This document shows positions 1-61,304 of a DNA stretch of 61,304 nucleotides, piece by piece (position 1 is the stretch's first letter; the number at the start of each line of letters is the position of its first letter). Position numbers and translations under genes: made by a program. Below the pieces are notes generated by a model. The model saw only the letters and a list, made by a program, of their open reading frames with translations. It was not told the DNA's origin and did no database searches. The DNA lies in contig JAJEHX010000027.1 of the NCBI GenBank assembly GCA_022823465.1, positions 1 to 61,304 on the forward strand. Direction: 5' to 3'. Source of the stretch: Candidatus Latescibacterota bacterium. GTDB lineage: Bacteria; JAAXHH01.

Positions 1-2
1 GC

Positions 3-347
3 CTGAGCTGCCTGGTCGGCAACCACCAGTTGATGCTGCCCGCCATGACGATCGGCGCCAGGGGCTGTGTCGACGGTCCGCCCATCATAGCGCCGGAGTA
101 CTGGGTGGAGATCTGGAAGGCCTATCGTGCGGGCGACCTCCAGCGGGCGGAAACGGCGCAGGACCGCGCGAGCCGCCTCTGGGTAGCCCTCGGGGCGTGC
201 GGCGGGGAATTCCATGCCGTCGCCAAGGCCGCGCTCAGCGAGCGGCTGGGGATCGAATGCGGAGCGCCGCGTCCTCCGGGCACGCCCTTGACCGAAGAAC
301 AACGCAATGCCCTGGGCGGCATCATGGTTGAACACGGCCTCGTGTGA
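3..347 (+). CDS. Dihydrodipicolinate synthase/N-acetylneuraminate lyase family protein, C-terminal part
   Basis: The reading frame is open from base 3 to the TGA at 345-347; the N-terminal two thirds lie outside the window. The visible 114 residues begin SCLVGNHQLMLPAM and continue with GARGCVDGPPIIAPEYW. This resembles the late barrel strands of the class I aldolase DapA/NanA family, where a Gly-rich segment is followed by an Asn/Pro region and the C-terminal helical bundle. These enzymes make or cleave 2-keto acids through a Schiff-base lysine, which would lie upstream and cannot be seen. The helical tail ends EEQRNALGGIMVEHGLV, a usual position for the family terminus. The substrate cannot be assigned. 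The next gene, on the opposite strand, is a sugar-acid-type dehydrogenase, so a carboxylate catabolic role is plausible. Confidence 0.65.
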   Translation: MSCLVGNHQLMLPAMTIGARGCVDGPPIIAPEYWVEIWKAYRAGDLQRAETAQDRASRLWVALGACGGEFHAVAKAALSERLGIECGAPRPPGTPLTEEQRNALGGIMVEHGLV

Positions 348-360
348 TGTGAAGAGCCGC

Positions 361-393
361 GAAATCCGGCCGCCGAATCCGGCCGCGAAATTC
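361..393. repeat. Short tandem repeat in a convergent intergenic region
   Basis: Two adjacent units, GAAATCCGGCCGCC and GAATCCGGCCGC, are followed by a partial third (GAAATTC). They lie 14 nt after the stop of the first gene and just before the stop of the convergent dehydrogenase gene. One of several stop-proximal repeats in the window. Confidence 0.6.
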
Positions 394-407
394 AGGTCCG
401 GCTCGTC

Positions 408-1484
408 CTATCGGTTCTCAAGGCGGCGGTTCTCCACGCGCCGGACGATATCATTTCCCACTTCGACGGTACTCGACGAACCGCCGATGTCGGGCGTGCG
501 CAACCGGGCTTCACGCAGGTTCTCAGCCACGGCGCTTCGTATGGCCGTTCCCGCTTCTTCGTGGCCCAGAAACTCGACCATCATGGCCGCCGCCAGGATC
601 GTGGCCAGGGGATTTACCTGGTTCTTGCCGATGAGTTCGAAGGCCGAACCATGGACCGGCTCGAACATGGAAGGATGCACGCGTTCCGGGTTCAGATTCG
701 CACTGGGCGCCAACCCCATGCTACCGACCGTGATCGCCGAAATATCGGTCAAAATGTCGCCGAACAGGTTCGAGGCCACCACCACGTCGAAGTCCTGGGG
801 CCGTCGCACGAAATCCATGGCCGCCGCATCGATCAGCAGGGATTCGGTCTCGATATCCGGATACGCGTCTTTCACGTTGTCGAACACCTCGTCCCAGAAA
901 ACCATGCCATAGCCCTGGGCGTTCGACTTTGTGATGGAAGTGACCTTGCGCCTGCCCCCGCGCCGCCGCGCCTCTTCGAAGGCGTAACGGATGATGCGTT
1001 CGGTGCCGTGCCGGGTGAAAACGGACGTCTGGACCGCGACTTCCTGGTCGGTCTGGTGATACACCCTTCCGCCGATGTCCGCGTATTCCCCCTCGGTGTT
1101 CTCCCGGATGACGACCAGGTCTATGTCGCCCGGGCCCTGCTCGGCAAGGGGAGAACGGACCCCTTCGTAGAGATAGGCCGGCCGAACGCAGGCGTACTGG
1201 TCGTACCGCCGGCGTATGGGAAGAATCAGGTTGTTCAGGGTGACGTGGTCCTGGACCTCCTCGTCGCCGACCGCGCCGAAGAATATGGCGTCGAAGGAGG
1301 CCAGTTCTTCCAGGCCACCCTCGGGAATGAACCTTCCCGTGCGCTTGTAGCGGTCCGAACTCCAGTCCAGACGGGTGAAACGGAAGGCCGGGTCGCCCAG
1401 CGCTTCAAGCACCCGTATGCCTTCCTCGATGACTTCGGGGCCGACGCCGTCCCCGCCGATCACGGCGATTTCGTAAGTTGACAT
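408..1484 (-). CDS. Isocitrate/isopropylmalate dehydrogenase family protein, tartrate/D-malate dehydrogenase type
   Basis: This 358-residue protein has the full length of the beta-decarboxylating dehydrogenase family (Mg/NAD-dependent oxidation and decarboxylation of 2-hydroxy-diacids). Visible landmarks are the N-terminal IAVIGGDGVGPEV segment, the substrate-loop motif VIRENTEGEYADIGGR, a Lys in SITKSNAQGYGM (catalytic Lys position), the metal-binding Asp in SNLFGDILTDIS, and the GSMGLAPSANL and EPVHGSA nucleotide-binding segments. The stretch after RENTEGEY, with a conserved TSVFTRHG block, is typical of tartrate dehydrogenase/D-malate dehydrogenase proteins rather than LeuB or Icd. It starts at the ATG on 1484 and may share transcription with the FAH/HEAT genes upstream (1610-3086), although a 125-nt gap separates them. 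The exact substrate is inference. Confidence 0.85.
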   Translation of the reverse strand: MSTYEIAVIGGDGVGPEVIEEGIRVLEALGDPAFRFTRLDWSSDRYKRTGRFIPEGGLEELASFDAIFFGAVGDEEVQDHVTLNNLILPIRRRYDQYACVRPAYLYEGVRSPLAEQGPGDIDLVVIRENTEGEYADIGGRVYHQTDQEVAVQTSVFTRHGTERIIRYAFEEARRRGGRRKVTSITKSNAQGYGMVFWDEVFDNVKDAYPDIETESLLIDAAAMDFVRRPQDFDVVVASNLFGDILTDISAITVGSMGLAPSANLNPERVHPSMFEPVHGSAFELIGKNQVNPLATILAAAMMVEFLGHEEAGTAIRSAVAENLREARLRTPDIGGSSSTVEVGNDIVRRVENRRLENR

Positions 1485-1609
1485 GCTTGGATGAACCGGT
1501 TTGCCTTTCCAGGGTTAGTCTGGCCATGGTGAGCGTCCAAAACGCGGTCTCGGGCCACGGCGATCGGAATCTGCCTGCTTTTCAGAGCGGGCGTTTCAGG
1601 TGGAACGTC

Positions 1610-2167
1610 TCAGGGCCGGATTCCTTCTGATGAACAGTCGTCGCAGATCCAGGCGGCGCGGGTCATCCCGCCCGCAGGTATCTCCGTGTCGTAGTCCCGG
1701 GTGACCGGCACACGGGTCCTGCCGCAGAAGTCGCATTTGCCATGCTGTTTCTCCGTCGGACGCTCGGCGCGTTTCATGGAGACTACATCGTTCTCCAGAA
1801 ACGGCTGGGCGAACCTTCGCGCGAATCCGAGCACCTGCCGGTCGGTCTCGGAAGCCAGCGCGCGTCTGACGATGGGTTCGAAGGCCGGATCGGTGGGACA
1901 GCCGCCGTCCTCCAGCGTATGCCAGGCGCGGCGGCGGACGCGGGCGTCTTCGTCTTCCATCATTCGGTAGAGCGCCTGCCAGACCTCCTCGTCGCGGTGG
2001 CGGACGTGGCACGGGCACATATACGTCGCGGCCAGGATACGGTCCTCGGGGTCGGCACTTGCGGACAGGAGCAGGAGTTCCTCGATTTCTTCCCTGCTCA
2101 CGCGCTCTTCGCCCGGCTTCCGCCAGGCCTTCTGATGTCGGTTGAGTCCCTGGTTTCGTCGTGCCAT
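1610..2167 (-). CDS. HEAT-repeat protein with C-terminal zinc-ribbon-like CxxC pairs
   Basis: A 185-residue protein; I chose the ATG at 2167 (MARRNQGLN), which lies 13 nt after the stop of the FAH-family gene and avoids a long overlap. The middle part, about residues 25-130, is helical with HEAT-like units (DPEDRILAATYMC, DEDARVRRRAWHTLEDGG, ASETDRQVLGFARRFAQ). The tail carries two Cys pairs, CDFC and CDDC, about 30 residues apart, which suggests a structural zinc site. No catalytic motif is seen. It is probably a scaffold or adaptor co-transcribed with the upstream hydrolase. I do not recognise a named family. Confidence 0.65.
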   Translation of the reverse strand: MARRNQGLNRHQKAWRKPGEERVSREEIEELLLLSASADPEDRILAATYMCPCHVRHRDEEVWQALYRMMEDEDARVRRRAWHTLEDGGCPTDPAFEPIVRRALASETDRQVLGFARRFAQPFLENDVVSMKRAERPTEKQHGKCDFCGRTRVPVTRDYDTEIPAGGMTRAAWICDDCSSEGIRP

Positions 2168-2180
2168 AGCGGTATCGTGG

Positions 2181-3086
2181 CTATAACTGCTGCACAGGAT
2201 TGGAAAGCACGCCGATCTCCGGCGACGAAATGACCACGAGGTCGCCTTCCTGCAGGCCAAGGTCGTTCGGCAGGATGATGCCCGTGCCCGTGGAAACGAC
2301 CGTGCCCGACGGAATGAGATTGTCCCGGTACAGGTATTCGTTCAACTCGTCGAAGCTGCGCGCCAGTTGCGACGTGTTGGCCTCCCCCTCGAAAACGACG
2401 GCGTCGTCCCGGAGGATCCGGCATTGTATATCGATATCGTAGGGATCGTCGATTTCGTCTGCCGTGACGAGCGTGGGCCCAAGGGCGCAGCATCCCTGGT
2501 AGATCTTGGACTGGTTCAGATACAGGGGGTTTTCCTTCTCGATGTCCCAGGCCGAAACATCGTTGCACAGGGTATAGCCCACGATTTCGCCCTCGTCGCC
2601 CAGCACGTAGGCGAGTTCCGGCTCGGTGGCCGTAAACTTCGAATCGCCGCGCACGCAGATAGGCGCATTGGGTCCCGAACAGCGGGAAGCCGTTGCCTTG
2701 AAAAACGACTCCGGCCGGTCGGAGTTGTACACCTGGTCGTAGATGGTCTGCTGGGCGTCATCGTCCCTGAACTCGGCGCTGCGCTTGTAGGTCACGCCAA
2801 AACCCCACACTTCGGGAGAAAAAAGCGGTACCATCAGGTGGGGGAAGCCCACGTCCGGCGTAACGTCCAGCGATTCATAGGTAAACCCGGCCAGTTGGCC
2901 GTCGTAGCCGTTCAATGCGCGTTCGACCAGCTCCGCCAGGGAGATACGCGCCACGCCGGCTACGTGCATCAGGTCGTTGACGGTCTCCACTTCCGGCATG
3001 ATCTCCGTAAGATCGATGACGTGATCATCCTGGACGATGCCGACACCGGACTCCTGGCCGGGTTCGTAGAATTGAACCAGTTTCAT
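2181..3086 (-). CDS. Fumarylacetoacetate hydrolase family protein (AraD1-like)
   Basis: A 301-residue protein of the FAH superfamily, which performs metal-dependent hydrolysis or dehydration of 2-keto acids. The C-terminal catalytic domain (about residues 85-300) contains VWGFGVTYKRSAEFR, the metal-ligand region FTATEPELAYVL (two Glu), GYTLCNDVSAWDIE (Asp ligand) and the terminal block TGTGIILPNDLGLQEGD. The spacing and the YDQVYNSDRPESFFKA segment resemble the AraD1-like group that acts in pentose/sugar-acid degradation. The substrate is not established. The start is the ATG at 3086, downstream of a near-consensus promoter on the same strand (3151-3178). It is followed closely by the HEAT/zinc-ribbon gene, probably as an operon. 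Confidence 0.85.
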   Translation of the reverse strand: MKLVQFYEPGQESGVGIVQDDHVIDLTEIMPEVETVNDLMHVAGVARISLAELVERALNGYDGQLAGFTYESLDVTPDVGFPHLMVPLFSPEVWGFGVTYKRSAEFRDDDAQQTIYDQVYNSDRPESFFKATASRCSGPNAPICVRGDSKFTATEPELAYVLGDEGEIVGYTLCNDVSAWDIEKENPLYLNQSKIYQGCCALGPTLVTADEIDDPYDIDIQCRILRDDAVVFEGEANTSQLARSFDELNEYLYRDNLIPSGTVVSTGTGIILPNDLGLQEGDLVVISSPEIGVLSNPVQQL

Positions 3087-3150
3087 GCGGAATTCCCCGG
3101 ATTGGATTGATTTGTTTCGACGGTTTCAAGCACGCTATGAGCACAGGTAG

Positions 3151-3178
3151 AAGATAGAAGTCCGGGGACCGGTGTAAA
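3151..3178 (-). promoter_or_regulatory. Predicted sigma-70 type promoter for the FAH-family gene
   Basis: On the minus strand, TTTACA (3173-3178) is separated by 16 nt from TATCTT (3151-3156). It lies 65 nt upstream of the FAH-family ATG, leaving a normal leader. Confidence 0.55.
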
Positions 3179-3341
3179 GGGAATTCTACCCGATATACGA
3201 AGGGTTTGTCCTTGCCCGGCGCGGCGTCGCCCGTTACAATAATTGTTGAAGCGCCGGCGCCGGGGCGGTGTATATTACTGCGTTTTCCGGCGTATCCCCA
3301 ACAGCGTTACAAATGCGATCGTTATAAACGCGATAAGGAAC

Positions 3342-4127
3342 GTGTACCTGGTGATTTACCTGCTTCGGACCGCTATTCTGCTGATCGTCATGCTGGCGGT
3401 CACCCTGCCCACGGCCCGCGGGCAACGAACCCCCGACTCTCCCGTGACAAGCTGGCGCAAGCTCGATACGCGCATGACCGACAACTGCGCCCTCTGCCAT
3501 CAGCGGCTGGGCGAACCCCTCGCAAAGCAGGTGGCGGAATGGCAGGGCAGCATACACGCCTGGCGCGGCGTCTTCTGCGACACCTGCCACGGGGGCGATC
3601 CCACCAGCACCATTCTCACGGTGGCCATGGGGGAACAGAACGGGTTCATGGACGCGCCGCTTCCCGAGGCTATTCCGGAGGACTGCGGAAGCTGCCACCC
3701 GGAAGCGCTTGAGAGTTTCCTCGAAAGCGCCCACGGGGAACTCTTCGATGCCAATGACTTCGAGCCGGGATGCGTCACCTGCCACAACAGCCACGACGTG
3801 CGGGAAGTCCACATCGACATGGTATCCATTACCGCGCCCTGCGGCGAATGCCACGACCAGGACTATATCGACGAGGTCCGTATCCCGCTGGAGGACACGG
3901 ATGGCCGCATCGAGGGACTCTACAGCCAGATCATCGCTCTCCCGGGGAACCATCCCAACCTGCCCTATCTCCGGAACCGCCTCCTGCGCGTCCGCCAGCA
4001 GTTCCGCGGCCTGGCCCACTACCTGGCCACCAATACCATTGTCACCAAAAGACAGGGTATCGACCGGGAACTCGACTACATCGAATTCATGCTTCATTTC
4101 GACGACAGCACGGTCGAAGGAAAGTAG
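3342..4127 (+). CDS. Exported pentaheme c-type cytochrome
   Basis: About 261 residues, with five CxxCH haem-binding motifs in order: CALCH, CDTCH, CGSCH, CVTCH and CGECH. All lie in the first two thirds of the mature protein, with a helical haem-free tail. The frame is open from 3243, but a TATATT -10-like box at 3271-3276 suggests that transcription begins near 3283. I therefore place the start at the GTG codons after AAGGA (3342 or 3351). This gives a short hydrophobic signal peptide (YLLRTAILLIVMLAVTLP) ending at an ARGQ cleavage-like site. It resembles NapC/NrfH-class or octahaem-related electron carriers in motif type only. No reductase gene is adjacent, so its redox partner is unknown. 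Confidence 0.8.
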   Translation: MYLVIYLLRTAILLIVMLAVTLPTARGQRTPDSPVTSWRKLDTRMTDNCALCHQRLGEPLAKQVAEWQGSIHAWRGVFCDTCHGGDPTSTILTVAMGEQNGFMDAPLPEAIPEDCGSCHPEALESFLESAHGELFDANDFEPGCVTCHNSHDVREVHIDMVSITAPCGECHDQDYIDEVRIPLEDTDGRIEGLYSQIIALPGNHPNLPYLRNRLLRVRQQFRGLAHYLATNTIVTKRQGIDRELDYIEFMLHFDDSTVEGK

Positions 4128-4205
4128 CCGAAAGCCGCAGCCTGCCTCCTGATTTCCCCCGCGACCGGCCAGTCCGGGAGTTCGACAATCCTCCGGTTAT
4201 TTCTA

Positions 4206-4234
4206 TTGACATCCAGGGCCGGTGCCGCTAATTT
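4206..4234 (+). promoter_or_regulatory. Predicted sigma-70 promoter of the tRNA-Phe gene
   Basis: A consensus TTGACA (4206-4211), a 17-nt spacer, then TAATTT (4229-4234). The predicted transcript would start about 18 nt upstream of the tRNA 5' end. Confidence 0.65.
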
Positions 4235-4258
4235 TGACAGGTTTTGCGAGGCAAGGTT

Positions 4259-4331
4259 GCCGAGGTAGCTCAGGCGGTAGAGCAGTGGACTGAAAATCCA
4301 TGTGTCGACAGTTCGACTCTGTCCCTCGGCA
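4259..4331 (+). tRNA. tRNA-Phe (anticodon GAA)
   Basis: A 73-nt cloverleaf is readable directly. The acceptor GCCGAGG (4259-4265) pairs with CCTCGGC (4324-4330), followed by discriminator A (4331). The anticodon loop CTGAAAA sits on a GTGGA/TCCAT stem and gives GAA. The T arm is GACAG-TTCGACT-CTGTC. The CCA end is not encoded. Confidence 0.97.
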
Positions 4332-4639
4332 TTATCAATCCTGCAATACGGCGCTTCCCAACCCAACCGCCCACCGGCACGTAGTCGACGGGTAAAGGGC
4401 GGGCCCCGTCCGCCCGTATACCGAACCGGTCCGTCTCCCGCGGCCTTCGCGCGGACAACGGACGGCTCCCCCAACCGCCGCAGGACCCGTTACGTCCTTC
4501 CAACGCAACTTTTCTCGATCTGACCGAGTCGAAACTATCGACATCATCCTTGATGAGCGGCCGAACGAACGCGCCGAAAGCATACCCGTTCATTCACGGT
4601 TCAAATTGTTCATTCCCCACGCCGGAGATCCACGCAATC
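4332..4639. other. Intergenic stretch without a recognised gene
   Basis: About 308 nt between tRNA-Phe and the permease gene. Short frames on both strands have no recognisable protein features or ribosome sites. A GGAGATC ribosome site for the permease lies at its end (4624-4630). Confidence 0.5.
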
Positions 4640-7060
4640 ATGTTCCGAAGCTACCTCACGATAATCTATCGAAACACCTTGCGTCACAAGGGATACGCCG
4701 CGATCAACGTCCTGGGTCTCGCGGTGGGGATGACGTGTTGCATCCTGATCCTGCTGTACGTTCAGGACGAACTCGGTTACGACCGGTACGCTTCGCGGCA
4801 CGACCGGATCTACCGGCTTGCCATGTCGATCAAGACCGTGGACCGGGCGGAAACCCATACCGCGCGGAGTCCGACGTCCTGGGGCTGGATGCTGGCCGAG
4901 GCCTTTCCGGAGGTCGAAGGATTCACCCGCATAAAAGCGCCGCTGGTCTCCTGGCAGGTCACGTACGTGGAAGGCGACAGGCGGTTCAACGAACCGGGTT
5001 TCTATTTCGCGGACCCCGGCATACTGGACCTGTTCGATTTCAAATTGATAAGAGGCGACGCGAACACGGCCCTGAACGCCCCCAATACGGTGGTTATGAC
5101 CGAATCCACGGCGGCCAGGTACTTCGGAAGCGACGAAGCCCTCGGTAAAGTGATTCGCATCGATAACACGTACGACCTGACCGTTACCGGTGTAATGGAA
5201 GACGTGCCCCGGAATTCCCATATGACCTTCGGCTTCCTGGGGTCCTTCGAAACGCTCAACGTCAACCCGATCTACGGAGGGCTGGACTACGGCAGGAATA
5301 CGCAGAACTTCTTCCCGGACCTCTATACCTATCTGCTGCTTGCCGACGGCTATTCTCCGGAGTCTCTCGAGCCAAAAATGGCTGAGTTCATCGAAACGCG
5401 CTACAGGCCGGTCCTGAGCCAGTTCAACGCCCAAATCGAAGCCGTTTTTCAACCGTTGACGAGCATTCACCTGCATTCGAACCTCGACGGGGAACTGGGC
5501 GCGAACAGCGATATCGCTTACGTCTACATCTTTTCGGCCGTCGCGTTCTTTCTTCTGCTGATCGCCTGCATAAACTTCATGAACCTGGCGACGGCCCGCT
5601 CAGCCGGCCGGGCCAGGGAAGTGGGCATTCGCAAAGTGGTGGGCGCGTTCCGCGTTCAATTGATCTATCAGTTCATAGGCGAATCCACGATCATGGCGGC
5701 GCTTTCGCTGGTCGTGGCCACGGGGCTGGTCTATGCCTTTCTCCCCGCCTTCAACGCGCTTTCCGGCAAGGAACTGTTCTTTGCGTTCGACGATGTGGGC
5801 ATGGTCTTCGGCCTGATCGGGATCGTGGCGCTGGCCGGCGTGCTGGCCGGCAGCTATCCGGCCCTGTTCCTGTCCTCGTTCCAACCCGTCACCGTGCTGA
5901 AAGGCTCATCCAGGGCGGGCGCGGTGAATACGAACCTGCGGAAGATGCTGGTCGTGTTGCAATTCGTCATATCGGTCGTGTTCATCATCGGCACGGGCGT
6001 GGTATCGGATCAGATGCGGTTCGTGCAGGACAAACACCTGGGATTCGAGAAAGAACAGCTGGTGGTCATGCCGCTCGGCGACCCGAGGCAACGCGTGATC
6101 TACAATGCCTACAAGGACAAAATCGCCAGCTCTCCCAACGTATTGGGCGTCACGGCGGCAAACGAATTGCCGGGCGGCCTGGTGAACGATATCCTCTTTA
6201 CTCCGGACGGCGCCCCGGACGAGGAGGTGGTTCGCATCAACAACATGTGGATCGATCACGACTTCATCCGCACGATGGGTATCGAACTCGCGGCGGGACG
6301 GGATTTTTCCAGATCCTTCCCAACGGACACGCTGCAGTCCTTCGTGATCAACGAGGCCGCCGTTAGCTGGCTTGGATGGGACGATGCCCCGCTCGACAAG
6401 AAAATTCGCCTGGGAAACTTCAAAGACGGCCGGGTCATCGGGGTCGTGAAGGACTTCCACGTGCGGTCGTTGCACAGCGGAATCGAACCGATGATGCTGC
6501 AATTAGTACCCAATCCGGACCCGCTCCATTATCTCGCCGTGCGGATTGCCACGGAGGATGTGGCCGGTACGATGGGATTCCTGGAAAGCAACTGGCGCGA
6601 GATCTACCCGGACGATTCGTTTACCTATTCGTTTCTTGACGAGGACTTCAACCGCCTGTATCAGAACGAAGCGCGGCAGGGGCGCATCTTCCGGAGTTTT
6701 TCCATACTGGCCGTTTTTATCGCGTGTCTCGGTTTGCTGGGGCTCGCTTCCTTCACGGCGGAACAGCGAACCCGGGAAATCGGCGTGCGGAAAGTGCTTG
6801 GCGCGTCTGTTTCCGGCATCGTCGCGCTGCTCTCGAAAGAATACGTCAAACTGGTCGCTTACGCCAACCTCATCGCCTGGCCTATCGCCTACTTTGTGAT
6901 GAACGACTGGCTCGACAGCTTCGCGTACAGTACGGAGCTCTCGCCCCGGGTATTCGTACTGGCCGCGGTGCTGGCCGTAGCCATCACGATGCTTACGGTG
7001 AGCTACAGAGCCATCCGCGCCGCCCACACCGATCCCGTGGACGCACTGCAACAGGAGTGA
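4640..7060 (+). CDS. MacB/FtsX-type ABC transporter permease, large form with two permease halves
   Basis: An 806-residue inner-membrane protein. The start MFRSYLTIIYRN at 4640 follows GGAGATC; the frame extends upstream without support. It has the order TM1 (about residues 22-42, AINVLGLAVGMTCCILILLYV), a MacB-type periplasmic core domain, three helices with the ABC2_perm signature FMNLATARSAGRAREVGIRKVVGA, then a second TM (LRKMLVVLQFVISVVFIIG), a second periplasmic domain and three terminal helices with EQRTREIGVRKVLGAS. The two matched REIGIRKV/REIGVRKV blocks show internal duplication. The family works with a MacB-like ATPase to move lipoproteins, peptides or drugs across the envelope. 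No ATPase gene is adjacent, so the partner must be elsewhere. Confidence 0.88.
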   Translation: MFRSYLTIIYRNTLRHKGYAAINVLGLAVGMTCCILILLYVQDELGYDRYASRHDRIYRLAMSIKTVDRAETHTARSPTSWGWMLAEAFPEVEGFTRIKAPLVSWQVTYVEGDRRFNEPGFYFADPGILDLFDFKLIRGDANTALNAPNTVVMTESTAARYFGSDEALGKVIRIDNTYDLTVTGVMEDVPRNSHMTFGFLGSFETLNVNPIYGGLDYGRNTQNFFPDLYTYLLLADGYSPESLEPKMAEFIETRYRPVLSQFNAQIEAVFQPLTSIHLHSNLDGELGANSDIAYVYIFSAVAFFLLLIACINFMNLATARSAGRAREVGIRKVVGAFRVQLIYQFIGESTIMAALSLVVATGLVYAFLPAFNALSGKELFFAFDDVGMVFGLIGIVALAGVLAGSYPALFLSSFQPVTVLKGSSRAGAVNTNLRKMLVVLQFVISVVFIIGTGVVSDQMRFVQDKHLGFEKEQLVVMPLGDPRQRVIYNAYKDKIASSPNVLGVTAANELPGGLVNDILFTPDGAPDEEVVRINNMWIDHDFIRTMGIELAAGRDFSRSFPTDTLQSFVINEAAVSWLGWDDAPLDKKIRLGNFKDGRVIGVVKDFHVRSLHSGIEPMMLQLVPNPDPLHYLAVRIATEDVAGTMGFLESNWREIYPDDSFTYSFLDEDFNRLYQNEARQGRIFRSFSILAVFIACLGLLGLASFTAEQRTREIGVRKVLGASVSGIVALLSKEYVKLVAYANLIAWPIAYFVMNDWLDSFAYSTELSPRVFVLAAVLAVAITMLTVSYRAIRAAHTDPVDALQQE

Positions 7061-7086
7061 TCCGCCGCTCCGCGTCAATTTCAGGT

Positions 7087-7115
7087 TTGACGGCCTTCCC
7101 GTTCGGTTGTAGATT
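7087..7115 (+). promoter_or_regulatory. Candidate sigma-70 promoter, upstream of two
   Basis: TTGACG (7087-7092), a 17-nt spacer, then TAGATT (7110-7115). It lies between the permease stop and the PhyH-HEAT gene and competes with a better -10 element 80 nt downstream. Confidence 0.35.
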
Positions 7116-7166
7116 TCAGGCGGTCCATCGGCTCGAAGGACAGCTTGGGGCCCGTACCTTGGGCGT

Positions 7167-7195
7167 GTGACATCGCAACCTCATTTCACTATAAT
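7167..7195 (+). promoter_or_regulatory. Candidate sigma-70 promoter for the PhyH-HEAT gene
   Basis: GTGACA (7167-7172), a 17-nt spacer and a perfect TATAAT (7190-7195). If used, transcription begins near 7202, which rules out the GTG at 7167 and the ATG at 7194 as starts. Confidence 0.5.
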
Positions 7196-7256
7196 GCCGC
7201 GCATCGCGGCGCATCGTGCGCGCGTTCGAAGCCGCACGGGAAAGACAGCGCTGATC

Positions 7257-9182
7257 GTGGCTGCGAAAACCTATTCCTCGCTGCCTTACACCGAACCGGA
7301 CAACCTCGTCCGGGATTTCGCCAGCCGCGGCATCGTCGCCCTTCCGCCTGAGCGTCTCGGCATCCCAGAAGAAATACATCATCGCATATATACCCGGGAA
7401 AAACAGGCCTACCTGGCAAGAAAACCGGTGACGCCCGGCGGCATACCGGACGTCCTGAAGGTCATCAACGCACCGGGCGTGATCGATGCCTGCAACCGGA
7501 TCGTGGGCAGGAACTGGGCCATCGTTCCCTTTACCCACAACGCGTCCTTCGCGAGCGGCGCCAGGGACCAGCACTGGCACAAGGACGACAACGGGCCCTA
7601 TAACGGCCGGAAGCAGCGTCACCACCAGGCCGTGCAGATCGAAATGCTGTACTATCCCCAGGACGTGACCGAAGTCATGGGGCCTACGGCCACTATTCCC
7701 TACTCGCACTACTGGACGTTTAACCACGAAGAGAACCACGATAATTTCGCGGGCGCCGATCATCTCGATTTCGAGTATCAGCTTATCGGGATGGAAGGCG
7801 TCCCGGTGAGCGGCCCCGATTCCGAATATGACTGGGAAGACGTCGTCCACCGGCGCACAGCCCATGACGTACGGATGCGGGAGGCGGTGGCGAACACGGG
7901 CTGGCCCCTCGTACAACCCTTCGAAGCCGCGCCGCTGCGGGCGGGCACCGTGCTGCTTTATTCACACAACACGTTTCACCGGGGGAACCATCGGCGGGAC
8001 GATTGGCGGCTGTGGGACAGCCATCCCCGTTTCATGTGGCGTTTCTGGATCTATCGAACCACCGAACCGGACGGACATGATGGCACCGGGGCCGGTGAAA
8101 TCGCGTGGCGCGAACTCGGCGTGGATCCCCTGACCGGGGTGGACCTGCGGGAGGCGGACGACGACACCACCGTGGTCTGGCGCTATCACAGTCACTGGAT
8201 GCAGACGGGGCGGACGCCTCCGCCGCGGCCTGAAACCACGGCGCTCTCCTCGAAGGGACGCGAAGCCGAGGCGCGGGACCTGAACGAACGGATGCTCGCC
8301 ATGGGCGACGGGGCAGAGCCCCTGCGTATCGGCGCCGCCTACAAGCTGGCCTCTATCGGGGACGACGCGCTGGCCGTCAAGCACCTCGGGGCAGCGCTCT
8401 ACAGCCACCGGGAGAGCGTCCGCCGGGCGGCGACGTACGGCCTGATCGCCGTGGGGGAACGGGCCGCGGACACCTTCATCGAAGCAACGGCCTCGCCCAT
8501 AAAATGGATCAGGAAGGCGGGGGTTTACGGTCTGGGCGACTGCGCTCCGCTCAACGAAAAGGTATTGGAGTCCGTAACCGCGCTACTCCACCGGGATCCT
8601 TCCGTCTACGTCCGCGCGGTCGCCGCGGGTACCCTCGGCTGCCTGGGACGCCGCGCCGCGGGGACGGGGACGGGTGTTCCCCTGGTCCCCCGCTGTTTCG
8701 AAGCCCTGGTCCGCAGCCTCGAACGCGAGGAGAACCGGCTGAGCATGGACCTGGCCCAGAAGCGGAGCATCAAGTTCGTGCGGCCCACCGACGAGTGCGA
8801 CGTCTGCGAGGGAAACGGCGTCGACATGGGCTTGGAGCGATTCGAGCCGGTACGGTCTGCGGTGCGGGAGAACGCCCTCTGGTCCATGGTCATCCTCTGT
8901 TCCCACGGGGCCTGCCTGGCGGGCGACGCCCTGGAATCCACTATCGATGTCTTGAAAGAGGTCGTGCGCAATGACAGGAACGTCATCTGCGTGGGATTCG
9001 CCATGGACGCCCTCAGTCGCCTGGCCCACCTGGAGGCCTCGGACTTTCCGTCTTCCCCCATCGACAGCCTGCGCAATGACCTGCTTGAGATACTCGGCGA
9101 ATCGCCCATTCGGTGCTGGGAGGCACTGGTACGCGGCGGGCTGAGCACAGAACACCTTTCCGCGTTCTCCGAGGCTGGCTAG
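7257..9182 (+). CDS. Phytanoyl-CoA-dioxygenase-like oxygenase fused to HEAT repeats
   Basis: About 641 residues from the GTG at 7257, chosen because the upstream part of the frame overlaps a TATAAT promoter box. Residues 1 to about 300 form a PhyH-type double-stranded beta helix for a non-haem Fe(II)/2-oxoglutarate oxygenase. The metal motif is HxD at H108-K109-D110 (in DQHWHKDD), with distal His 241 (NTFHRGNHRRDDWR) and a following Arg for 2-oxoglutarate. Residues about 340-640 are HEAT repeats (LRIGAAYKLASIGDDALAVKHL, VRRAATYGLIAVG, VYVRAVAAGTLGCLG) with a Cys pair in CDVCEGNG. The fusion suggests protein-substrate or partner recognition. The substrate is unknown. It stands alone, followed by the ABC-2 operon. 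Confidence 0.8.
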   Translation: MAAKTYSSLPYTEPDNLVRDFASRGIVALPPERLGIPEEIHHRIYTREKQAYLARKPVTPGGIPDVLKVINAPGVIDACNRIVGRNWAIVPFTHNASFASGARDQHWHKDDNGPYNGRKQRHHQAVQIEMLYYPQDVTEVMGPTATIPYSHYWTFNHEENHDNFAGADHLDFEYQLIGMEGVPVSGPDSEYDWEDVVHRRTAHDVRMREAVANTGWPLVQPFEAAPLRAGTVLLYSHNTFHRGNHRRDDWRLWDSHPRFMWRFWIYRTTEPDGHDGTGAGEIAWRELGVDPLTGVDLREADDDTTVVWRYHSHWMQTGRTPPPRPETTALSSKGREAEARDLNERMLAMGDGAEPLRIGAAYKLASIGDDALAVKHLGAALYSHRESVRRAATYGLIAVGERAADTFIEATASPIKWIRKAGVYGLGDCAPLNEKVLESVTALLHRDPSVYVRAVAAGTLGCLGRRAAGTGTGVPLVPRCFEALVRSLEREENRLSMDLAQKRSIKFVRPTDECDVCEGNGVDMGLERFEPVRSAVRENALWSMVILCSHGACLAGDALESTIDVLKEVVRNDRNVICVGFAMDALSRLAHLEASDFPSSPIDSLRNDLLEILGESPIRCWEALVRGGLSTEHLSAFSEAG

Positions 9183-9214
9183 GCCGCGGTCCTCTTTCTG
9201 GCTGCTTTCCGTGG

Positions 9215-9262
9215 GGGCCGCGCATCAAGCGAGGGCCGTGCATCAGGTGAGGACCGCGCTCC
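9215..9262. repeat. 18-nt tandem repeat after the PhyH-HEAT stop
   Basis: Two units (9215-9232 and 9233-9250) share GGGCCG(C/T)GCATCA(A/G)G and differ at three positions; a partial third begins at 9251. They begin 33 nt after a stop codon. Confidence 0.65.
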
Positions 9263-9305
9263 GCGATGCGTCTGGCGCTCACCACGAAGTCCCAGGTAAC
9301 CACCC

Positions 9306-10292
9306 GTGTCCCATATCCGCCTCGAAAACATCGTCAAAACCTTCCGCATCGCCCGGCGACGCCCCGGTCTCTGGGGTGCGTTCCACGGGGTACTGCGCCG
9401 GGAATACCGCACGATAAAGGCACTGGACCGCGTCTCCTTCGAACTGGAACGAGGAGAACTGGTGGGCTATATCGGTCCCAACGGGGCGGGCAAATCCACC
9501 ACCGTCAAGGTGCTTTCCGGTATCCTTGTACCCGATTCGGGGCGATGCGAGATCGATGGGCGCGTCCCGTGGCGCGACCGGATCGCCAACGCCGCCAACA
9601 TCGGCGTGGTGTTCGGCCAGCGGACCCAGCTGTGGTGGGACCTGCCCGTCATAGAATCCTTCGACCTGCTTCGGGACATCTACCGGGTCGGAAGCGGGGA
9701 TTACGCGCGGGCCAGAGACGAACTCGCGGCGCTGATGGACCTGGAGCCGCTTTACGATGTCCCCGTGCGTCAACTCAGCCTGGGACAGCGCATGCGGTGC
9801 GACCTGGCGGCGGCCCTGCTCCACGCTCCGTCGGTGCTCTTCCTGGACGAGCCCACCATAGGGCTGGACGCCGTCTCTAAGCTTGCGGTACGAGGCTTCA
9901 TCAAGAGACTCAACCGGGAGCGGGGCGTCACCGTCGTGCTGACCACCCACGACATGGACGATATCGAAGCCCTGTGCGACCGGGTGATGGTGATCGGTCA
10001 CGGGCGCATCCTGTCCGACAGTACGCTGGACGATCTGCGCGCCCGGGTCACCCGTGAGCGGCGTCTCATCATCGATCTGCTCGATGAAGACCAGACGATC
10101 GCCGATCCGGACGTCTCCTTTGTCTCGCGAAGCGGAAACCGCATACATCTGCAATTCGATCCGGACCGCGTTCAAACCGCGGCGCTGATCAGCCGCATCA
10201 CAGCCAAATACGCCATCAAGGATCTCTTCGTGGAAAACCCGCCGATCGAAGAGATCATTTCCCGGCTGTACGACGAACACGAACTCAGGTGA
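9306..10292 (+). CDS. ABC-2 type transporter ATP-binding protein (COG4586-like)
   Basis: A 328-residue nucleotide-binding subunit starting at GTG 9306. Walker A is GPNGAGKST at residues 57-65, the ABC signature LSLGQ at 157-161, Walker B VLFLDEP at 177-183, and the switch His lies in LTTHDMDD. The N-terminal extension before Walker A (RRRPGLWGAFHGVLRREYRT) is characteristic of the COG4586 group, which pairs with COG4587 and COG3694 permeases. Both permeases follow directly, at gaps of 6 nt and 3 nt, so the three genes form one operon encoding an export complex. The cargo is not known for this group. Confidence 0.92.
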   Translation: MSHIRLENIVKTFRIARRRPGLWGAFHGVLRREYRTIKALDRVSFELERGELVGYIGPNGAGKSTTVKVLSGILVPDSGRCEIDGRVPWRDRIANAANIGVVFGQRTQLWWDLPVIESFDLLRDIYRVGSGDYARARDELAALMDLEPLYDVPVRQLSLGQRMRCDLAAALLHAPSVLFLDEPTIGLDAVSKLAVRGFIKRLNRERGVTVVLTTHDMDDIEALCDRVMVIGHGRILSDSTLDDLRARVTRERRLIIDLLDEDQTIADPDVSFVSRSGNRIHLQFDPDRVQTAALISRITAKYAIKDLFVENPPIEEIISRLYDEHELR

Positions 10293-10298
10293 CCTCGA

Positions 10299-11111
10299 GT
10301 GAGCATGAATCCGTCGTTTGTTCTGCCCTACACCGCCGTGTTGAGCGCCAGATTCCGGATGCTCCTGCAGTACCGTGCCGCGGCCCTGGCCGGATTCGTC
10401 ACGCAGATCGGCTGGGGCGCGATCCGCATCATGGCCATGGAAGCGTTCTACCGTTCCACGACCGCCCCCCAGCCCATGAACCTCGAGGAGGTCGTGACCT
10501 ACGTATGGCTGGGCCAGGCCCTGCTCGGCCTGCTGCCCTGGAATCCGGATACTGAGATTCGCAACATGGTCCGTTCGGGTACCGTGGCTTATGAGCTGGT
10601 CCGCCCCGTAAACCTCTACACATACTGGTTCTCCCGTTCGCTGGCGTTCCGGATCGCGCCTACGTTGATGCGGTCCATCCCCCTTGCGATGCTCGCACTG
10701 TTGTTTTTCGGCATGCAACCGCCCGCTTCCCCGGAATCGCTGCTGGTCTGGCTGGCGGCGACCGCCGGCGCCGTATTGCTCACAACGGCGCTTACCGTAA
10801 TCCTCTCCATTACGCTGATGTGGACGATTTCCGGGGAAGGCGTGGCTTTTCTGGCCGCCCCCATCATCTACCTGCTGGCGGGCATGGTCATTCCCCTTCC
10901 GCTCTTCCCGGAGTGGGCGCAGTTCATACTCGAGATGCTGCCCTTCCGCGGCCTGTGCGACGCCCCGTTCAGGCTGTACATGGGCCACATCTCGGTGGCT
11001 GAGGCCTGGGCCGTTCTGCTTCACCAGTGGATCTGGATCTTCATCCTCGTGGGGCTGGGCGCGTGGATGCTCTCCCGGGCGAAACGCCGCCTGGTCGTGC
11101 AGGGTGGCTGA
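10299..11111 (+). CDS. ABC-2 family permease subunit (COG4587-like)
   Basis: A 270-residue integral membrane protein beginning at GTG 10299, 6 nt after the ATPase stop. About six hydrophobic segments are visible, including YRAAALAGFVTQIGWGAIRIM, IAPTLMRSIPLAMLALLFFG, ATAGAVLLTTALTVILSITLMW and FLAAPIIYLLAGMVIPLPLF. The motif YELVRPVNLYTYWFSRSLAFR, with its Arg-Pro, recurs in the second permease (RMLLRPRST). This indicates two homologous half-transporters forming a heterodimer. It would carry the membrane path for the exporter. Confidence 0.88.
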   Translation: MSMNPSFVLPYTAVLSARFRMLLQYRAAALAGFVTQIGWGAIRIMAMEAFYRSTTAPQPMNLEEVVTYVWLGQALLGLLPWNPDTEIRNMVRSGTVAYELVRPVNLYTYWFSRSLAFRIAPTLMRSIPLAMLALLFFGMQPPASPESLLVWLAATAGAVLLTTALTVILSITLMWTISGEGVAFLAAPIIYLLAGMVIPLPLFPEWAQFILEMLPFRGLCDAPFRLYMGHISVAEAWAVLLHQWIWIFILVGLGAWMLSRAKRRLVVQGG

Positions 11112-11114
11112 CCT

Positions 11115-11918
11115 ATGATGAACGCTTTCGCACTCTATATCAACTACGCGACCCTCTCCCTTCGGGGCCAGATGCAGTACCGGGTTTCCTTCATACTGGG
11201 CACGCTGGGCCAGCTGCTCGGCACCGGAGTGGAGTTCGTCGGCATTCTGGCCCTCTTCGACCGCTTCGAGAGCCTGAGCCAGTGGTCGCTCGCCGAGGTC
11301 GCCTTCTTCTACGGACTCGTCAACGTGGCCTTCGCCTTCACGGACAGTCTGTCCCGTGGGTTCGACCACGTGGGCGACCTGGTGCGAACGGGGGAATTCG
11401 ACCGCATGCTGCTCCGTCCTCGGAGCACGGTGCTGCAGTTGATCGGCAAGGAATTCACCCTGAAACGGCTGGGCCGTTTCCTGCAGGGCGGCGGCGTCCT
11501 GATCTGGTCCACACTTTACCTGGACATTGCGTGGTCCCCGTGGGTCATGGCGCTGACCGCGGTGACCGTGTTCTGCGGCGCATGTTTCTTTCTCGGTCTC
11601 TTTATAAACATCGGCACGCTGTCATTCTGGACCACGGAGACCCTCGAGCTTATGAACGTGTTGACCTACGGGGGTATCGAAGCCTCGAAATACCCGCTCG
11701 CCATCTACCGGCCCTGGTTTCGCAGGTTCTTCACCATGGTGATCCCCATGGGATGCGTGACCTATTTCCCTGTCCTGGCGATTCTCGGCCGGACCGACCC
11801 GCTGGGCACGTCCCTCGCGTTTCAGTACGCGGCTCCCCTGTTCGGCCTGCTCTATTTCATCCTTTCCCTGTTGATATGGCGGCTGGGCCTGCGGTACTAT
11901 CGTTCGACGGGCAGCTAG
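11115..11918 (+). CDS. ABC-2 family permease subunit (COG3694-like)
   Basis: A 267-residue membrane protein starting 3 nt after the partner permease. It opens with a conserved amphipathic stretch (YINYATLSLRGQMQYRVSFILGTLGQLLGTGVEF) matching the COG3694 style, then the RPRSTVLQL loop and hydrophobic helices around SPWVMALTAVTVFCGACFFLGLFI and AAPLFGLLYFILSLLIWRLGLRYY. It is the last gene of the three-gene exporter operon. No ribosome site is obvious, so translational coupling is likely. Confidence 0.87.
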   Translation: MMNAFALYINYATLSLRGQMQYRVSFILGTLGQLLGTGVEFVGILALFDRFESLSQWSLAEVAFFYGLVNVAFAFTDSLSRGFDHVGDLVRTGEFDRMLLRPRSTVLQLIGKEFTLKRLGRFLQGGGVLIWSTLYLDIAWSPWVMALTAVTVFCGACFFLGLFINIGTLSFWTTETLELMNVLTYGGIEASKYPLAIYRPWFRRFFTMVIPMGCVTYFPVLAILGRTDPLGTSLAFQYAAPLFGLLYFILSLLIWRLGLRYYRSTGS

Positions 11919-12008
11919 CGCGTACGCTGCCTCCGGACCGGCATGCGCACCAGTGCAGCGGGTCGACCGAGCGTCGGGTCTCCTGGTCCAATCGGCGCAC
12001 CGTCCTGC

Positions 12009-12035
12009 TTGACGATACCGCGGGTCCCGTATTTA
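12009..12035 (+). promoter_or_regulatory. Candidate sigma-70 promoter with a very short leader
   Basis: TTGACG (12009-12014), a 15-nt spacer and TATTTA (12030-12035); shifting to ATTTAT gives 16 nt. A start near 12042 would leave only a few bases before the ATG at 12046. Confidence 0.35.
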
Positions 12036-12045
12036 TTGGTCCGAT

Positions 12046-12537
12046 ATGGCGAACGACAGGCAATACCGATCCAACACCCTGTTCGTGGGCACCCGCGGCG
12101 TAAAGGAATACCGGGCCAGCGTGCCCGTCTGGGTGAACGATTCCGACACCGTCCTTGAGATCGGATGCGAATGGGGTACGACCACTACGATCATCGCCGA
12201 ACACGCCGCTTCCGTCATCGGTACGGATGTCAGCCCCGAGGTCATCGAACGGGCCCGGGAACGCCATCCCCACATTCGGTTCGAAGCGCTGGACGCCTTC
12301 GACGTAAGGGCAGCGCTCGAATTGAACGAGGACTTCAACAAGATATACATCGACATGTCAGGCATATCGGGCTACCGGTCCCTGCTGGACCTGATCGCCC
12401 TCCTGAACAGTTATACCGCCGTGTTGAGGCCGGAAGCGATCGTGGTCAAGAGCGGAGCCCTGAAGCACTTCGCGTCCCGTTGCATCCCCTTTGGGGATGA
12501 TGGAGGCTGGCGTGAGCGAACACGTATCGACCGGTAA
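12046..12537 (+). CDS. Class I SAM-dependent methyltransferase-like protein
   Basis: A 163-residue Rossmann-type protein. Motif I is VLEIGCEWGTTTTIIAEH (SAM binding), the acidic end of strand 2 is VIGTDVSPEVIERAR, and motif IV lies near KIYIDMSGISGY. It is shorter than most class I enzymes and has no recognisable substrate-binding insert. Its last 26 nt overlap the start region of the next gene. It sits downstream of the ABC-2 exporter on the same strand, separated by 127 nt with its own possible promoter. The target is unknown. Confidence 0.7.
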   Translation: MANDRQYRSNTLFVGTRGVKEYRASVPVWVNDSDTVLEIGCEWGTTTTIIAEHAASVIGTDVSPEVIERARERHPHIRFEALDAFDVRAALELNEDFNKIYIDMSGISGYRSLLDLIALLNSYTAVLRPEAIVVKSGALKHFASRCIPFGDDGGWRERTRIDR

Positions 12538-13252
12538 ATCGCCCCCTGCCGTGCGGCGAAAGACAGGCGTCCTCGTTCATGGATACAATCTGAACGCCGA
12601 AGGGTGGGAATCCGTGGCCTGGGGAGCACCCCCGGACCGGGCGGGCCGGGTGCCCATGGGGGTGTTCGTCGCGCTGTGCGAGCGGGCGGAGGCGATGGTC
12701 TTCGGTTCCGGCGCGTCCGCGAAGGACCGTCTGCTGGAATCCGAGGCAACGGCCCGGTTGTTGTGGGAACGATTCGATGAACTCGCCGATTTTTCGATTT
12801 TTAAAAACCACCTGCCCGAATTATCGCATCCGGATTCAGCAGGTCGATACAGGGAGCGGATCGAATCCCTGCTGCGCCTGGACACCGCATCCCAAAACAC
12901 GCGGGAGGAAATCGCCCGTGCCGGCCAGGTGTTTGTCGACCAGGACGTGGAGCGGGTCCTGCTCGTTTCGAGCCCGACCCACCTGCCGCGATGCCTGAGG
13001 GACGCCTGTACGATCTTCGAAGAGAACAGGAAACTGTCCCGGTTGAGACACGGTCTGTATGCCGTACCGAGCATTACGGGTTATGCGGGACATGTGCCGG
13101 CCGACGTCGCTATTTTCGAACCGCCGCACCGTCCGGACCGCCCCGGCCCGAACATCAGCGGCGTGGTGGCTCGTATTCATGATATTCCGGAATCCGGCCG
13201 AGAAAGATTTTCCCGGCGGCTGGATGACCTTCTGACGGAATTCAAGGTATAA
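12512..13252 (+). CDS. DUF218/YdcF-like family protein
   Basis: About 246 residues from the GTG at 12512, chosen because GGAGG at 12502-12506 sits 5 nt upstream; the frame also offers TTG and ATG codons just before. The body contains TGVLVHGYNLNAEGW near the N terminus, an acidic/Ser loop SGASAKDRLLESEATARLL, TASQNTREEIARAG (the ENT-like motif of DUF218) and VLLVSSPTHLPRCLRDA (the typical SxxxHxxR block). Proteins of this fold in E. coli (ElyC, SanA, YdcF) are linked to envelope polymers or nucleotides, but their chemistry is not settled. No signal peptide is seen. It overlaps the methyltransferase gene by 26 nt, so the two are probably coupled. Confidence 0.65.
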   Translation: MSEHVSTGKSPPAVRRKTGVLVHGYNLNAEGWESVAWGAPPDRAGRVPMGVFVALCERAEAMVFGSGASAKDRLLESEATARLLWERFDELADFSIFKNHLPELSHPDSAGRYRERIESLLRLDTASQNTREEIARAGQVFVDQDVERVLLVSSPTHLPRCLRDACTIFEENRKLSRLRHGLYAVPSITGYAGHVPADVAIFEPPHRPDRPGPNISGVVARIHDIPESGRERFSRRLDDLLTEFKV

Positions 13253-13306
13253 CAAGCGTTCGGCGACCGAACCGGGGCGCGGCTGGGCAACTGGGAGGAA
13301 CACGGC

Positions 13307-14095
13307 ATGATGACTCCGGAACAACGGTACCTGTTTGATGTGTTCGGTTACCTGCACATCGAGCATGCGCTTTCGAAGCAGGAACTCGAGTCCTGCCAGC
13401 GCGCGTCGGCCCGGTACATGAACACTTCGGAAGACAAGCTGCCGCCCGGATTCGGGATTGACGGCAAGCGGCATCTTCATGGGTTCGCCTTCGACAAGTC
13501 GCTCGAAGCGTTGACCCGGCACCCGTCGATCTGGCCCATCGTCCGGGAACTCACCAACGACAGGCCCCGGCTGATCAGCGGAACCCTCCAGGTGGACCGC
13601 CCGGGAGAACCGGCCGTGGGCGGACTGCACTGCGCCAGGGAAGGATTCGGCTGGGAGAGCACCCGCTACGAGACCCATCACGGCCGGGTTTATTGCGACG
13701 ACATTATCGTGTTCCCCTACCTGGACGACGTACTGCCGGGCGACGGCGGTCTCATCGTGCTGCCAGGGTCCCACAAGGCGAATTTCCCCCGGCCCGAAAA
13801 CCTGTTCAACAACGGACTCATGCACGGCGTGGAGGATCTCGCGCCGGGCGTGGTCAACATCACCCCCAGGGCGGGCGACATCATCGTGACCTCGGAACTC
13901 ATGACCCACGGCATCCTGGAATGGCGGCCCAGGGATCGAATCCGACGCATTCTTGTGTTGCGGTACAAGCCGCAGCACGCCGGCCTTCCCATCCCGTTCC
14001 CGGAAGAGATAAAGGCCGCGCTGTCCCCCGAGACGCTGGAACTGATCGAGACCGCCCACTACAACCACGTAAAAGACATCGTGAAGGACGACTAG
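13307..14095 (+). CDS. Phytanoyl-CoA-dioxygenase-like protein with HxA in place of HxD
   Basis: A 262-residue PhyH-family protein starting at ATG 13307, 6 nt after GGAGGAA. It shows the usual N-terminal helix (FDVFGYLHIEHALSKQEL), a core with PGDGGLIVLPGSHKANFPRP, and a distal His 201 (LMTHGILEW) followed by Arg 211/213/214 suited to binding 2-oxoglutarate. At the first metal-ligand motif the sequence reads LHCARE (H108-C109-A110), so the acid that completes the iron facial triad is absent. HxA/HxG is the arrangement known in SyrB2-type Fe/2-oxoglutarate halogenases, but related PhyH groups of unknown activity may also lack the Asp. It is followed by an enolase-superfamily gene 45 nt downstream, likely in one operon. 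Confidence 0.82.
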   Translation: MMTPEQRYLFDVFGYLHIEHALSKQELESCQRASARYMNTSEDKLPPGFGIDGKRHLHGFAFDKSLEALTRHPSIWPIVRELTNDRPRLISGTLQVDRPGEPAVGGLHCAREGFGWESTRYETHHGRVYCDDIIVFPYLDDVLPGDGGLIVLPGSHKANFPRPENLFNNGLMHGVEDLAPGVVNITPRAGDIIVTSELMTHGILEWRPRDRIRRILVLRYKPQHAGLPIPFPEEIKAALSPETLELIETAHYNHVKDIVKDD

Positions 14096-14120
14096 CATCG
14101 CAAAGGACGACCAGGACGAC
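14084..14120. repeat. Short repeat around a stop codon
   Basis: AAGGACGAC occurs at 14084-14092 and 14103-14111, with AGGACGAC at 14113-14120. The PhyH stop codon (14093-14095) lies between the first two copies. Confidence 0.4.
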
Positions 14121-14140
14121 GGCACGGAAGGAGCGGCAAC

Positions 14141-15301
14141 ATGAACATCCGGAACATCCAGGCCTTCACCGTGGATCTGTCCCGGGCCAGGAAAGCGGTA
14201 AAATCGTCGCTGCAACGGAAAGGACGCCAGCCGTCAGGCCCCATGGATCGCTATCCGGAGTACCGGGGCAGGCGTTCCGCCGCGGGGCCCGAGTGGAAAT
14301 CCGCGGCGTGTATCGTTGAGGCGGACGACGGCACTTTCGGACTGGGATTGACCCAGCAGAGCGGTCCCGTCCTGCCCATCATCAATGACCATTTCAAGAA
14401 CCTGTTGGCGGGACAGTCCGTCATGGCGACGGAAAAGTGCTACGACCTCATGGTCCGGGCGAGCGCCTCCTACGGCAGCCAGGGCGCGACCGGCTTCGCC
14501 ATCAGCGCCGTGGACCTGGCCCTGTGGGACCTGAAGGGGAAACTGCTCGGCAGGCCGGTATACGAACTGCTGGGCGGTCCGCAGAAGGAACGCATATTGT
14601 GCTACGCCACGGGATTCGATATCGAATGGTACCTCGAACTGGGGTTCAGGGCCGTAAAGCTGCCCTTGCCCTATGGACCCGACGACGGGATCGACGGGCT
14701 GAACCGGGCCGAGGAGATGGTGGCGGAGACGCGGTCGCAGATAGGCGACGATGTCGAGCTGATGCTCGACTGCTGGATGGCGCTGGACGTGGAATACGCC
14801 GTGCGGCTGGGTGAAGCGCTGAAGCCCTACCGCCTGAAATGGCTGGAGGACTTTCTGATGCCCGGCGACATGAGCGGTTTCGCCGCCGTCCGCGCGCGCT
14901 TGCCGGGCCAGGGTCTGGCCACGGGCGAGCACTGGTACCTGGCGGAGCCGTTTCTGTATGCCGCGGAACATCGGCTGGTGGATATCTTCCAACCGGATGT
15001 AAAGTGGTGCGGCGGACTCTCCGCCGCGGTCCGCATCTGCCACATCGCCGAAGCCGCCGGCCTGACTGTAGCGCCCCACGGCGCCATGAACGATCCCTAC
15101 GGCCAGCACCTGGTCTTCGCCATGCCCGCGGCCCGGTGGGGAGAACGGTCCAGCGGGGTCTCTCCGCCCGGAGTGCCTCTATCTGACATGGTCGAACTGC
15201 CGGGGTCCGCCGTGATTGAAGACGGCTATCTCACGCCCGGCGGCGGCCCGGGGTTCGGGATTGAAGCGGATCGTGCCTGGCTGGACCGCGTGACGGTCTG
15301 A
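14141..15301 (+). CDS. Mandelate racemase/enolase superfamily protein, L-rhamnonate-dehydratase-like
   Basis: A 386-residue protein starting at ATG 14141 behind AAGGAG. It has the N-terminal capping domain (to about residue 125), then a (beta/alpha)7-beta barrel with AISAVDLALWDLKGKLLGRPVYELLGG and the LMLDCWMALDVEYA strand (Asp metal ligand). It continues with RLKWLEDF (Glu ligand), ATGEHWY (third Glu ligand), DIFQPDVKWCGGLS and a catalytic-type His in VAPHGAMND. The LDCWM, QPDVKWCGGL and SGEH/TGEH blocks match L-rhamnonate dehydratase and its relatives, which remove water from sugar acids after proton abstraction. The actual sugar acid is not proven. It is adjacent to a PhyH-like gene. Confidence 0.87.
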   Translation: MNIRNIQAFTVDLSRARKAVKSSLQRKGRQPSGPMDRYPEYRGRRSAAGPEWKSAACIVEADDGTFGLGLTQQSGPVLPIINDHFKNLLAGQSVMATEKCYDLMVRASASYGSQGATGFAISAVDLALWDLKGKLLGRPVYELLGGPQKERILCYATGFDIEWYLELGFRAVKLPLPYGPDDGIDGLNRAEEMVAETRSQIGDDVELMLDCWMALDVEYAVRLGEALKPYRLKWLEDFLMPGDMSGFAAVRARLPGQGLATGEHWYLAEPFLYAAEHRLVDIFQPDVKWCGGLSAAVRICHIAEAAGLTVAPHGAMNDPYGQHLVFAMPAARWGERSSGVSPPGVPLSDMVELPGSAVIEDGYLTPGGGPGFGIEADRAWLDRVTV

Positions 15302-15356
15302 ACGCCAGTCCGTCTCGGGCTCACTCTGGACGCTGGTCCTTCTCGTGCTCACCTGG
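15302..15356. repeat. 27/28-nt tandem duplication straddling the MscS stop codon
   Basis: Unit one (15302-15329) and unit two (15330-15356) share about 23 of 28 positions. On the minus strand, the MscS stop (15321-15323) lies inside the second-read copy, so the duplication extends the end of the gene. Confidence 0.7.
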
Positions 15357-16430
15357 TTCCGGCGAGATATGGACCGTCCGCGTGGGAAAGGCCAATCGAA
15401 GTCCGAGCGACTCGACGATTTCCATGATCTTCAGGTTGATATCTTCCCTGATCCTCAGGTATTCGGCCCAGTCCGTCGTCGCGGTAAAGTAATAGACCAT
15501 GATGTCCAGCGAGTTTTCAGAAATCTCGTTGAATCGGACCAGTATGGTCGACTCCTGGCTTACCTCGGGATGGGTGCGAAGCAGTTGCTCAATCCCGGAA
15601 ACGGCCTCCCTCATCTGCTCCGAAGGCGTATCGTAGGTGAGTCCCACCGCAATCCATACGCGGCGGTAGGGGCGGGATGAGATATTGTCGATCACGAATT
15701 CCGCCAGGCGATTGTTGGGAATGGCAATGAGGGTCTGTTCGAAGGTCCGGATCCTCGTACTGCGAAAACCGATGCTTTCGACCACGCCTTCGATCTCCCG
15801 GTCGGGCGACACGATCCAGTCTCCCGCGACAAAGGGCCGGTCGACCAGCAGCATGATGGATCCGAAGACGTCGGCCAGGGTCTTCTGGGCCGCAAGCGCC
15901 ACGGCCAGGCCGCCGATCCCCAGTCCGGCCAGCAGGCCGGACACCGAGTAGCCAAGGTTCTGCAGGATCATGAGGGACGCCATGATCCACACCATGATCT
16001 GCAGCGCCCGTTCGACCAGCGGAACGAGGTGATCATCCAGGGCCGTATCGGTTTTATGCGCCCACTCCTTGAGCATCGACGTAAAGACGTTGACGCATCG
16101 AAAGATCATCCAGGCCGTCAAAAGAGAAAAAGGCACCCAGAACCCGGCCCTCAATACCCCCATGACCATCTCGGGCGGACGCAAGGTGTAGATGGCCAGA
16201 TAGAGACCCAGCACGACGATCACCCATTCGAGGGGTTTCTCGACCGCCATGATCAGCATGTCGTCCAGGTGGGTCGTGGTAACGCGGGCAAGCCGTTTGG
16301 CGGCGCGGGTCATGAAGTGCTTGAACAGCCATTTGACGACAAAGGTCCCCAGCAGAATCGCGAAAGTTACACCAAGCTGTTCTCCCGACCACTGCCAGGA
16401 CTGTTCGAGCAGGTTGTAGAGGGTTTCCAT
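15321..16430 (-). CDS. Mechanosensitive ion channel (MscS family)
   Basis: A 369-residue inner-membrane channel. The start ATG at 16430 follows GGAAGGA by 7 nt. Three to four hydrophobic segments precede the pore helix: residues about 20-37, 66-84, 95-115 and 143-160. The pore-lining TM3 is LLAGLGIGGLAVALAAQKTLADVFGSIMLLVDRPF (about 166-200), with the Gly/Ala packing seen in MscS. The beta domain follows (AGDWIVSPDREIEGVVESIGFRSTRIRTFEQTLIAIPNNRL). It releases osmolytes on membrane tension. The gene ends convergently with the enolase-superfamily gene, and its last codons lie in a duplicated segment. Confidence 0.93.
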   Translation of the reverse strand: METLYNLLEQSWQWSGEQLGVTFAILLGTFVVKWLFKHFMTRAAKRLARVTTTHLDDMLIMAVEKPLEWVIVVLGLYLAIYTLRPPEMVMGVLRAGFWVPFSLLTAWMIFRCVNVFTSMLKEWAHKTDTALDDHLVPLVERALQIMVWIMASLMILQNLGYSVSGLLAGLGIGGLAVALAAQKTLADVFGSIMLLVDRPFVAGDWIVSPDREIEGVVESIGFRSTRIRTFEQTLIAIPNNRLAEFVIDNISSRPYRRVWIAVGLTYDTPSEQMREAVSGIEQLLRTHPEVSQESTILVRFNEISENSLDIMVYYFTATTDWAEYLRIREDINLKIMEIVESLGLRLAFPTRTVHISPEPGEHEKDQRPE

Positions 16431-16603
16431 GAACTGTTCCTTCCCGCCAGGGCCGGTTCTCCCGGCAATTTTGCTTGTCGCAACGCAGGAGCCAATGCAT
16501 ATATTCCAACGGGCTGTATCTTAACGGAAGGCCCGTGGACTGTCAAGTTGAGGACGGCTTTATCGTGGTACCTGATATGGGTACATGCGGAAGGAGGCAG
16601 GGC

Positions 16604-18766
16604 ATGTCGACGCGCGCCGGCATCCTGATTTCCTCGGCGGTGCTAATCGGTTTAACCGCTATACATTGCGAAAGTACGGGACTGCGTGAACCGCCAAAAT
16701 ACACCGGGGACCTGCCTGAACTCCAGTCACGCGGGGTTGTCCGCGTCCTTGTTCGTCCGGACGCCATCGACCATATACCCCGGAACGCGGAACCGGTTGA
16801 GCTTGACCATGATCTGGCCAGGGACATCTCGGAATCGCTTAAGCTGGAATTGCGGCTCGTCACGGTAAACGACCACCGGTCCATGGTCGACAGGCTCCTG
16901 CTCGGCGAAGGGGACATCGTCGCGGCGAATCTCACGGATACGCCGGAGCGGAAGGCAAATACGGCATTTTCGGTCCCCTATCACTATGTCGACGAATACC
17001 TGATCGTTCCCGCCGGCGATAGCATCCCGGGCAGCGTCGAGGATCTGGCCGGCATGGAGATCAGCGTGCGGGCATCCAGCGCGTATTACCAGACCCTGCT
17101 GAACCTGCAGCAGCAGGTACCCGACCTGCACATAAACACGGTACCGGAAACGATGGTGACAGAGCGCATCGTCGACGGGGTCGCCACGGGCGAGTTCGAG
17201 GCGACGGTATGCGACGCCAACCTCTGGTATGCCGTCGCGAACGCCTACGACGACCTCGCCGCGCCGCTCGTGCTGGCGGAAAACCGCGAGATCGTCCTGC
17301 TGATGCGGCCCGATGACGTCGAGTTGAAGAAGCGGGTGGACGAGATCATCCTGGCACGTCAGATCGCCCGGGACCGCGACGAGGAGTTCACCGACGACCT
17401 GGACGGGCTGAAAGAACGCGGCCGGCTGCGTATGATCACCAGAAACAACGCGCTCACCTATTTCATCCATCGCGGAATGCAGGTCGGCTTCGAATACGAA
17501 CTCCTGAAGGAATTCGCCAGCCGGAACGGCCTTCGACTGGAAATAGTCATTCCGGACAACCACGCCAAATTGATGGACTACCTGAACGAGGGGAAGGGAG
17601 ACGTCGTCGCCGCGGCCATGACGATCACCGAAGAACGGAAGGAACGGGCGGATTTCACGATGCCCTACAACGACGTGGATGAACTGTTGGTGGTCCGTGC
17701 GGATGAAGACGGCATATCGGGTTTCGGAGATCTGGCCGGACGCAAGGTGCATATCCGGAGCAGCTCGTCGTTTCGCGCCACGCTCGAAGCGGCCGCCGAT
17801 TCCGTAGAAGGCCTGGAGATCGTCGGTCTGCCCGACCACGTCGAGACGGAAGACATCATGGTCGGTATCGACGAGGGGATCTACGACGTGACCATAGCGG
17901 ATTCCAATCTGCTGGAGGTGGAACAGGCCTACGGCCGAAACCTGAAGGCCGCGTTTCGTGTCAAGCCGACCTCGCTGGGCTGGGCCGTGCGAAAAAACAA
18001 CCCTGCCCTCCTCGCGGCCCTTGACCGGTACATCAAGGAAGAGAAACGGGGGCTGTTCTTCAACCTGATGCGCAAGAAATACTTCGAGAACCTGCGCACC
18101 ATAGCAAAGTCCAGGGATTCCCTGCGGGTCGATCTGAGCGGGCAGCTTTCTCCCTACGACGATCACGTCAAGAAATTCGCCGAGTATTACGGCCAGGACT
18201 GGCGCCTGATTACGGCGCAGATGTACCAGGAATCCAGATTCGATCCGGATGCCGTAAGCTGGGTCGGGGCCCGGGGGCTCATGCAGGTGATGCCGGCCAC
18301 GGGACGGCAGATGGGATTCACCGAACTGCATGACCCCGAACAGGGCATCCATGCCGGCGTAAAGTACATGGATCACCTCCTGGACCGGTTCGATCCCAAG
18401 TTGCCCATGGAGTCGCGCATACACTTCGCCCTGGCTTCCTACAATGTCGGCTACGGGCACCTCCTCGACGCGCGGCGGCTGGCCAGGGAACAGGGATGGG
18501 ATCCCGACCAGTGGTTCGGCCACGTGGAAAAGGCCATGCTGCTCCTGGCCAAGCCCGCCTACTACAATCGCGCCCGCTACGGATTCTGCCGCGGCGGCCA
18601 GCCGGTTCATTACGTCGCGAACATCCAGCAATCCTACGAGGCCTATGTAGAAGCGCTGGCCTCTGGCGGTCCGGTTCATGCAGAATTCGATGCCCACCTG
18701 GAAGCGCACGGTTCGGACGGTATGGTTCAAGCGGACCACGCTGCCGGACTTTCTTTCCTGAAATAG
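16604..18766 (+). CDS. Membrane-bound lytic transglycosylase (MltF-like) with two solute-binding domains
   Basis: A 720-residue exported protein from the ATG at 16604, which follows AAGGAGG by 6 nt; the frame is open further upstream without support. The N terminus (MSTRAGILISSAVLIGLTAIHC) is a hydrophobic leader ending at a Cys, suggesting a lipoprotein with a non-standard lipobox. Two successive family-3 solute-binding modules follow, about residues 40-265 (VVRVLVRPDAIDHI) and 275-500 (GRLRMITRNNALTYFIHRG). The C-terminal SLT domain starts near 525, with catalytic Glu 543 in QMYQESRFDP and the block GLMQVMPATGRQMGF. Known MltF has one solute-binding domain that controls the muramidase, so the duplication is unusual. 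It cleaves peptidoglycan to 1,6-anhydro products. Confidence 0.9.
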   Translation: MSTRAGILISSAVLIGLTAIHCESTGLREPPKYTGDLPELQSRGVVRVLVRPDAIDHIPRNAEPVELDHDLARDISESLKLELRLVTVNDHRSMVDRLLLGEGDIVAANLTDTPERKANTAFSVPYHYVDEYLIVPAGDSIPGSVEDLAGMEISVRASSAYYQTLLNLQQQVPDLHINTVPETMVTERIVDGVATGEFEATVCDANLWYAVANAYDDLAAPLVLAENREIVLLMRPDDVELKKRVDEIILARQIARDRDEEFTDDLDGLKERGRLRMITRNNALTYFIHRGMQVGFEYELLKEFASRNGLRLEIVIPDNHAKLMDYLNEGKGDVVAAAMTITEERKERADFTMPYNDVDELLVVRADEDGISGFGDLAGRKVHIRSSSSFRATLEAAADSVEGLEIVGLPDHVETEDIMVGIDEGIYDVTIADSNLLEVEQAYGRNLKAAFRVKPTSLGWAVRKNNPALLAALDRYIKEEKRGLFFNLMRKKYFENLRTIAKSRDSLRVDLSGQLSPYDDHVKKFAEYYGQDWRLITAQMYQESRFDPDAVSWVGARGLMQVMPATGRQMGFTELHDPEQGIHAGVKYMDHLLDRFDPKLPMESRIHFALASYNVGYGHLLDARRLAREQGWDPDQWFGHVEKAMLLLAKPAYYNRARYGFCRGGQPVHYVANIQQSYEAYVEALASGGPVHAEFDAHLEAHGSDGMVQADHAAGLSFLK

Positions 18767-18775
18767 CTGAAAGTC
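18747..18775 (+). other. Inverted repeat around the transglycosylase stop codon
   Basis: GACTTTC (18747-18753) pairs with GAAAGTC (18769-18775) across a 15-nt loop holding the stop codon. There is no T tract, so it is not a clear terminator. It lies just before the mgtE start and could affect readthrough or initiation. Confidence 0.35.
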
Positions 18776-18785
18776 GGGGCTTACC

Positions 18786-20159
18786 ATGAATTCCGGCGTT
18801 ACAGATCCCGTCCGCCCAGAGCCCTGGCGGAATCTCCAGGTACTCATCCAGGCCGGTTCGCGGCACGTGTTGCCTTCATACATCGAATCCCTCACGGCCA
18901 CCGAACTGGCGCTTGCCGTCTCGCGTCTGAGCCAGGAGGAGCACTCCCGGTTGCTCGGCCTCCTTTCACCCCAGGACGCGGCCGAATTGATCCACCAGAT
19001 CGAGGACGTTCAGGCGGTCGACCTGATCGAGGACCTTCCTCCCGCCGAAGCCGCTGCGATCGTGGACGAAATGTACAGCGACGCCCAGGCCGACCTGCTT
19101 GGAGACCTCAAAGACAGGGAAGCGGAGGCCATTCTCGAGGCGATGCCGGACGAAAGGGCCGAAGAAGTCCGGCAACTGCTCCAGTATCCAAATGAAACGG
19201 CCGGCGGGATCATGCTGACCGAGTTCGTATCCTTTCCCGGGGATTACGCCGTTCAGGACGTAATAGAGGACTTGCGGAACAGGCACGAGGAATACACAGG
19301 ATACGACGTGCAGTACCTGTACGTATTGGACGGAGCGAAGCTGTCGGGCGTGCTCCGGCTGCGCGACGTGCTGATGGCCCGGCCCGATCAGCAACTCACG
19401 GAAATCATGGCGGCGGATCCCGTGCGCATCAGCGTGCTTGCGTCGCTTGCACAGATGCGCGACCTCTTCGAAACCCATACCTACCTGGGACTTCCGGTCA
19501 CGAACGCAGGCGGCGAACTGGTCGGTGTAGTACGTGCCGCGGACGTGCAGGAAAAGCTGACGGAACAGACCGAAAGTGAATTCCGCAAGGCAAGCGGTAT
19601 CGTAGGCGGAGAGGAACTGCGCAGCATGCCCGTAGTGAAAAGGGCCTCGCGACGGCTGTCCTGGCTCAGCGTCAACGTCGTCCTGAACATCCTGGCCGCA
19701 AGCGTCATCGTCTTCTACCAGGATACCCTTGAAAAGGCGATCACCCTGGCGGTCTTCCTTCCCATTATTTCCGATATGAGCGGATGCTCGGGCAACCAGG
19801 CCGTCGCGGTGAGCATCCGGGAACTGGCTTTGGGGCTCGTACGGCCCCGGGAGATCCTGCGCGTCCTCGTCAAAGAGGCCTCGGTCGGCCTCATGAACGG
19901 CGTAGTCCTTGGCGCGTTGCTGGCCTGCGCCACCTTGTTATGGAAGGGAAACCCCTACCTGGGACTTATCGTCGGAACCGCCCTGGCGGCCAACACGTTG
20001 CTCGCGGCGTGCCTGGGCGGATCTATCCCCCTCGCACTCAGGGCGCTCAAGGCGGATCCCGCACTGGCCTCCGGCCCCATGCTCACGACGGTAACGGACA
20101 TGTGCGGTTTCTTTCTGCTGTTCAGCCTGGCGCAGTTCGTGTTGCCGAAACTGGCCTGA
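18786..20159 (+). CDS. mgtE: Magnesium transporter MgtE
   Basis: A 457-residue Mg2+ channel/transporter with the full domain order. An N-terminal superhelical domain covers about 20-140, including SPQDAAELIHQIEDVQAVDLIEDLPPAEAAAIVDEM. A tandem CBS pair follows at about 145-265 (YLYVLDGAKLSGVLRLRDVL and GLPVTNAGGELVGVVRAADV). A five-helix membrane domain begins near 300 (SWLSVNVVLNILAASVIVF). Conserved membrane residues include DMSGCSGNQAV and PMLTTVTDMCGFFLLF, whose Asp lines the Mg2+ path. The cytosolic domains gate the pore by sensing Mg2+. It lies 19 nt after the transglycosylase gene and may be co-transcribed. Confidence 0.95.
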   Translation: MNSGVTDPVRPEPWRNLQVLIQAGSRHVLPSYIESLTATELALAVSRLSQEEHSRLLGLLSPQDAAELIHQIEDVQAVDLIEDLPPAEAAAIVDEMYSDAQADLLGDLKDREAEAILEAMPDERAEEVRQLLQYPNETAGGIMLTEFVSFPGDYAVQDVIEDLRNRHEEYTGYDVQYLYVLDGAKLSGVLRLRDVLMARPDQQLTEIMAADPVRISVLASLAQMRDLFETHTYLGLPVTNAGGELVGVVRAADVQEKLTEQTESEFRKASGIVGGEELRSMPVVKRASRRLSWLSVNVVLNILAASVIVFYQDTLEKAITLAVFLPIISDMSGCSGNQAVAVSIRELALGLVRPREILRVLVKEASVGLMNGVVLGALLACATLLWKGNPYLGLIVGTALAANTLLAACLGGSIPLALRALKADPALASGPMLTTVTDMCGFFLLFSLAQFVLPKLA

Positions 20160-20246
20160 ACGGACAATATGATGTAAACTGTCGATAAATATGAATGATA
20201 CAGTAGGGAAACGACCGGTATTCCTTTGAGTGCGAGGACATTCGCC

Positions 20247-21602
20247 GTGCACCGCAGCATAACCAACGCCATACATCACATACGCAAGGCGAGCCAGTTC
20301 ATTGGCAGCGAGATCTGGCATATCAACACCCGGGGACTCTCCCGGCTGCACGCGCTCCTGGTGCGCGTGGCCAAGTCTATTCTCTTTCTGTATCACCAGT
20401 TCTGGGAAGACCGGCTGATGACCCGCGCATCGGCGCTGACGTTTTCCAGCCTGCTGGCCCTGGTCCCGTTGCTCGCCATCGTGTTCACCGTGTACCAGGG
20501 CCTGGGACTCTACGTGAACTTCGAACCCACCTTGCGAGAGTGGTTGAGTCCCCTGGGCACCAACGGCGATATCGTGGCCACGAATATCATGAACTTCCTT
20601 GCCAACGCACAGACCGGTACGCTCGGTTACGTCGGCCTGGTGGTCCTCATGCTCGCGGTCCTCGGCATCCTGGCGAACATCGATGAATCCTTCAACGACA
20701 TCTGGCACGTGCGGCGCATGCGAAGCTGGAGACAGCGCCTCGTCAGCTACCTGGCGCTGCTGCTGATCGGTCCGCTGATCATCACCGGCGTCGTGACTTT
20801 CACGGGTTCGTCGAACAGCATTGCCCTCCTGGCCAACTTCGAGCGGATCGCGGGCTTTTCCCCCCTGTCCGTCCTGTTGATCGGACTGTTTTTCTCACTC
20901 ATAATCTGGTCGGTGCCCAACACGCGGGTGTCGATCCGGGCCGCCCTGGTCGGCGGCGTGATTTCCGGGCTCGGGTGGCTATGGCTCAACCGGATCTTCG
21001 CGCAGTTCATCGCGGACACGACCCAGGCGAGCGCGCGGGAGATCCTGTTCGCGGGTTTCGCCGCACTGCCCTTGTTTCTGATCTGGCTGTACCTGGGCTG
21101 GGTGATCCTGTTGCTGGGCGCGGTCCTGGCCTATTCCATCCAGAACGTGGGTATCATGGAGTGGAGGCAATCGGAGCGGGTCCACGGGACGGCGTTGCGG
21201 AGCTATATCAACGTCCTCGCGTTCCTCTACATCATCCGGAATTTCGTGGAAGAAAACACGCCGACCAGGCTGGACCGGCTTTCGGACCAGACCGGGGCTC
21301 CCGAGAACATACTTGACGAGATGCTTTCGGCCTACGTGGATTCAGGGCTGCTTTCGCGGAAATCGGGGTACCATGTCACCTACATGCCGGCCACCTCGCC
21401 GGAGGACATACCCCTGCGTTCCCTCCTGAATGTCCTGTACCATCCGGGACCGCTGCCCGACCGCTTCCAGAATGTCGATCCGCTGAACGCCCTGGCCCGT
21501 GACCTCTTGCAGTACTACCGGACGTCCTACCACTATCCCCTCGACCAGTCCCTCACGGACACGGTGCTGTCCCTCACGCCTCCGAGGCGAAACAACCAGT
21601 AA
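20247..21602 (+). CDS. YihY/BrkB family inner-membrane protein
   Basis: About 451 residues. The frame opens at TTG 20226, but GAGGA at 20234-20238 favours GTG 20247. The N-terminal two thirds contain about six membrane helices with the family hallmark RASALTFSSLLALVPLLAIVFT and later GLGWLWLNRIFAQFI and PLFLIWLYLGWVILLLGAVLAYSIQ. The C-terminal cytosolic part, about 340-450, has a winged-helix-like region (LDRLSDQTGAPENILDEMLSAYVDSGLLSRKSG). The family is often annotated as virulence factor BrkB or, wrongly, ribonuclease BN; its transport role is unresolved. The convergent neighbour ends 18 nt away. Confidence 0.9.
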   Translation: MHRSITNAIHHIRKASQFIGSEIWHINTRGLSRLHALLVRVAKSILFLYHQFWEDRLMTRASALTFSSLLALVPLLAIVFTVYQGLGLYVNFEPTLREWLSPLGTNGDIVATNIMNFLANAQTGTLGYVGLVVLMLAVLGILANIDESFNDIWHVRRMRSWRQRLVSYLALLLIGPLIITGVVTFTGSSNSIALLANFERIAGFSPLSVLLIGLFFSLIIWSVPNTRVSIRAALVGGVISGLGWLWLNRIFAQFIADTTQASAREILFAGFAALPLFLIWLYLGWVILLLGAVLAYSIQNVGIMEWRQSERVHGTALRSYINVLAFLYIIRNFVEENTPTRLDRLSDQTGAPENILDEMLSAYVDSGLLSRKSGYHVTYMPATSPEDIPLRSLLNVLYHPGPLPDRFQNVDPLNALARDLLQYYRTSYHYPLDQSLTDTVLSLTPPRRNNQ

Positions 21603-21619
21603 CGGGAACGGAAACCCGC

Positions 21620-22789
21620 CTAGTAACTGGTTTCGGACTGCCGCAACCCCGCCAGGCTGCAACCCGGCGCCAGGTCGTGGTGCATGACCGTTCGGAAGAA
21701 ATCTTCCAGCCCAAGCAAGAAAGGTTCAATGTATTCCCGCGAACCGGCTTTGCCCATATGGCCCACGCGAAGCGAGTCCCGGGCGAATTCACCCATGGCC
21801 TGCGCCGCCAGGAAGCCGTGATTGCGCAGCAGATAGGTTCGCAGCTCCGCGGCTTCGGACACGTCCGGATGGACCCGGAAGGTGGTCACCGTATAGGACG
21901 CGGCTTCGTCGGCCACGATGGGGGTACATCCCACCGCGCGCAACCCGGCGCGAACGACGGCCTGGGCCCAGGCATACCGCGCCCAGTGGCCTTCCAGGGT
22001 TTCCTTGTGCATAATCCGCTTCAGGCTGGCGTGCAGGGAAACGATCACGCTGCTCGACTGCGTCGTGGGGTAGGGATGTTCGCCGGATGATTCGGACGCC
22101 CGCTTCCAGACGGCCAGGTCGTAGTACCAGCCCCGGTGGGTGCTGTCCTTGGCGCGTATGGTCGCCCACGCCCGGTCGCTGACCGCCAGGATGCCCAGGC
22201 CCGGCGCGGTCTCCAGAGCCTTGTTGGACGACGTCACGGCTACGTCGATGCCCAGTTCGTCCACGGGAATATCATAGCCGCCCAGGGCAGACACGCCATC
22301 CACGAAAAAGGGCAGGTCGAATTCGCGGGCGAGGCCGGCGTAGGCCTCAAGCGGATTGCGCACGCCCGTACCGGTGTCGTTGGCGACCACGACCAGGCCT
22401 GCGGCCCCGGGGTGCCGTTCAAGGGCGTCCCGCATTTTGGCCGGATCGCCGGGCTCGCCCCACGGGGCATCCACTGCGATCACCTCGCTTCGGAAGGCGC
22501 TTAGTATCTCGACGAGACGATTGGCGAAGGGACCGTTGGTCACCACGGCTACCTGCTCTCCGGGCTGGAACAGGCTGCTCAGTCCCGCATCGAGCGCGCC
22601 GGAACCGGGGGCGGTCATGATGATCACGTCGTTCCGGGTCTGGAAGATGGTCCTGAGCATCGATACGGTTTCTTCATAGATGGGACCGAAGTCTTCGCCG
22701 TGATGGGGCAGAACCTGCTCGCTCAGCGCCTGCAGGGTTTCCTCCCAGATATCGATGGGGCCGGGTAGCAGCAGCTTGGGTCGGGTCAT
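21620..22789 (-). CDS. Alanine-glyoxylate aminotransferase-like class V PLP enzyme
   Basis: A 389-residue cytosolic PLP enzyme. The N terminus LLLPGPIDIWEETLQAL is typical of serine-pyruvate/alanine-glyoxylate aminotransferases. The cofactor region has TAPGSGALDAGLSSLFQPGEQVAV, DGVSALGGYDIPVDELGID (PLP Asp region) and TSSNKALETAPGLG with the Schiff-base Lys. Its ATG overlaps the stop of the preceding class V gene by 4 nt (ATGA), a sign of translational coupling. Amino donor and acceptor are not determinable. Together the pair may interconvert an amino acid and a 2-keto acid. Confidence 0.88.
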   Translation of the reverse strand: MTRPKLLLPGPIDIWEETLQALSEQVLPHHGEDFGPIYEETVSMLRTIFQTRNDVIIMTAPGSGALDAGLSSLFQPGEQVAVVTNGPFANRLVEILSAFRSEVIAVDAPWGEPGDPAKMRDALERHPGAAGLVVVANDTGTGVRNPLEAYAGLAREFDLPFFVDGVSALGGYDIPVDELGIDVAVTSSNKALETAPGLGILAVSDRAWATIRAKDSTHRGWYYDLAVWKRASESSGEHPYPTTQSSSVIVSLHASLKRIMHKETLEGHWARYAWAQAVVRAGLRAVGCTPIVADEAASYTVTTFRVHPDVSEAAELRTYLLRNHGFLAAQAMGEFARDSLRVGHMGKAGSREYIEPFLLGLEDFFRTVMHHDLAPGCSLAGLRQSETSY

Positions 22790-24009
22790 GGTTTTCCTCG
22801 GTCCAGGTGGACGTCGGGATTCCGGGCGATGATTTCGTTGATCGCGCTGATGAAGCGGTCGATATCCTCATAGGAATCGTAGAAATGGGTGGAGACCCTG
22901 AAAAAGGAAAGGTCGTTCGCCCCAATGGCGGTAACCTCGATCTTGTAGTCCTTCCACAGGTACTCGCAGACCTTCGAAAGATCGATGCCTTCGATCGAAA
23001 AACTGGTTATGAAGCCGGACATGGATTCATCCATGGGGATCGTGAGCCGCGCGCCCCGGATCCGTTCGAGCGCCTGCGCCTTCAGGTACCGTGCCAGGCC
23101 GAGACAGTAGGGCCGGATCCTGTTCTCCCATCCGATATCGAGCTGATAATCTATGGCGTCGCCCAGGCAGGCATGGGGGGTCAGGTCGCGCGTTCCGTTC
23201 ACGTCGTAGCGGCTGGCCGCATCGGTCTCGCGCATGTTATGGCCTATGATCACGGGGCGGATCTTGTTCTGGTATTTCGCGTCCATGTAGAGAAACCCCA
23301 CGCCCTTGGGCGCCAGCAGCCACTTGTGGGAACTGCTCGCATAGAAGTCGCACCCCACGTCCGAAAGATCCAGGGGAACCATGCCGACGGCGTGCGCGCC
23401 ATCCACCATGGCCACGGCGCCACGGGCGTGTGTCAGGCGGGTGAGTTCCTTGATGGGAGCGACGAGTCCGGTCGTGAAGTACACGTGGCTGAAGATCGCC
23501 ACGCTGGTGTTGTCCGTCATTCCCGCTTCGTAGGCATCCACGATATCCTGGGGCGAGGACGGCGGAGTGGGTAACGAAATATAGTTCAGGTTCAGGCCGT
23601 CCCGCTCGGCCAGCCATGTCCACAGTGCGCGGACGGCGGGATACTCCTGGTCGCTCAGCAGCACGTCGCTTCCCCGTTCCCAGATCAGGCCCTGGCCGGG
23701 TATGTTCATGCCCATCGTCGTGTTCAGCACGAGGGCGATCCGGTCCGGGGTGGTCCCCACGAACCGGGCGAGCTTTTCCCTGGACTTTTCCACCAGGGGC
23801 CTGAGCAGATCGCCGTGCCTGCGGTGCAGGGGATCCGCCTCGAATTCCCGCATCAAATCGATAATGCGTTCTATGACCGGCCTGGCGGACGGCCCCACCG
23901 TGCCGCCCTGCAGGTAAGTCACATCGTCCATCAGGTAGAATTGTTTGCGAATCTCCGACCAGAAGGCCGCTTCTTCTGAGCTAATGGGATGTTTCGATGT
24001 GGTGGTCAT
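22786..24009 (-). CDS. Class V aminotransferase-fold protein (isopenicillin N epimerase/cysteine desulfurase-like)
   Basis: A 407-residue PLP enzyme. Motifs in order: YLQGGTVGPSARPV, TTPDRIALVLNTTMGMNIPGQGL, YFTTGLVAPIKELTRLTHARGAVAMVDGAHAVGMVPLDLSDVGCD (PLP-contacting Asp and His), ASSSHKWLLAPKGVGFLYM with the Schiff-base Lys, and RFISAINEII at the C terminus. The layout matches isopenicillin N epimerase-like proteins, whose substrates are mostly unknown. It is the first gene of a two-gene operon with a strong promoter 58 nt upstream and overlaps the alanine-glyoxylate-type gene by 4 nt. Confidence 0.88.
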   Translation of the reverse strand: MTTTSKHPISSEEAAFWSEIRKQFYLMDDVTYLQGGTVGPSARPVIERIIDLMREFEADPLHRRHGDLLRPLVEKSREKLARFVGTTPDRIALVLNTTMGMNIPGQGLIWERGSDVLLSDQEYPAVRALWTWLAERDGLNLNYISLPTPPSSPQDIVDAYEAGMTDNTSVAIFSHVYFTTGLVAPIKELTRLTHARGAVAMVDGAHAVGMVPLDLSDVGCDFYASSSHKWLLAPKGVGFLYMDAKYQNKIRPVIIGHNMRETDAASRYDVNGTRDLTPHACLGDAIDYQLDIGWENRIRPYCLGLARYLKAQALERIRGARLTIPMDESMSGFITSFSIEGIDLSKVCEYLWKDYKIEVTAIGANDLSFFRVSTHFYDSYEDIDRFISAINEIIARNPDVHLDRGKP

Positions 24010-24317
24010 GGAGAGTCCCTGTAAACATGTACATTCAGTGAAGAATCGAACCCGGGCAATCCGTCTATACTAAAGGCGGTCCCACGTGGTGTCAAGACGA
24101 TACAACTTCCTCGAAAGTCCTGGTGAAATGCAACGAAAACCCTGGGGAATGAAACCGATTCCGGGCGACGCCATCCATCCAGAAAACCCTTGTCAACACG
24201 GCCTCAACATCTAACTTGAGCAGGTTGTTCTCATACTGAAGGATTTCACTGTGCCGGCGTTATGCGCCGGTGTTATTCGAGGAACGCAACCGGCGGGTTC
24301 AGAGGAGATAGAAACTG
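24010..24317. other. Divergent intergenic region
   Basis: About 308 nt between the class V aminotransferase operon and the HpcH gene. It holds the minus-strand promoter at 24067-24095. I saw no clear plus-strand promoter; GAGGAG near 24302 serves the HpcH start. No RNA gene or repeat is seen. Confidence 0.5.
24067..24095 (-). promoter_or_regulatory. Predicted sigma-70 promoter of the class V aminotransferase operon
   Basis: On the minus strand, TTGACA (24090-24095), a 17-nt spacer and TAGTAT (24067-24072). The spacer includes the palindrome CCACGTGG, a possible operator. Confidence 0.7.
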
Positions 24318-25079
24318 ATGCGAGGAAACAGGGTGCTGGAAAAACTGAGGGTCGGCGAAGTCGCCCACGTGGTCGGCGGCCACAGCCATACGGCGAATTC
24401 CATCGATTTCATGGGGCAGTTCGGTTTCGACGGATACTGGATCGAGGGCGAACACGGGGACATCACCTTCGACCGGATCGGAGACGTGTCCCGCGCATGC
24501 GACCTGTGGAACATGGCATCGGTCATGCGGGTGCACGCCAACGAGACCGGTTTGATCGGCCGCACGCTGGACTGTGGGGTCAGCGGCCTGGTCGTTCCTC
24601 ACGTGAGCAGCGCCGAGGCGGCGAAACGCGTGGTTCGCGCCAGCCGTTTCGCCCCGGCCGGCATGCGCGGCATGTACTTCAACCGCCGGGGCTATGGCAC
24701 CGAGAACAGCGAGTTTATCGCGAAGGTGAACGATGAGATCCTCGTCATCGTGCTCATCGAGGAGATCGAGGCCGTCGAGAACCTGGACGAGATCCTCGCC
24801 GTGGACCACATCGACGTGTTCTTCGTCGCCCCGGGCGACCTGGCGCAGACCATGGGCTATCCCGGTCAGATGTATCACCCGGACGTTAAAAAAGTGGTCT
24901 CCGATACGCTTGGACGGACCGTCGCCGCCGGCCGCAACGCGGGGTCCCTCGTAGGAGACGAGACGTTCGAAGCCCACGCCGAGATTGGCGTCCAGTTCTT
25001 TTTTACCGTGTATGACCACTGGCTCAGGGCGGGTGCGAAGGCTCACTGGGACCGCGTAGCTGCTGCCATGGAAAAGTAG
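24318..25079 (+). CDS. HpcH/HpaI aldolase/citrate lyase family protein
   Basis: A 253-residue TIM-barrel class II aldolase-type protein, close to the usual length for HpaI/YfaU/GarL. Landmarks are FDGYWIEGEHGDITFD (the E-H-G block), ASVMRVHANETGLIGRTLDCGVSGLVVPHVSSAEAA (active-site Arg and the metal-site approach), RGMYFNRRGYG and VLIEEIEAVENLDEILAVDHIDVFFVAPGDLAQTMG, which carries the metal-binding Glu and Asp positions. Such enzymes cleave 2-keto-3-deoxy sugar acids or related hydroxy-keto acids into pyruvate and an aldehyde. The start ATG follows GAGGAG. It stands alone between divergent and convergent genes. Confidence 0.9.
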   Translation: MRGNRVLEKLRVGEVAHVVGGHSHTANSIDFMGQFGFDGYWIEGEHGDITFDRIGDVSRACDLWNMASVMRVHANETGLIGRTLDCGVSGLVVPHVSSAEAAKRVVRASRFAPAGMRGMYFNRRGYGTENSEFIAKVNDEILVIVLIEEIEAVENLDEILAVDHIDVFFVAPGDLAQTMGYPGQMYHPDVKKVVSDTLGRTVAAGRNAGSLVGDETFEAHAEIGVQFFFTVYDHWLRAGAKAHWDRVAAAMEK

Positions 25080-25116
25080 GCGGCGGAAGATTCGACCGGC
25101 TTACCGGTTCTCCCCG

Positions 25117-26058
25117 CTATGGCCGGGCCGCGCCGTTGGCCTTTGCCTTCTCATAGACGACGGAAGCCACGGCCACGTCCTCAGCGGCCAGGCCCTGCGA
25201 CTCGAACAGCGTAATGTCTCCGGGCTCCTTACGACCGGGCGCGTGACCGGCCACTATGTCGGCCAACTCGGTCATGCTGTCCCACTGAAGCAGCCCTTTC
25301 TCGACCGGCGCGAGCAGGTCTCCGCATTCCATCCTGGCCTGCTCCCTGGAGTCCACGGCGACCACGCTGGCGCGTCGGACCGTCTCCTCGTCTATTTCAC
25401 TGCGCACGAGCGCATTGGATCCGGCGGCGTTCACGTGTGTGCCCGGCGCGAGCCAGCTCCCTTCCAGCACGGGTTGCGAAGCACTGGTAACCGTGATCAC
25501 GACATCGGCTTCATCAACGCAGGCCCGGGACGATTCCACGGGTTGGACGGACAATCCCAGTTCGTCACTCATCTCGCGACAGTACGCCTCCCGACGCGGC
25601 CGGTCCCGTCCGAAAGCCCTTACTGAAGTCACCTTGCGGACGCCGCAGACCGCCGCGAGTTGGCTGCGGGCCTGCCATCCCGTACCGATTACCCCTACGG
25701 TGGCCGCGTCTTCCCGGGCCATGTATTTCGTCGCCACGCCGCTCGCCGCCCCCGTACGCATCTGACCAAGGCGATCGGCCTCGATCATGGCCAGCAGTTC
25801 TCCCGTATCCGCCTGAAAGAGCAGAACCACGAACCTGGCTCCGTGCCGCGTGGTCGTATAGGCCTTCAGCCCGGTGAGATTCAACGCGGGGATCCCGGCG
25901 GACATGACATGGAGCGTATGTCCCGGAAGCCGTACCCTGGATCGGGGTATATTGACTCCCCCTCCCGCGCCAAGCCATTTGAAGGTGTCCTCGACGGCCC
26001 CTAAGGCCTCTTCCATGGACAGTAGTCCTGCCACGTCTTCTTCTTCGATGTACAACAT
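25117..26058 (-). CDS. Ornithine cyclodeaminase/mu-crystallin family protein
   Basis: A 313-residue NAD(P)-dependent enzyme of normal family length. The N-terminal dimerisation/substrate part contains LYIEEEDVAGLLSMEEALGAVEDTF and the Arg of IPRSRVRLPG. The Rossmann part begins with ATVGVIGTGWQARSQLAAVCGVRKV, then VVITVTSASQPVLEGSWLAPGTHVNAAGSNA, a very typical family block, and RMECGDLLAP. Members include ornithine cyclodeaminase, alanine dehydrogenase and ketimine reductases; the sequence alone does not choose. It is transcribed from its own promoter (26113-26142). Confidence 0.9.
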   Translation of the reverse strand: MLYIEEEDVAGLLSMEEALGAVEDTFKWLGAGGGVNIPRSRVRLPGHTLHVMSAGIPALNLTGLKAYTTTRHGARFVVLLFQADTGELLAMIEADRLGQMRTGAASGVATKYMAREDAATVGVIGTGWQARSQLAAVCGVRKVTSVRAFGRDRPRREAYCREMSDELGLSVQPVESSRACVDEADVVITVTSASQPVLEGSWLAPGTHVNAAGSNALVRSEIDEETVRRASVVAVDSREQARMECGDLLAPVEKGLLQWDSMTELADIVAGHAPGRKEPGDITLFESQGLAAEDVAVASVVYEKAKANGAARP

Positions 26059-26112
26059 GCGATCGCTCCATTCGGCTATGGGTCATGTTACGGACGAGCC
26101 GGTGCAAGGGCC

Positions 26113-26142
26113 ATGTTATCCGGTCAGTGGACGGAGTGTCAA
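26113..26142 (-). promoter_or_regulatory. Predicted sigma-70 promoter of the ornithine-cyclodeaminase-family gene
   Basis: On the minus strand, TTGACA (26137-26142), an 18-nt spacer and TAACAT (26113-26118). Confidence 0.6.
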
Positions 26143-26179
26143 GCCCAATGTCCAGGCCAGCCCTGGCGGGACGTGCGCC

Positions 26180-26207
26180 TTGACAGTACCCGGGGCCGTG
26201 GTATCTT
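26180..26207 (+). promoter_or_regulatory. Predicted sigma-70 promoter of the MFS gene, near-leaderless
   Basis: TTGACA (26180-26185), a 16-nt spacer and TATCTT (26202-26207). The predicted start near 26214 is only a few nt from the ATG at 26218, so the mRNA may be leaderless. It rules out the upstream in-frame start at 26113. Confidence 0.55.
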
Positions 26208-26217
26208 CCTCTTCGTC

Positions 26218-27453
26218 ATGCCTCTGCCCTTCAAAGCGGTCCGAGACCGGTTTCCCGCACTCCAGTACCGCGATTTCCGGCTTCTGTGGTCCGGCCAGGT
26301 CGTTTCCCTCACCGGCTCCCGCATGCAGCAGACGGCCGTCCTGTGGCATATGTATCAGCTGACAGATTCCGCGTATGCCCTTGGCGCGATGGCAGTTATA
26401 AGACTCATACCTATCGTGGTCCTTTCCCCGCTTTCCGGGGTCATTTCCGACACGCATGACCGCCGGCGCGTACTGCTCATCGCACAGTGCGGTCTCGCCC
26501 TGATCAGCACGACGCTGGCGTGGATTACCTGGTCCGACCAGGATTCTCCCACCGCGTTGTACGTGATCACCGCTATCAGCGCGGGGATCGGGTGTTTCAG
26601 CAGCCCGGCCAAGAGCGCGATGATTCCCAACCTGGTTGACCGGCGGCACCTGGCAAACGCCATGAGCATCAACATCACTGCGTCCCATGTCGCATCCGTC
26701 ACGGGTCCCGGCGCAGCTGGTTTGATCCTGGCGACGGGGTCCATCGCGGCTGTTTACTGGATCAACACGGTTTCCTTCGTTTTCATGATCATTCCGATTC
26801 TCATGATGAGCACAAAACACCGGAGCATCGGCAGTGTGCCTCGGGTCAGCTTCGCTGCGGCAATCGATGGCCTCCGGTTCATCAAGCGTTCACCCATCAT
26901 CCGCTCGGCGATGATCCTGGATTTTACCGCCACTTTCTTCGCTTCCGCGACGTCGCTGCTGCCTATATTCGCCACGGAGGTACTGGGTGCAGGGGAACGG
27001 GGATACGGCCTGCTTTCGGCGGCCCCCGCGATTGGCGCCGTAGTGACTGGCGCGCTCATGTCGACCTTTCCCGTAATATCGGGCCAGGGCAGGCTGTTGT
27101 TCAAGGCGGTGGCCCTGTACGCGCTGGCCACCGTGGTTTTCGGCGTATCTTCCAGCTTCTGGCTTACCTTTGCGGCCCTTTTGCTGACCGGGGCCTTCGA
27201 CACGATAAGCATGGTGCTGCGCCACACCATCATGCAGATGTCGACCCCGGACGAACTGCGCGGCCGCATGACCTCGGTCAACATGATGTTCGTCATGGGG
27301 GGACCCAGGTTGGGCGAAGCCGAAGCGGGACTGGTGGCCGGACTCGCCGGGGCGCCTTTCTCCGTCGTGACGGGAGGGATCGGCTGCCTGGCGGCCGTCG
27401 CCCTCATCGCCTGGCGGTCTCCCGCGCTGAGACGGTACGACGGGCAACGATGA
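26218..27453 (+). CDS. MFS transporter (EntS/macrolide-efflux-like)
   Basis: A 411-residue membrane protein of the major facilitator family from ATG 26218. It begins FPALQYRDFRLLWSGQVVSLTGSRMQQTAVLWHMYQLT, a pattern typical of the EntS/MFS_3 branch, and includes the loop DTHDRRRVLLIAQ (family motif A position). About 12 helices can be traced. Members export siderophores, macrolides or other small molecules using the proton gradient. The start follows a promoter with almost no leader and no ribosome site. Next, 22 nt downstream, is an amidohydrolase. Confidence 0.87.
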   Translation: MPLPFKAVRDRFPALQYRDFRLLWSGQVVSLTGSRMQQTAVLWHMYQLTDSAYALGAMAVIRLIPIVVLSPLSGVISDTHDRRRVLLIAQCGLALISTTLAWITWSDQDSPTALYVITAISAGIGCFSSPAKSAMIPNLVDRRHLANAMSINITASHVASVTGPGAAGLILATGSIAAVYWINTVSFVFMIIPILMMSTKHRSIGSVPRVSFAAAIDGLRFIKRSPIIRSAMILDFTATFFASATSLLPIFATEVLGAGERGYGLLSAAPAIGAVVTGALMSTFPVISGQGRLLFKAVALYALATVVFGVSSSFWLTFAALLLTGAFDTISMVLRHTIMQMSTPDELRGRMTSVNMMFVMGGPRLGEAEAGLVAGLAGAPFSVVTGGIGCLAAVALIAWRSPALRRYDGQR

Positions 27454-27475
27454 ACGGTTTTCAGGAGGGGAAGCT

Positions 27476-28327
27476 ATGATCTACGACGTTCATTCGCACG
27501 CATGGCGGTATCCGGACCACTTCAACGAAACTTTTCGGCAACAGGCCATTCGCATGCGGGGTTATGAATTGGACCTGACTCCCCAATACGGCAGCTACCT
27601 GTCTGCCGCCCAGACCGCCGGCCAGTCCGTAAAGACCGTGGTCTTCGGCGGAAAGGCCAGGCTTTCGGGGCTGTGGACGCCCGACAGTTACGTGGTGAAA
27701 TACTGCGCGGCGTACCCGGATCAGACGATTCCCTTCATGTCGCTGGATCCCACCCAGGAGGGCTGGCGAGAGGAGATGATCGAAGGAGGAGAGCACCTGA
27801 AAATGCGGGGCATCAAGCTGCTGCCCATGTACGCGGGTTTCTATCCCCAGGATTCCGAGCTCGACGACCTGTGGCGCTACGCCACTCGGAACGAACTTCC
27901 GGTTCTACTGCATACCGGCACCACCTTCGTGGACCAGGCGCCCCTGGACTGCACCCTGCCCCGGCACCTGGACGCGGTCGCCATCAAATTCCCGGACTGC
28001 CGGATTATCATGGCCCACCTGGGCCATCCCTACGAAGGGGAAACCGTGGCGGTGATACGCAAGCATCCCAACGTCTACGCCGATATCTCGGGACTGCACT
28101 ATCGTCCCTTCCAGCTCTATCACAGTCTCATGCTGGTACAGGAATACGGGGTATGGAACAAGCTGCTCTTCGGCACCGATTACCCGGTCACGACGGTAGA
28201 CGATACGCTTCGCGATTTGCGGGCACTCAACGGCATGCTTCAGGGCACGGCCCTGCCCAGGTTGAATGAAGAGGAAGTGGAAGCGATGATTCACCGCGAC
28301 GCGGGCGGGATCCTGGGCATCGGGTAA
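27476..28327 (+). CDS. Amidohydrolase family protein (amidohydrolase_2 type)
   Basis: A 283-residue metal-dependent TIM-barrel hydrolase/decarboxylase. The N-terminal metal motif is YDVHSHAWRYP, then GIKLLPMYAGFYPQDSELDDLW, the His of LPVLLHTGTTF, the His of IIMAHLGHPY and the Asp of LLFGTDYPVTTVDD. All five canonical ligand positions are therefore filled. Members of this branch include aminocarboxymuconate-semialdehyde and resorcylate decarboxylases as well as lactonases; the substrate is unknown. The ATG follows AGGAGGGG by 5 nt. Possibly co-transcribed with the MFS gene. Confidence 0.88.
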   Translation: MIYDVHSHAWRYPDHFNETFRQQAIRMRGYELDLTPQYGSYLSAAQTAGQSVKTVVFGGKARLSGLWTPDSYVVKYCAAYPDQTIPFMSLDPTQEGWREEMIEGGEHLKMRGIKLLPMYAGFYPQDSELDDLWRYATRNELPVLLHTGTTFVDQAPLDCTLPRHLDAVAIKFPDCRIIMAHLGHPYEGETVAVIRKHPNVYADISGLHYRPFQLYHSLMLVQEYGVWNKLLFGTDYPVTTVDDTLRDLRALNGMLQGTALPRLNEEEVEAMIHRDAGGILGIG

Positions 28328-28357
28328 TCCGCCGGGCGAGCCCGCGCCTTCAACACC

Positions 28358-30202
28358 TTAGTCATCTCCGGTCAGCCACTGCCAGAACCGGAAGGGTTCC
28401 GGTTCGTTTTTCGTGGGATCTTTCAATATGTCCTTCGTAATGTACAGATTGGTCTGGAGATTGGACATGAGCTCCCCGCGCCAGGCCCGGTAGCCCCACT
28501 GGTTGGGTTCCAGGGATTCTCCCCGGACGAAGGGCTTCCACATCTGGTTTATCCGGATGTACCACAGAAAAATGCCCCCGGCTTCATCGACCAGTATACG
28601 CTCGGCGTCCCTGTACATGGCCATGCGGCGGTCGGGATCGCCCACCAGTTCGTTGGCCTGTCGGACGAGACGCTCGAACCGGTCGTTGTGCCAGGCGTGA
28701 CGGCCGTTGGACAGCCAGATGGTCAGCAGGTTCCCCGCGTCGATGAAGTCGTACTGGTATGGTACCATCCCGAGTGTAAGCTCCCGGGCGCTCATGGCGT
28801 CCAGGTAGACCTTGCGTTCCACGTTGCGCACGCCCACGTCCAGTCCCAGGTGCTGGTTCAGCATGGCCTGAACCGCTTCGGCGGCCGTCCGGATGTTGGC
28901 GGCTTCCCCGCGCAGCCAGATGTTTACCTCCGGGAATCCTCTCCCGTCCGGATAGCCGGCCTCGGCGAGGTAGCGCCTGGCGAGTTCGGGTTCGAAACGC
29001 TGCAGCGGAGCCAGTTCCTCTGAACTGGAACCCGGGAACCCTGTCGGCAGCATGGATGAAGCCGGTATGCCCACGTCCCGCATGGCCGATTTCATGATGG
29101 CGTGGACGTCGATGGCATGGGCGAAGGCCTTGCGTACGCGCACATCGTCAAAAGGCGGGTTGTAGGTGTCCAGCATCAGGTAGTACGTTGCGAAATCCGT
29201 ATAGGCGTTGAGTTGCGCCCGCATGACCGGATCCGCTTTGATCCGGTTGATTTCCGCCTGGTTGGTCAGGGGGATGTAATCCACTTCGCCGGCTTCGTAG
29301 GCCGACAGGAACTGGGGCGGGACCGCCAGGTTGTACAGCCTGGCCACGATGCGCTCCAGCATGGGCCTGGTGGGTCCCCGGTAGTTGTGATTTATGCCGA
29401 GTACAATCCGATCGCCCTTGATCCATTCGACCAGGCGGTAGGGTCCGCTGCCGAAATGGGTTTCGGGACGGGTCGCCCATTCGGGTCCGTACTTGTCGAA
29501 CAGATGCGTCGGAGACACCCAGCTCTTGGCGAGCAGGAGCGGCAGGTAGGGCGTGGGACGTTCCGTCGTGAAGGCCACGGTGTAGTCATCGAGGGCTTCG
29601 ACCCCGAGGGAATCGAGCGGCTGCCGTCCACCCACGACGTCGGTCCAGTTCCTGATGGACCGGAAATACCACTCGAAGTCGAAACCCGTCTCCGGATTCG
29701 CCCAGCGGCGGAAAGTCGCCTCGTAATCGCGGGCCGTAAGTGGATGACCGTCGGCGAACATCATCCCCTTGCGGATCTCGTAGGTCCACGTCAACCCGTC
29801 TTCCGACAGTTCCCAGGAGGTGGCGCCCGCGGGGAGCAGGTTGAAATTGCGGTCCACGCGTACGAGCGGCTCGGCCACCAGGCCCACGCCCCAAGCCTGC
29901 TTGTAGGTGGAAGTACCCCGGTCCAGATACCGGTTGTCAGGAGAAAACTGAGTCAGGACCTGGCGTTCCGGCGGCGCGGCGTCAGAAGGCAGCGTGACGC
30001 CGAAGGAATTAATGTACCGTTCCGTTACTCCGGCATCTGCCGCTTCGCCCTTCGTCTCCCCAGATTCCGGCGCGGCACCCTTCGTCCCCCCGGCTTCCGC
30101 CGCGGCGCCATCGGTTGCGCCGCCTTCCTGCAACGCGAGAACGGAAAGGGTGGAGAGTACGACGGCCGCAGCGAGTACGGACAGAATCGCCTTTAGACGC
30201 AT
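28358..30202 (-). CDS. ABC transporter substrate-binding protein, family 5 (peptide/nickel type)
   Basis: An exported periplasmic binding protein of about 614 residues. I placed the start at MRLKAILSVLAAAVVLSTLSVLAL (30202), which gives a normal signal peptide; the frame starts 18 codons earlier. An Ala/Gly/Glu/Lys linker with three imperfect GGTKGAAPES-like repeats separates the leader from the SBP_bac_5 domain. That domain includes LVAEPLVRVDRNFNLLPAGATSWELSEDGLTWTYEIRKGMMFADGHPLTARDYEATFRRW and FDDVRVRKAFAHAIDVHAI. Family members bind peptides, opines or other oligomers. No permease or ATPase gene is nearby, so its transporter partners are elsewhere or it is an orphan. Confidence 0.88.
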   Translation of the reverse strand: MRLKAILSVLAAAVVLSTLSVLALQEGGATDGAAAEAGGTKGAAPESGETKGEAADAGVTERYINSFGVTLPSDAAPPERQVLTQFSPDNRYLDRGTSTYKQAWGVGLVAEPLVRVDRNFNLLPAGATSWELSEDGLTWTYEIRKGMMFADGHPLTARDYEATFRRWANPETGFDFEWYFRSIRNWTDVVGGRQPLDSLGVEALDDYTVAFTTERPTPYLPLLLAKSWVSPTHLFDKYGPEWATRPETHFGSGPYRLVEWIKGDRIVLGINHNYRGPTRPMLERIVARLYNLAVPPQFLSAYEAGEVDYIPLTNQAEINRIKADPVMRAQLNAYTDFATYYLMLDTYNPPFDDVRVRKAFAHAIDVHAIMKSAMRDVGIPASSMLPTGFPGSSSEELAPLQRFEPELARRYLAEAGYPDGRGFPEVNIWLRGEAANIRTAAEAVQAMLNQHLGLDVGVRNVERKVYLDAMSARELTLGMVPYQYDFIDAGNLLTIWLSNGRHAWHNDRFERLVRQANELVGDPDRRMAMYRDAERILVDEAGGIFLWYIRINQMWKPFVRGESLEPNQWGYRAWRGELMSNLQTNLYITKDILKDPTKNEPEPFRFWQWLTGDD

Positions 30203-30302
30203 TCGGCCCACCCATCGCGGAAAGTACGCGGGTCGATCGAGTCGGAACAACTGCACGGTCCCTTATACTGCAGGTTGGATGATATAACGAAGTTAGTGGT
30301 AG

Positions 30303-30331
30303 ATCTTATCGAAATCCTGCCGGGCTGTCAA
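30303..30331 (-). promoter_or_regulatory. Predicted sigma-70 promoter of the substrate-binding protein gene
   Basis: On the minus strand, TTGACA (30326-30331), a 17-nt spacer and TAAGAT (30303-30308). Confidence 0.7.
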
Positions 30332-30364
30332 TCGTTTCATCCCGGATCCGCCCCCATAAAACAG

Positions 30365-30393
30365 ATGACACGAAGCCCCCGGGCATTTAATCT
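30365..30393 (+). promoter_or_regulatory. Predicted sigma-70 promoter of the aldo/keto reductase operon
   Basis: ATGACA (30365-30370), a 17-nt spacer and TAATCT (30388-30393), divergent from the binding-protein promoter 34 nt away. A shared regulator could act here. Confidence 0.5.
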
Positions 30394-30480
30394 ATACAGA
30401 TTAAGGCAAAGATGAAACCGCCTCCGGCCTCGACCGAATTGCGGAGGCCGATGGGTGGATTCCACAGAAAGGAATACAGC

Positions 30481-31500
30481 ATGCCTATTGCCACGCGACA
30501 ACTGGGAACCACGGACGCCCACGTCACTGAACTTGGATACGGCGGCGCGCCCCTGGGCGATCTGTTTCAGCCCGTCACGGACGCAAAGTCCCGCGCCACG
30601 CTGCGAGCCGCGTGGCAAGCCGGCATCCGCTACTACGACACCTCGCCGTGGTACGGATATGGCAAGAGCGAACTTCGGATGGGTGAGTTTCTGCGTCAGA
30701 AGAGCCATGGTTCCTACGTGGTTTCCACCAAGGTCGGCCGCGTCTTCAAGGCCACGCGGGACCTGAAGAACTTCGAAAAGGGGTTCTGGTGCGGCGGACT
30801 GCCCTTCGATCACACATACGACTACAGCTACGATGGCATCATGCGGTCCTACGAAGACAGCCTCATCCGCTTCGGGATACACCGGGTCGACCTGCTGCTG
30901 ATCCACGACCTGGACCCCTTCTATCACAACGAGGCCCAGATCCAGGCCTATCTTCATCAGCTGTTTACCAGCGGCTGGCGCGCGCTGGCCGAACTCAAGG
31001 CCTCGGGCGACATCAAGGGCGTGGGCGCCGGCCTGAACAAGACCGGGATGATGCTGCGCTTCCTCGAATTGATGCCGCTGGACTTCTTCATCGTGGCCAT
31101 GCCCTACACGCTGCTGGACCAGGACGCGCTGGACCTGGAACTGCCCCGGTGCGTGGAAGACGGGATCGGTATCGTGATCGGGGCCGTCTTCGCCTCGGGG
31201 ATCCTGGTTACCGGTCCGACGGAGTCCTCCACCTATGGCTACATGCCCGCGACGCCGGAGATCCTGGAGAAGACCCGGCGCATCCAGGCCGTCTGCGAAC
31301 GCCATGGCGTACCCCTGGCAGCGGCCGCCCTGCAGTTCCCGCTGTTCCATCCGGCCGTCGCATCCGTCATCCCGGGCGCGATCAAGCCGGAGTACGTCGA
31401 ATCGAATATAACCAACTACGAGCATCCCATTCCGGTGGACCTGTGGGCTGAACTGAAATCGGACGGACTGATCCGTGAAGACGCTCCGACGCCAGGGTAA
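30481..31500 (+). CDS. Aldo/keto reductase (aldose 1-dehydrogenase-like)
   Basis: A 339-residue TIM-barrel NAD(P) oxidoreductase. The start MPIATRQLGTTDAHVTELGYGGAPLGDLF at 30481 follows AAAGGA; the upstream part of the frame has no support. The catalytic tetrad can be placed: Asp and Tyr in YYDTSPWYGYGKSE, Lys in VSTKVGR and His in LLLIHDLD. The GAPLGDLF start and the FDHTYDYSYDGIMRSYEDSLIRFG block match the D-threo-aldose/L-fucose dehydrogenase branch, which oxidises sugars to lactones. It begins an apparent operon with TauE, a sulfatase and an MFS carrier, suggesting use of a sulfated sugar. Confidence 0.9.
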   Translation: MPIATRQLGTTDAHVTELGYGGAPLGDLFQPVTDAKSRATLRAAWQAGIRYYDTSPWYGYGKSELRMGEFLRQKSHGSYVVSTKVGRVFKATRDLKNFEKGFWCGGLPFDHTYDYSYDGIMRSYEDSLIRFGIHRVDLLLIHDLDPFYHNEAQIQAYLHQLFTSGWRALAELKASGDIKGVGAGLNKTGMMLRFLELMPLDFFIVAMPYTLLDQDALDLELPRCVEDGIGIVIGAVFASGILVTGPTESSTYGYMPATPEILEKTRRIQAVCERHGVPLAAAALQFPLFHPAVASVIPGAIKPEYVESNITNYEHPIPVDLWAELKSDGLIREDAPTPG

Positions 31501-31506
31501 CCGTTC

Positions 31507-32247
31507 ATGGAATTCGAACTCTGGCAGCTGTTCCTGCTCGCCGCCGTGGGCGTCCTTTCGGGATTTCTGAACGTCATCGCCGGCGGGGGATCCTTGCTGG
31601 CCCTCCCCATCCTCATTTTCATGGGGCTGCCCGGCAATGTGGCCAACGGAACCAACCGCGTCGCCATCGTAGCCCAGAACGTTTCCGCCGTCACCAGCTT
31701 TTTCAAAAAGGGGTACTCGGACCTTCGGATCATGCTGACCCTGTCGCTCTGCGCCGTACCGGGCGCGGCGATCGGGGCGTACCTGGGGACCCAGGTCAGC
31801 GGCGACCTGTTCAACCGGATCCTGGGCGGCCTGATGATTGTGCTGCTGATCCTGATGGGCAGGAAGCGGCGCGACGCGGCAGTAACTGAAAAACCCCAGA
31901 GGCTCGTCCTTGGACACCTCCTGATGGTCGCGGTGGGATTCTACGGCGGATTCATCCAGGCCGGCGTCGGGTTCTTTCTCATGGCCGTGCTCTACCGCGT
32001 CATCGGCCTGGACCTCGTCCGCGTGAATGCTTACAAGGTGTTCGTCGTAGGCATATATACCCTCGTGGCCCTGGCCATCTTCGCGGGAAAGGGACAGGTG
32101 CTCTGGCTGACCGGGGCGGCCCTGGCCGTGGGCACGACGATCGGCGGTTGGATCGGCGTTCACTTCACCGTGAAACGGGGTGAGGGATTGATCCGGATCG
32201 TGCTGAACGCCGTATTGATCGTTATGGCCATCCGTCTTCTGCTCTAG
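31507..32247 (+). CDS. TauE/SafE family anion exporter
   Basis: A 246-residue membrane protein of the sulfite exporter family. It shows two related halves with the characteristic GGGSLLALPILIFMGLPGNVANGTNRVA (first half) and GGFIQAGVGFFLMAVLYRVIGLDLVRVNAYKVFVV (second half). About seven to eight helices can be traced. It begins 6 nt after the aldo/keto reductase stop and precedes the sulfatase gene by 21 nt. An inferred role is export of sulfite, sulfate or a small organosulfonate released by the sulfatase or later steps. Confidence 0.88.
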   Translation: MEFELWQLFLLAAVGVLSGFLNVIAGGGSLLALPILIFMGLPGNVANGTNRVAIVAQNVSAVTSFFKKGYSDLRIMLTLSLCAVPGAAIGAYLGTQVSGDLFNRILGGLMIVLLILMGRKRRDAAVTEKPQRLVLGHLLMVAVGFYGGFIQAGVGFFLMAVLYRVIGLDLVRVNAYKVFVVGIYTLVALAIFAGKGQVLWLTGAALAVGTTIGGWIGVHFTVKRGEGLIRIVLNAVLIVMAIRLLL

Positions 32248-32268
32248 CCGACGGCACCGGAGGTCCCC

Positions 32269-33684
32269 TTGTTCGATCCGGCAAGTCCCCCACGACCGAA
32301 TGTCATACTCTGCATCTGCGACCAGTTGCGCGCATTCGAAACGGGATGCTACGGAAACGAGGTCGTCCGAACGCCCCAACTGGACCGCCTGGCGACTGAA
32401 GGCGTCCGTTTTGAAACGGCGGTGAGCAACAACCCCGTCTGCATGCCCTCGAGATCCTGTCTCCTGTCGGGCCAGTACAGCCGCACCTGCATGGGCATGC
32501 TCGGCAACTACGGGGAGCGGCAGGCGGATGGATCGACGACGATGCCCGAGTATCCGGCGGCGGACCGTCCCCACCTTCCCGCGCCGGCGCTGCCCGAAAT
32601 GTTCAGGAACCTCGGATACGATACGGCGCTCATCGGGAAGTGGCATATTCATTCCGGCCCCGGGCAATTGGGGTTCGACTACAGCCTGTATCCACGGGTT
32701 CATCACCGTCATAGCGGACAGTCATTCGTGGAAAACGACGGTGAGGAGTTCCAGGTGGACGGATTCAGCGTCCGCTTCGAATCGGACCAGGTCGCGGGTT
32801 ACCTGAGAGATCGCGCGCATCGGGAGAAGCCCTTTTTCCTCTATTACAGCATCTCTCCACCCCACATGCCCCTGATGGACGCGCCCGAAACGTACCTGGA
32901 TATGTACGATCCCGACGACATCCTCCTGCGGCCCAATGTCTTCCGGGACGGCCGGCTGCCGCACGACGACCACTGGTTCAAGGTCTACCTGTGGGACTTC
33001 CTCTTCTACGAGCGGGACCTGCCCTTCACACGCACACTGCCGCCCGGATTCGATTTGCGGCGCCTGATCGCCCTGTACTACGGCATGACGACTTGGGTCG
33101 ACGACATGGTCGGACGGCTCAGGCATTATCTAAAGGCGTACCACCACGCCGAAAACACCATCGTCGTTTTCCTCTCCGACCACGGCGACAACCTCGGAAG
33201 CCACCATCTGTTCAACAAGGGCCGCCTGATCGAAGAGTCCATCCGCATACCGCTGATCTTTCACGCTCCGAACCGTTTGAAACCCCGGGTCAATACGTCC
33301 GCGACGGCCCAGCTAATCGACGTCACGCCCACCCTCCTCACCCTGTGCGGAGGTTCCGTGCCCGCCCACGTCCAGGGACGGGACCTGTCCGGGACGGTCC
33401 GGGACGGGGACGCCCTGAAGGACGGGAACGGCGCATTCATAGAGACGGGGAGCGGAGAAATCGGACTGCGGACGACGACCCACACGTACGGGATTCGCGT
33501 CGATCCGAAAACGGGCCGCGTCCTGGACGACCGGGCGTGTCTTTACGACCTGCGGACCGACCCCTACCAGATGAACGACCTGCGGAACTCCGATTGCGAC
33601 GCGGGGCTGGCGGCCGGTCTCCGCGACCGGGTGCTCGCCTGGCACCACGAAACGCCGTGGATGCACAGCGGAGCGTTCGAGTAA
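32269..33684 (+). CDS. Sulfatase (formylglycine-dependent, type I)
   Basis: A 471-residue hydrolase beginning at TTG 32269, supported by GGAGGT 4 nt upstream. The N terminus PNVILCICDQLRAFETGCYGN carries the metal-binding Asp (a Cys-Asp pair replaces the usual Asp-Asp). The formylglycine motif is C58-MPSR in NNPVCMPSRSCLLSGQ. Downstream are the Lys/His of IGKWHIHSG and the metal site FLSDHGDNLGSHHLFNKGRLIEESIRIPLI. No signal peptide is visible, so it looks cytoplasmic. It hydrolyses a sulfate ester; neighbours point to a sugar sulfate. A maturase gene (FGE or anSME) is not in the window. Confidence 0.92.
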   Translation: MFDPASPPRPNVILCICDQLRAFETGCYGNEVVRTPQLDRLATEGVRFETAVSNNPVCMPSRSCLLSGQYSRTCMGMLGNYGERQADGSTTMPEYPAADRPHLPAPALPEMFRNLGYDTALIGKWHIHSGPGQLGFDYSLYPRVHHRHSGQSFVENDGEEFQVDGFSVRFESDQVAGYLRDRAHREKPFFLYYSISPPHMPLMDAPETYLDMYDPDDILLRPNVFRDGRLPHDDHWFKVYLWDFLFYERDLPFTRTLPPGFDLRRLIALYYGMTTWVDDMVGRLRHYLKAYHHAENTIVVFLSDHGDNLGSHHLFNKGRLIEESIRIPLIFHAPNRLKPRVNTSATAQLIDVTPTLLTLCGGSVPAHVQGRDLSGTVRDGDALKDGNGAFIETGSGEIGLRTTTHTYGIRVDPKTGRVLDDRACLYDLRTDPYQMNDLRNSDCDAGLAAGLRDRVLAWHHETPWMHSGAFE

Positions 33685-33706
33685 TGCATTTCAGCCGGGA
33701 CTGCAA

Positions 33707-34933
33707 ATGACCGAGGCGAGCCGGGAAGGAAACAACCGCCTGATCGCGGTGCTGTTCGGCGTCATGTTCGTGGCCGTGGCCGACAACCAGATGATCTCCC
33801 CGCTCCTGCCCGACCTCATGACCGCCTTCGACATGGGCGCCGGTCGGGCCGGGCTGCTGGTCTCGGTGTACGCCATCGCCGCGGCAGTGGTGTCCTTCGT
33901 GGTCGGGCCGCTGTCGGACAGGACGGGGCGCAGGAAAATGCTTATCGCGGCGCTGATCGTCTTCACCGCCGCGACCCTGCTATGCGGACTGGCGTGGAAC
34001 TATGCTTCGCTGGTGGCTTTCAGAGCGGTCACCGGGGCGGCCGCGGGGACCCTTTCACTCAACATCACCGCCTGTATCGGGGACCACTTTCCCTACAGGC
34101 GGCGGGGTGCGGCTATGGGTCTGGTCATGTCCGGATACTTCGCGGCCATGATTCTGGGCGTGCCCGCGGGGGCCTTTGTCGCGGATTCCTGGTCCTGGCG
34201 GTGGGCGTTCGGCGTTTTCGCGGGGGCCGGGTTGTTGCTGTGGGTTCCGGCGCTGGCCGTCATCCCGTCCCGCGTCCCTGCCGTCCGTGACGTTTCCGTA
34301 ATCGAAATGATCAAGGGCTACCGTCGCTTCCTCGCGCGCACCGGCCCCCTGGCGGTAATCGCGGCGTCGTTTCTCGTATCGGCTTCTACGGTCGGTTTCA
34401 TCACCTACGTGGGGACCTGGCTGCGGGACGCCTACGGACTCACCACCGATCTGATCGGCATGGTCTTCCTCTTCAGCGGTCTGGGCGCGCTGCTGGGCAG
34501 TCCGCTGGCCGGACATCTCTCGGACCGGGTGGGAAAGCGGGGGATCGTGGTGGGGAGCGGACTGGCGATGGCGGTTCTGCTGGCCGGAATCCCGTGGATC
34601 GACGATCTGCTGCCAGTGGTTTTCGCCGGGTTCATCCTCACTGGCATCGCCGGGGCCTTTCGTCACGCGCCGCTTCAGGCGCTGGTCACAGCCATGGCGA
34701 CGGACGAAGAGCGCGGCGCGCTGATCGCGCTCAAGAACACCGTGGCGGAAATCGGCATCGCCGGCGGTACGACGCTCTGCGGGGTGCTATACGTCGCCTT
34801 CGGATACCCTTCCGTCGGAGCGGCATGCGGGGTCATGGCCGCCGCCGCGTCCATCGTCATCCTGGTCTGGGTGGGCGAACCGGCCGAACAGGACGGACCG
34901 GACGAACCCGGAGAACCGGCAGAACCAGGTTGA
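33707..34933 (+). CDS. MFS transporter (DHA1-like) with repeat-encoded acidic C-tail
   Basis: A 408-residue permease with 12 predictable helices. The N-terminal half holds ADNQMISPLLPDLMTAFDMGAGRAGLLVSVYAIAAAVVSFVVGPLSDRTGRRKML, including the family motif GPLSDRTGRR. The second half repeats the motif as AGHLSDRVGKRG. The last 18 or so residues (GEPAEQDGPDEPGEPAEPG) are encoded by a 9-nt tandem repeat array that runs on past the stop codon. It starts 22 nt after the sulfatase gene and probably shares its operon. The substrate is unknown; uptake or efflux of a sugar derivative is an inference from context. Confidence 0.87.
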   Translation: MTEASREGNNRLIAVLFGVMFVAVADNQMISPLLPDLMTAFDMGAGRAGLLVSVYAIAAAVVSFVVGPLSDRTGRRKMLIAALIVFTAATLLCGLAWNYASLVAFRAVTGAAAGTLSLNITACIGDHFPYRRRGAAMGLVMSGYFAAMILGVPAGAFVADSWSWRWAFGVFAGAGLLLWVPALAVIPSRVPAVRDVSVIEMIKGYRRFLARTGPLAVIAASFLVSASTVGFITYVGTWLRDAYGLTTDLIGMVFLFSGLGALLGSPLAGHLSDRVGKRGIVVGSGLAMAVLLAGIPWIDDLLPVVFAGFILTGIAGAFRHAPLQALVTAMATDEERGALIALKNTVAEIGIAGGTTLCGVLYVAFGYPSVGAACGVMAAAASIVILVWVGEPAEQDGPDEPGEPAEPG

Positions 34934-34979
34934 CCGGGCTGACCAGGCTGACCAGCCTGATCCGACGAACCAGGACAGA
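34881..34979. repeat. 9-nt imperfect tandem array crossing the MFS stop codon
   Basis: Eleven 9-nt units with clear periodicity, for example CGGACGAAC, CGGGCTGAC, CAGGCTGAC and CAGCCTGAT. The MFS stop TGA (34931-34933) lies inside unit six. Re-phased, its core is GGCTGACCA, close to the array near 44.7 kb. Confidence 0.75.
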
Positions 34980-34991
34980 CCTGAAGAAGCG

Positions 34992-35723
34992 TCAGGATTC
35001 GTCGTAAGCGGTCAGGCGCCTCACCCAGATGTTGCGGAATCGGACGGGATTGCCGTGATCCTGCAGTTGCAGGGGGCCCGTCACGGCGTGGGGCGCGTCA
35101 TAGTTCGCCAGGTTCTTGTGTCCGGTGGGACCGACGGCCCGCTGGCGGTTATGCACCACGATGCCGTTGTGCATGACCGTGAAGTGCGCACCCTTGACGA
35201 GCCGGTCGCCATCCCACGACGGCGCTTCGAAGACGATGTCGTAGCTCTGCCATTCACCCGGTCCCCGGCTCGCGTTGACCAGGGGAGGGTACTGGCCGTA
35301 AATGGCCGAGGCGGATCCGTCGGCGTAGGTCTGGTTGTCGAAACTGTCCAGCACCTGGATTTCATACAGCCCCAGCAGGAACACGCCGCTGTTGCCCCGT
35401 CCCTGGCTGTCTCCCACCACTTCTTCGGGGGTAGCCCATTCCAGGTGCAACTGGCAGTCTCCGAAGTGCGCGCGGGTCGATATATCTCCCGTGCCGTTTA
35501 CCTCCATGTAACCCTCTTCCACCTTCCAGCCGGCGGCGGCGCCGTCCCTCCCGGTCCACTGGTCCAGGTTCGATCCGTCAAATAGCACGACCGCGTCCGA
35601 AGGCGGACTTCCGGCCGCGCCTCCCGGTGAGACGACTCGAGGCTGGGGCCGGTCGCCGTCGTGGACGCGCCAGGTGCCGCCGGGTATTTCGGGGGTATCG
35701 CTGTAACCTACGGAATCCGCCAT
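34992..35723 (-). CDS. DUF1080 (3-keto-disaccharide hydrolase-type) domain protein
   Basis: A 243-residue protein with the DUF1080 jelly-roll fold. Motifs include VVLFDGSNLDQWTGRDG, WKVEEGYMEVN, RAHFGDCQLHLEWATPEE, GRGNSGVFLLGLYEIQVLDSFDN, QSYDIVFEAPSWDGDRLVKGAHFTVMHNGIVVHNRQ and GPLQLQDHGNPVRFRNIWVR, all typical of the family. Some members hydrolyse 3-keto-glycosides; others bind glycans. No signal peptide is seen at the chosen start, which follows AGGAG. It lies 10 nt downstream of the M20 peptidase gene, in the same operon. Confidence 0.9.
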   Translation of the reverse strand: MADSVGYSDTPEIPGGTWRVHDGDRPQPRVVSPGGAAGSPPSDAVVLFDGSNLDQWTGRDGAAAGWKVEEGYMEVNGTGDISTRAHFGDCQLHLEWATPEEVVGDSQGRGNSGVFLLGLYEIQVLDSFDNQTYADGSASAIYGQYPPLVNASRGPGEWQSYDIVFEAPSWDGDRLVKGAHFTVMHNGIVVHNRQRAVGPTGHKNLANYDAPHAVTGPLQLQDHGNPVRFRNIWVRRLTAYDES

Positions 35724-35733
35724 GGATCGACTC

Positions 35734-36849
35734 CTATAAGCAAACTTCGTGAATCATGCGTGAGTAGATGTCCACCGCTTCGTAAAGCTGCGGTATTTCC
35801 ACGTATTCGCCCACCGTATGGGCGCGTTCGATACTGCCCGGTCCCAGGACCACCATCTCCAGCTGATCCCCGAAATGGGGGGCGTCCGTCCCGTAGGGCA
35901 CGGTTTCCGGCCGCTTGCCGCCGGTGACTTCAGACGCCAGCTGCACGATGGGATTCGAAGGATCGGCATAGAAAGGACGGGATATGGTGCTCGTGACCTC
36001 GAACCCGTAGCTTTCGGCCCGGGCAACCAGTTCTTTCACCAGTTCTTCACTGTGATCGTCCGGCATGGTGCGGAAACAGACGTGGCAGGTCGACCGCGCC
36101 GCAGAGACATTCTGCTTCGTGTCGTAGTCGGTGATCACCATGTTGAACCCGTTGGACGGTGGATTGAACTCCGGGTTCAGGAACCGTTTATCCTCTTTGA
36201 TCCGTTCCGCCATTTCGGCCATTTCGGCCAGGAAAGGAGCGATCTTGAAATTGGCGGATTCCCCCAGGCCCGTGCTGGTGTGGGCCGCCCGGCCGTGAGC
36301 CGTCACCACGACGTGTGCCGCGCCCTTGTGGGCGTAAACCGGCGTCAGGCTGGTCGGCTCGGCCACCACGCCGTAGTCCGGACGAACGGAATTCATGATA
36401 CCGGACTCCGTGGCGACCTGGTGCGCTCCGCCCCCGCCCACCTCTTCATCGGCCGTCGCCACCACAATCAACGGCTTCTTCAGACGGTCCGCATCCACCT
36501 GCGCGACAGCGATCATGGTGCATGCCAGGGGGCCCTTCATATCGCAGCTGCCCCGTCCCAGCAGCCGGTCGCCGTCGACCACGCCGTGATAGGCGTCCCA
36601 GTCCTGTTCCTGACCCGGGACCGTATCCGTGTGGGACAGGAAGGCCAGGCCGCCTTCGCCCTCACCCTTGCGTCCCACGAGGCTTACTTTCAATTCGCCG
36701 TTTTCATCCTCGTAGGACAGCCGTTCCACTTCGAGTCCGCATTCCTTCATCCGGACTTCGACCAGGTCGGATATGGCGGCGTTGCTCCACCGACTGACGG
36801 ACTTCACATCCACGAATTCCTTCGTCATTTCAACAGGATCAAGACCCAC
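35734..36849 (-). CDS. M20 family metallopeptidase (acetylornithine deacetylase/ArgE-like)
   Basis: About 371 residues from the GTG at 36849, which follows AGAGGGGGA by about 5 nt; an upstream ATG (36882) and an internal ATG (36828) are also in frame. Zinc ligands can be placed: His and Asp in LAFLSHTDTVPG, Asp in LGRGSCDMKGPLA, the Glu pair in VATADEEVGGGG, Asp/Glu in VVAEPTSL and the C-terminal His in IERAHTVGEYVEI. The lid/dimerisation domain lies between about residues 180 and 290. It would deacylate an N-acyl amino acid or cleave a dipeptide. Second gene of an aldo/keto reductase-M20-DUF1080 operon. Confidence 0.9.
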   Translation of the reverse strand: MGLDPVEMTKEFVDVKSVSRWSNAAISDLVEVRMKECGLEVERLSYEDENGELKVSLVGRKGEGEGGLAFLSHTDTVPGQEQDWDAYHGVVDGDRLLGRGSCDMKGPLACTMIAVAQVDADRLKKPLIVVATADEEVGGGGAHQVATESGIMNSVRPDYGVVAEPTSLTPVYAHKGAAHVVVTAHGRAAHTSTGLGESANFKIAPFLAEMAEMAERIKEDKRFLNPEFNPPSNGFNMVITDYDTKQNVSAARSTCHVCFRTMPDDHSEELVKELVARAESYGFEVTSTISRPFYADPSNPIVQLASEVTGGKRPETVPYGTDAPHFGDQLEMVVLGPGSIERAHTVGEYVEIPQLYEAVDIYSRMIHEVCL

Positions 36850-36897
36850 GCAATCCCCCTCTCGAGATCGTAGTAATCGCACCGCCGCGGGTGCTGT

Positions 36898-37887
36898 TCA
36901 GTCCGTCAGCCAGCTCGACATCTCTTCACGCAGATCCGAGTCCGCCTTCAGGGCGAGGGCGTCGATGGCGTTGTCGAGGTGGCCGGTATGGCGGGCGCCG
37001 ACGATGATTGAAGTGATGGCCGGATGGCCCATGGCCCAGGCCATGGCCAGGCGCACCATGGGAAGGCCACTGGAATCCGCGAGCGCCCGCAGTCGCTCCA
37101 CGTTCCGGAAGTTCCGGTCGTTGAAATAGATATCCGCGTGACCGGGTATGACGTCAAATCGCGATCCCTTCGGAAAGGCGTTCCGGTCCGGCGTGTACTT
37201 CCCTGCAAGGAATCCCGCGGCCAGCGGGCTGTAGGACGTGACGCCCACCTCTTCCCGCAGGCACAGGGGAAAGAGTTCGTCCTGCGCGCCGGGATCGGCC
37301 AGGTTGTAGGGCGGCTGAATCACCTCGAACCGGGCGTAGCCGTGCCTTGCGCTGGCATCCAGCGCTTCCTGGAGCTGCGCGGCGTTGAAATTGCTGCAAC
37401 CCACGGTTTTGACGCTGCCGGCCGCCACCGCCTCGTCCAGCACGGCCAGGCTTTCATCGATGGGCACCGTTTCATCGGGGGAATGCAGCTCGTAGATATC
37501 CACGGTGTCCACCTTCAACCGTTCCAGGCTGACCTGGAGCGCCCGGGCGATGTTCTCCGGCTTGTTGCCGCTGCTCACCTTAGAGCAGATCACCACGTCG
37601 TCCCTGCAGCCCCGCGCCTGCATCCAATTTCCAATGATGATCTCGGAGGAACCCATGATGCCCGAGGTCTCGCGCACATCGTCGACCTTCAGCACGTCGC
37701 GCCGGTACGACCGTGCGTTGCCGCCCCCGTAGGCCTCCGCCGTATCTAGCCAGTTGAGGCCCTTCTCGACGGCATAATCCAGAATGGCGACAGAAGTGTC
37801 CTCGTCGATCTCGCGGCCGAACGTTACGCAGCCCAGGCCAATGAAGCTGAGCGACGTATCGGTGCGGCCGAGTTTTCGATGTTCCAT
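36898..37887 (-). CDS. Aldo/keto reductase
   Basis: A 329-residue TIM-barrel oxidoreductase; the ATG at 37887 follows GGGAG. Motifs: MEHRKLGRTDTSLSFIGLGCVTFG, catalytic Asp/Tyr in WLDTAEAYGGG, Lys in VICSKVSSGNKP, His in YELHSPDETVPI, VGCSNFNAAQLQEAL and the cofactor segment PAITSIIVGARHTGHLDNAIDAL. It is of the general AKR11/Tas-like type. It is the first gene of the operon that continues with the M20 peptidase. NADPH preference and substrate are not determinable. Confidence 0.9.
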   Translation of the reverse strand: MEHRKLGRTDTSLSFIGLGCVTFGREIDEDTSVAILDYAVEKGLNWLDTAEAYGGGNARSYRRDVLKVDDVRETSGIMGSSEIIIGNWMQARGCRDDVVICSKVSSGNKPENIARALQVSLERLKVDTVDIYELHSPDETVPIDESLAVLDEAVAAGSVKTVGCSNFNAAQLQEALDASARHGYARFEVIQPPYNLADPGAQDELFPLCLREEVGVTSYSPLAAGFLAGKYTPDRNAFPKGSRFDVIPGHADIYFNDRNFRNVERLRALADSSGLPMVRLAMAWAMGHPAITSIIVGARHTGHLDNAIDALALKADSDLREEMSSWLTD

Positions 37888-38047
37888 GCAGATTCTCCCG
37901 GTTATATCCAGCTATTGCGGTGGATATCGACAGCGTGTCGTAAAACGCAGATTGTTCAGACGGGTCGTTCAGATGTGGTGTGAATGTATATCCGGGAGGA
38001 TCGTACAGGCAAGCACTGTTTGGCGGTCGGCCAGGCGGACCGGAGGA

Positions 38048-39352
38048 TCAGAATCCGTCATCGCCGGGAAGGGCCACGGCGCGCGGCGCCATCCGCTTCA
38101 AGCGCTCGTCCAGCAGCCTCTTGAGCTGATTCAACTTGAGCCGGTGGGCCGCGAGTTCCTTTTCGTGCTCCAGGATCATCTGCTGGATCAGACGGGGGTC
38201 TTCTCGGGAGAGCGGGTCCTCCGTACCATCTTCGACCAACAGGGGCGAGGCGGGTGAATCGAGCGTTTTCGGCTGAGCGGCGAGGACCGTGTGCACGGTA
38301 TTTTCCGTACCTCCCCGCAGGTACCTGATTTCGATCCGGGAACCGGCGGGAAGCGAGGTCACGAATTCGGCCAGGATGATGGGATGGTTCATGGGAACGC
38401 CGTTCACCGCCCGCAGTATGTCCCCCTTGCGAAGACCGGCCTTCATGGCGGGGCTGCCGGGACTCACGTCGGTAACTTCCATGCCTTCGCCGGTTCCCAG
38501 CATGATGTTGCGGTTGCCGTCGACGCTGATGCTTTCCCAGATTTTCTCCACGTAGACGCCCAGCCAGCTTCGGCGGACTTCACCATGTTCGATGAGCTGA
38601 CGGGCGAAGGTCTTTACGCGGTTTATGGGTATGACTGAAATCACGCCGGCGCCTTCCCCTTCCAGTACACTGCCCGACGCGGGGGGCTGGCCCCCTGGGG
38701 GAGCGGATACGAGACCCAGCAGGCGGCCGTTCGAGGAAAACACGGCGCCGCCGGAGAAATCTCCTCCGACCACGGCGCTGACCTGCATCATGACGTCTTC
38801 TTCCCGAACGCCGTTGACGATTCCCGTCGTCATCGAAGACGGAAACCCATGGGCATTGTTCATCACAAGCACCCAGGACCCGGGCCGCGCGTCATCGGAG
38901 TCGCCGAGGCGCGCGGAAAGGACCGACACGCTGTCCACCCGGATTACGGCGATGTTCGAAAGCGGGTCGACGCCGACGAGTTCCCCGAGACGGTACCGGC
39001 CATCCTGGAAATTCACCAGGATATCGTGGGCATGATCCACGACACCGGCCGTCGTGATGACGTAACCGTCTCTGTGGAGGACCACGCCGGTTCCAATGGA
39101 GCGTTCCCAGTCCGTGAAGGTCTGTCCGTTCACCGAATGGATGAACTTCCGCTGCACGATTACGCTGGCGACCGTCGGCTCGACGCGTTCCACGAGGCGG
39201 ACGATCTCTTTCTCGAGATTATGCAGATATGCGGCGGACTGGGCGTAAGCCCTGGAAGCGGAGTCCAGGTGCCAGAGGCAGACCAGCAGCGTGGCGCAGA
39301 TCACGGGACGGAGGCGTTCGGTCCCGGTGCGATAGGGTTGAGAACCATGCAT
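38048..39352 (-). CDS. HtrA/DegP-like PDZ protein with degenerate catalytic triad (predicted pseudoprotease)
   Basis: A 434-residue exported protein with an N-terminal hydrophobic leader (about 16-37, ending AYAQ), a trypsin-like domain (about 60-235), a PDZ domain (about 275-365) and a charged helical tail (380-425). Aligned by eye with DegP, the His of the HVV motif is Gly 103 (GYVITTAGVVDHA) and the triad Asp is Asn 133 (VDPLSNIAVIRV). Only the Ser remains, Ser 200 in GGDFSGGAVF. Peptidase activity is therefore unlikely. It begins 6 nt after the anti-sigma factor stop, so it belongs to the sigma/anti-sigma operon and probably acts as an envelope sensor or scaffold. Confidence 0.85.
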   Translation of the reverse strand: MHGSQPYRTGTERLRPVICATLLVCLWHLDSASRAYAQSAAYLHNLEKEIVRLVERVEPTVASVIVQRKFIHSVNGQTFTDWERSIGTGVVLHRDGYVITTAGVVDHAHDILVNFQDGRYRLGELVGVDPLSNIAVIRVDSVSVLSARLGDSDDARPGSWVLVMNNAHGFPSSMTTGIVNGVREEDVMMQVSAVVGGDFSGGAVFSSNGRLLGLVSAPPGGQPPASGSVLEGEGAGVISVIPINRVKTFARQLIEHGEVRRSWLGVYVEKIWESISVDGNRNIMLGTGEGMEVTDVSPGSPAMKAGLRKGDILRAVNGVPMNHPIILAEFVTSLPAGSRIEIRYLRGGTENTVHTVLAAQPKTLDSPASPLLVEDGTEDPLSREDPRLIQQMILEHEKELAAHRLKLNQLKRLLDERLKRMAPRAVALPGDDGF

Positions 39353-39358
39353 GTCTGT

Positions 39359-40237
39359 CTAGAACGAGATTCGGATGCGTTTGATCGGGGCAGGCAGACC
39401 GGCAGGACCGGACTGACCGCCAGTACTACGCTGGCCATTTACTTCGGCGGTGCCGACCTGCAGAAGACGCTCTTCCGGTTCCGATTGGGCCGTGCCGCCG
39501 TCTGTAACCAGGTCCCCGCCTAAGGACTCGGTAAACAGAGACGGATCGAGGGGCATGCCCGTACCGGACGATACGACCTGGATCCCATGGGCCGTGGGTT
39601 CCATGGTTTGAACCGTCATGACGCCCGGGCTGTCATTGTAATTTCGGGATGGGGTAAAAGTGAGACGGGATGCTGCCGTGGAGGGGAAACTCGTTGCCTG
39701 TTCTGCATTTGGTTCTGGTTTTAGCGCAAGGTTCCGCGCGAACGCACGGTCGGGAGGATCAGGAGAAATCGGGTCCGGCGGGGCGAGTTCGGGTTCGAAG
39801 GGCGTCGGCAGGGAAAGGGCCATGGAGCCGCCGGGAGACGAGCCGGGCCGTTCCGAAGGACTGATCAGGCCAGCGATTCCACCGAACACGGTTATGGTCA
39901 GGACCAGGCTGGCCGCAAACACGAGTTGCACGGGGCGCTGCCGGCTCAGTTCGCCCAGATCGGAAAAGGCCTCCGAAACGCGCCGCAACCAGGGAGCGGC
40001 GTACAATTCACGGGCGACTTCCTTTGTCAGCAGGCTGCTGAGCCTGTAGTCGAATTCCGGTTGAGGGGTTACGAGGGCAAGACTCTTTACCGCGCGGATG
40101 GAGCTTTCCATGTCTTTGATCTTGAGCCGGCATCGGGGGCATCCGTTCATGTGAAATCGCAGCGCGTCTTCGTTTGCCCTGGATAACTGACCGTCAAGGT
40201 AGTCCGGCATCTGGCGCTCGTAGCCACTACAATTCAA
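39359..40237 (-). CDS. Zinc-finger (ZAS) transmembrane anti-sigma factor
   Basis: About 292 residues. I set the start at the TTG on 40237 (LNCSGYERQMPDYLDGQL) because AAGGAGG lies 9 nt upstream and zf-HC2 proteins typically start this way; the longer frame from 40276 overlaps the sigma gene. The zinc motif is H29-x3-C33-x2-C36 in FHMNGCPRC. One membrane helix is predicted at about 102-126 (PVQLVFAASLVLTITVFGGIAGLI). The periplasmic part is Pro/Ser-rich and low-complexity. It would hold the ECF sigma factor at the membrane until a signal releases it. It sits between the sigma gene (17-nt gap) and the HtrA-like gene (6-nt gap). Confidence 0.88.
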   Translation of the reverse strand: MNCSGYERQMPDYLDGQLSRANEDALRFHMNGCPRCRLKIKDMESSIRAVKSLALVTPQPEFDYRLSSLLTKEVARELYAAPWLRRVSEAFSDLGELSRQRPVQLVFAASLVLTITVFGGIAGLISPSERPGSSPGGSMALSLPTPFEPELAPPDPISPDPPDRAFARNLALKPEPNAEQATSFPSTAASRLTFTPSRNYNDSPGVMTVQTMEPTAHGIQVVSSGTGMPLDPSLFTESLGGDLVTDGGTAQSEPEERLLQVGTAEVNGQRSTGGQSGPAGLPAPIKRIRISF

Positions 40238-40254
40238 AACGACCTTCCTCCTTC

Positions 40255-40902
40255 TCAAAGTATCTCTACCTGCCACTGCCGCAGCATTTCCTGAAGCCTG
40301 AGCCGTCCCCGGTTGACCCTCGACTTGACGGTCCCCGTCGGACAGCGGAGGATTTCGCCTATCTCCTCATAGGACAGTTCTTCGATATCGCGCAAGACGA
40401 TCACGGACTTGTACTTTTCCGGGAGTTGATCGATCGCGTGCTGAATGGCGCGGCCCAGTTCGTTCTGCTCCAGATGATCGCCGGGGCCGGCGTTCATGTC
40501 CGGCAAATCGATCCCTTCCCTCGAACTGTTCTCGTGGGGCGAGGCGTTCAGGGAAAAAAACTGGCGGCGTTTGCGCTTGCGCAACTCGCTCCGTGCCAGA
40601 TTGAGCGCGATCGTGTAGATCCACGTGGACAGGTTGGAGATTGCCTTGTAGTTGTGGCGGTTCCGGTACACCCTGAGAAACGCCTCCTGTACGAGGTCTT
40701 CCGCGCATTCCGTGTTGTGGACCATGCGGTAGACGCAGTTGTACAGCCTTGTCCGGTACCGGCCGACGATCACCTCGAAAGCGCGCACGTCGTCCTGCTG
40801 GACACGATAGAACAGCGTTTCATCCGACATGGTCAGTTCATCTAACGACCCGGACTCGATATCGGACACCTGTACCGCGTTTATAGAGGTGTTTTCAGAC
40901 AT
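40255..40902 (-). CDS. ECF-type RNA polymerase sigma factor (RpoE-like)
   Basis: About 215 residues from the ATG at 40902 (MSENTS), which follows GGGAG by 8 nt; an upstream ATG at 40917 is less well placed. Region 2 spans FEVIVGRYRTRLYNCVYRMVHNTECAEDLVQEAFLRVYRNRHNYK...LSTWIYTIALNLARSELRKRKRR. Region 4 is AIDQLPEKYKSVIVLRDIEELSYEEIGEILRCPTGTVKSRVNRGRLRLQEML. There is no region 1.1 or 3, as expected for group 4. The next two genes encode its anti-sigma factor and an HtrA-like protein. Two promoters lie upstream, one housekeeping-type and one ECF-type, suggesting autoregulation. Confidence 0.93.
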   Translation of the reverse strand: MSENTSINAVQVSDIESGSLDELTMSDETLFYRVQQDDVRAFEVIVGRYRTRLYNCVYRMVHNTECAEDLVQEAFLRVYRNRHNYKAISNLSTWIYTIALNLARSELRKRKRRQFFSLNASPHENSSREGIDLPDMNAGPGDHLEQNELGRAIQHAIDQLPEKYKSVIVLRDIEELSYEEIGEILRCPTGTVKSRVNRGRLRLQEMLRQWQVEIL

Positions 40903-40923
40903 ATTCGTTTCTCCCATACCGCT

Positions 40924-40953
40924 TTATACGCTACGCGGAGGGATTCGGTTTCA
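40924..40953 (-). promoter_or_regulatory. Predicted ECF-type autoregulatory promoter
   Basis: On the minus strand, TGAAAC (40948-40953), a 17-nt spacer and CGTATA beginning at 40930. This resembles the TGAAAC-N16-CGT(A/C) pattern of SigW/RpoE-type sigma factors. Transcription would start just ahead of the sigma gene's ribosome site. Confidence 0.55.
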
Positions 40954-41019
40954 GAAAAAGCGCCCGGTATCCGTCACGACCAGATAAAACACGGCTGATG
41001 GCCCGTGACCATGACTTGA

Positions 41020-41048
41020 AATATAGAAATCGGCCGCCCGGATGTCAA
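41020..41048 (-). promoter_or_regulatory. Predicted housekeeping promoter of the ECF sigma operon
   Basis: On the minus strand, TTGACA (41043-41048), a 17-nt spacer and TATATT (41020-41025). A second TTGACA abuts it at 41049-41054. Confidence 0.65.
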
Positions 41049-41071
41049 TGTCAACCGGTCCGTCAAACAGC

Positions 41072-41146
41072 CGTCACGCCCGGGATCGTCACGCCCTGGA
41101 CCGTCACGTCCACGACCGTCACGTCCATGACCGTCACGCCCGCATT
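41072..41146. repeat. 15-nt tandem repeat crossing the XPB helicase stop codon
   Basis: Five 15-nt units, each beginning CGTCACG(C/T)CC, at 41072, 41087, 41102, 41117 and 41132. On the minus strand each unit carries TGA; the one in the last unit (41134-41136) is the helicase stop. Confidence 0.8.
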
Positions 41147-42813
41147 TCACTCACATCGTGGATCGTATACTGGTAGCCCTGTTCCGTAAGAAACAACTGC
41201 CGGTTCACTGCATAGTCCTGGTCCAGGGTGTTCCGGGTGATGAGCGAATAGAATATGGCGGCGGAGCCGTCCACCTTGGGCCGGAGGATCCGGCCCAGGC
41301 GCTGGGCCTCCTCCTGGCGGGACCCGAAGGTGCCCGAAATCTGGATCGCCACGTTGGCGTCGGGCAGATCGATGGCGAAGTTTGCCACCTTGGACACCAC
41401 GAGACGCTTGAGTTCACCGCTCCTGAACCTGGCATACAGGTCCAGGCGGGCCTGCAGGGGCGTGCTGCCGGTGATCAGGGGAAACTCGAACAACGCGGCG
41501 ATCTGCTTGAGCTGTCTCACGTATAGTCCGATGATCAGGACCTGGTCCGAGGGGTGTTGATCCAGCAGGGCGCGGATGATCTCGGTCTTCCGGCTGTTTT
41601 CGGAGGCGATCCTGAACTTCTCCCGGCGATTGGCCACGGCGTAGGACATGCGCCGGGCTTCGGGCAGGTCGACCCGGATTTCGCGGCAGTACGCTTCGGC
41701 GATCCAGCCCTGCCGCTCGAGCAGCTTCCACGGCATGTCGTATCTGCGGGGGCCAATGAGGCTGAAGACGTCGTCCTCGCGGCCGTCTTCGCGGACCAGC
41801 GTCGCCGTCAGCCCGAGCCGCCTTCGGGCCTGTATTTCGGCCGTGTAGCGAAAGACGGGGGCCGGGAGCAAGTGAACCTCGTCGTAGATGATGAGGCCCC
41901 AGCCCTTCTGGTCGAAGAGGCCGAAATGCGCGAATTCGTCCCCCCTGCTTTTACGGTAGGTCAGAATCTGGTACGTGGCCAGCGTCACGGGACGGATCTG
42001 CTTCGTCTCGCCGGAATACTCGCCGATATGCTCTTCTGTAAGCGAGGTCTTGTCGAGCAGTTCCTCCCGCCATTGGCGCAGCGCCACCGTGTTGGCGGTC
42101 AGCACCAGGGTGTGGCATTTCAGGGCCGCCATGGCGCCGAGGGCCACGATGGTCTTGCCCGCCCCGCAGGGCAGCACGATGACCCCGTTTCCTCCCTGTG
42201 GTTCGCCGTTCATGTGGAACGCGCCGACGGCATCCGTCTGGTAATCCCGCATAGTGAAGGATTTCCGCTTACCGGAAGAAGTGCGCAGATCGATCTTCAG
42301 CGGCGCGCCTTCGACGTACCCCGCCAGGTCTTCCACGGGAAACCCGACCTTGATCAGGGCCTGCTTGATGTGGCCGCGGAACCGGTCCCCCACCTGCACC
42401 CTTCGCTCGTCCAGGGGCTGTGCGATGAACTGCTTGACCGAGGGCAGGCCGGAAACTTCCGTGATCAGGGCGGCATCGTCGGACTCGAGGATCAGCCTGC
42501 CGTCCTGCTTACGCAGCCGGAGCTGTCCGTACCGGGCAATGAAGTCGATGATCTCGCGGCGGATGTTCTGGGGTATCTCGTACTTGCTCAGGCCTTCGAG
42601 CGATTCGAGTACGCCGTCCGCATCCATGCCCGCCGAGGCGGCGTTCCACAACGACAAGGGACTCAGCCGGTATACGTGTATGTGCTCCGGGGACTTCTCC
42701 AATTCGGCAAAACGCGCCAGCGCGTCCCTGGCATCCTCATAGCGTGGATGGTCCACTTCGACCAGGATGGTCCGGTCGCTCTGTACGATCAGTGGATTCT
42801 GAAGGTCTGGCAA
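41134..42813 (-). CDS. XPB/Ssl2-type DNA repair helicase
   Basis: A 559-residue superfamily 2 helicase starting at TTG 42813 with GGGGGA 5 nt upstream. The N-terminal region (about 1-180) includes a helicase-XPB N-terminal-like domain (HIHVYRLSPLSLWNAASAG). Motif I is PCGAGKT at 215-221, motif Ia LVLTANTVALRQW, motif II DEVH at 311-314, motif III GLTAT, and motif VI QEEAQRLGRILRPK. The length and the DEVH box match bacterial XPB. In eukaryotes XPB opens DNA in repair and transcription; the bacterial role is less clear. It follows the GT9 gene by 18 nt, last in a purD-tsaC-GT9-XPB run. Confidence 0.92.
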   Translation of the reverse strand: MPDLQNPLIVQSDRTILVEVDHPRYEDARDALARFAELEKSPEHIHVYRLSPLSLWNAASAGMDADGVLESLEGLSKYEIPQNIRREIIDFIARYGQLRLRKQDGRLILESDDAALITEVSGLPSVKQFIAQPLDERRVQVGDRFRGHIKQALIKVGFPVEDLAGYVEGAPLKIDLRTSSGKRKSFTMRDYQTDAVGAFHMNGEPQGGNGVIVLPCGAGKTIVALGAMAALKCHTLVLTANTVALRQWREELLDKTSLTEEHIGEYSGETKQIRPVTLATYQILTYRKSRGDEFAHFGLFDQKGWGLIIYDEVHLLPAPVFRYTAEIQARRRLGLTATLVREDGREDDVFSLIGPRRYDMPWKLLERQGWIAEAYCREIRVDLPEARRMSYAVANRREKFRIASENSRKTEIIRALLDQHPSDQVLIIGLYVRQLKQIAALFEFPLITGSTPLQARLDLYARFRSGELKRLVVSKVANFAIDLPDANVAIQISGTFGSRQEEAQRLGRILRPKVDGSAAIFYSLITRNTLDQDYAVNRQLFLTEQGYQYTIHDVSEMRA

Positions 42814-42831
42814 GAAAGTCCCCCGTGTTGT

Positions 42832-43929
42832 TCAGTCCTTTACGGCCGAATCCCGTCCGCCCGTACTCTCCGGGATACCGGCCGCCTCGGGATGTATGGC
42901 CAGCAGCCGGCCGCGAACGGCCTCGTATACGTCGTTTGTGGAGATGCGCTCCATGCAGTCGAAGTGTGGACAGGCGTTCCCGATGCACCGGTGCCTGGCC
43001 GGGCAGTCCGGCACGGCCGGCAACAGGACATCATGATCTCCGCCAAAGGGCCCCCAGCGTACCGGACTGCACGGTTTTATGGGGCAGAACAGCGCTACGG
43101 TGGACGTGCCCACGGCCGCGGCAACATGCATAGGACCGGTACTGTTCGTGACGCAGAGCGAGGAGGCCAGCAGCAGCGCCGCCAGTTCCTTTATGTCGAG
43201 TTCTCCCGCGACCCGTATGACCGACTCCGGCAGCGAACCGGCGACCCGGCCGACCAGGTCCCGTTCATCGGCCGACCCCGTCACGACTACGCGGACTCCG
43301 TTCCGGGAAAGCCGCGCCGCCAGTTCCGCGAAACAGCCTTCGGGCCAGTTCCTTGCCGACCCGCCGCTTCCGGGATGCAGCAGGACCAGCGGATCCTCCG
43401 GCAGCACGCGCCACTGGCGCAGGCGACGCGCCACGGCGCGCCTGGCCGCTTCGGGTACGTGGATCTCCGGGGCGGCTTCACCCGCCTGGCCGAAGAGCGC
43501 GCGCGCCAGGGACAGATTGTATTCCACTTCGTGCCTGCGCGCATCCCGCCGGTGTTCGTATACCCTGCGGTTGAATAGAAATCCGTATGCCCTGTAGCCC
43601 GTTCCTATTCTTACCGGGATACCGGCGAGGCGGCAGGCCAGGGCCAGCCTTGTCGTGGGATGCAGGACCAGGACCGCGTCGAACCGCCTCTCGCGCAGGT
43701 CGCGGACCAGACGAAGGAACCCTCCAGAACCTCCGTGCCGTTCCGAGCGCTCGTCGACGATAATCTCGTCCAGGGCCGGATGCCCCTCGATTGCGCCGGC
43801 GGCGTAGGGGGATACGAGCGCCGCGATGTGGGAGTCGGGGGCCTGTTCCCGCAACACGGCAAGCACGGGCGTGGAAAGCAGCACGTCACCGATACGGTCC
43901 GTTCGAATGACAAGTATCCGCATCGCCAT
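42832..43929 (-). CDS. Glycosyltransferase family 9 (LPS heptosyltransferase-like)
   Basis: A GT-B protein of about 365 residues; ATG 43929 follows GGGGAG by 5 nt, and the frame extends a little further upstream into a duplicated segment. Landmarks are ILVIRTDRIGDVLLSTPVLAVLREQAPD, PVRIGTGYRAYGFLFNRRVYEHR, LVLLHPGSGGSARNWP (nucleotide-sugar site), VTGSADERDLVGRVAG and the acceptor/donor block LCVTNSTGPMHVAAAVGTSTVALFCPIKPCSPVRWGP. Members add heptose to the lipid A-core or similar acceptors, which supports a Gram-negative outer membrane. A CPHFDC segment near the C terminus is also usual. Neighbouring genes do not encode other LPS steps. Confidence 0.9.
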   Translation of the reverse strand: MAMRILVIRTDRIGDVLLSTPVLAVLREQAPDSHIAALVSPYAAGAIEGHPALDEIIVDERSERHGGSGGFLRLVRDLRERRFDAVLVLHPTTRLALACRLAGIPVRIGTGYRAYGFLFNRRVYEHRRDARRHEVEYNLSLARALFGQAGEAAPEIHVPEAARRAVARRLRQWRVLPEDPLVLLHPGSGGSARNWPEGCFAELAARLSRNGVRVVVTGSADERDLVGRVAGSLPESVIRVAGELDIKELAALLLASSLCVTNSTGPMHVAAAVGTSTVALFCPIKPCSPVRWGPFGGDHDVLLPAVPDCPARHRCIGNACPHFDCMERISTNDVYEAVRGRLLAIHPEAAGIPESTGGRDSAVKD

Positions 43930-43951
43930 CTGTTCTCCCCGGCCGGATTCA

Positions 43952-44068
43952 CCCGGCACCGCTCAATGGCGCCAGACGTCCGTGACACGGCCATAGGGTG
44001 TGCACCCCTCCCGGCACCGCTCACTGGCGCCAGGCGTCCGCGACACGGTCATAGGGCGTACACCCCGC
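43952..44068. repeat. 58-nt tandem duplication of the tsaC 3' end
   Basis: Two copies (43952-44009/10 and 44010-44068) with period 58 nt and roughly 85% identity, both starting CCCGGCACCGCTCA. The upstream-read copy encodes the last 15 or so TsaC codons and its stop; the other lies between tsaC and the GT9 gene. Confidence 0.85.
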
Positions 44069-44653
44069 CCGGATGAGCCGCGGGGTCCCGGTAGATACGT
44101 CCACGACCGTTGAAGGCTGGTCCGAAGGCGAACGGCCTCCGTCGAGGATCAGATCTACCCCGTCGCCCAGCTGGACGGCCACGTCCTCCGCCGTAAGGGG
44201 CTCCGGCTCACCGGAGCGGTTGGCGCTGGGCGCCGTAACGGGTCCCCCCACCGCCCGGCAGAGCGTACCGGCAATCGCGGCGCCACTGTGCCTGACTCCG
44301 ATCGTGGTGCCCTCGCCCAACAGTTCCCGGGGCACATTCTCCAGGGCGGGAAGGACCAGCGTCAGCGGTCCGGGCCAGCAGGCGTCCATCAACGCATGGA
44401 CACGGCTGGGGATGCACCTGACCAGGCGGTCCAGGTCCTGCCTGTCGGAAACGAGTACCAGGATCGGCTTCGATTCAGGCCGCCCCTTGGCCTCGTAAAT
44501 CCGCCGAATAGCTGCGGGATTGGTTCCATCCGCGCCGATACCATAGACCGTCTCGGTAGGAAAGGCCACAAGGCCTCCGTCCCGGATAATGTCCGCCGCC
44601 GCCTGGAGTATGGTCTCGTCCGGGCGGACCGGATCGATGGCAATTACCTTCAT
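44021..44653 (-). CDS. tsaC: L-threonylcarbamoyladenylate synthase (TsaC/YrdC/Sua5)
   Basis: A 210-residue protein of the YrdC fold that makes threonylcarbamoyl-AMP from threonine, bicarbonate and ATP for the t6A37 modification of ANN-decoding tRNAs. Visible motifs: GGLVAFPTETVYGIGADGTNPAAIRRIYEAKGRPESKPILVLV (the KxR...SxN-type active-site region), ACWPGPLTLVLPA, TIGVRHSGAAIAGTLCRAVGGPVTAPSANRSGEPEPLTAEDVAVQLGDGVDLILDGG and STVVDVSTGTPRLIRAG. It has no C-terminal Sua5 extension. Its final codons are duplicated downstream. Confidence 0.95.
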   Translation of the reverse strand: MKVIAIDPVRPDETILQAAADIIRDGGLVAFPTETVYGIGADGTNPAAIRRIYEAKGRPESKPILVLVSDRQDLDRLVRCIPSRVHALMDACWPGPLTLVLPALENVPRELLGEGTTIGVRHSGAAIAGTLCRAVGGPVTAPSANRSGEPEPLTAEDVAVQLGDGVDLILDGGRSPSDQPSTVVDVSTGTPRLIRAGCTPYDRVADAWRQ

Positions 44654-44668
44654 GTGCTCTACCCCACT

Positions 44669-44731
44669 GGCGGACCAGGCAGGCCAGGCGGACCGGGCGA
44701 GCCAGGCGGGTCAGGCGGGTCAGGCGGGTCA
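44669..44731. repeat. 9-nt tandem array crossing the purD stop codon
   Basis: Seven 9-nt units from GGCGGACCA to three identical GGCGGGTCA copies. The purD stop is the TCA (44729-44731) of the last unit. On the minus strand the core is GCCTGACCC, close to the array at 34.9 kb. Confidence 0.85.
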
Positions 44732-46006
44732 GACTATCCTGCGCAGGCCCTTCTCGCCGATGTCCCCGCGGAAATAACGGTTGTCAAAACGTATCCGGTC
44801 CACCGCCTCGTAAGCCCGGTCGATGGAACCCCGGAGGTCGTCGGCCAGGGCCGTCACGCCCAGGACCCGCCCGCCGTGGGTTACCGGTCTCCCGTCCTGC
44901 ATGGCCGTCCCGGCATGGAAGGCGATGACATCGTCCATGGCGTCCAGCGCTTCCAGGCCATGGATCTCCTTGCCGTCCTCGTATGAACCGGGATATCCGC
45001 CCGAGGCCACCACGACGCAGGTAGCGGCCTTGCGCTTCCAGGACAGGGGCCTGGAGGGCAGTCTGCCCTCGCTGATACCATAGGCCAGTTCCGCGAAGTC
45101 GTCTTCCATAAGGGGAAGAATGACCTGGGCCTCGGGATCGCCGAACCGGCTGTTGAATTCGACGACCATCGGTCCCTCGGAGGTCATCATGAGACCGCAG
45201 TACAACACCCCCCGGAAAGGCCGGCCGCGTTTCTTCATGCCGCGGACCGCCGGTTCGATGATACGATGCCGGATGTCCCTCAACGTGCTGTCATCAATGA
45301 GCGGCGCCGGCGCGTAAGCGCCCATGCCCCCGGTATTCGGCCCCGTATCGCCTTCGTAGATGGGCTTGTGATCCTGAGAAGGGACCAGCGTCATGACCCC
45401 TTCGCCGTCGGTAATCGCGAATACGGAGGCCTCTTCGCCCTCCATGAAGGCCTCTATGACCACGTTTTGACCGGCATCGCCGAAAAGCCTGTCGGTCATC
45501 ACGTCATCAAGCGCACGCATGGCTTCCTCAACGGAATGACATACCAGGACGCCCTTGCCCGCCGCCAGTCCATCCGCCTTGACGACGATCGGCGCGCCCA
45601 ATTCGTTTACGTAAGCGCGCGCGGGTTCCAATTCTGAAAACACGGCGAAGGCGGCCGTGGGAATGCCTTCTTCCCGCATCATCTCTTTGGAGAATACCTT
45701 GCTCCATTCGATTTCGGCGGCCGCCCGGGTCGGGCCAAAGGCCCTGATGCCCAGGCTTTCCACGGCGTCCACCACCCCGGCTTCCAACGCGCCGTCCGGG
45801 CCGACCACCACCAGATCCACGCCGTTGTCACGGGCGAAACGGGCGATCCCGTCCGCATCTTCCGGTGCGATGGAAACGCATGTTCCGAGGGCGGCTATAC
45901 CTGGATTGCCCGGCGCAGCGTACATATTTTCCACGAGGGGCGATCGCCGGAGCGCCCAGGCCAGCGTGTGTTCTCTACCTCCCTTGCCAACGACAAGTAC
46001 GTTCAT
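44729..46006 (-). CDS. purD: Phosphoribosylamine-glycine ligase (GAR synthetase)
   Basis: A 425-residue ATP-grasp enzyme that joins 5-phosphoribosylamine and glycine in step two of purine synthesis. It begins MNVLVVGKGGREHTLAWALRRSP (usual N-domain; the common GSGGREHA reads GKGGREHT here). It contains GPDGALEAGVVDAVESLGIRAFGPTRAAAEIEWSKVFSKEMM, PIVVKADGLAAGKGVLV (ATP site), SQDHKPIYEGDTGPNTGGMGAYAPAPL and VVEFNSRFGDPEAQVILPLM. The start ATG follows GGAG by 5 nt. First gene of the minus-strand run ending with the XPB helicase; a 9-nt repeat follows its stop. Confidence 0.96.
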   Translation of the reverse strand: MNVLVVGKGGREHTLAWALRRSPLVENMYAAPGNPGIAALGTCVSIAPEDADGIARFARDNGVDLVVVGPDGALEAGVVDAVESLGIRAFGPTRAAAEIEWSKVFSKEMMREEGIPTAAFAVFSELEPARAYVNELGAPIVVKADGLAAGKGVLVCHSVEEAMRALDDVMTDRLFGDAGQNVVIEAFMEGEEASVFAITDGEGVMTLVPSQDHKPIYEGDTGPNTGGMGAYAPAPLIDDSTLRDIRHRIIEPAVRGMKKRGRPFRGVLYCGLMMTSEGPMVVEFNSRFGDPEAQVILPLMEDDFAELAYGISEGRLPSRPLSWKRKAATCVVVASGGYPGSYEDGKEIHGLEALDAMDDVIAFHAGTAMQDGRPVTHGGRVLGVTALADDLRGSIDRAYEAVDRIRFDNRYFRGDIGEKGLRRIV

Positions 46007-46122
46007 GAGGTCTCCGGATTACATGGCCGCGCCCAGATCAAGCCGGTATGCCGATGCAATCCGGTGCCGGCGAAGTGGCGATGATCAGTTCGCATTCGGT
46101 TGGCGTTCGCTCAGACGAACGG

Positions 46123-46148
46123 TGAAACCTTTGAAAGAACCGGGCGTC
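46123..46148 (+). promoter_or_regulatory. Candidate ECF-type promoter upstream of the S41 protease operon
   Basis: TGAAAC (46123-46128), a 16-nt spacer and CGTC (46145-46148). It has the same architecture as the site upstream of the ECF sigma gene. Confidence 0.4.
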
Positions 46149-46325
46149 CATACTGTATGTAAACCAGATGTGCCGACGGAACCGGGATGCTCAAAAAGAC
46201 CGGATGAAATCGAAACCGGGCACCTGGTTTGTGATGATCTACGAGATCGGAAAAAATAATGAAATACGGGAGAAGTGTCAAGGCGGGAACCGAGAAACCA
46301 CCGCGGCGTAATTCCCCGAAAACCA

Positions 46326-46356
46326 TTGACATAAAACGTTGTCGCGTTGTTATTAC
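46326..46356 (+). promoter_or_regulatory. Predicted sigma-70 promoter of the S41 protease operon
   Basis: TTGACA (46326-46331), a long 19-nt spacer and TATTAC (46351-46356) preceded by TG (extended -10). Confidence 0.5.
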
Positions 46357-46484
46357 GTAGGTGTTTTCGATTACAGTAAACGACTTCCCCTTACCATTCC
46401 TCCGGTAAGACGATTCCGGTGCGAACCCGGGTGCGAGTCCGATTGTATTCCGGACGGAAGACTGGGATGAAGGAGCCTGGCCAT

Positions 46485-48107
46485 ATGTCGACTTTGAGGA
46501 AACCGAAATTCGTCATCCTGCTTGTCTTTGTCGCGGTCGGTTCGTTCCTGCTGGGAACTGCGGCCAACAGGACGATATACGCGGCGGACAACATCTTCTC
46601 CAGCACCAAGCTGCTGATGGGCGTGCTCAACCTGGTCAACGACAACTACGTGGAGGAAGTACAGCCAGGCGAGTTGATCTACGCCGCGATCGACGGCATG
46701 CTCGAGGTGCTTGATCCGCATTCCAGTTTCCTGAGCAAGGAAAGCTTTGCCGAAATGGGAGAGCGCTTCAGCGGAAAGTTCTACGGAATCGGTATCGAAT
46801 TCGACGTCCTGGATGGATTCCTGTACGTGATTTCCGTGATCGACGGATCGCCGTCGGAGGCTGTCGGACTGCAGTCCGGAGATCGTATCGTCCGGATCGA
46901 CGGGGAATCCGCGATCGGCATAAAGCACGATGAAGTAAGGCAGAAGCTCCGGGGGGAGAAAGGGACCAGGGTGGACGTAACCATCGATCGGACCGGTGTC
47001 GACGAGCGGTTCGACGTAACGATCACCCGCGACCGCATTCCCATACGCAGCGTGCGGACCGCTATAATGCTGGAAGACCATACGGGCTATATCCAGTTGA
47101 TCCGGTTCGCAAAAACCACTTCCCGTGAACTGGAGACCGCGCTGGACAAGCTTCAGCAGGATGGCATGGAGCGGCTGATTCTCGATCTGAGGGGCAATTC
47201 GGGCGGTTATCTGGACCAGGCGGTGGAGGTCTCGAGCAAGTTCATTCCCGAAGGCCAGGTTATCGTTAAGACCATGGGCAGGAACAGGAGCTCGAACCAG
47301 ACGTTCAAATCGCTGAGCGGAGTGAACCACCGCGGCATGCCTCTGGTGATACTACTGGACCACCGCTCTGCCTCGGCATCCGAAATCGTTGCCGGCGCGG
47401 TTCAGGACTGGGACCGGGGCGTGATTGCCGGAACCCGCAGCTTTGGCAAGGGCCTTGTGCAGACCCTCTTCGCGGAGCCGCACCTGACGGACGGGTCCGC
47501 GCTTAAACTCACGACGGCCCGGTATTACACGCCGAGCGGACGCATGATCCAGCGAGACTATAAAAACAAGTCCTTCGAGGAGTATATCGAAGGGTCTTTC
47601 ACCGAATCCGGCGAGGCGTTGCAAGACGAGGAAGAAGCATCGGGAGCGGAACGCCCGGTATTCACCACCGCCGGGGGGCGCGCGGTCTATGGAGACGGCG
47701 GCATATCTCCCGACGTGCTGCTCAAGACGCCGAAACGCAAGTATCCCTTCGTAATCGGCAAGTACCGGGGCTGGGTACCCTTCGACCGGGCCTGTTTCGA
47801 ATTCGCGAACTCCTACGGCGTGAGCCGGCAGGACCTCCGGGATGACTTCGATACCTTCCTGAAGGAGTTCGAAATCGACGAAGCCATGCTGGAAGCGTTC
47901 AAGATCCAGGTCCGGGATTCAGGCCTGTCTTTCACAGAAGACGAGTTCAATGAGGATCTGGACGTCATCGCGCTTCAGCTGAAGCGGTCTCTTGCCCGAA
48001 ATCTCTGGGGCGACGAGGAAGCCAGCCGCGTGGCCGCGTCCGGAGACGAACAGCTTCAGCAGGCCATGCAGCTGTTTTACTCCCACGAGATGCTGGTGCA
48101 GCAGTAA
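46485..48107 (+). CDS. S41 family C-terminal processing protease (CtpA/Prc-like)
   Basis: About 540 residues from ATG 46485 (MSTLRKPKF), preceded by GGAG at 9 nt; the frame is open from 46419. A signal anchor (KFVILLVFVAVGSFLLGTAA) leads to the periplasm. A PDZ domain follows (YGIGIEFDVLDGFLYVISVIDGSPSEAVGLQSGDRIVRIDGESAIG). The S41 core has MERLILDLRGNSGGYLDQAV, the Ser-containing LLDHRSASASEIVAGAVQDW and the catalytic-Lys block AGTRSFGKGLVQ. About 150 residues follow the core, longer than minimal CtpA. It trims periplasmic or lipoprotein C termini. It opens an operon with the DUF4175, TPR and Mpl genes. Confidence 0.92.
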   Translation: MSTLRKPKFVILLVFVAVGSFLLGTAANRTIYAADNIFSSTKLLMGVLNLVNDNYVEEVQPGELIYAAIDGMLEVLDPHSSFLSKESFAEMGERFSGKFYGIGIEFDVLDGFLYVISVIDGSPSEAVGLQSGDRIVRIDGESAIGIKHDEVRQKLRGEKGTRVDVTIDRTGVDERFDVTITRDRIPIRSVRTAIMLEDHTGYIQLIRFAKTTSRELETALDKLQQDGMERLILDLRGNSGGYLDQAVEVSSKFIPEGQVIVKTMGRNRSSNQTFKSLSGVNHRGMPLVILLDHRSASASEIVAGAVQDWDRGVIAGTRSFGKGLVQTLFAEPHLTDGSALKLTTARYYTPSGRMIQRDYKNKSFEEYIEGSFTESGEALQDEEEASGAERPVFTTAGGRAVYGDGGISPDVLLKTPKRKYPFVIGKYRGWVPFDRACFEFANSYGVSRQDLRDDFDTFLKEFEIDEAMLEAFKIQVRDSGLSFTEDEFNEDLDVIALQLKRSLARNLWGDEEASRVAASGDEQLQQAMQLFYSHEMLVQQ

Positions 48108-48173
48108 CCTGTTTCGACGGGGATACCGATCCGCATATCACCCTGGCGGGCCTGAGCACACCAAGGACTGACC

Positions 48174-51100
48174 GTGCCGAGTAAATCTTCCCCTTCCGCC
48201 TGGCACGCGCTGAGAGACCGGCTTCACGCCCTTAGAATCCGCAGCCGTCGTGTCGTCGTCGTCGAAGGGTTGTTCACCGCGGGCGCGCTGGTATGCCTCC
48301 TCGCGCTTTCCCTCGCCGTCCTGGAATCCTTCCTTTATCTCGAATCAGTGGTCCGCCTGGTTCTGATCCCGATCTGCTTCGTCCTCCTCGCCGGCCTGCT
48401 TTGCTGGCGCTGTCTCGGGCGCTTCAGAGGCGGTACCGCCGACCAGGATCTCGCGCGGCGGGTCGATCGACAGTACCCCGGCCTGCACGACAGGGTCACC
48501 GTGGCCTTGCAACTCTCCCGGCAACGGGAAGCGGGATCCAAAGCCTCCCCCGAGCTCCTGGACGCGGCCATAGCAGATGCCGAGGAACGCGCGCGGTCAG
48601 TGGATTTCAATGAAGCGGATCAAAGATACCGCATCGTCCGCCCCGCCCAGGGATTCGGCATAGCCGTGCTGCTGGTCCTTTTCGCGATGGCCGCCTACGG
48701 CGAACCGCTTTCCGGAGCCTTGAACCGGCTGGCAAGCCCCTTGACCCATTTCCAGCCTCCGCAACGCACGTTTCTGCGCGTTCTGCCGGGAGACGTGGAA
48801 GTGACGTCGGGCGACAAGGTCACCATAACGGCCGAAGTGACCGGCGAGATACCCGAACGGGCCGTGCTGCGCCTGGCCGCGGACGGGGGACAGTGGAATT
48901 CGTTCGATATGAGGGCCTCGGCTCCGGCTACGTACGCCCATACCCTGCACGAAGTCAGAGAGAGTCTGACCTACGAAATCGAAGCCGGCGACGCGGTCAG
49001 CCATCCGTTTCGCATAAAAACCATAGATCGTCCCTTTCTCGGATCTTTACGCCTGACCTATCACTATCCCGCCTACACCGGACTGGATCCGAGGACCACG
49101 ACCGAAGGAGGGGACATCGTCGCGCTAAGGGGAACCCGGGTGAATCTGGCCGCCGATGACGCGAGCCGGAACCTGGCCGAAGCAGAGCTCCACCTGGAGA
49201 ACGCCGGCCGGCCGATAGCCCTGAAGGTTGCAAACGACACGGCCACGGGATCACTTACCGTGGAATCCGATCAGCGCTACCGCATCAAGTTACGTAACAC
49301 GGACGGCCACGAAAGCGCGGATCCCGCCTGGTACCGGATCATTGCGCTGCCGGACCGCATGCCTTCCCTCCGTATCCTTTCGCCCGGCCGGGATACCGAC
49401 CTCACCGAGAACATGGTCGTTTCATTTCTGGTATCCGGCACGGACGACTTCGGGTTCTCCGGCATGAACCTGGTCTATCGGAAGGAACCCGGTGGCGAGG
49501 AGCGGAGCAGGTCCATTCCCGTCGACCTGAATTCCACGGTAATGTCGCAGCCCTTCGTATGGGATCTGTCAAATGAAAACCTGTTCCCCGAGGACGTGGT
49601 CTCCTATCGCATCGAATTGTACGACAACGACACGATATCGGGACCGAAACGGGCGGTGAGCCGGACCTACACGCTGCGGTTCCCATCGTTGGAAGAGATC
49701 TACGACGAGATCGACGAGGCACAGGAACAGCAGGTTTCGGACATGGAGGACATGCTGGAAGAGCAGGAAGAAACGCAAAAGAAAATCGAAGCACTGAACC
49801 GGACTCTCGAGCGGCAGGAGAGGGAAGAAGCCGCAGGGAATCAGGAGCAGGAACTTACCTGGGAACAGAAGAAGGAAATCGAATCCGTCCTGGCCGGCCA
49901 GGAACAGGCGACTGACGAACTCCTCAGGGCAGCCGAAGCGGTGAAGGCGACCATGGAGAAACTGGAAGACCACGATTCGCCGAGCCAGGAACTCATCGAC
50001 AGCATGGATCAGCTCAGGAAGCTGTTTCAGGAGATCGCCACTCCCGAGCTGTTAAAAGCCATGCAGGAACTGAAGCAGGCCCTGCAGTCATTCGACAACG
50101 GGCAACTGAAGGAGTCGATGGAAGCCTTCGAATTCGAGCAGGAAGAGTTTCTGAAACGCCTGGAGCGCAGCCTCGCGATGCTGAAACGCATTCGGGCGGA
50201 GCAGTTGCTGACGGCCGCCGTCCGGCAGACCCGGGACCTCGCTGTACGGCAGGACGAGTTGCGCTATGCAACGGAGAACGTGTCGGACAGTAAGGAGGGT
50301 GAAGAACTTTCTAGTAAACAACAGCAGTTGGGCGAGGATACGGGGGTCCTGCAGCGTGACCTGGATAGCGTGGCCCGCGCCATGGAAGAGTTCCGGGATA
50401 TGCCCGCCGAAGGCGTGCGCGAAGCTTCCAGGGAAATGGACCGCCAGGAAATGACGGAAAACATGGATCAGATTTCCGAACAGTTGAAGGTCGGCCGGAT
50501 GCAGCAGGCGATGGAAGGCCAGCAGAGGATGTCCCAGGCGCTTTCCGGTCTCAATCAGCAACTGCAGGAAATCCAGGATCAACTCCAGGAAGACCAGATG
50601 CGGGAAATCGCCGGGGAAATGCGCCGGGCCATGCATCGGCTTGTAGATCTCTCGGTGAGCCAGGAGACCCTCAACGGCCGCACCAGTAACCCGGGCGGTA
50701 CCGATACCCGCATAGCCATGCTTGCCGAGGATCAGAAAGGACTCCTGAACGGGGCGTCGCTTGTTGCCAACGACATTGTCGCCATCTCGCAGAAGACCCT
50801 GTTCATCTCGCCTTCCATCGGCCGGGCGCTGGGAGAAACCCTGAACAGCATGCAAAGCGCGGAGGGCCACCTGGCCGAACAGGAACGCGATACGGCCTCG
50901 GAGGAGCAACTGGTCGCCATGAAATCCCTGAATGAAACGGTGCTGGCTTTGCAGCGGGCCATGCGGAATATGGCGAACTCGGGATCGTCCTCCGGCATGA
51001 TGGACCTCATCGAACGCCTGCGGGGCATGGCGCGGCAACAGACCGGGATCAACGACCAGATGAACCAGATGATGAACGGCTCGGACGGGAGCATGGACCT

Positions 51101-51557
51101 GGAGACGCAGGCGCAGGTATCCAGGCTGGCGGCCAGGCAGGACGCGCTGCGCAAGAGCCTGGAACAACTGCGGAAAGAGCAGCGGGACCAGCAGGACCAG
51201 GTACTTGGCCGGTTGCAGGAAATCGAAAGAGAGATGGAAGAGACGGTGCGTGAGCTGCAACAGTACCAGATCGACCCCGCCCTGGTGGAGCGCCAGCAGC
51301 GAATCCTGTCCAGGCTGCTGGACGCCTCGCGGTCCATTCGAGGTCAGAAACGCGAGGACAGGCGCCGCGCGGCGCCGGGCGAAGACATCGCGAACCGTCC
51401 TTCGCCGGGCGACCTGCCGGATGACCTGACCGGATTCGACCGTATCCAGCGCGACGATATCCTGCGTGGTGTCGGAGAAGGTAACTATCCCCGTGAATAC
51501 GAAGCGCTCATACGGGCTTATTTCCGCGCACTTTCAGACATTCCCGTAGTAAACTAG
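48174..51557 (+). CDS. DUF4175-like large membrane-anchored coiled-coil protein
   Basis: A 1127-residue protein starting at GTG 48174 behind AAGGA. Two N-terminal membrane segments (about 34-53 and 60-78) are followed by a short cytosolic loop (DLARRVDRQYPGLHDRVTVAL, typical for DUF4175) and a third helix near 158-176. The next 350 residues are beta-rich extracytoplasmic modules (VEVTSGDKVTITAEVTGEIPERAVLRL, DDFGFSGMNLVYRKEPG). From about 505 to the end lies a very long Glu/Gln/Met-rich coiled coil (EEQEETQKKIEALNRTLERQEREE, then many MRRAM/QRAMRNM stretches). No catalytic motif is seen. Its neighbours suggest a structural or scaffold role in the envelope. Confidence 0.8.
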   Translation: MPSKSSPSAWHALRDRLHALRIRSRRVVVVEGLFTAGALVCLLALSLAVLESFLYLESVVRLVLIPICFVLLAGLLCWRCLGRFRGGTADQDLARRVDRQYPGLHDRVTVALQLSRQREAGSKASPELLDAAIADAEERARSVDFNEADQRYRIVRPAQGFGIAVLLVLFAMAAYGEPLSGALNRLASPLTHFQPPQRTFLRVLPGDVEVTSGDKVTITAEVTGEIPERAVLRLAADGGQWNSFDMRASAPATYAHTLHEVRESLTYEIEAGDAVSHPFRIKTIDRPFLGSLRLTYHYPAYTGLDPRTTTEGGDIVALRGTRVNLAADDASRNLAEAELHLENAGRPIALKVANDTATGSLTVESDQRYRIKLRNTDGHESADPAWYRIIALPDRMPSLRILSPGRDTDLTENMVVSFLVSGTDDFGFSGMNLVYRKEPGGEERSRSIPVDLNSTVMSQPFVWDLSNENLFPEDVVSYRIELYDNDTISGPKRAVSRTYTLRFPSLEEIYDEIDEAQEQQVSDMEDMLEEQEETQKKIEALNRTLERQEREEAAGNQEQELTWEQKKEIESVLAGQEQATDELLRAAEAVKATMEKLEDHDSPSQELIDSMDQLRKLFQEIATPELLKAMQELKQALQSFDNGQLKESMEAFEFEQEEFLKRLERSLAMLKRIRAEQLLTAAVRQTRDLAVRQDELRYATENVSDSKEGEELSSKQQQLGEDTGVLQRDLDSVARAMEEFRDMPAEGVREASREMDRQEMTENMDQISEQLKVGRMQQAMEGQQRMSQALSGLNQQLQEIQDQLQEDQMREIAGEMRRAMHRLVDLSVSQETLNGRTSNPGGTDTRIAMLAEDQKGLLNGASLVANDIVAISQKTLFISPSIGRALGETLNSMQSAEGHLAEQERDTASEEQLVAMKSLNETVLALQRAMRNMANSGSSSGMMDLIERLRGMARQQTGINDQMNQMMNGSDGSMDLETQAQVSRLAARQDALRKSLEQLRKEQRDQQDQVLGRLQEIEREMEETVRELQQYQIDPALVERQQRILSRLLDASRSIRGQKREDRRRAAPGEDIANRPSPGDLPDDLTGFDRIQRDDILRGVGEGNYPREYEALIRAYFRALSDIPVVN

Positions 51558-51566
51558 GAAGCACGC

Positions 51567-53456
51567 GTGAATCCCCGTTCAAAACCATCCGGGTGCAATG
51601 CACCCCTCAGCCGTGGATCCCGCCTCGGCCACGGATCTCGTGCAGGCGGGTTATTCGTGGCTTTGCTGATGGCCCTGTTTCTTATGTCCCCGAGTGCGGA
51701 GGGCCAGTTCAACCGGTCCGCCGATCTGGATCGACGGATCGAGCAGGCCAGGACGCTGGAACGTCTCAGGCAGTATGACCGGGCAGCAGCTCTGTTTGAA
51801 AGGATACTGCAGGAAGCCCCGGACAACCGATCCGCCCTCAATGGCGTCCTGCGGATGTACTTTCGGCTGGAAGCCTTCGACAAGGCGATCCCTTTGCTCG
51901 AAACCCAGATAAAACGATCGCCCGACAACATCAGATTCCGCAGCAGGCTCGCCGAGGGGCTCTTCGGCAGCGGCCGGGACGGCGAAGCGGAAGAACAGAT
52001 TCGAATCCTGGAGGACCGCTTTCCGCAAAGCGAATCGGCCGTGAGCGCGATCGCTAATCTGCACATCGACAGACAGGCATACGACCGAGCTATCCAAGCC
52101 TATCTTTCCGGACGGAAGAGACTGGACAAACCAGGGGCTTTCGCCCTCGGTCTTGCCAGTGTCTACACCAGTGCGTACGACATCCCGGGCGCCGTACGAG
52201 AATTCGTGCGCTGGTTGACGCAGCAACCCGGTCAACACCGAATAGTCAATGACCGGATCGACCTGCTCGCGGGACTGGGAAGCCAAGAGCTCGTGGAACG
52301 GTCGTTGCGATCGGCGGTGTCCGAACACCGCGGCAGCAAGGATGCCCACAATCTGCTCGGCAACTTCTATCTGCGATCCGACAAACCTATGGAGGCATTG
52401 GCGGCATACCGGGAAGCCGACCGGCTGGACGGGGCCAGCGGCATATACCTTGTCCGGTTCGCCGAATGGGCGCTGCGCGAAGGCCATACGCAGGACGCCA
52501 TCGATACCTATGAGGAACTTGCCCGGCAATCCGCGTCAGATACCATGCGCGCCGAAGCATCTACCGGTCTCGCCAGAGCGTTCCAGGAGGCCGGCCGCCT
52601 GGACCAGGCTATCGAAGCTTACCGGAAGATCATTGCGCAGTATCCGGAAACCAGGTATCGCGAAGAGGCGATGGTCCGGCTGGCGGGTCTCTACCTCGCC
52701 CATTTCCAGGACGGGCGGCAGGCCCTCGACACGTACCGGTCGCTTCTGGCCCACGCGCCCGCGACGGAGTTCCGGGAACAGGCCATGTTCGGCATCGCAG
52801 AGAGTTACGTGGTCCTGGGCAGCCTCGAAGACGCGCTCGCCCAGTACAACCGTATCCAGGAACCCGGATCCGGATTCCCGGAAGCCGAAACCCAGGCGCG
52901 GGTGAAATTCCATCTGGGTGAACTGGCCCTCTTCCAGGGGCGCCTGGACGAGGCCCTCGAGCGGTTCCACGAAACGGCCGACCGTCATCCGGACAGCCCC
53001 TATGCCAACGACGCGCTGGAGTGGACCATCCTGATCGGGGAAGGCCGGCAGGGCGGAGACTCTTCATTTGCAGGATATATCCAGTCGGTGCTGCTGCGCC
53101 GTCAGTTCAAGGACCTGGAAGCCCTGGAAGCCTGCAAGCGGTTTGTCGAGGAATACGCCGAAAGCCTGATCGTAGACACGGTCATCCTGGACATCGGTAT
53201 GATACTCGACCAGGCGGGCAAGCCGTACCAGGCCATCGCGGCCCTGCGCGACCTGATAGAACGACACCCGGACAGCCGGCGTGTCGTAGCCGCCCGGTGG
53301 CGGATTGCCGAAATCTTCGAAAGAAAGATCGGCGATGTTCCCCAGGCGCTCACGGAATATGAGACCCTGCTCGCATCCCACCCCGACCACTTCAATAACG
53401 ATGCCGCACGCCGCAAAATCCGGGAACTGACCGAGCGCCATCCCCCGATGCCCTGA
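51567..53456 (+). CDS. Exported tetratricopeptide-repeat protein
   Basis: A 629-residue protein starting at GTG 51567, 9 nt after the DUF4175 stop, with AGGAAG upstream. It has a signal peptide (GGLFVALLMALFLMSPSAEG) followed by TPR units along its whole length. Examples are YDRAAALFERILQEAPDNRSALNGVL, PMEALAAYREADRLDGASGIYLVRFAEWALREG, AIEAYRKIIAQYPETRYREEAMVRLAGLYLAHFQDGRQALDTYRSLL and LDEALERFHETADRHPDSPYANDALEW. Tandem TPRs of this kind mediate protein assembly, comparable with YbgF/CpoB or BamD-like adaptors. Operon context links it to peptidoglycan and the S41 protease. Confidence 0.87.
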   Translation: MNPRSKPSGCNAPLSRGSRLGHGSRAGGLFVALLMALFLMSPSAEGQFNRSADLDRRIEQARTLERLRQYDRAAALFERILQEAPDNRSALNGVLRMYFRLEAFDKAIPLLETQIKRSPDNIRFRSRLAEGLFGSGRDGEAEEQIRILEDRFPQSESAVSAIANLHIDRQAYDRAIQAYLSGRKRLDKPGAFALGLASVYTSAYDIPGAVREFVRWLTQQPGQHRIVNDRIDLLAGLGSQELVERSLRSAVSEHRGSKDAHNLLGNFYLRSDKPMEALAAYREADRLDGASGIYLVRFAEWALREGHTQDAIDTYEELARQSASDTMRAEASTGLARAFQEAGRLDQAIEAYRKIIAQYPETRYREEAMVRLAGLYLAHFQDGRQALDTYRSLLAHAPATEFREQAMFGIAESYVVLGSLEDALAQYNRIQEPGSGFPEAETQARVKFHLGELALFQGRLDEALERFHETADRHPDSPYANDALEWTILIGEGRQGGDSSFAGYIQSVLLRRQFKDLEALEACKRFVEEYAESLIVDTVILDIGMILDQAGKPYQAIAALRDLIERHPDSRRVVAARWRIAEIFERKIGDVPQALTEYETLLASHPDHFNNDAARRKIRELTERHPPMP

Positions 53457-53458
53457 CC

Positions 53459-54871
53459 ATGCCCCGACCGCTTCATATCCATCTCGTGGCCATCTGCGGC
53501 ACGGGCATGGGCGCGCTGGCCGTGATGCTCAAGTCCCTTGGACACCGGGTTACCGGAAGCGACGAAAATGTGTATCCTCCCATGAGCACGGTGCTTTCGG
53601 AACAGCAGATACCCGTGTTCAAGGGTTTCTCCGCTTCCAACCTGGATCCCCTGCCGGACCTCGTGGTCATAGGCAACGCGGTTTCACGCGGCAATCCCGA
53701 GGCCGAAGCCGTCCTGGAACGGAAGATCCGGCATGCATCCATGCCGGAGGCGCTCAAGTCCTTCTTCCTGTGGGACCGCAAACCGGTCGTGGTGGCAGGC
53801 ACCCATGGCAAGACGACTACGACGGCGATGCTCGCCTGGGTGCTCACCGAGGCCGGCCGGGACCCCAGCTACATCATCGGCGGCGTTCCCATCGGCTGGC
53901 AGACCGGCGCGAGGCTGGGTTCGGGCGACTTGTTTATTCTGGAAGGAGACGAGTACGACAGCGCCTTCTTCGACAAGCGGGCGAAGTTCCTGCATTACCT
54001 GCCCGATACAGTGATCATCAACAACATCGAATTCGACCACGCGGATATCTACGATTCTCTCGATGAGATCGTGCTCTCTTTCAGGCGGCTGGTCAACATC
54101 ATACCCGGAAACGGGCTGCTGATCGGCTCGGCGGACGACGAGCACGTCCGTGTCCTTGCGTCCCAGGCATGCTGCGCCGTCCATACCATGGGCGCGTCGC
54201 CGGACGCGCGCTGGGCGGCACGGAACGTATCCGTCCATCCCGGAGGCGCCTCCTTCGACCTCTATGAACGAGATAAACATATATCCCGACTGTCCATTCG
54301 CCAGCCTGGCGCCCACAACATCCAGAACGCCCTGGCAGTGGTGGCCGCCGCCAGTCGTTACGGCGTATCCCGGCTGGATATAGCGCGAGGCCTGGAGACC
54401 TTTCCCGGCGTGAAGCGGAGGCTCGAAGTGCGGGGCGATGTCAACGGCATTACGGTATACGACGACTTCGCCCACCATCCCACGGCGGTAAAGGCGACGC
54501 TTGAGGGGCTCAGAGAGGCCTGTCCGGAGCGGCGCATCTGGGCCGTGTTCGAACCGCGTTCAGCCACGTCTATACGCCGCGACTTCCAGGAGGCCTATGT
54601 CGCCGCCTTCGACAACGCGGACCGCGTGCTGATTGCACCGGTCTTTCTGCCTGAAAAAGCGCCCGATGGCAACCGTTTTTCAGTGGATGAGCTGGTGGAA
54701 GGATTGCGCGGCCGGGGACTGAAGGCCGATGCCATGGCAAGCGTGGAAGGGATCGTCACCCATCTGGCCGATCACGCGGCGCCGGGCGACCGGATCGTGT
54801 TTATGAGCAACGGAGGCTTCGGCGGAATCCACGACAAGACATTGGACAGGCTGAAGAGCAGGCATGTGTAG
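53459..54871 (+). CDS. mpl: UDP-N-acetylmuramate:L-Ala-gamma-D-Glu-meso-DAP ligase
   Basis: A 470-residue Mur-ligase-family enzyme that reattaches the recycled tripeptide L-Ala-gamma-D-Glu-meso-DAP to UDP-MurNAc. The N-terminal domain has HLVAICGTGMGALAVMLKSLGHRVTGSDENVYPPMSTVL. The ATP site is VVAGTHGKTTTTAMLAWVL. Downstream are EGDEYDSAFFDKRAKFLHYLPDTVIINNIEFDHADIYDSLD and VYDDFAHHPTAVKATLEGLREA; these DEYDSAFFDKR and DDFAHHPTA blocks separate Mpl from MurC. It starts 2 nt after the TPR stop. Presence implies meso-DAP peptidoglycan and cell-wall recycling, in line with the transglycosylase at 16.6 kb. Confidence 0.95.
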   Translation: MPRPLHIHLVAICGTGMGALAVMLKSLGHRVTGSDENVYPPMSTVLSEQQIPVFKGFSASNLDPLPDLVVIGNAVSRGNPEAEAVLERKIRHASMPEALKSFFLWDRKPVVVAGTHGKTTTTAMLAWVLTEAGRDPSYIIGGVPIGWQTGARLGSGDLFILEGDEYDSAFFDKRAKFLHYLPDTVIINNIEFDHADIYDSLDEIVLSFRRLVNIIPGNGLLIGSADDEHVRVLASQACCAVHTMGASPDARWAARNVSVHPGGASFDLYERDKHISRLSIRQPGAHNIQNALAVVAAASRYGVSRLDIARGLETFPGVKRRLEVRGDVNGITVYDDFAHHPTAVKATLEGLREACPERRIWAVFEPRSATSIRRDFQEAYVAAFDNADRVLIAPVFLPEKAPDGNRFSVDELVEGLRGRGLKADAMASVEGIVTHLADHAAPGDRIVFMSNGGFGGIHDKTLDRLKSRHV

Positions 54872-54885
54872 TGTCTTGCGGGCAC

Positions 54886-54925
54886 GCGTAACATCACACG
54901 GGATTGCGTAACATCATGCGGGAAT
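54886..54925. repeat. 20-nt tandem repeat between convergent stop codons
   Basis: Two 20-nt units, 54886-54905 and 54906-54925, both beginning GCGTAACATCA, match at about 17 of 20 positions. A partial third unit starts at 54926. They fill the gap between the mpl stop and the GNAT stop. Confidence 0.75.
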
Positions 54926-54930
54926 GCGCA

Positions 54931-55911
54931 CTAGGCATACCGTGCATAGAGTTCGACATCCATGACCTGCCCCGGTGTTTTGAACTGCTTCCGGAGCGTA
55001 GCCTCACGGACGAACCCTGCGTCCCGTAGCGCCGCGCCCTTCATCGTATCGCCCAACTCGACGTGGCACTGGACCTTACGTCCCGCCGGCAGGTCAAATG
55101 AATTTAGTAATGGCTTCAGGTATAGCGTAAATGCCGGGTGAGCGGTCATATCGAGGAGAAAGGTCTCCCCGCGCCAGCGGATGTCCGGCACGAGCGTCGC
55201 GTAACCCGTGACCGCCCCGCGATCCGTGACCAGCAGCCGGACCTGGTGATCGGCATCTTCCCGCGTGAGCTTCATAAGCCCCAGGTAAGCGCCTTCAAAC
55301 ATGCGCGGCCCGATATGTCCCAGCCCTGCGTTGCGTACGAAAGGCGGGCCGCCCTGTGCGCAAAACACGTTCAGTGAAGGCCAGTTCCTCCAGTTTCCGG
55401 GGACCACCAGCGCCCCGTCTCCGCGGAAATGCTCCGTCTCGAACGCCGCAGTCCCCATGTACTTCATGTGACCCGATTCCGGTACGACGCTCCGGAACCC
55501 GAAGCTGTGGTATAAATAGTAGGGATGGGTGTCGTAACCCGTGGACAGCGTCAGGTACCGGCCGCCCCGGTCCTTGAAATCCGACATCTGTTCGGTCATG
55601 ACCAGCCGCGCTATCCCCTTGCGGCGGTGCTCCGGCACGGTGTATACGTGGCTCACGATGCCGATGCCTTCGTGTTCGCTGACCATGATGTTGCAAACTG
55701 GCTGTGCGTCCAGGCGGCCGAGGTAGAATCGCGTTTCCAGGGGTTCCACGCGCCCGGCGAACACCTCGTCGAGGTGCCACTGTTCGTTGCTCGACTTGTG
55801 AGCGAGGATCGGCCGGACGAGGGGCGCATAGTCGTCGTCCGGCGCCAGGACGACGCCGGTTTCCAGTGACTCGCCCGAGGAGAGGGTACTGGCGGCGATC
55901 GGTGTGTACAT
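54931..55911 (-). CDS. GNAT family N-acetyltransferase, two-domain
   Basis: About 326 residues from ATG 55911 (MYTPIAAST); the longer frame from 55956 would overlap the upstream membrane-protein gene. The N-terminal GNAT domain (to about 165) includes GIGIVSHVYTVPEHRRKGIARLVMTEQMSDFKDRGGRYLTLST, where VPEHRRKGIAR is the acetyl-CoA pyrophosphate loop, and YHSFGFRS at its end. The second half keeps the acetyltransferase-like order in degenerate form (LLVTDRGAVTGYATLVPDIRW, KGAALRDAGFVREATLRKQF). The substrate is unknown. It is downstream of two small membrane proteins on the same strand. Confidence 0.8.
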   Translation of the reverse strand: MYTPIAASTLSSGESLETGVVLAPDDDYAPLVRPILAHKSSNEQWHLDEVFAGRVEPLETRFYLGRLDAQPVCNIMVSEHEGIGIVSHVYTVPEHRRKGIARLVMTEQMSDFKDRGGRYLTLSTGYDTHPYYLYHSFGFRSVVPESGHMKYMGTAAFETEHFRGDGALVVPGNWRNWPSLNVFCAQGGPPFVRNAGLGHIGPRMFEGAYLGLMKLTREDADHQVRLLVTDRGAVTGYATLVPDIRWRGETFLLDMTAHPAFTLYLKPLLNSFDLPAGRKVQCHVELGDTMKGAALRDAGFVREATLRKQFKTPGQVMDVELYARYA

Positions 55912-55933
55912 AGAGAGATATGGAATGGAGCGG

Positions 55934-56353
55934 CTAGGTCTGCCCGCCGCGGCCAAGCACGGCGCCGACGGCCATTCCGGCCACTGCCACCTGGACCGTA
56001 TCGATGACCACCTTGACCAGGGTACCGGTGAGGTCCAGCATGTTGGTCATGCCGAACAGACTCATGCCCAGGAAAAGATGAAGCAGCAGTCCGAAGACCG
56101 CGCTGGTTCCCAGGGCTTTCACCGCGCCCGTGTGGCCGGTCCAGCATCCGAGTAAGACGGTCAGCAACGCGCCCATGGCCAGGGCGCCCAGTATGATGGA
56201 CGGGACGGCCGGGCTGTCTCTGTATACGATCTCGGTTGAGGCCACTGAATATGCGCCGAGCACATCGGCGAACAGCCCGCTCGATATAAATCCGAGCACC
56301 AACATCGAGACGCCACCAGCAATCGTCGCTAAGAAAAATCGTTGTACGGTCAT
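55934..56353 (-). CDS. Small four-helix membrane protein, paralogue A
   Basis: A 139-residue hydrophobic protein with four predicted helices, about 7-28, 51-70, 80-100 and 112-134. There are two conserved Gly-rich contacts: IAGGVSMLVLGF in helix 1, and LLGCWTGHTGAVKALGTSAVFGLLL spanning helices 2-3. I do not recognise a named family. It shares layout and short motifs with the next gene (56452-56865): a GCW(T/A)G turn, FG.L at the same distance, and a VL-terminal helix. The two look like an ancient tandem duplication. The start ATG follows GGAAG. Confidence 0.65.
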   Translation of the reverse strand: MTVQRFFLATIAGGVSMLVLGFISSGLFADVLGAYSVASTEIVYRDSPAVPSIILGALAMGALLTVLLGCWTGHTGAVKALGTSAVFGLLLHLFLGMSLFGMTNMLDLTGTLVKVVIDTVQVAVAGMAVGAVLGRGGQT

Positions 56354-56451
56354 AGAGGACTTCCGGCGGATACGCGATCGGCAATCCGTATCGCGTTTCG
56401 GATCACGTGATGATGCAGGGGAGACAGATTTCGCATCGGTGGGTTAAAGCC

Positions 56452-56865
56452 TCATTTCCTTGGGAGCACCATCCCGATCACGGCGCCCGCCAGGGCCAGG
56501 CGCACCGTCGTCAGGACAACGTCGAACAACGTCGCCTGGAGATTCATGTAGTTGACCGTGCCGTAGAACGTAAGACTTATGCTCAGACTCATCAGGAATC
56601 CGAAAACCGCACCGGTCCTGAGTCCCGGTCCCGCGCCTGAGACGCCCGCCCAACAGCCGATTACGAGACACAGCAGAACCGCCAGGATCAATTCGCTCAG
56701 ATATATGAACAGCATTTCCGGCGGGTTTTTCGCGACTTCCGCCGCTTCCGGTTCGGCGTTCACCGCGAAATACCCCTCAAACAACACCGCGTAGAGGAAG
56801 AACCCAAGGACGAGGAGGACTACGGCGCCCGCGATCATTGCGGCTATATAACGTACGATACGCAT
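56452..56865 (-). CDS. Small four-helix membrane protein, paralogue B
   Basis: A 137-residue hydrophobic protein with four predicted helices: IAAMIAGAVVLLVLGFFLYAVLF, FIYLSELILAVLLCLVIGCWAGVSG, GAVFGFLMSLSISLTFYG and VVLTTVRLALAGAVIGMVL. A short acidic loop (NAEPEAAEVAKNPPEM) follows helix 1. Helix order, the GCWAG turn and the FGFLM stretch match paralogue A, 98 nt downstream. It is preceded by a cluster of GACCGA half-sites. Function unknown; small membrane pairs of this type may form a heteromeric complex, but that is a guess. Confidence 0.65.
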   Translation of the reverse strand: MRIVRYIAAMIAGAVVLLVLGFFLYAVLFEGYFAVNAEPEAAEVAKNPPEMLFIYLSELILAVLLCLVIGCWAGVSGAGPGLRTGAVFGFLMSLSISLTFYGTVNYMNLQATLFDVVLTTVRLALAGAVIGMVLPRK

Positions 56866-56897
56866 TGTAATCCCGAGAATTGTCCTTCAACAATTAC

Positions 56898-56937
56898 GAC
56901 CGAATAGACCGATACGACAAATTAGACCGATTCGGTC
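56898..56937. promoter_or_regulatory. GACCGA half-site cluster, possible operator
   Basis: GACCGA occurs at 56898-56903, 56907-56912 and 56925-56930, the last pairing with TCGGTC (56932-56937) as a perfect 13-nt palindrome. It lies just upstream of the paralogue B gene. Confidence 0.4.
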
Positions 56938-56955
56938 CGCAGTTTCCTCAGCATG

Positions 56956-58350
56956 CTAATTGCTCGCCAGGCCTCTGACCCTGTTGATGAGCGTTTCGAC
57001 TTGCGCAGCGGTATTCATGACATGCAGCGTGGCGCGGACGCCGCTGAAATCACCCGCGGCGCCTACCGTTCGGATGTAGATACTTGGGCGGCGATACCAC
57101 AGGCGCCCGACGATATCCGAAGGATTGAGATCCTTGACCGAGAAGGAGACGAGCGCCATCGACAGATCGGGATTATCCGATCCATAGACGGTGACCCCGT
57201 CGATCTCCCTGAGTCCCTGCCTCAACTGGAGGGCAAGGTAGCGAAGGCGGGCTTCGACGGCTTCCCGGGTCAGTTTATTGTGAAAATCCAGTGCCGCGCC
57301 GATCGAAATGCGGTCGGAATAGCTCGTGGAACCCCGCTGTTCGAGTTTCCGGGCGCCCTCTATGGCCCAGTCGGGATCCGATGAACCGGTGTATACGAGG
57401 GGTTGGACCCGGTCCGCCGCGTCGTTCCGGAGGAACAGAAACCCCGTGTGCTGGGCAGCCATCATGTATTTGTGGCCGGGGCCGGCGTACATGTCGCACG
57501 CGAGATCCTGCATGTCCAGCTTCATCATGCCCGGCGGCTGGGCGCCGTCGATCAGCGTGATGATCCCCTTCGCCCTCGCCATCTCGCATATCTCCTTCAC
57601 CGGCATGACGAATCCATCGGTATAGTTGATATGACAGATGGTAAGAAACCGGGTTTTTGGCGTAATACCGGATTCCACGACGTCGATGACTTTCTGAGGG
57701 TCTTCGAGCACACGAAAGCTCGGATCCGAGATGTCCACCATTTTGAATTCCAGGCCGTCCCGTTTCGCGCGAAAGGCCATCATATTCTTCACCCAGCCAT
57801 AGTCATAGTTGGTCGTCAGGATCTCGTCGCCCGCCTTCAGGTCCAGCCCCATGAATCCGAGTCCCATGCCATCCGTGGTACTGTTCGTAAAGGCAATTTC
57901 GTCGACGTCGGCGCCTACGAAATCGGCCATGTCCTGGCGTATCTTGTCCATGCCGGGAAAAAAGTAGGTCGACCAGCACATGGCGGGATCGGAATTGACT
58001 GCTTCCACCGCTTCGGTCTGCGCCTTGTGCACGCTCATGGGTGAAATGCCGCGGGTACCCGAATTCATGAATATGACGCCGTCGCGCACCAGAAACTGCG
58101 CCGCCACCTTCTCCCAGTAGGCCTCGTCATCGGCTGCGGCGCCGCCAGGGGGCATATCCGGAATGTCGGGTAGATCGGGTTCCGGAGCCGCTTCCGCTTC
58201 GGACACCGAGGACAACAGGGTCGACGCGCCGGCCACTCCGGCCGCACCGGCCATCATGCTGCCGATGAATCCGCGACGGGATAGATGCTGGATCTTATCG
58301 GGATCCTGAATTTGGGGATTAAACGCGTGCAATATGTCAGTATCAGACAT
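56956..58350 (-). CDS. Tat-exported class V aminotransferase-fold PLP enzyme
   Basis: About 464 residues. The start is ATG 58350 (MSDTDILHAF), with GGAGG 8 nt upstream, and it lies downstream of a promoter that excludes the longer frame from 58494. A twin-arginine signal is visible: SRRGFIGS followed by a Gly/Ala-rich hydrophobic stretch (MMAGAAGVAGAS) and EAEAAPEP. The mature part has FMNSGTRGISPMSV, NSTTDGMGLGFMGL, ICHINYTDGFVMPVKEICEMARAKGIITLIDGAQPPGM (PLP-contact Asp) and AGPGHKYMMAAQHTGFLFL with the Schiff-base Lys. Tat export fits folding with PLP in the cytoplasm. It is the third class V enzyme in the window. Periplasmic role unknown. Confidence 0.88.
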   Translation of the reverse strand: MSDTDILHAFNPQIQDPDKIQHLSRRGFIGSMMAGAAGVAGASTLLSSVSEAEAAPEPDLPDIPDMPPGGAAADDEAYWEKVAAQFLVRDGVIFMNSGTRGISPMSVHKAQTEAVEAVNSDPAMCWSTYFFPGMDKIRQDMADFVGADVDEIAFTNSTTDGMGLGFMGLDLKAGDEILTTNYDYGWVKNMMAFRAKRDGLEFKMVDISDPSFRVLEDPQKVIDVVESGITPKTRFLTICHINYTDGFVMPVKEICEMARAKGIITLIDGAQPPGMMKLDMQDLACDMYAGPGHKYMMAAQHTGFLFLRNDAADRVQPLVYTGSSDPDWAIEGARKLEQRGSTSYSDRISIGAALDFHNKLTREAVEARLRYLALQLRQGLREIDGVTVYGSDNPDLSMALVSFSVKDLNPSDIVGRLWYRRPSIYIRTVGAAGDFSGVRATLHVMNTAAQVETLINRVRGLASN

Positions 58351-58420
58351 GGCTTCAGCCTCCGTCTTTGGCAATAGTCTTTCGGTTTTCCGGTAGGAGT
58401 TTAGAAGGTACAGTAGTTGG

Positions 58421-58449
58421 AGTATAAGTAAGGCCGAAGCGGTGTACAA
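58421..58449 (-). promoter_or_regulatory. Predicted sigma-70 promoter of the Tat-exported aminotransferase gene
   Basis: On the minus strand, TTGTAC (58444-58449), a 17-nt spacer and TATACT (58421-58426). Transcription near 58414 supports the ATG at 58350. Confidence 0.6.
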
Positions 58450-58504
58450 GGATATAAGTAAGAGGGGAAACCTTGTAAGTAAATCAATCGCCACTTAATT
58501 ACCC

Positions 58505-59758
58505 TCAATCATCGTCCGATAGCATCGACTGGACCCGTGGGTGCAAGTGGCTTACCAGACGATCTAGATGGGTTTTCATCCAGGCGACTGCCTCACGATA
58601 AACTTCGCCTTCACTGTCTTTGGCGAGGAAGGATAAATAACCGGCTTTCTTAAAACCTATCCGTGGTCTGTCTGCAGGATTGTGCCAATGTTCCAGATCT
58701 TCACCGATCTCCTCGCGGAGTTCAGCAATTGAATCTAAAATCGACTCGTATATCCGTGTCTCCCGTGCTTGACCTTTTCGAACGGCAAAGTAACAGCCCA
58801 TAAGCCTCTGGCTACGATTGATAAACGCTCCGAAGAACAAAGCCCACCCATTGAACGATGTATTTCTGACCTGTACATACAGCGTAGAGTCTCTACACGG
58901 ACTTGGCCAGAACGCCGATTTAGGATCTATGGATGGATCAGAAAAAGTAAATCCATCAACTACCAGGTCCCAAAATCGCTGGTTCGCCTGTTTCTGTTTC
59001 GTGAGTGTATTCGTTTTAACAGCATCATCGATGTCATCGTTATCGCTGGGAACAACTGCACCGAGTTGTCCTTCGATGACAAAACGATCTACTATTTCGG
59101 TACGTGCAAGAACTCGAGGATTGATGACTATATCGTCTGCATCCTTATAAATTGCTGCCTCTACCAAAGCCAGATTAAAGTGCAGTCCACTGTGTCGTTG
59201 CACGAAACCGACGATATTCTCAACTCCTTCCTGGATCCCATCGCCGACTATCAAAAGAAGAAACTCACCGCGCTTGAGATTACGGGATACATTGTCAACG
59301 AACGCTTTCTCATTCAATTCTGGATTTTGTCTCTGGACCAATTTGAATAGAACGTTTTCAGTCCTGCCAGACTTCAGAGATAGCCGAGTCTGCAAGTCTT
59401 CGTAATTCCAGGAGGCCAAGTCTTTGGCATAATCGAGAATCTGACCAATCACCTCCCGGCGTGCCTCCGGATTTCGCCACAGCTTGAACTCGACGAGTAC
59501 AATTCGACCCAGAGGGTTCACGAATAGCGCATCTATATATCCGGATTGAGTTTTCAATTCTGTGCAAACAGGGACAATGCCTTCGTAAGTTGGATCTATC
59601 TCGGATATCGGAAGCGACTTGGGATGACAAAAAATAAGGGACTGGAGCCTTTCTTCGCTTATACCACCTGAATGGACACCGGATCTTAATGGTAGTCGCT
59701 TAAGGACTTCGGACGTCATTTTTTCGGCAGGATTCAGCCGAATCAGATAATCAGACAT
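58505..59758 (-). CDS. PD-(D/E)XK nuclease-fold protein with DUF4268-like C-terminal domain
   Basis: A 417-residue protein starting at ATG 59758 after AGAAGG. The N-terminal part has ERLQSLIFCHPKSLP, then the nuclease core: Asp 76 in GYIDALFV, Glu 90 and Lys 92 in IVLVEFKLWRN, and Gln 106 in IGQILDYAKDLASW. This is the usual D-x(13)-ExK-...-Q pattern. The C-terminal 150 residues (FWDLVVDGFTF...GWALFFGAFINRSQRLMGCYFAVRKG...HWHNPADRPRIGF) resemble DUF4268 domains found in stand-alone or restriction-linked nucleases. The gene is visibly AT-richer than its neighbours, suggesting horizontal acquisition. No methylase or partner gene is adjacent. DNA cleavage is inferred, not proven. Confidence 0.75.
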   Translation of the reverse strand: MSDYLIRLNPAEKMTSEVLKRLPLRSGVHSGGISEERLQSLIFCHPKSLPISEIDPTYEGIVPVCTELKTQSGYIDALFVNPLGRIVLVEFKLWRNPEARREVIGQILDYAKDLASWNYEDLQTRLSLKSGRTENVLFKLVQRQNPELNEKAFVDNVSRNLKRGEFLLLIVGDGIQEGVENIVGFVQRHSGLHFNLALVEAAIYKDADDIVINPRVLARTEIVDRFVIEGQLGAVVPSDNDDIDDAVKTNTLTKQKQANQRFWDLVVDGFTFSDPSIDPKSAFWPSPCRDSTLYVQVRNTSFNGWALFFGAFINRSQRLMGCYFAVRKGQARETRIYESILDSIAELREEIGEDLEHWHNPADRPRIGFKKAGYLSFLAKDSEGEVYREAVAWMKTHLDRLVSHLHPRVQSMLSDDD

Positions 59759-59853
59759 TACCTTCTCTCCATCATGACAACCTGCTTGTTATTTGGATCT
59801 CTGTAAGATTAATGTCAGACCAGTTTAGTGCTTACGACCGCCTCATTCCTAAA

Positions 59854-60861
59854 TCATTCGTACCTGTCCAAGTAACCACGCAGGCGCGCGCATTCCTCTT
59901 TCTCGGCGGGATCCAGTTCAATCTGGTTCATGCGGGCACGAACATTGTACAGACTCATCTCGTCGGGTGTTTCTTCGTTGTCCAGGATTTCCCGTATCCG
60001 TGCGGCAAAGTAGCTGCCCCAGTCCGGCTGACGCCCGTCCAGGTCCGTGAATCCATATTCCTTTGCGAGCGACCCGCTCGAGTACAGCCCGCCATTCTTT
60101 GAAGCGACGTCCGGATCGGCCGCCAGGGCCGCCACGCCCCTGCCCATGTAACACGGCGTCTCCGATTCCTCGAAGAACGAGTCCTTCGCGATACCATCCC
60201 GCCAGTTCTCTTCCGTGACCCCGAAACCGTCCAGCATCGCTTCGGAACGCAGGAAGCCCGGGGTTACGGTCAGCGCGGTGATCCGGTGCGCGTGGAGGTC
60301 GCGCGACATCGCATACCCCAGTCGGATCGTGGCATTCTTCGCCAGGTCGTAGAACAGGTTCCCCCTATAGCCCATCGTGTCGCCGTCCGTTACTTCCACG
60401 ATCAGCCCGGAGTTCTGTTCGATCATGATGGGCACGCCGATCCGGCTGGTGATGATATGGCTGTCGACCGCCCCTTCGAGCATTCTGAATCCCTTGGTCG
60501 TATCGAGTTCCCAGAACGGCGAACCCCACTCAATCATTTCGTCGCCGCCCCAGATATCGTTGACCAGGACGTCGAGCCGGTTCTGCTCATCTCTGATGCG
60601 CGCAAACAGCCGCTCGACCTCGGCTTCGACCGTGTGGTCCGTCCGCACGGCAATGCCCTTACCGCCTTCGGACGTGACCATTTCGGCGGTTTGCTCTATC
60701 GTCTCCGGCCGTCCTGCCGTGGCCGGATGGCCTTTCACGCTTCGGCCGGTGCAGTAGACCGTGGCGCCCGCCGCCCCGAGCATGCGGGCGATGCCGCGTC
60801 CGGTGCCGCGTGTCGCTCCCGTGACGACGGCCACACGGTCCTGGAGGGGTTTCTGTGTCAT
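59854..60861 (-). CDS. Short-chain dehydrogenase/reductase (SDR) family oxidoreductase
   Basis: A 335-residue classical-type SDR. The cofactor motif is VAVVTGATRGTGRGIARMLGAAGATVYCTGRS, the Asp of strand 3 or 4 is in VRTDHTVEAE, the N-x-x-G region reads VLVNDIWGGDE, and the catalytic pair is Y-x3-K in FYDLAKNATIRLG with a Thr/Ser in VEVTDGDT. CTGRS suggests NADP. About 60 residues after the core exceed the common 250-residue length and include a helical tail (LDPAEKEECARLRGYLDRYE). It may act on a sugar or steroid-like alcohol; this is unknown. It has its own promoter. Confidence 0.9.
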   Translation of the reverse strand: MTQKPLQDRVAVVTGATRGTGRGIARMLGAAGATVYCTGRSVKGHPATAGRPETIEQTAEMVTSEGGKGIAVRTDHTVEAEVERLFARIRDEQNRLDVLVNDIWGGDEMIEWGSPFWELDTTKGFRMLEGAVDSHIITSRIGVPIMIEQNSGLIVEVTDGDTMGYRGNLFYDLAKNATIRLGYAMSRDLHAHRITALTVTPGFLRSEAMLDGFGVTEENWRDGIAKDSFFEESETPCYMGRGVAALAADPDVASKNGGLYSSGSLAKEYGFTDLDGRQPDWGSYFAARIREILDNEETPDEMSLYNVRARMNQIELDPAEKEECARLRGYLDRYE

Positions 60862-60920
60862 CTTGTATCCCGGCAGTTGGTTTGGTCGTGTATCAATAGC
60901 GTGGCAATGAAGAACATTAA

Positions 60921-60949
60921 AAGGTATGCGTCGTAGCGATACATGTCAA
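60921..60949 (-). promoter_or_regulatory. Predicted sigma-70 promoter of the SDR gene
   Basis: On the minus strand, TTGACA (60944-60949), a 17-nt spacer and TACCTT (60921-60926). Confidence 0.6.
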
Positions 60950-61050
60950 AGTGATAGGCGGTCCTGTCAGGATAGCAGTTGTTTTGCCGGTCAGGTCTTA
61001 TTAAGGTATGGGATCATGTGCACGATAAGGGACTATTTTTAGAGGCACAA

Positions 61051-61304
61051 ATGGCCATCATACCTGTTGATTATACCAATCCCCGTTACGACGCGAAATC
61101 CCTGCACCGTTTTACATCAGAATCGCTTCGGAAGGCCGGCCTGTCGAAAGCCCACGGGACGGAAATGGCCGATTACCTGACCGCGACGGACCTGCGCGGC
61201 GTCCTCAGCCATGGAACCCGCCAGCTTCCGGGCTATGTGAGATCCTTCCAGTCGGGCAAGTACAATGCCCGGCCGAACATCCGGGTCTACCGGGAGGCGG
61301 CCGG
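61051..61304 (+). CDS. Malate/L-lactate dehydrogenase (Ldh_2) family protein, N-terminal part
   Basis: The frame starts at ATG 61051, 5 nt after AGAGG, and runs off the window end, giving about 84 residues. The sequence YDAKSLHRFTSESLRKAGLSKAHGTEMADYLTATDLRGVLSHGTRQLPGYVRSFQSGKYNARPNIRVYRE contains the hallmark D-x-RG-x-x-SHG motif of the Ldh_2 family (malate, L-sulfolactate and ureidoglycolate dehydrogenases; NAD(P)-dependent, not Rossmann-fold). His in SHG is the family's catalytic-site His. The substrate cannot be chosen from the fragment. Confidence 0.88.
   Translation, partial: MAIIPVDYTNPRYDAKSLHRFTSESLRKAGLSKAHGTEMADYLTATDLRGVLSHGTRQLPGYVRSFQSGKYNARPNIRVYREAA

Follow-up and report, generated by a model that had tools for sequence, protein, structure and literature searches.

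HtrA proteases tied to envelope-stress sigma factors are textbook cutters, and algU-mucABCD is a known operon that combines an ECF sigma factor and its anti-sigma factor with a triad-bearing HtrA. The mycobacterial sigE-rseA-htrA operon has the order ECF sigma factor, zinc-type anti-sigma factor and HtrA, the last again a triad-bearing protease. PDZ domains commonly bind C-termini of the form hydrophobic/Thr/Ser-x-Phe/Tyr. Among HtrA proteins, DegS and AlgW have PDZ domains that recognise C-termini with a final Phe (PMC8103513, PMC8545111). Inactive serine-protease homologues have been surveyed previously (PMC2605481), and the only precedent for a bacterial HtrA pseudoprotease that we found in the open-access literature is MamO of magnetotactic bacteria, which has a non-catalytic job beside intact HtrAs (PMC4794232).

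The window, i.e., the whole stretch of 61,304 nucleotides of a Candidatus Latescibacterota genome analysed here, carries the following three genes:

38048..39352, minus strand: HtrA-like pseudoprotease of 434 aa, with export signal, degenerate trypsin-like domain, one PDZ domain and C-terminal heptad helix
39359..40237, minus strand: anti-sigma factor with zf-HC2 domain, one transmembrane segment and Pro-rich extracytoplasmic part
40255..40917, minus strand: ECF sigma factor, best NCBIfam match SigW (PRK09641), possibly starting at the second ATG, 40902

The anti-sigma gene likely starts with TTG at 40237 after AGGAGG (the ORF list begins at GTG 40276), and the pseudoprotease gene begins 6 nt behind it. 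This gene order is that of mycobacterial sigE-rseA-htrA, differing in that all HtrA members here lack the catalytic His. As in RIP pathways of the RseA/MucA type, an ECF sigma factor and a membrane-anchored anti-sigma factor share one operon, and the RpoE-RseA-RseB-DegS and AlgU-MucA-MucB-AlgW/MucD systems likewise combine an ECF sigma factor, a single-span anti-sigma factor with extracytoplasmic part and a linked periplasmic regulator. In contrast to these systems, the linked HtrA is without a triad, the anti-sigma factor is of the zf-HC2 type with an aromatic C-terminus of its own, and no RseB/MucB homologue is present in the operon, where the third gene is the HtrA-like one and the next encode an aldo-keto reductase and an M20 peptidase.

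Within the pseudoprotease, the relevant parts are:

39044..39046, minus strand: Gly103 codon GGT, at the catalytic His position
38954..38956, minus strand: Asn133 codon AAC, at the catalytic Asp position
38753..38755, minus strand: Ser200 codon TCC, at the catalytic Ser position (Thr, Gly or Ala in some relatives)
38588..39235, minus strand: degenerate trypsin-like domain, approximately residues 40-255, with shortened L3 region, under purifying selection
38273..38581, minus strand: PDZ domain, approximately residues 258-360, opening with a WLGV segment
38090..38200, minus strand: C-terminal heptad-repeat helix, residues 385-421, replacing a second PDZ domain

The preliminary description had proposed that this protein lost the His and Asp of the DegP triad while keeping Ser200, the fold and a PDZ domain. 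Both losses are borne out by a phmmer search against solved structures, which aligned residues 85-358 to DegP (E ~1e-35) and placed Gly103 at DegP His105, Asn133 at Asp135 and Ser200 at Ser210, by the codons, and by a 44-sequence alignment, in which the window protein reads G/N/S against H/D/S in 32 of 32 comparison HtrAs. Furthermore, the oxyanion segment GNSGG is changed to GDFSGG, QTDA to QVSA, and the L3 region of the dead forms lacks at least six residues compared with even the shortest one among the 32 intact HtrAs. The retained fold and PDZ domain were likewise recovered: a Trypsin_2 match (residues 87-214, 72.9 bits) is followed by a PDZ match (approximately 282-355), the domain order of the HtrA/Deg (S1C) family, and an AlphaFold model built on 42 sequences (pLDDT 77, pTM 0.71; an 8-sequence version with pLDDT 43 was set aside) matched DegP, AlgW, DegQ and DegS in the PDB, best DegP 3mh6 and AlgW 7co5. 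A hydrophobic helix at residues 15-31 of the model is followed by A-Y-A-Q, probably a typical signal-peptidase end. The window protein thus shares fold and PDZ domain with DegP, DegQ and DegS, yet it differs from them, and from the MucD-type HtrAs linked to such operons, in lacking the triad of an active protease, and it departs from DegP, DegQ and DegS further in its short L3, altered oxyanion strand and single PDZ domain with heptad helix. Judged from the sequences, the catalytic apparatus is gone, with the His missing from every relative and the oxyanion strand and part of the L3 loop lost as well, and the PDZ domain is intact. The C-terminus of the pseudoprotease itself (38048-38059, minus strand) reads D-G-F in most genus members and EF or GI in two, an end not found in the other lineages; it is a possible self-ligand for the PDZ domain.

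The gene is present in 14 of the 16 genomes by which the phylum is represented in our comparison set. Besides the window genome, they comprise 10 of the 11 others of its genus (the exception is 87% complete and in 400 contigs), both remaining genera of the family and one of the order's two further families; the named relatives are Latescibacterota or 'Gemmatimonadetes' metagenome bins. Gly occupies the His position throughout the family and Ser does so in the order's second family, which rules out chance or sequencing error for this residue. At the Asp position, most of the genus retains Asp, and G012 and G014 have Ser; Asn is confined to the window protein and its two closest relatives and is a recent change. 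Four genomes of the phylum carry Thr at the Ser position. Tabulated over all relatives, the His is absent throughout and the Asp and Ser columns vary, so that of the proposed triad changes the His loss is universal, the Asp loss is not general, and the retention of Ser200 holds for the window protein but not as a rule of the family (Thr, Gly or Ala in several relatives). Purifying selection acts on the dead protease domain, whose pairwise dN/dS against four genus relatives is 0.12-0.19, with 0.08-0.15 in the core (residues 84-216); the PDZ domain gave 0.15-0.35.

Beyond the phylum, one profile run over 384 genomes returned four distant matches covering most of the length and a second profile returned a fifth. 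Phylum-wide searches around G073, G117 and G151 gave separate sets of 1, 1 and 4 genomes; G288 falls in the set of G151, and G335 falls in none and hence counts as its own phylum by exclusion, giving four extra phyla in total. The residues at the His/Asp/Ser positions of these relatives are:

G073: N/N/S
G151: D/N/T
G288: D/N/S
G117: G/D/G
G335: S/G/A

The His is replaced by Gly, Ser, Asn or Asp in all dead forms, and a similar C-terminal heptad-repeat helix occurs in all their lineages. A tree of the 44 proteins, calculated after removal of the triad and L3 columns, placed the 12 dead and the 32 intact forms on opposite sides of one branch (support 100/99), which was seen in all bootstrap trees sampled. 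In this unrooted tree, the single branch fits a scenario in which activity was lost once, long ago, and the triad drifted afterwards. Every dead HtrA gene, other phyla included, is preceded by a zf-HC2 anti-sigma gene, which in turn follows an ECF sigma gene in all loci except G288, where the DNA stretch ends first; the three-gene synteny was seen in the own phylum and in G073, G117, G151 and G335, with identities of 45-73% between the window sigma factor and its counterparts beyond the genus. The ~1.5 kb flanks of 29 intact HtrA loci contain no such ECF sigma gene. By tree and gene order, the dead HtrAs are one protein group in at least five phyla, located in the sigma operon wherever it is visible, so the pseudoprotease in a sigma/anti-sigma operon, as first described for the window, is well supported. 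In G151 and G288, a conserved gene for a putative lipoprotein (~340-376 aa; L143 2661-3692, plus strand, and its counterpart in L145) follows the dead HtrA.

Elsewhere, the window genome encodes intact HtrAs, one with two PDZ domains and one DegS-like with a single PDZ domain and intact triad (G000 C26, L002), a candidate site-1 protease for this anti-sigma factor; they are unlinked to the operon and ~30-35% identical to the pseudoprotease. The same genome contains two Trypsin_2 proteins with collagen-like Gly-x-y repeats before the trypsin-like domain, apparently lipoprotein-anchored (L004, G000:C5:6363-6860; L005, G000:C36:486-998). In addition, HtrA-like proteins are encoded on 68 IMG/VR viral contigs (L074-L141), with an intact triad in 34 of 34 aligned; many of them form a distinct group with the His motif T-N-[FY]-H-C-[IV].

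Upstream of the sigma gene, two promoters are conserved in seven genus loci:

40927..40953, minus strand: SigW-like ECF promoter TGAAACC-N16-CGTA
41020..41048, minus strand: sigma-70-type promoter TTGACA-N17-TATATT

Both are nearly invariant across these loci, the ECF promoter reading TGAAACC-N15/16-CGTATAA, which is the SigW-type ECF pattern. Since SigW is also the best match of the sigma factor, the operon is likely autoregulated by its own sigma factor. A strict genome scan for TGAAACC-N15/16-CGTA returned six matches versus two for a control pattern, of which only the operon's own promoter is credible.

A candidate binding partner for the PDZ domain lies at the end of the neighbouring gene:

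39362..39382, minus strand: C-terminal tail of the anti-sigma factor, KRIRISF-COOH, proposed PDZ ligand

In the genus and G013 this tail reads K/R-R-I/V-R-I-S-F, in G012 R-V-S-F, in G014 R-V-A-F, in G151 and G288 F-T-S-F and S-T-S-F, in G117 I-S-T-Y and in G335 V-V-S-F; G073 is the exception, with an end (T-F-S-P) that has no terminal aromatic residue. With G151 and G288 pooled and each of the three own-phylum variants counted by itself, six of seven lineage groups end in [STA][FY]-COOH, compared with 0 of 29 unlinked zf-HC2 proteins of the same genomes (Fisher p ~4e-6, an optimistic value, because the pattern was formulated with the tails already in view and a single phylum supplies three of the seven groups). 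The Phe-ending tail recalls the Phe-ending C-termini read by HtrA PDZ domains in the RpoE and AlgU systems. The tail codons vary synonymously, with four codons used for Arg and three for Ile, so that the constraint acts on the protein; conservation of nucleotides near the next start codon was rejected on the same ground, there being also no strong Shine-Dalgarno sequence at this site. Five of the seven tail residues are invariant within the genus, and as the best extracytoplasmic window has six, the tail is not the most conserved one. The segments MTVQTMEP and GMPLDPSLF of the anti-sigma factor are also extracytoplasmic and conserved in the genus, the former recognisable in G012 and G013, and a segment Y-[VIL]-L-P, found by eye ~12-14 residues before the end, is common to G014, G073, G117, G151 and G288.

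Taken together, the maintained HtrA-fold pseudoprotease is best explained as a dedicated third component of the ECF sigma/anti-sigma system, a reading drawn from comparative sequence data. Its full form, a non-proteolytic PDZ co-regulator that holds the tail of its own anti-sigma factor as a guard, has in our estimate an even chance of being correct. The exported pseudoprotease would bind with its PDZ domain the extracytoplasmic R-I-S-F-COOH of its anti-sigma factor, and the segment preceding it in the tail may also lie in the inactive substrate cleft. As long as the cell is at rest, such a complex would keep site-1 cleavage of the anti-sigma factor low, similar to RseB/MucB. When the envelope is stressed, a ligand, either the exposed C-termini of misfolded outer-membrane proteins or a different one, would compete for the PDZ domain; an active HtrA from another locus would then cut the freed anti-sigma factor, and the released sigma factor would reinforce its own operon via the SigW-like promoter. 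The weakest steps in this scheme are its protective direction and the nature of the ligand; competition by outer-membrane proteins is weakly supported, as only 4 of ~11 TonB-dependent receptors in the genome end in Phe. Also weighing against the explanation are the pLDDT of 77 of the model of the window protein, the tail being one of several conserved extracytoplasmic segments in the genus, the TFSP end of G073 without aromatic residue, and the PDZ domain of an intact HtrA as a potential real reader of the tail. The suggestion made at the outset, that the protein is a PDZ-based sensor or a decoy protecting the anti-sigma factor, is still a hypothesis, though a plausible one, to which the PDZ-ligand-like C-terminus of the linked anti-sigma factor adds unexpected support and a concrete candidate partner; the protein may protect, present or sense.

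The strongest alternative, in our view unlikely but worth retaining, is an adaptor that holds the tail and, on sensing a ligand, hands it to an intact HtrA or activates one through mixed trimers or contact, thereby promoting cleavage. MamO, itself an HtrA pseudoprotease, is required for MamE-dependent proteolysis (PMC4794232), intact HtrAs exist in the same genomes, and the operon and tail evidence fits such an adaptor as well as a guard. MamO differs, however, from the window protein in keeping His and Asp, with Thr for Ser, and in having a transporter domain, surface di-histidine metal binding and no link to a sigma factor; the window shows neither a magnetosome neighbourhood nor a transporter domain in the protein, which scores 22.7 bits against the NCBIfam MamO cut-off of 800. 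The intact HtrAs proposed to join such mixed oligomers are unlinked and distant in sequence, and most of the L3 loop, the relay from PDZ domain to active site in HtrAs, is missing. Because of this lost relay and the position of the gene, which is that of MucB/MucD, we lean slightly towards an RseB-like guard over a MamO-like adaptor.

DegP-type proteins also work as chaperones, and a little less probable again is a non-cutting, DegP-like periplasmic PDZ holdase that is simply a target of the sigma factor, its operon linkage reflecting co-expression and the tail being read by an intact HtrA. The probable autoregulation of the operon would suit such a role, but it leaves unexplained both why the gene consistently follows an ECF/anti-sigma pair across five phyla, a linkage absent around the 29 intact HtrAs, and why the tail is specific to these anti-sigma factors.

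Far less credible is an active protease of unusual type that employs other residues, e.g., His107 or His109 with Ser200. Some members of the genus retain Ser200 and the Asp, and His107 is invariant across the genus and G013, His109 across the genus, but these His residues lie four and six residues past the catalytic position, G012, G014 and the other phyla lack them, the Ser is replaced by Thr, Gly or Ala in several members, and the oxyanion strand and L3 are altered. The His107/His109 site is not conserved beyond the genus, reading HAYD in G013 and QADD in G012 and being absent from the rest, so that these residues cannot be a general substitute for the catalytic His in this family. A decaying pseudogene, to which the still drifting triad residues might point, is refuted by the low dN/dS (0.12-0.19), the open frames in all relatives with an uncut gene and the synteny across phyla, and is close to inconceivable.

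In the open-access papers searched, we found no description of an ECF system whose constant third member is a conserved dead HtrA paired with a matching anti-sigma tail. It is conceivable, though we would put it somewhat below an even chance, that these loci represent an envelope-signalling module, widespread and as yet undescribed, whose receptor is a dead HtrA; the PDZ domain would be filled by the C-terminus of the receptor's own anti-sigma factor, which would mimic that of an outer-membrane protein and be displaced by stress ligands. Further members may be sought by Thr-[Thr/Arg]-x-[Gly/Ser/Asn/Asp] at the His site and by a short G-[VF]-[NDS]-[GA]-x-R turn replacing L3. If true, the HtrA PDZ read-out would be separable from proteolysis and reusable as a pure sensor or guard, and the pairing of dead HtrA and aromatic anti-sigma tail would provide a testable rule for several phyla with little or no cultivated material.
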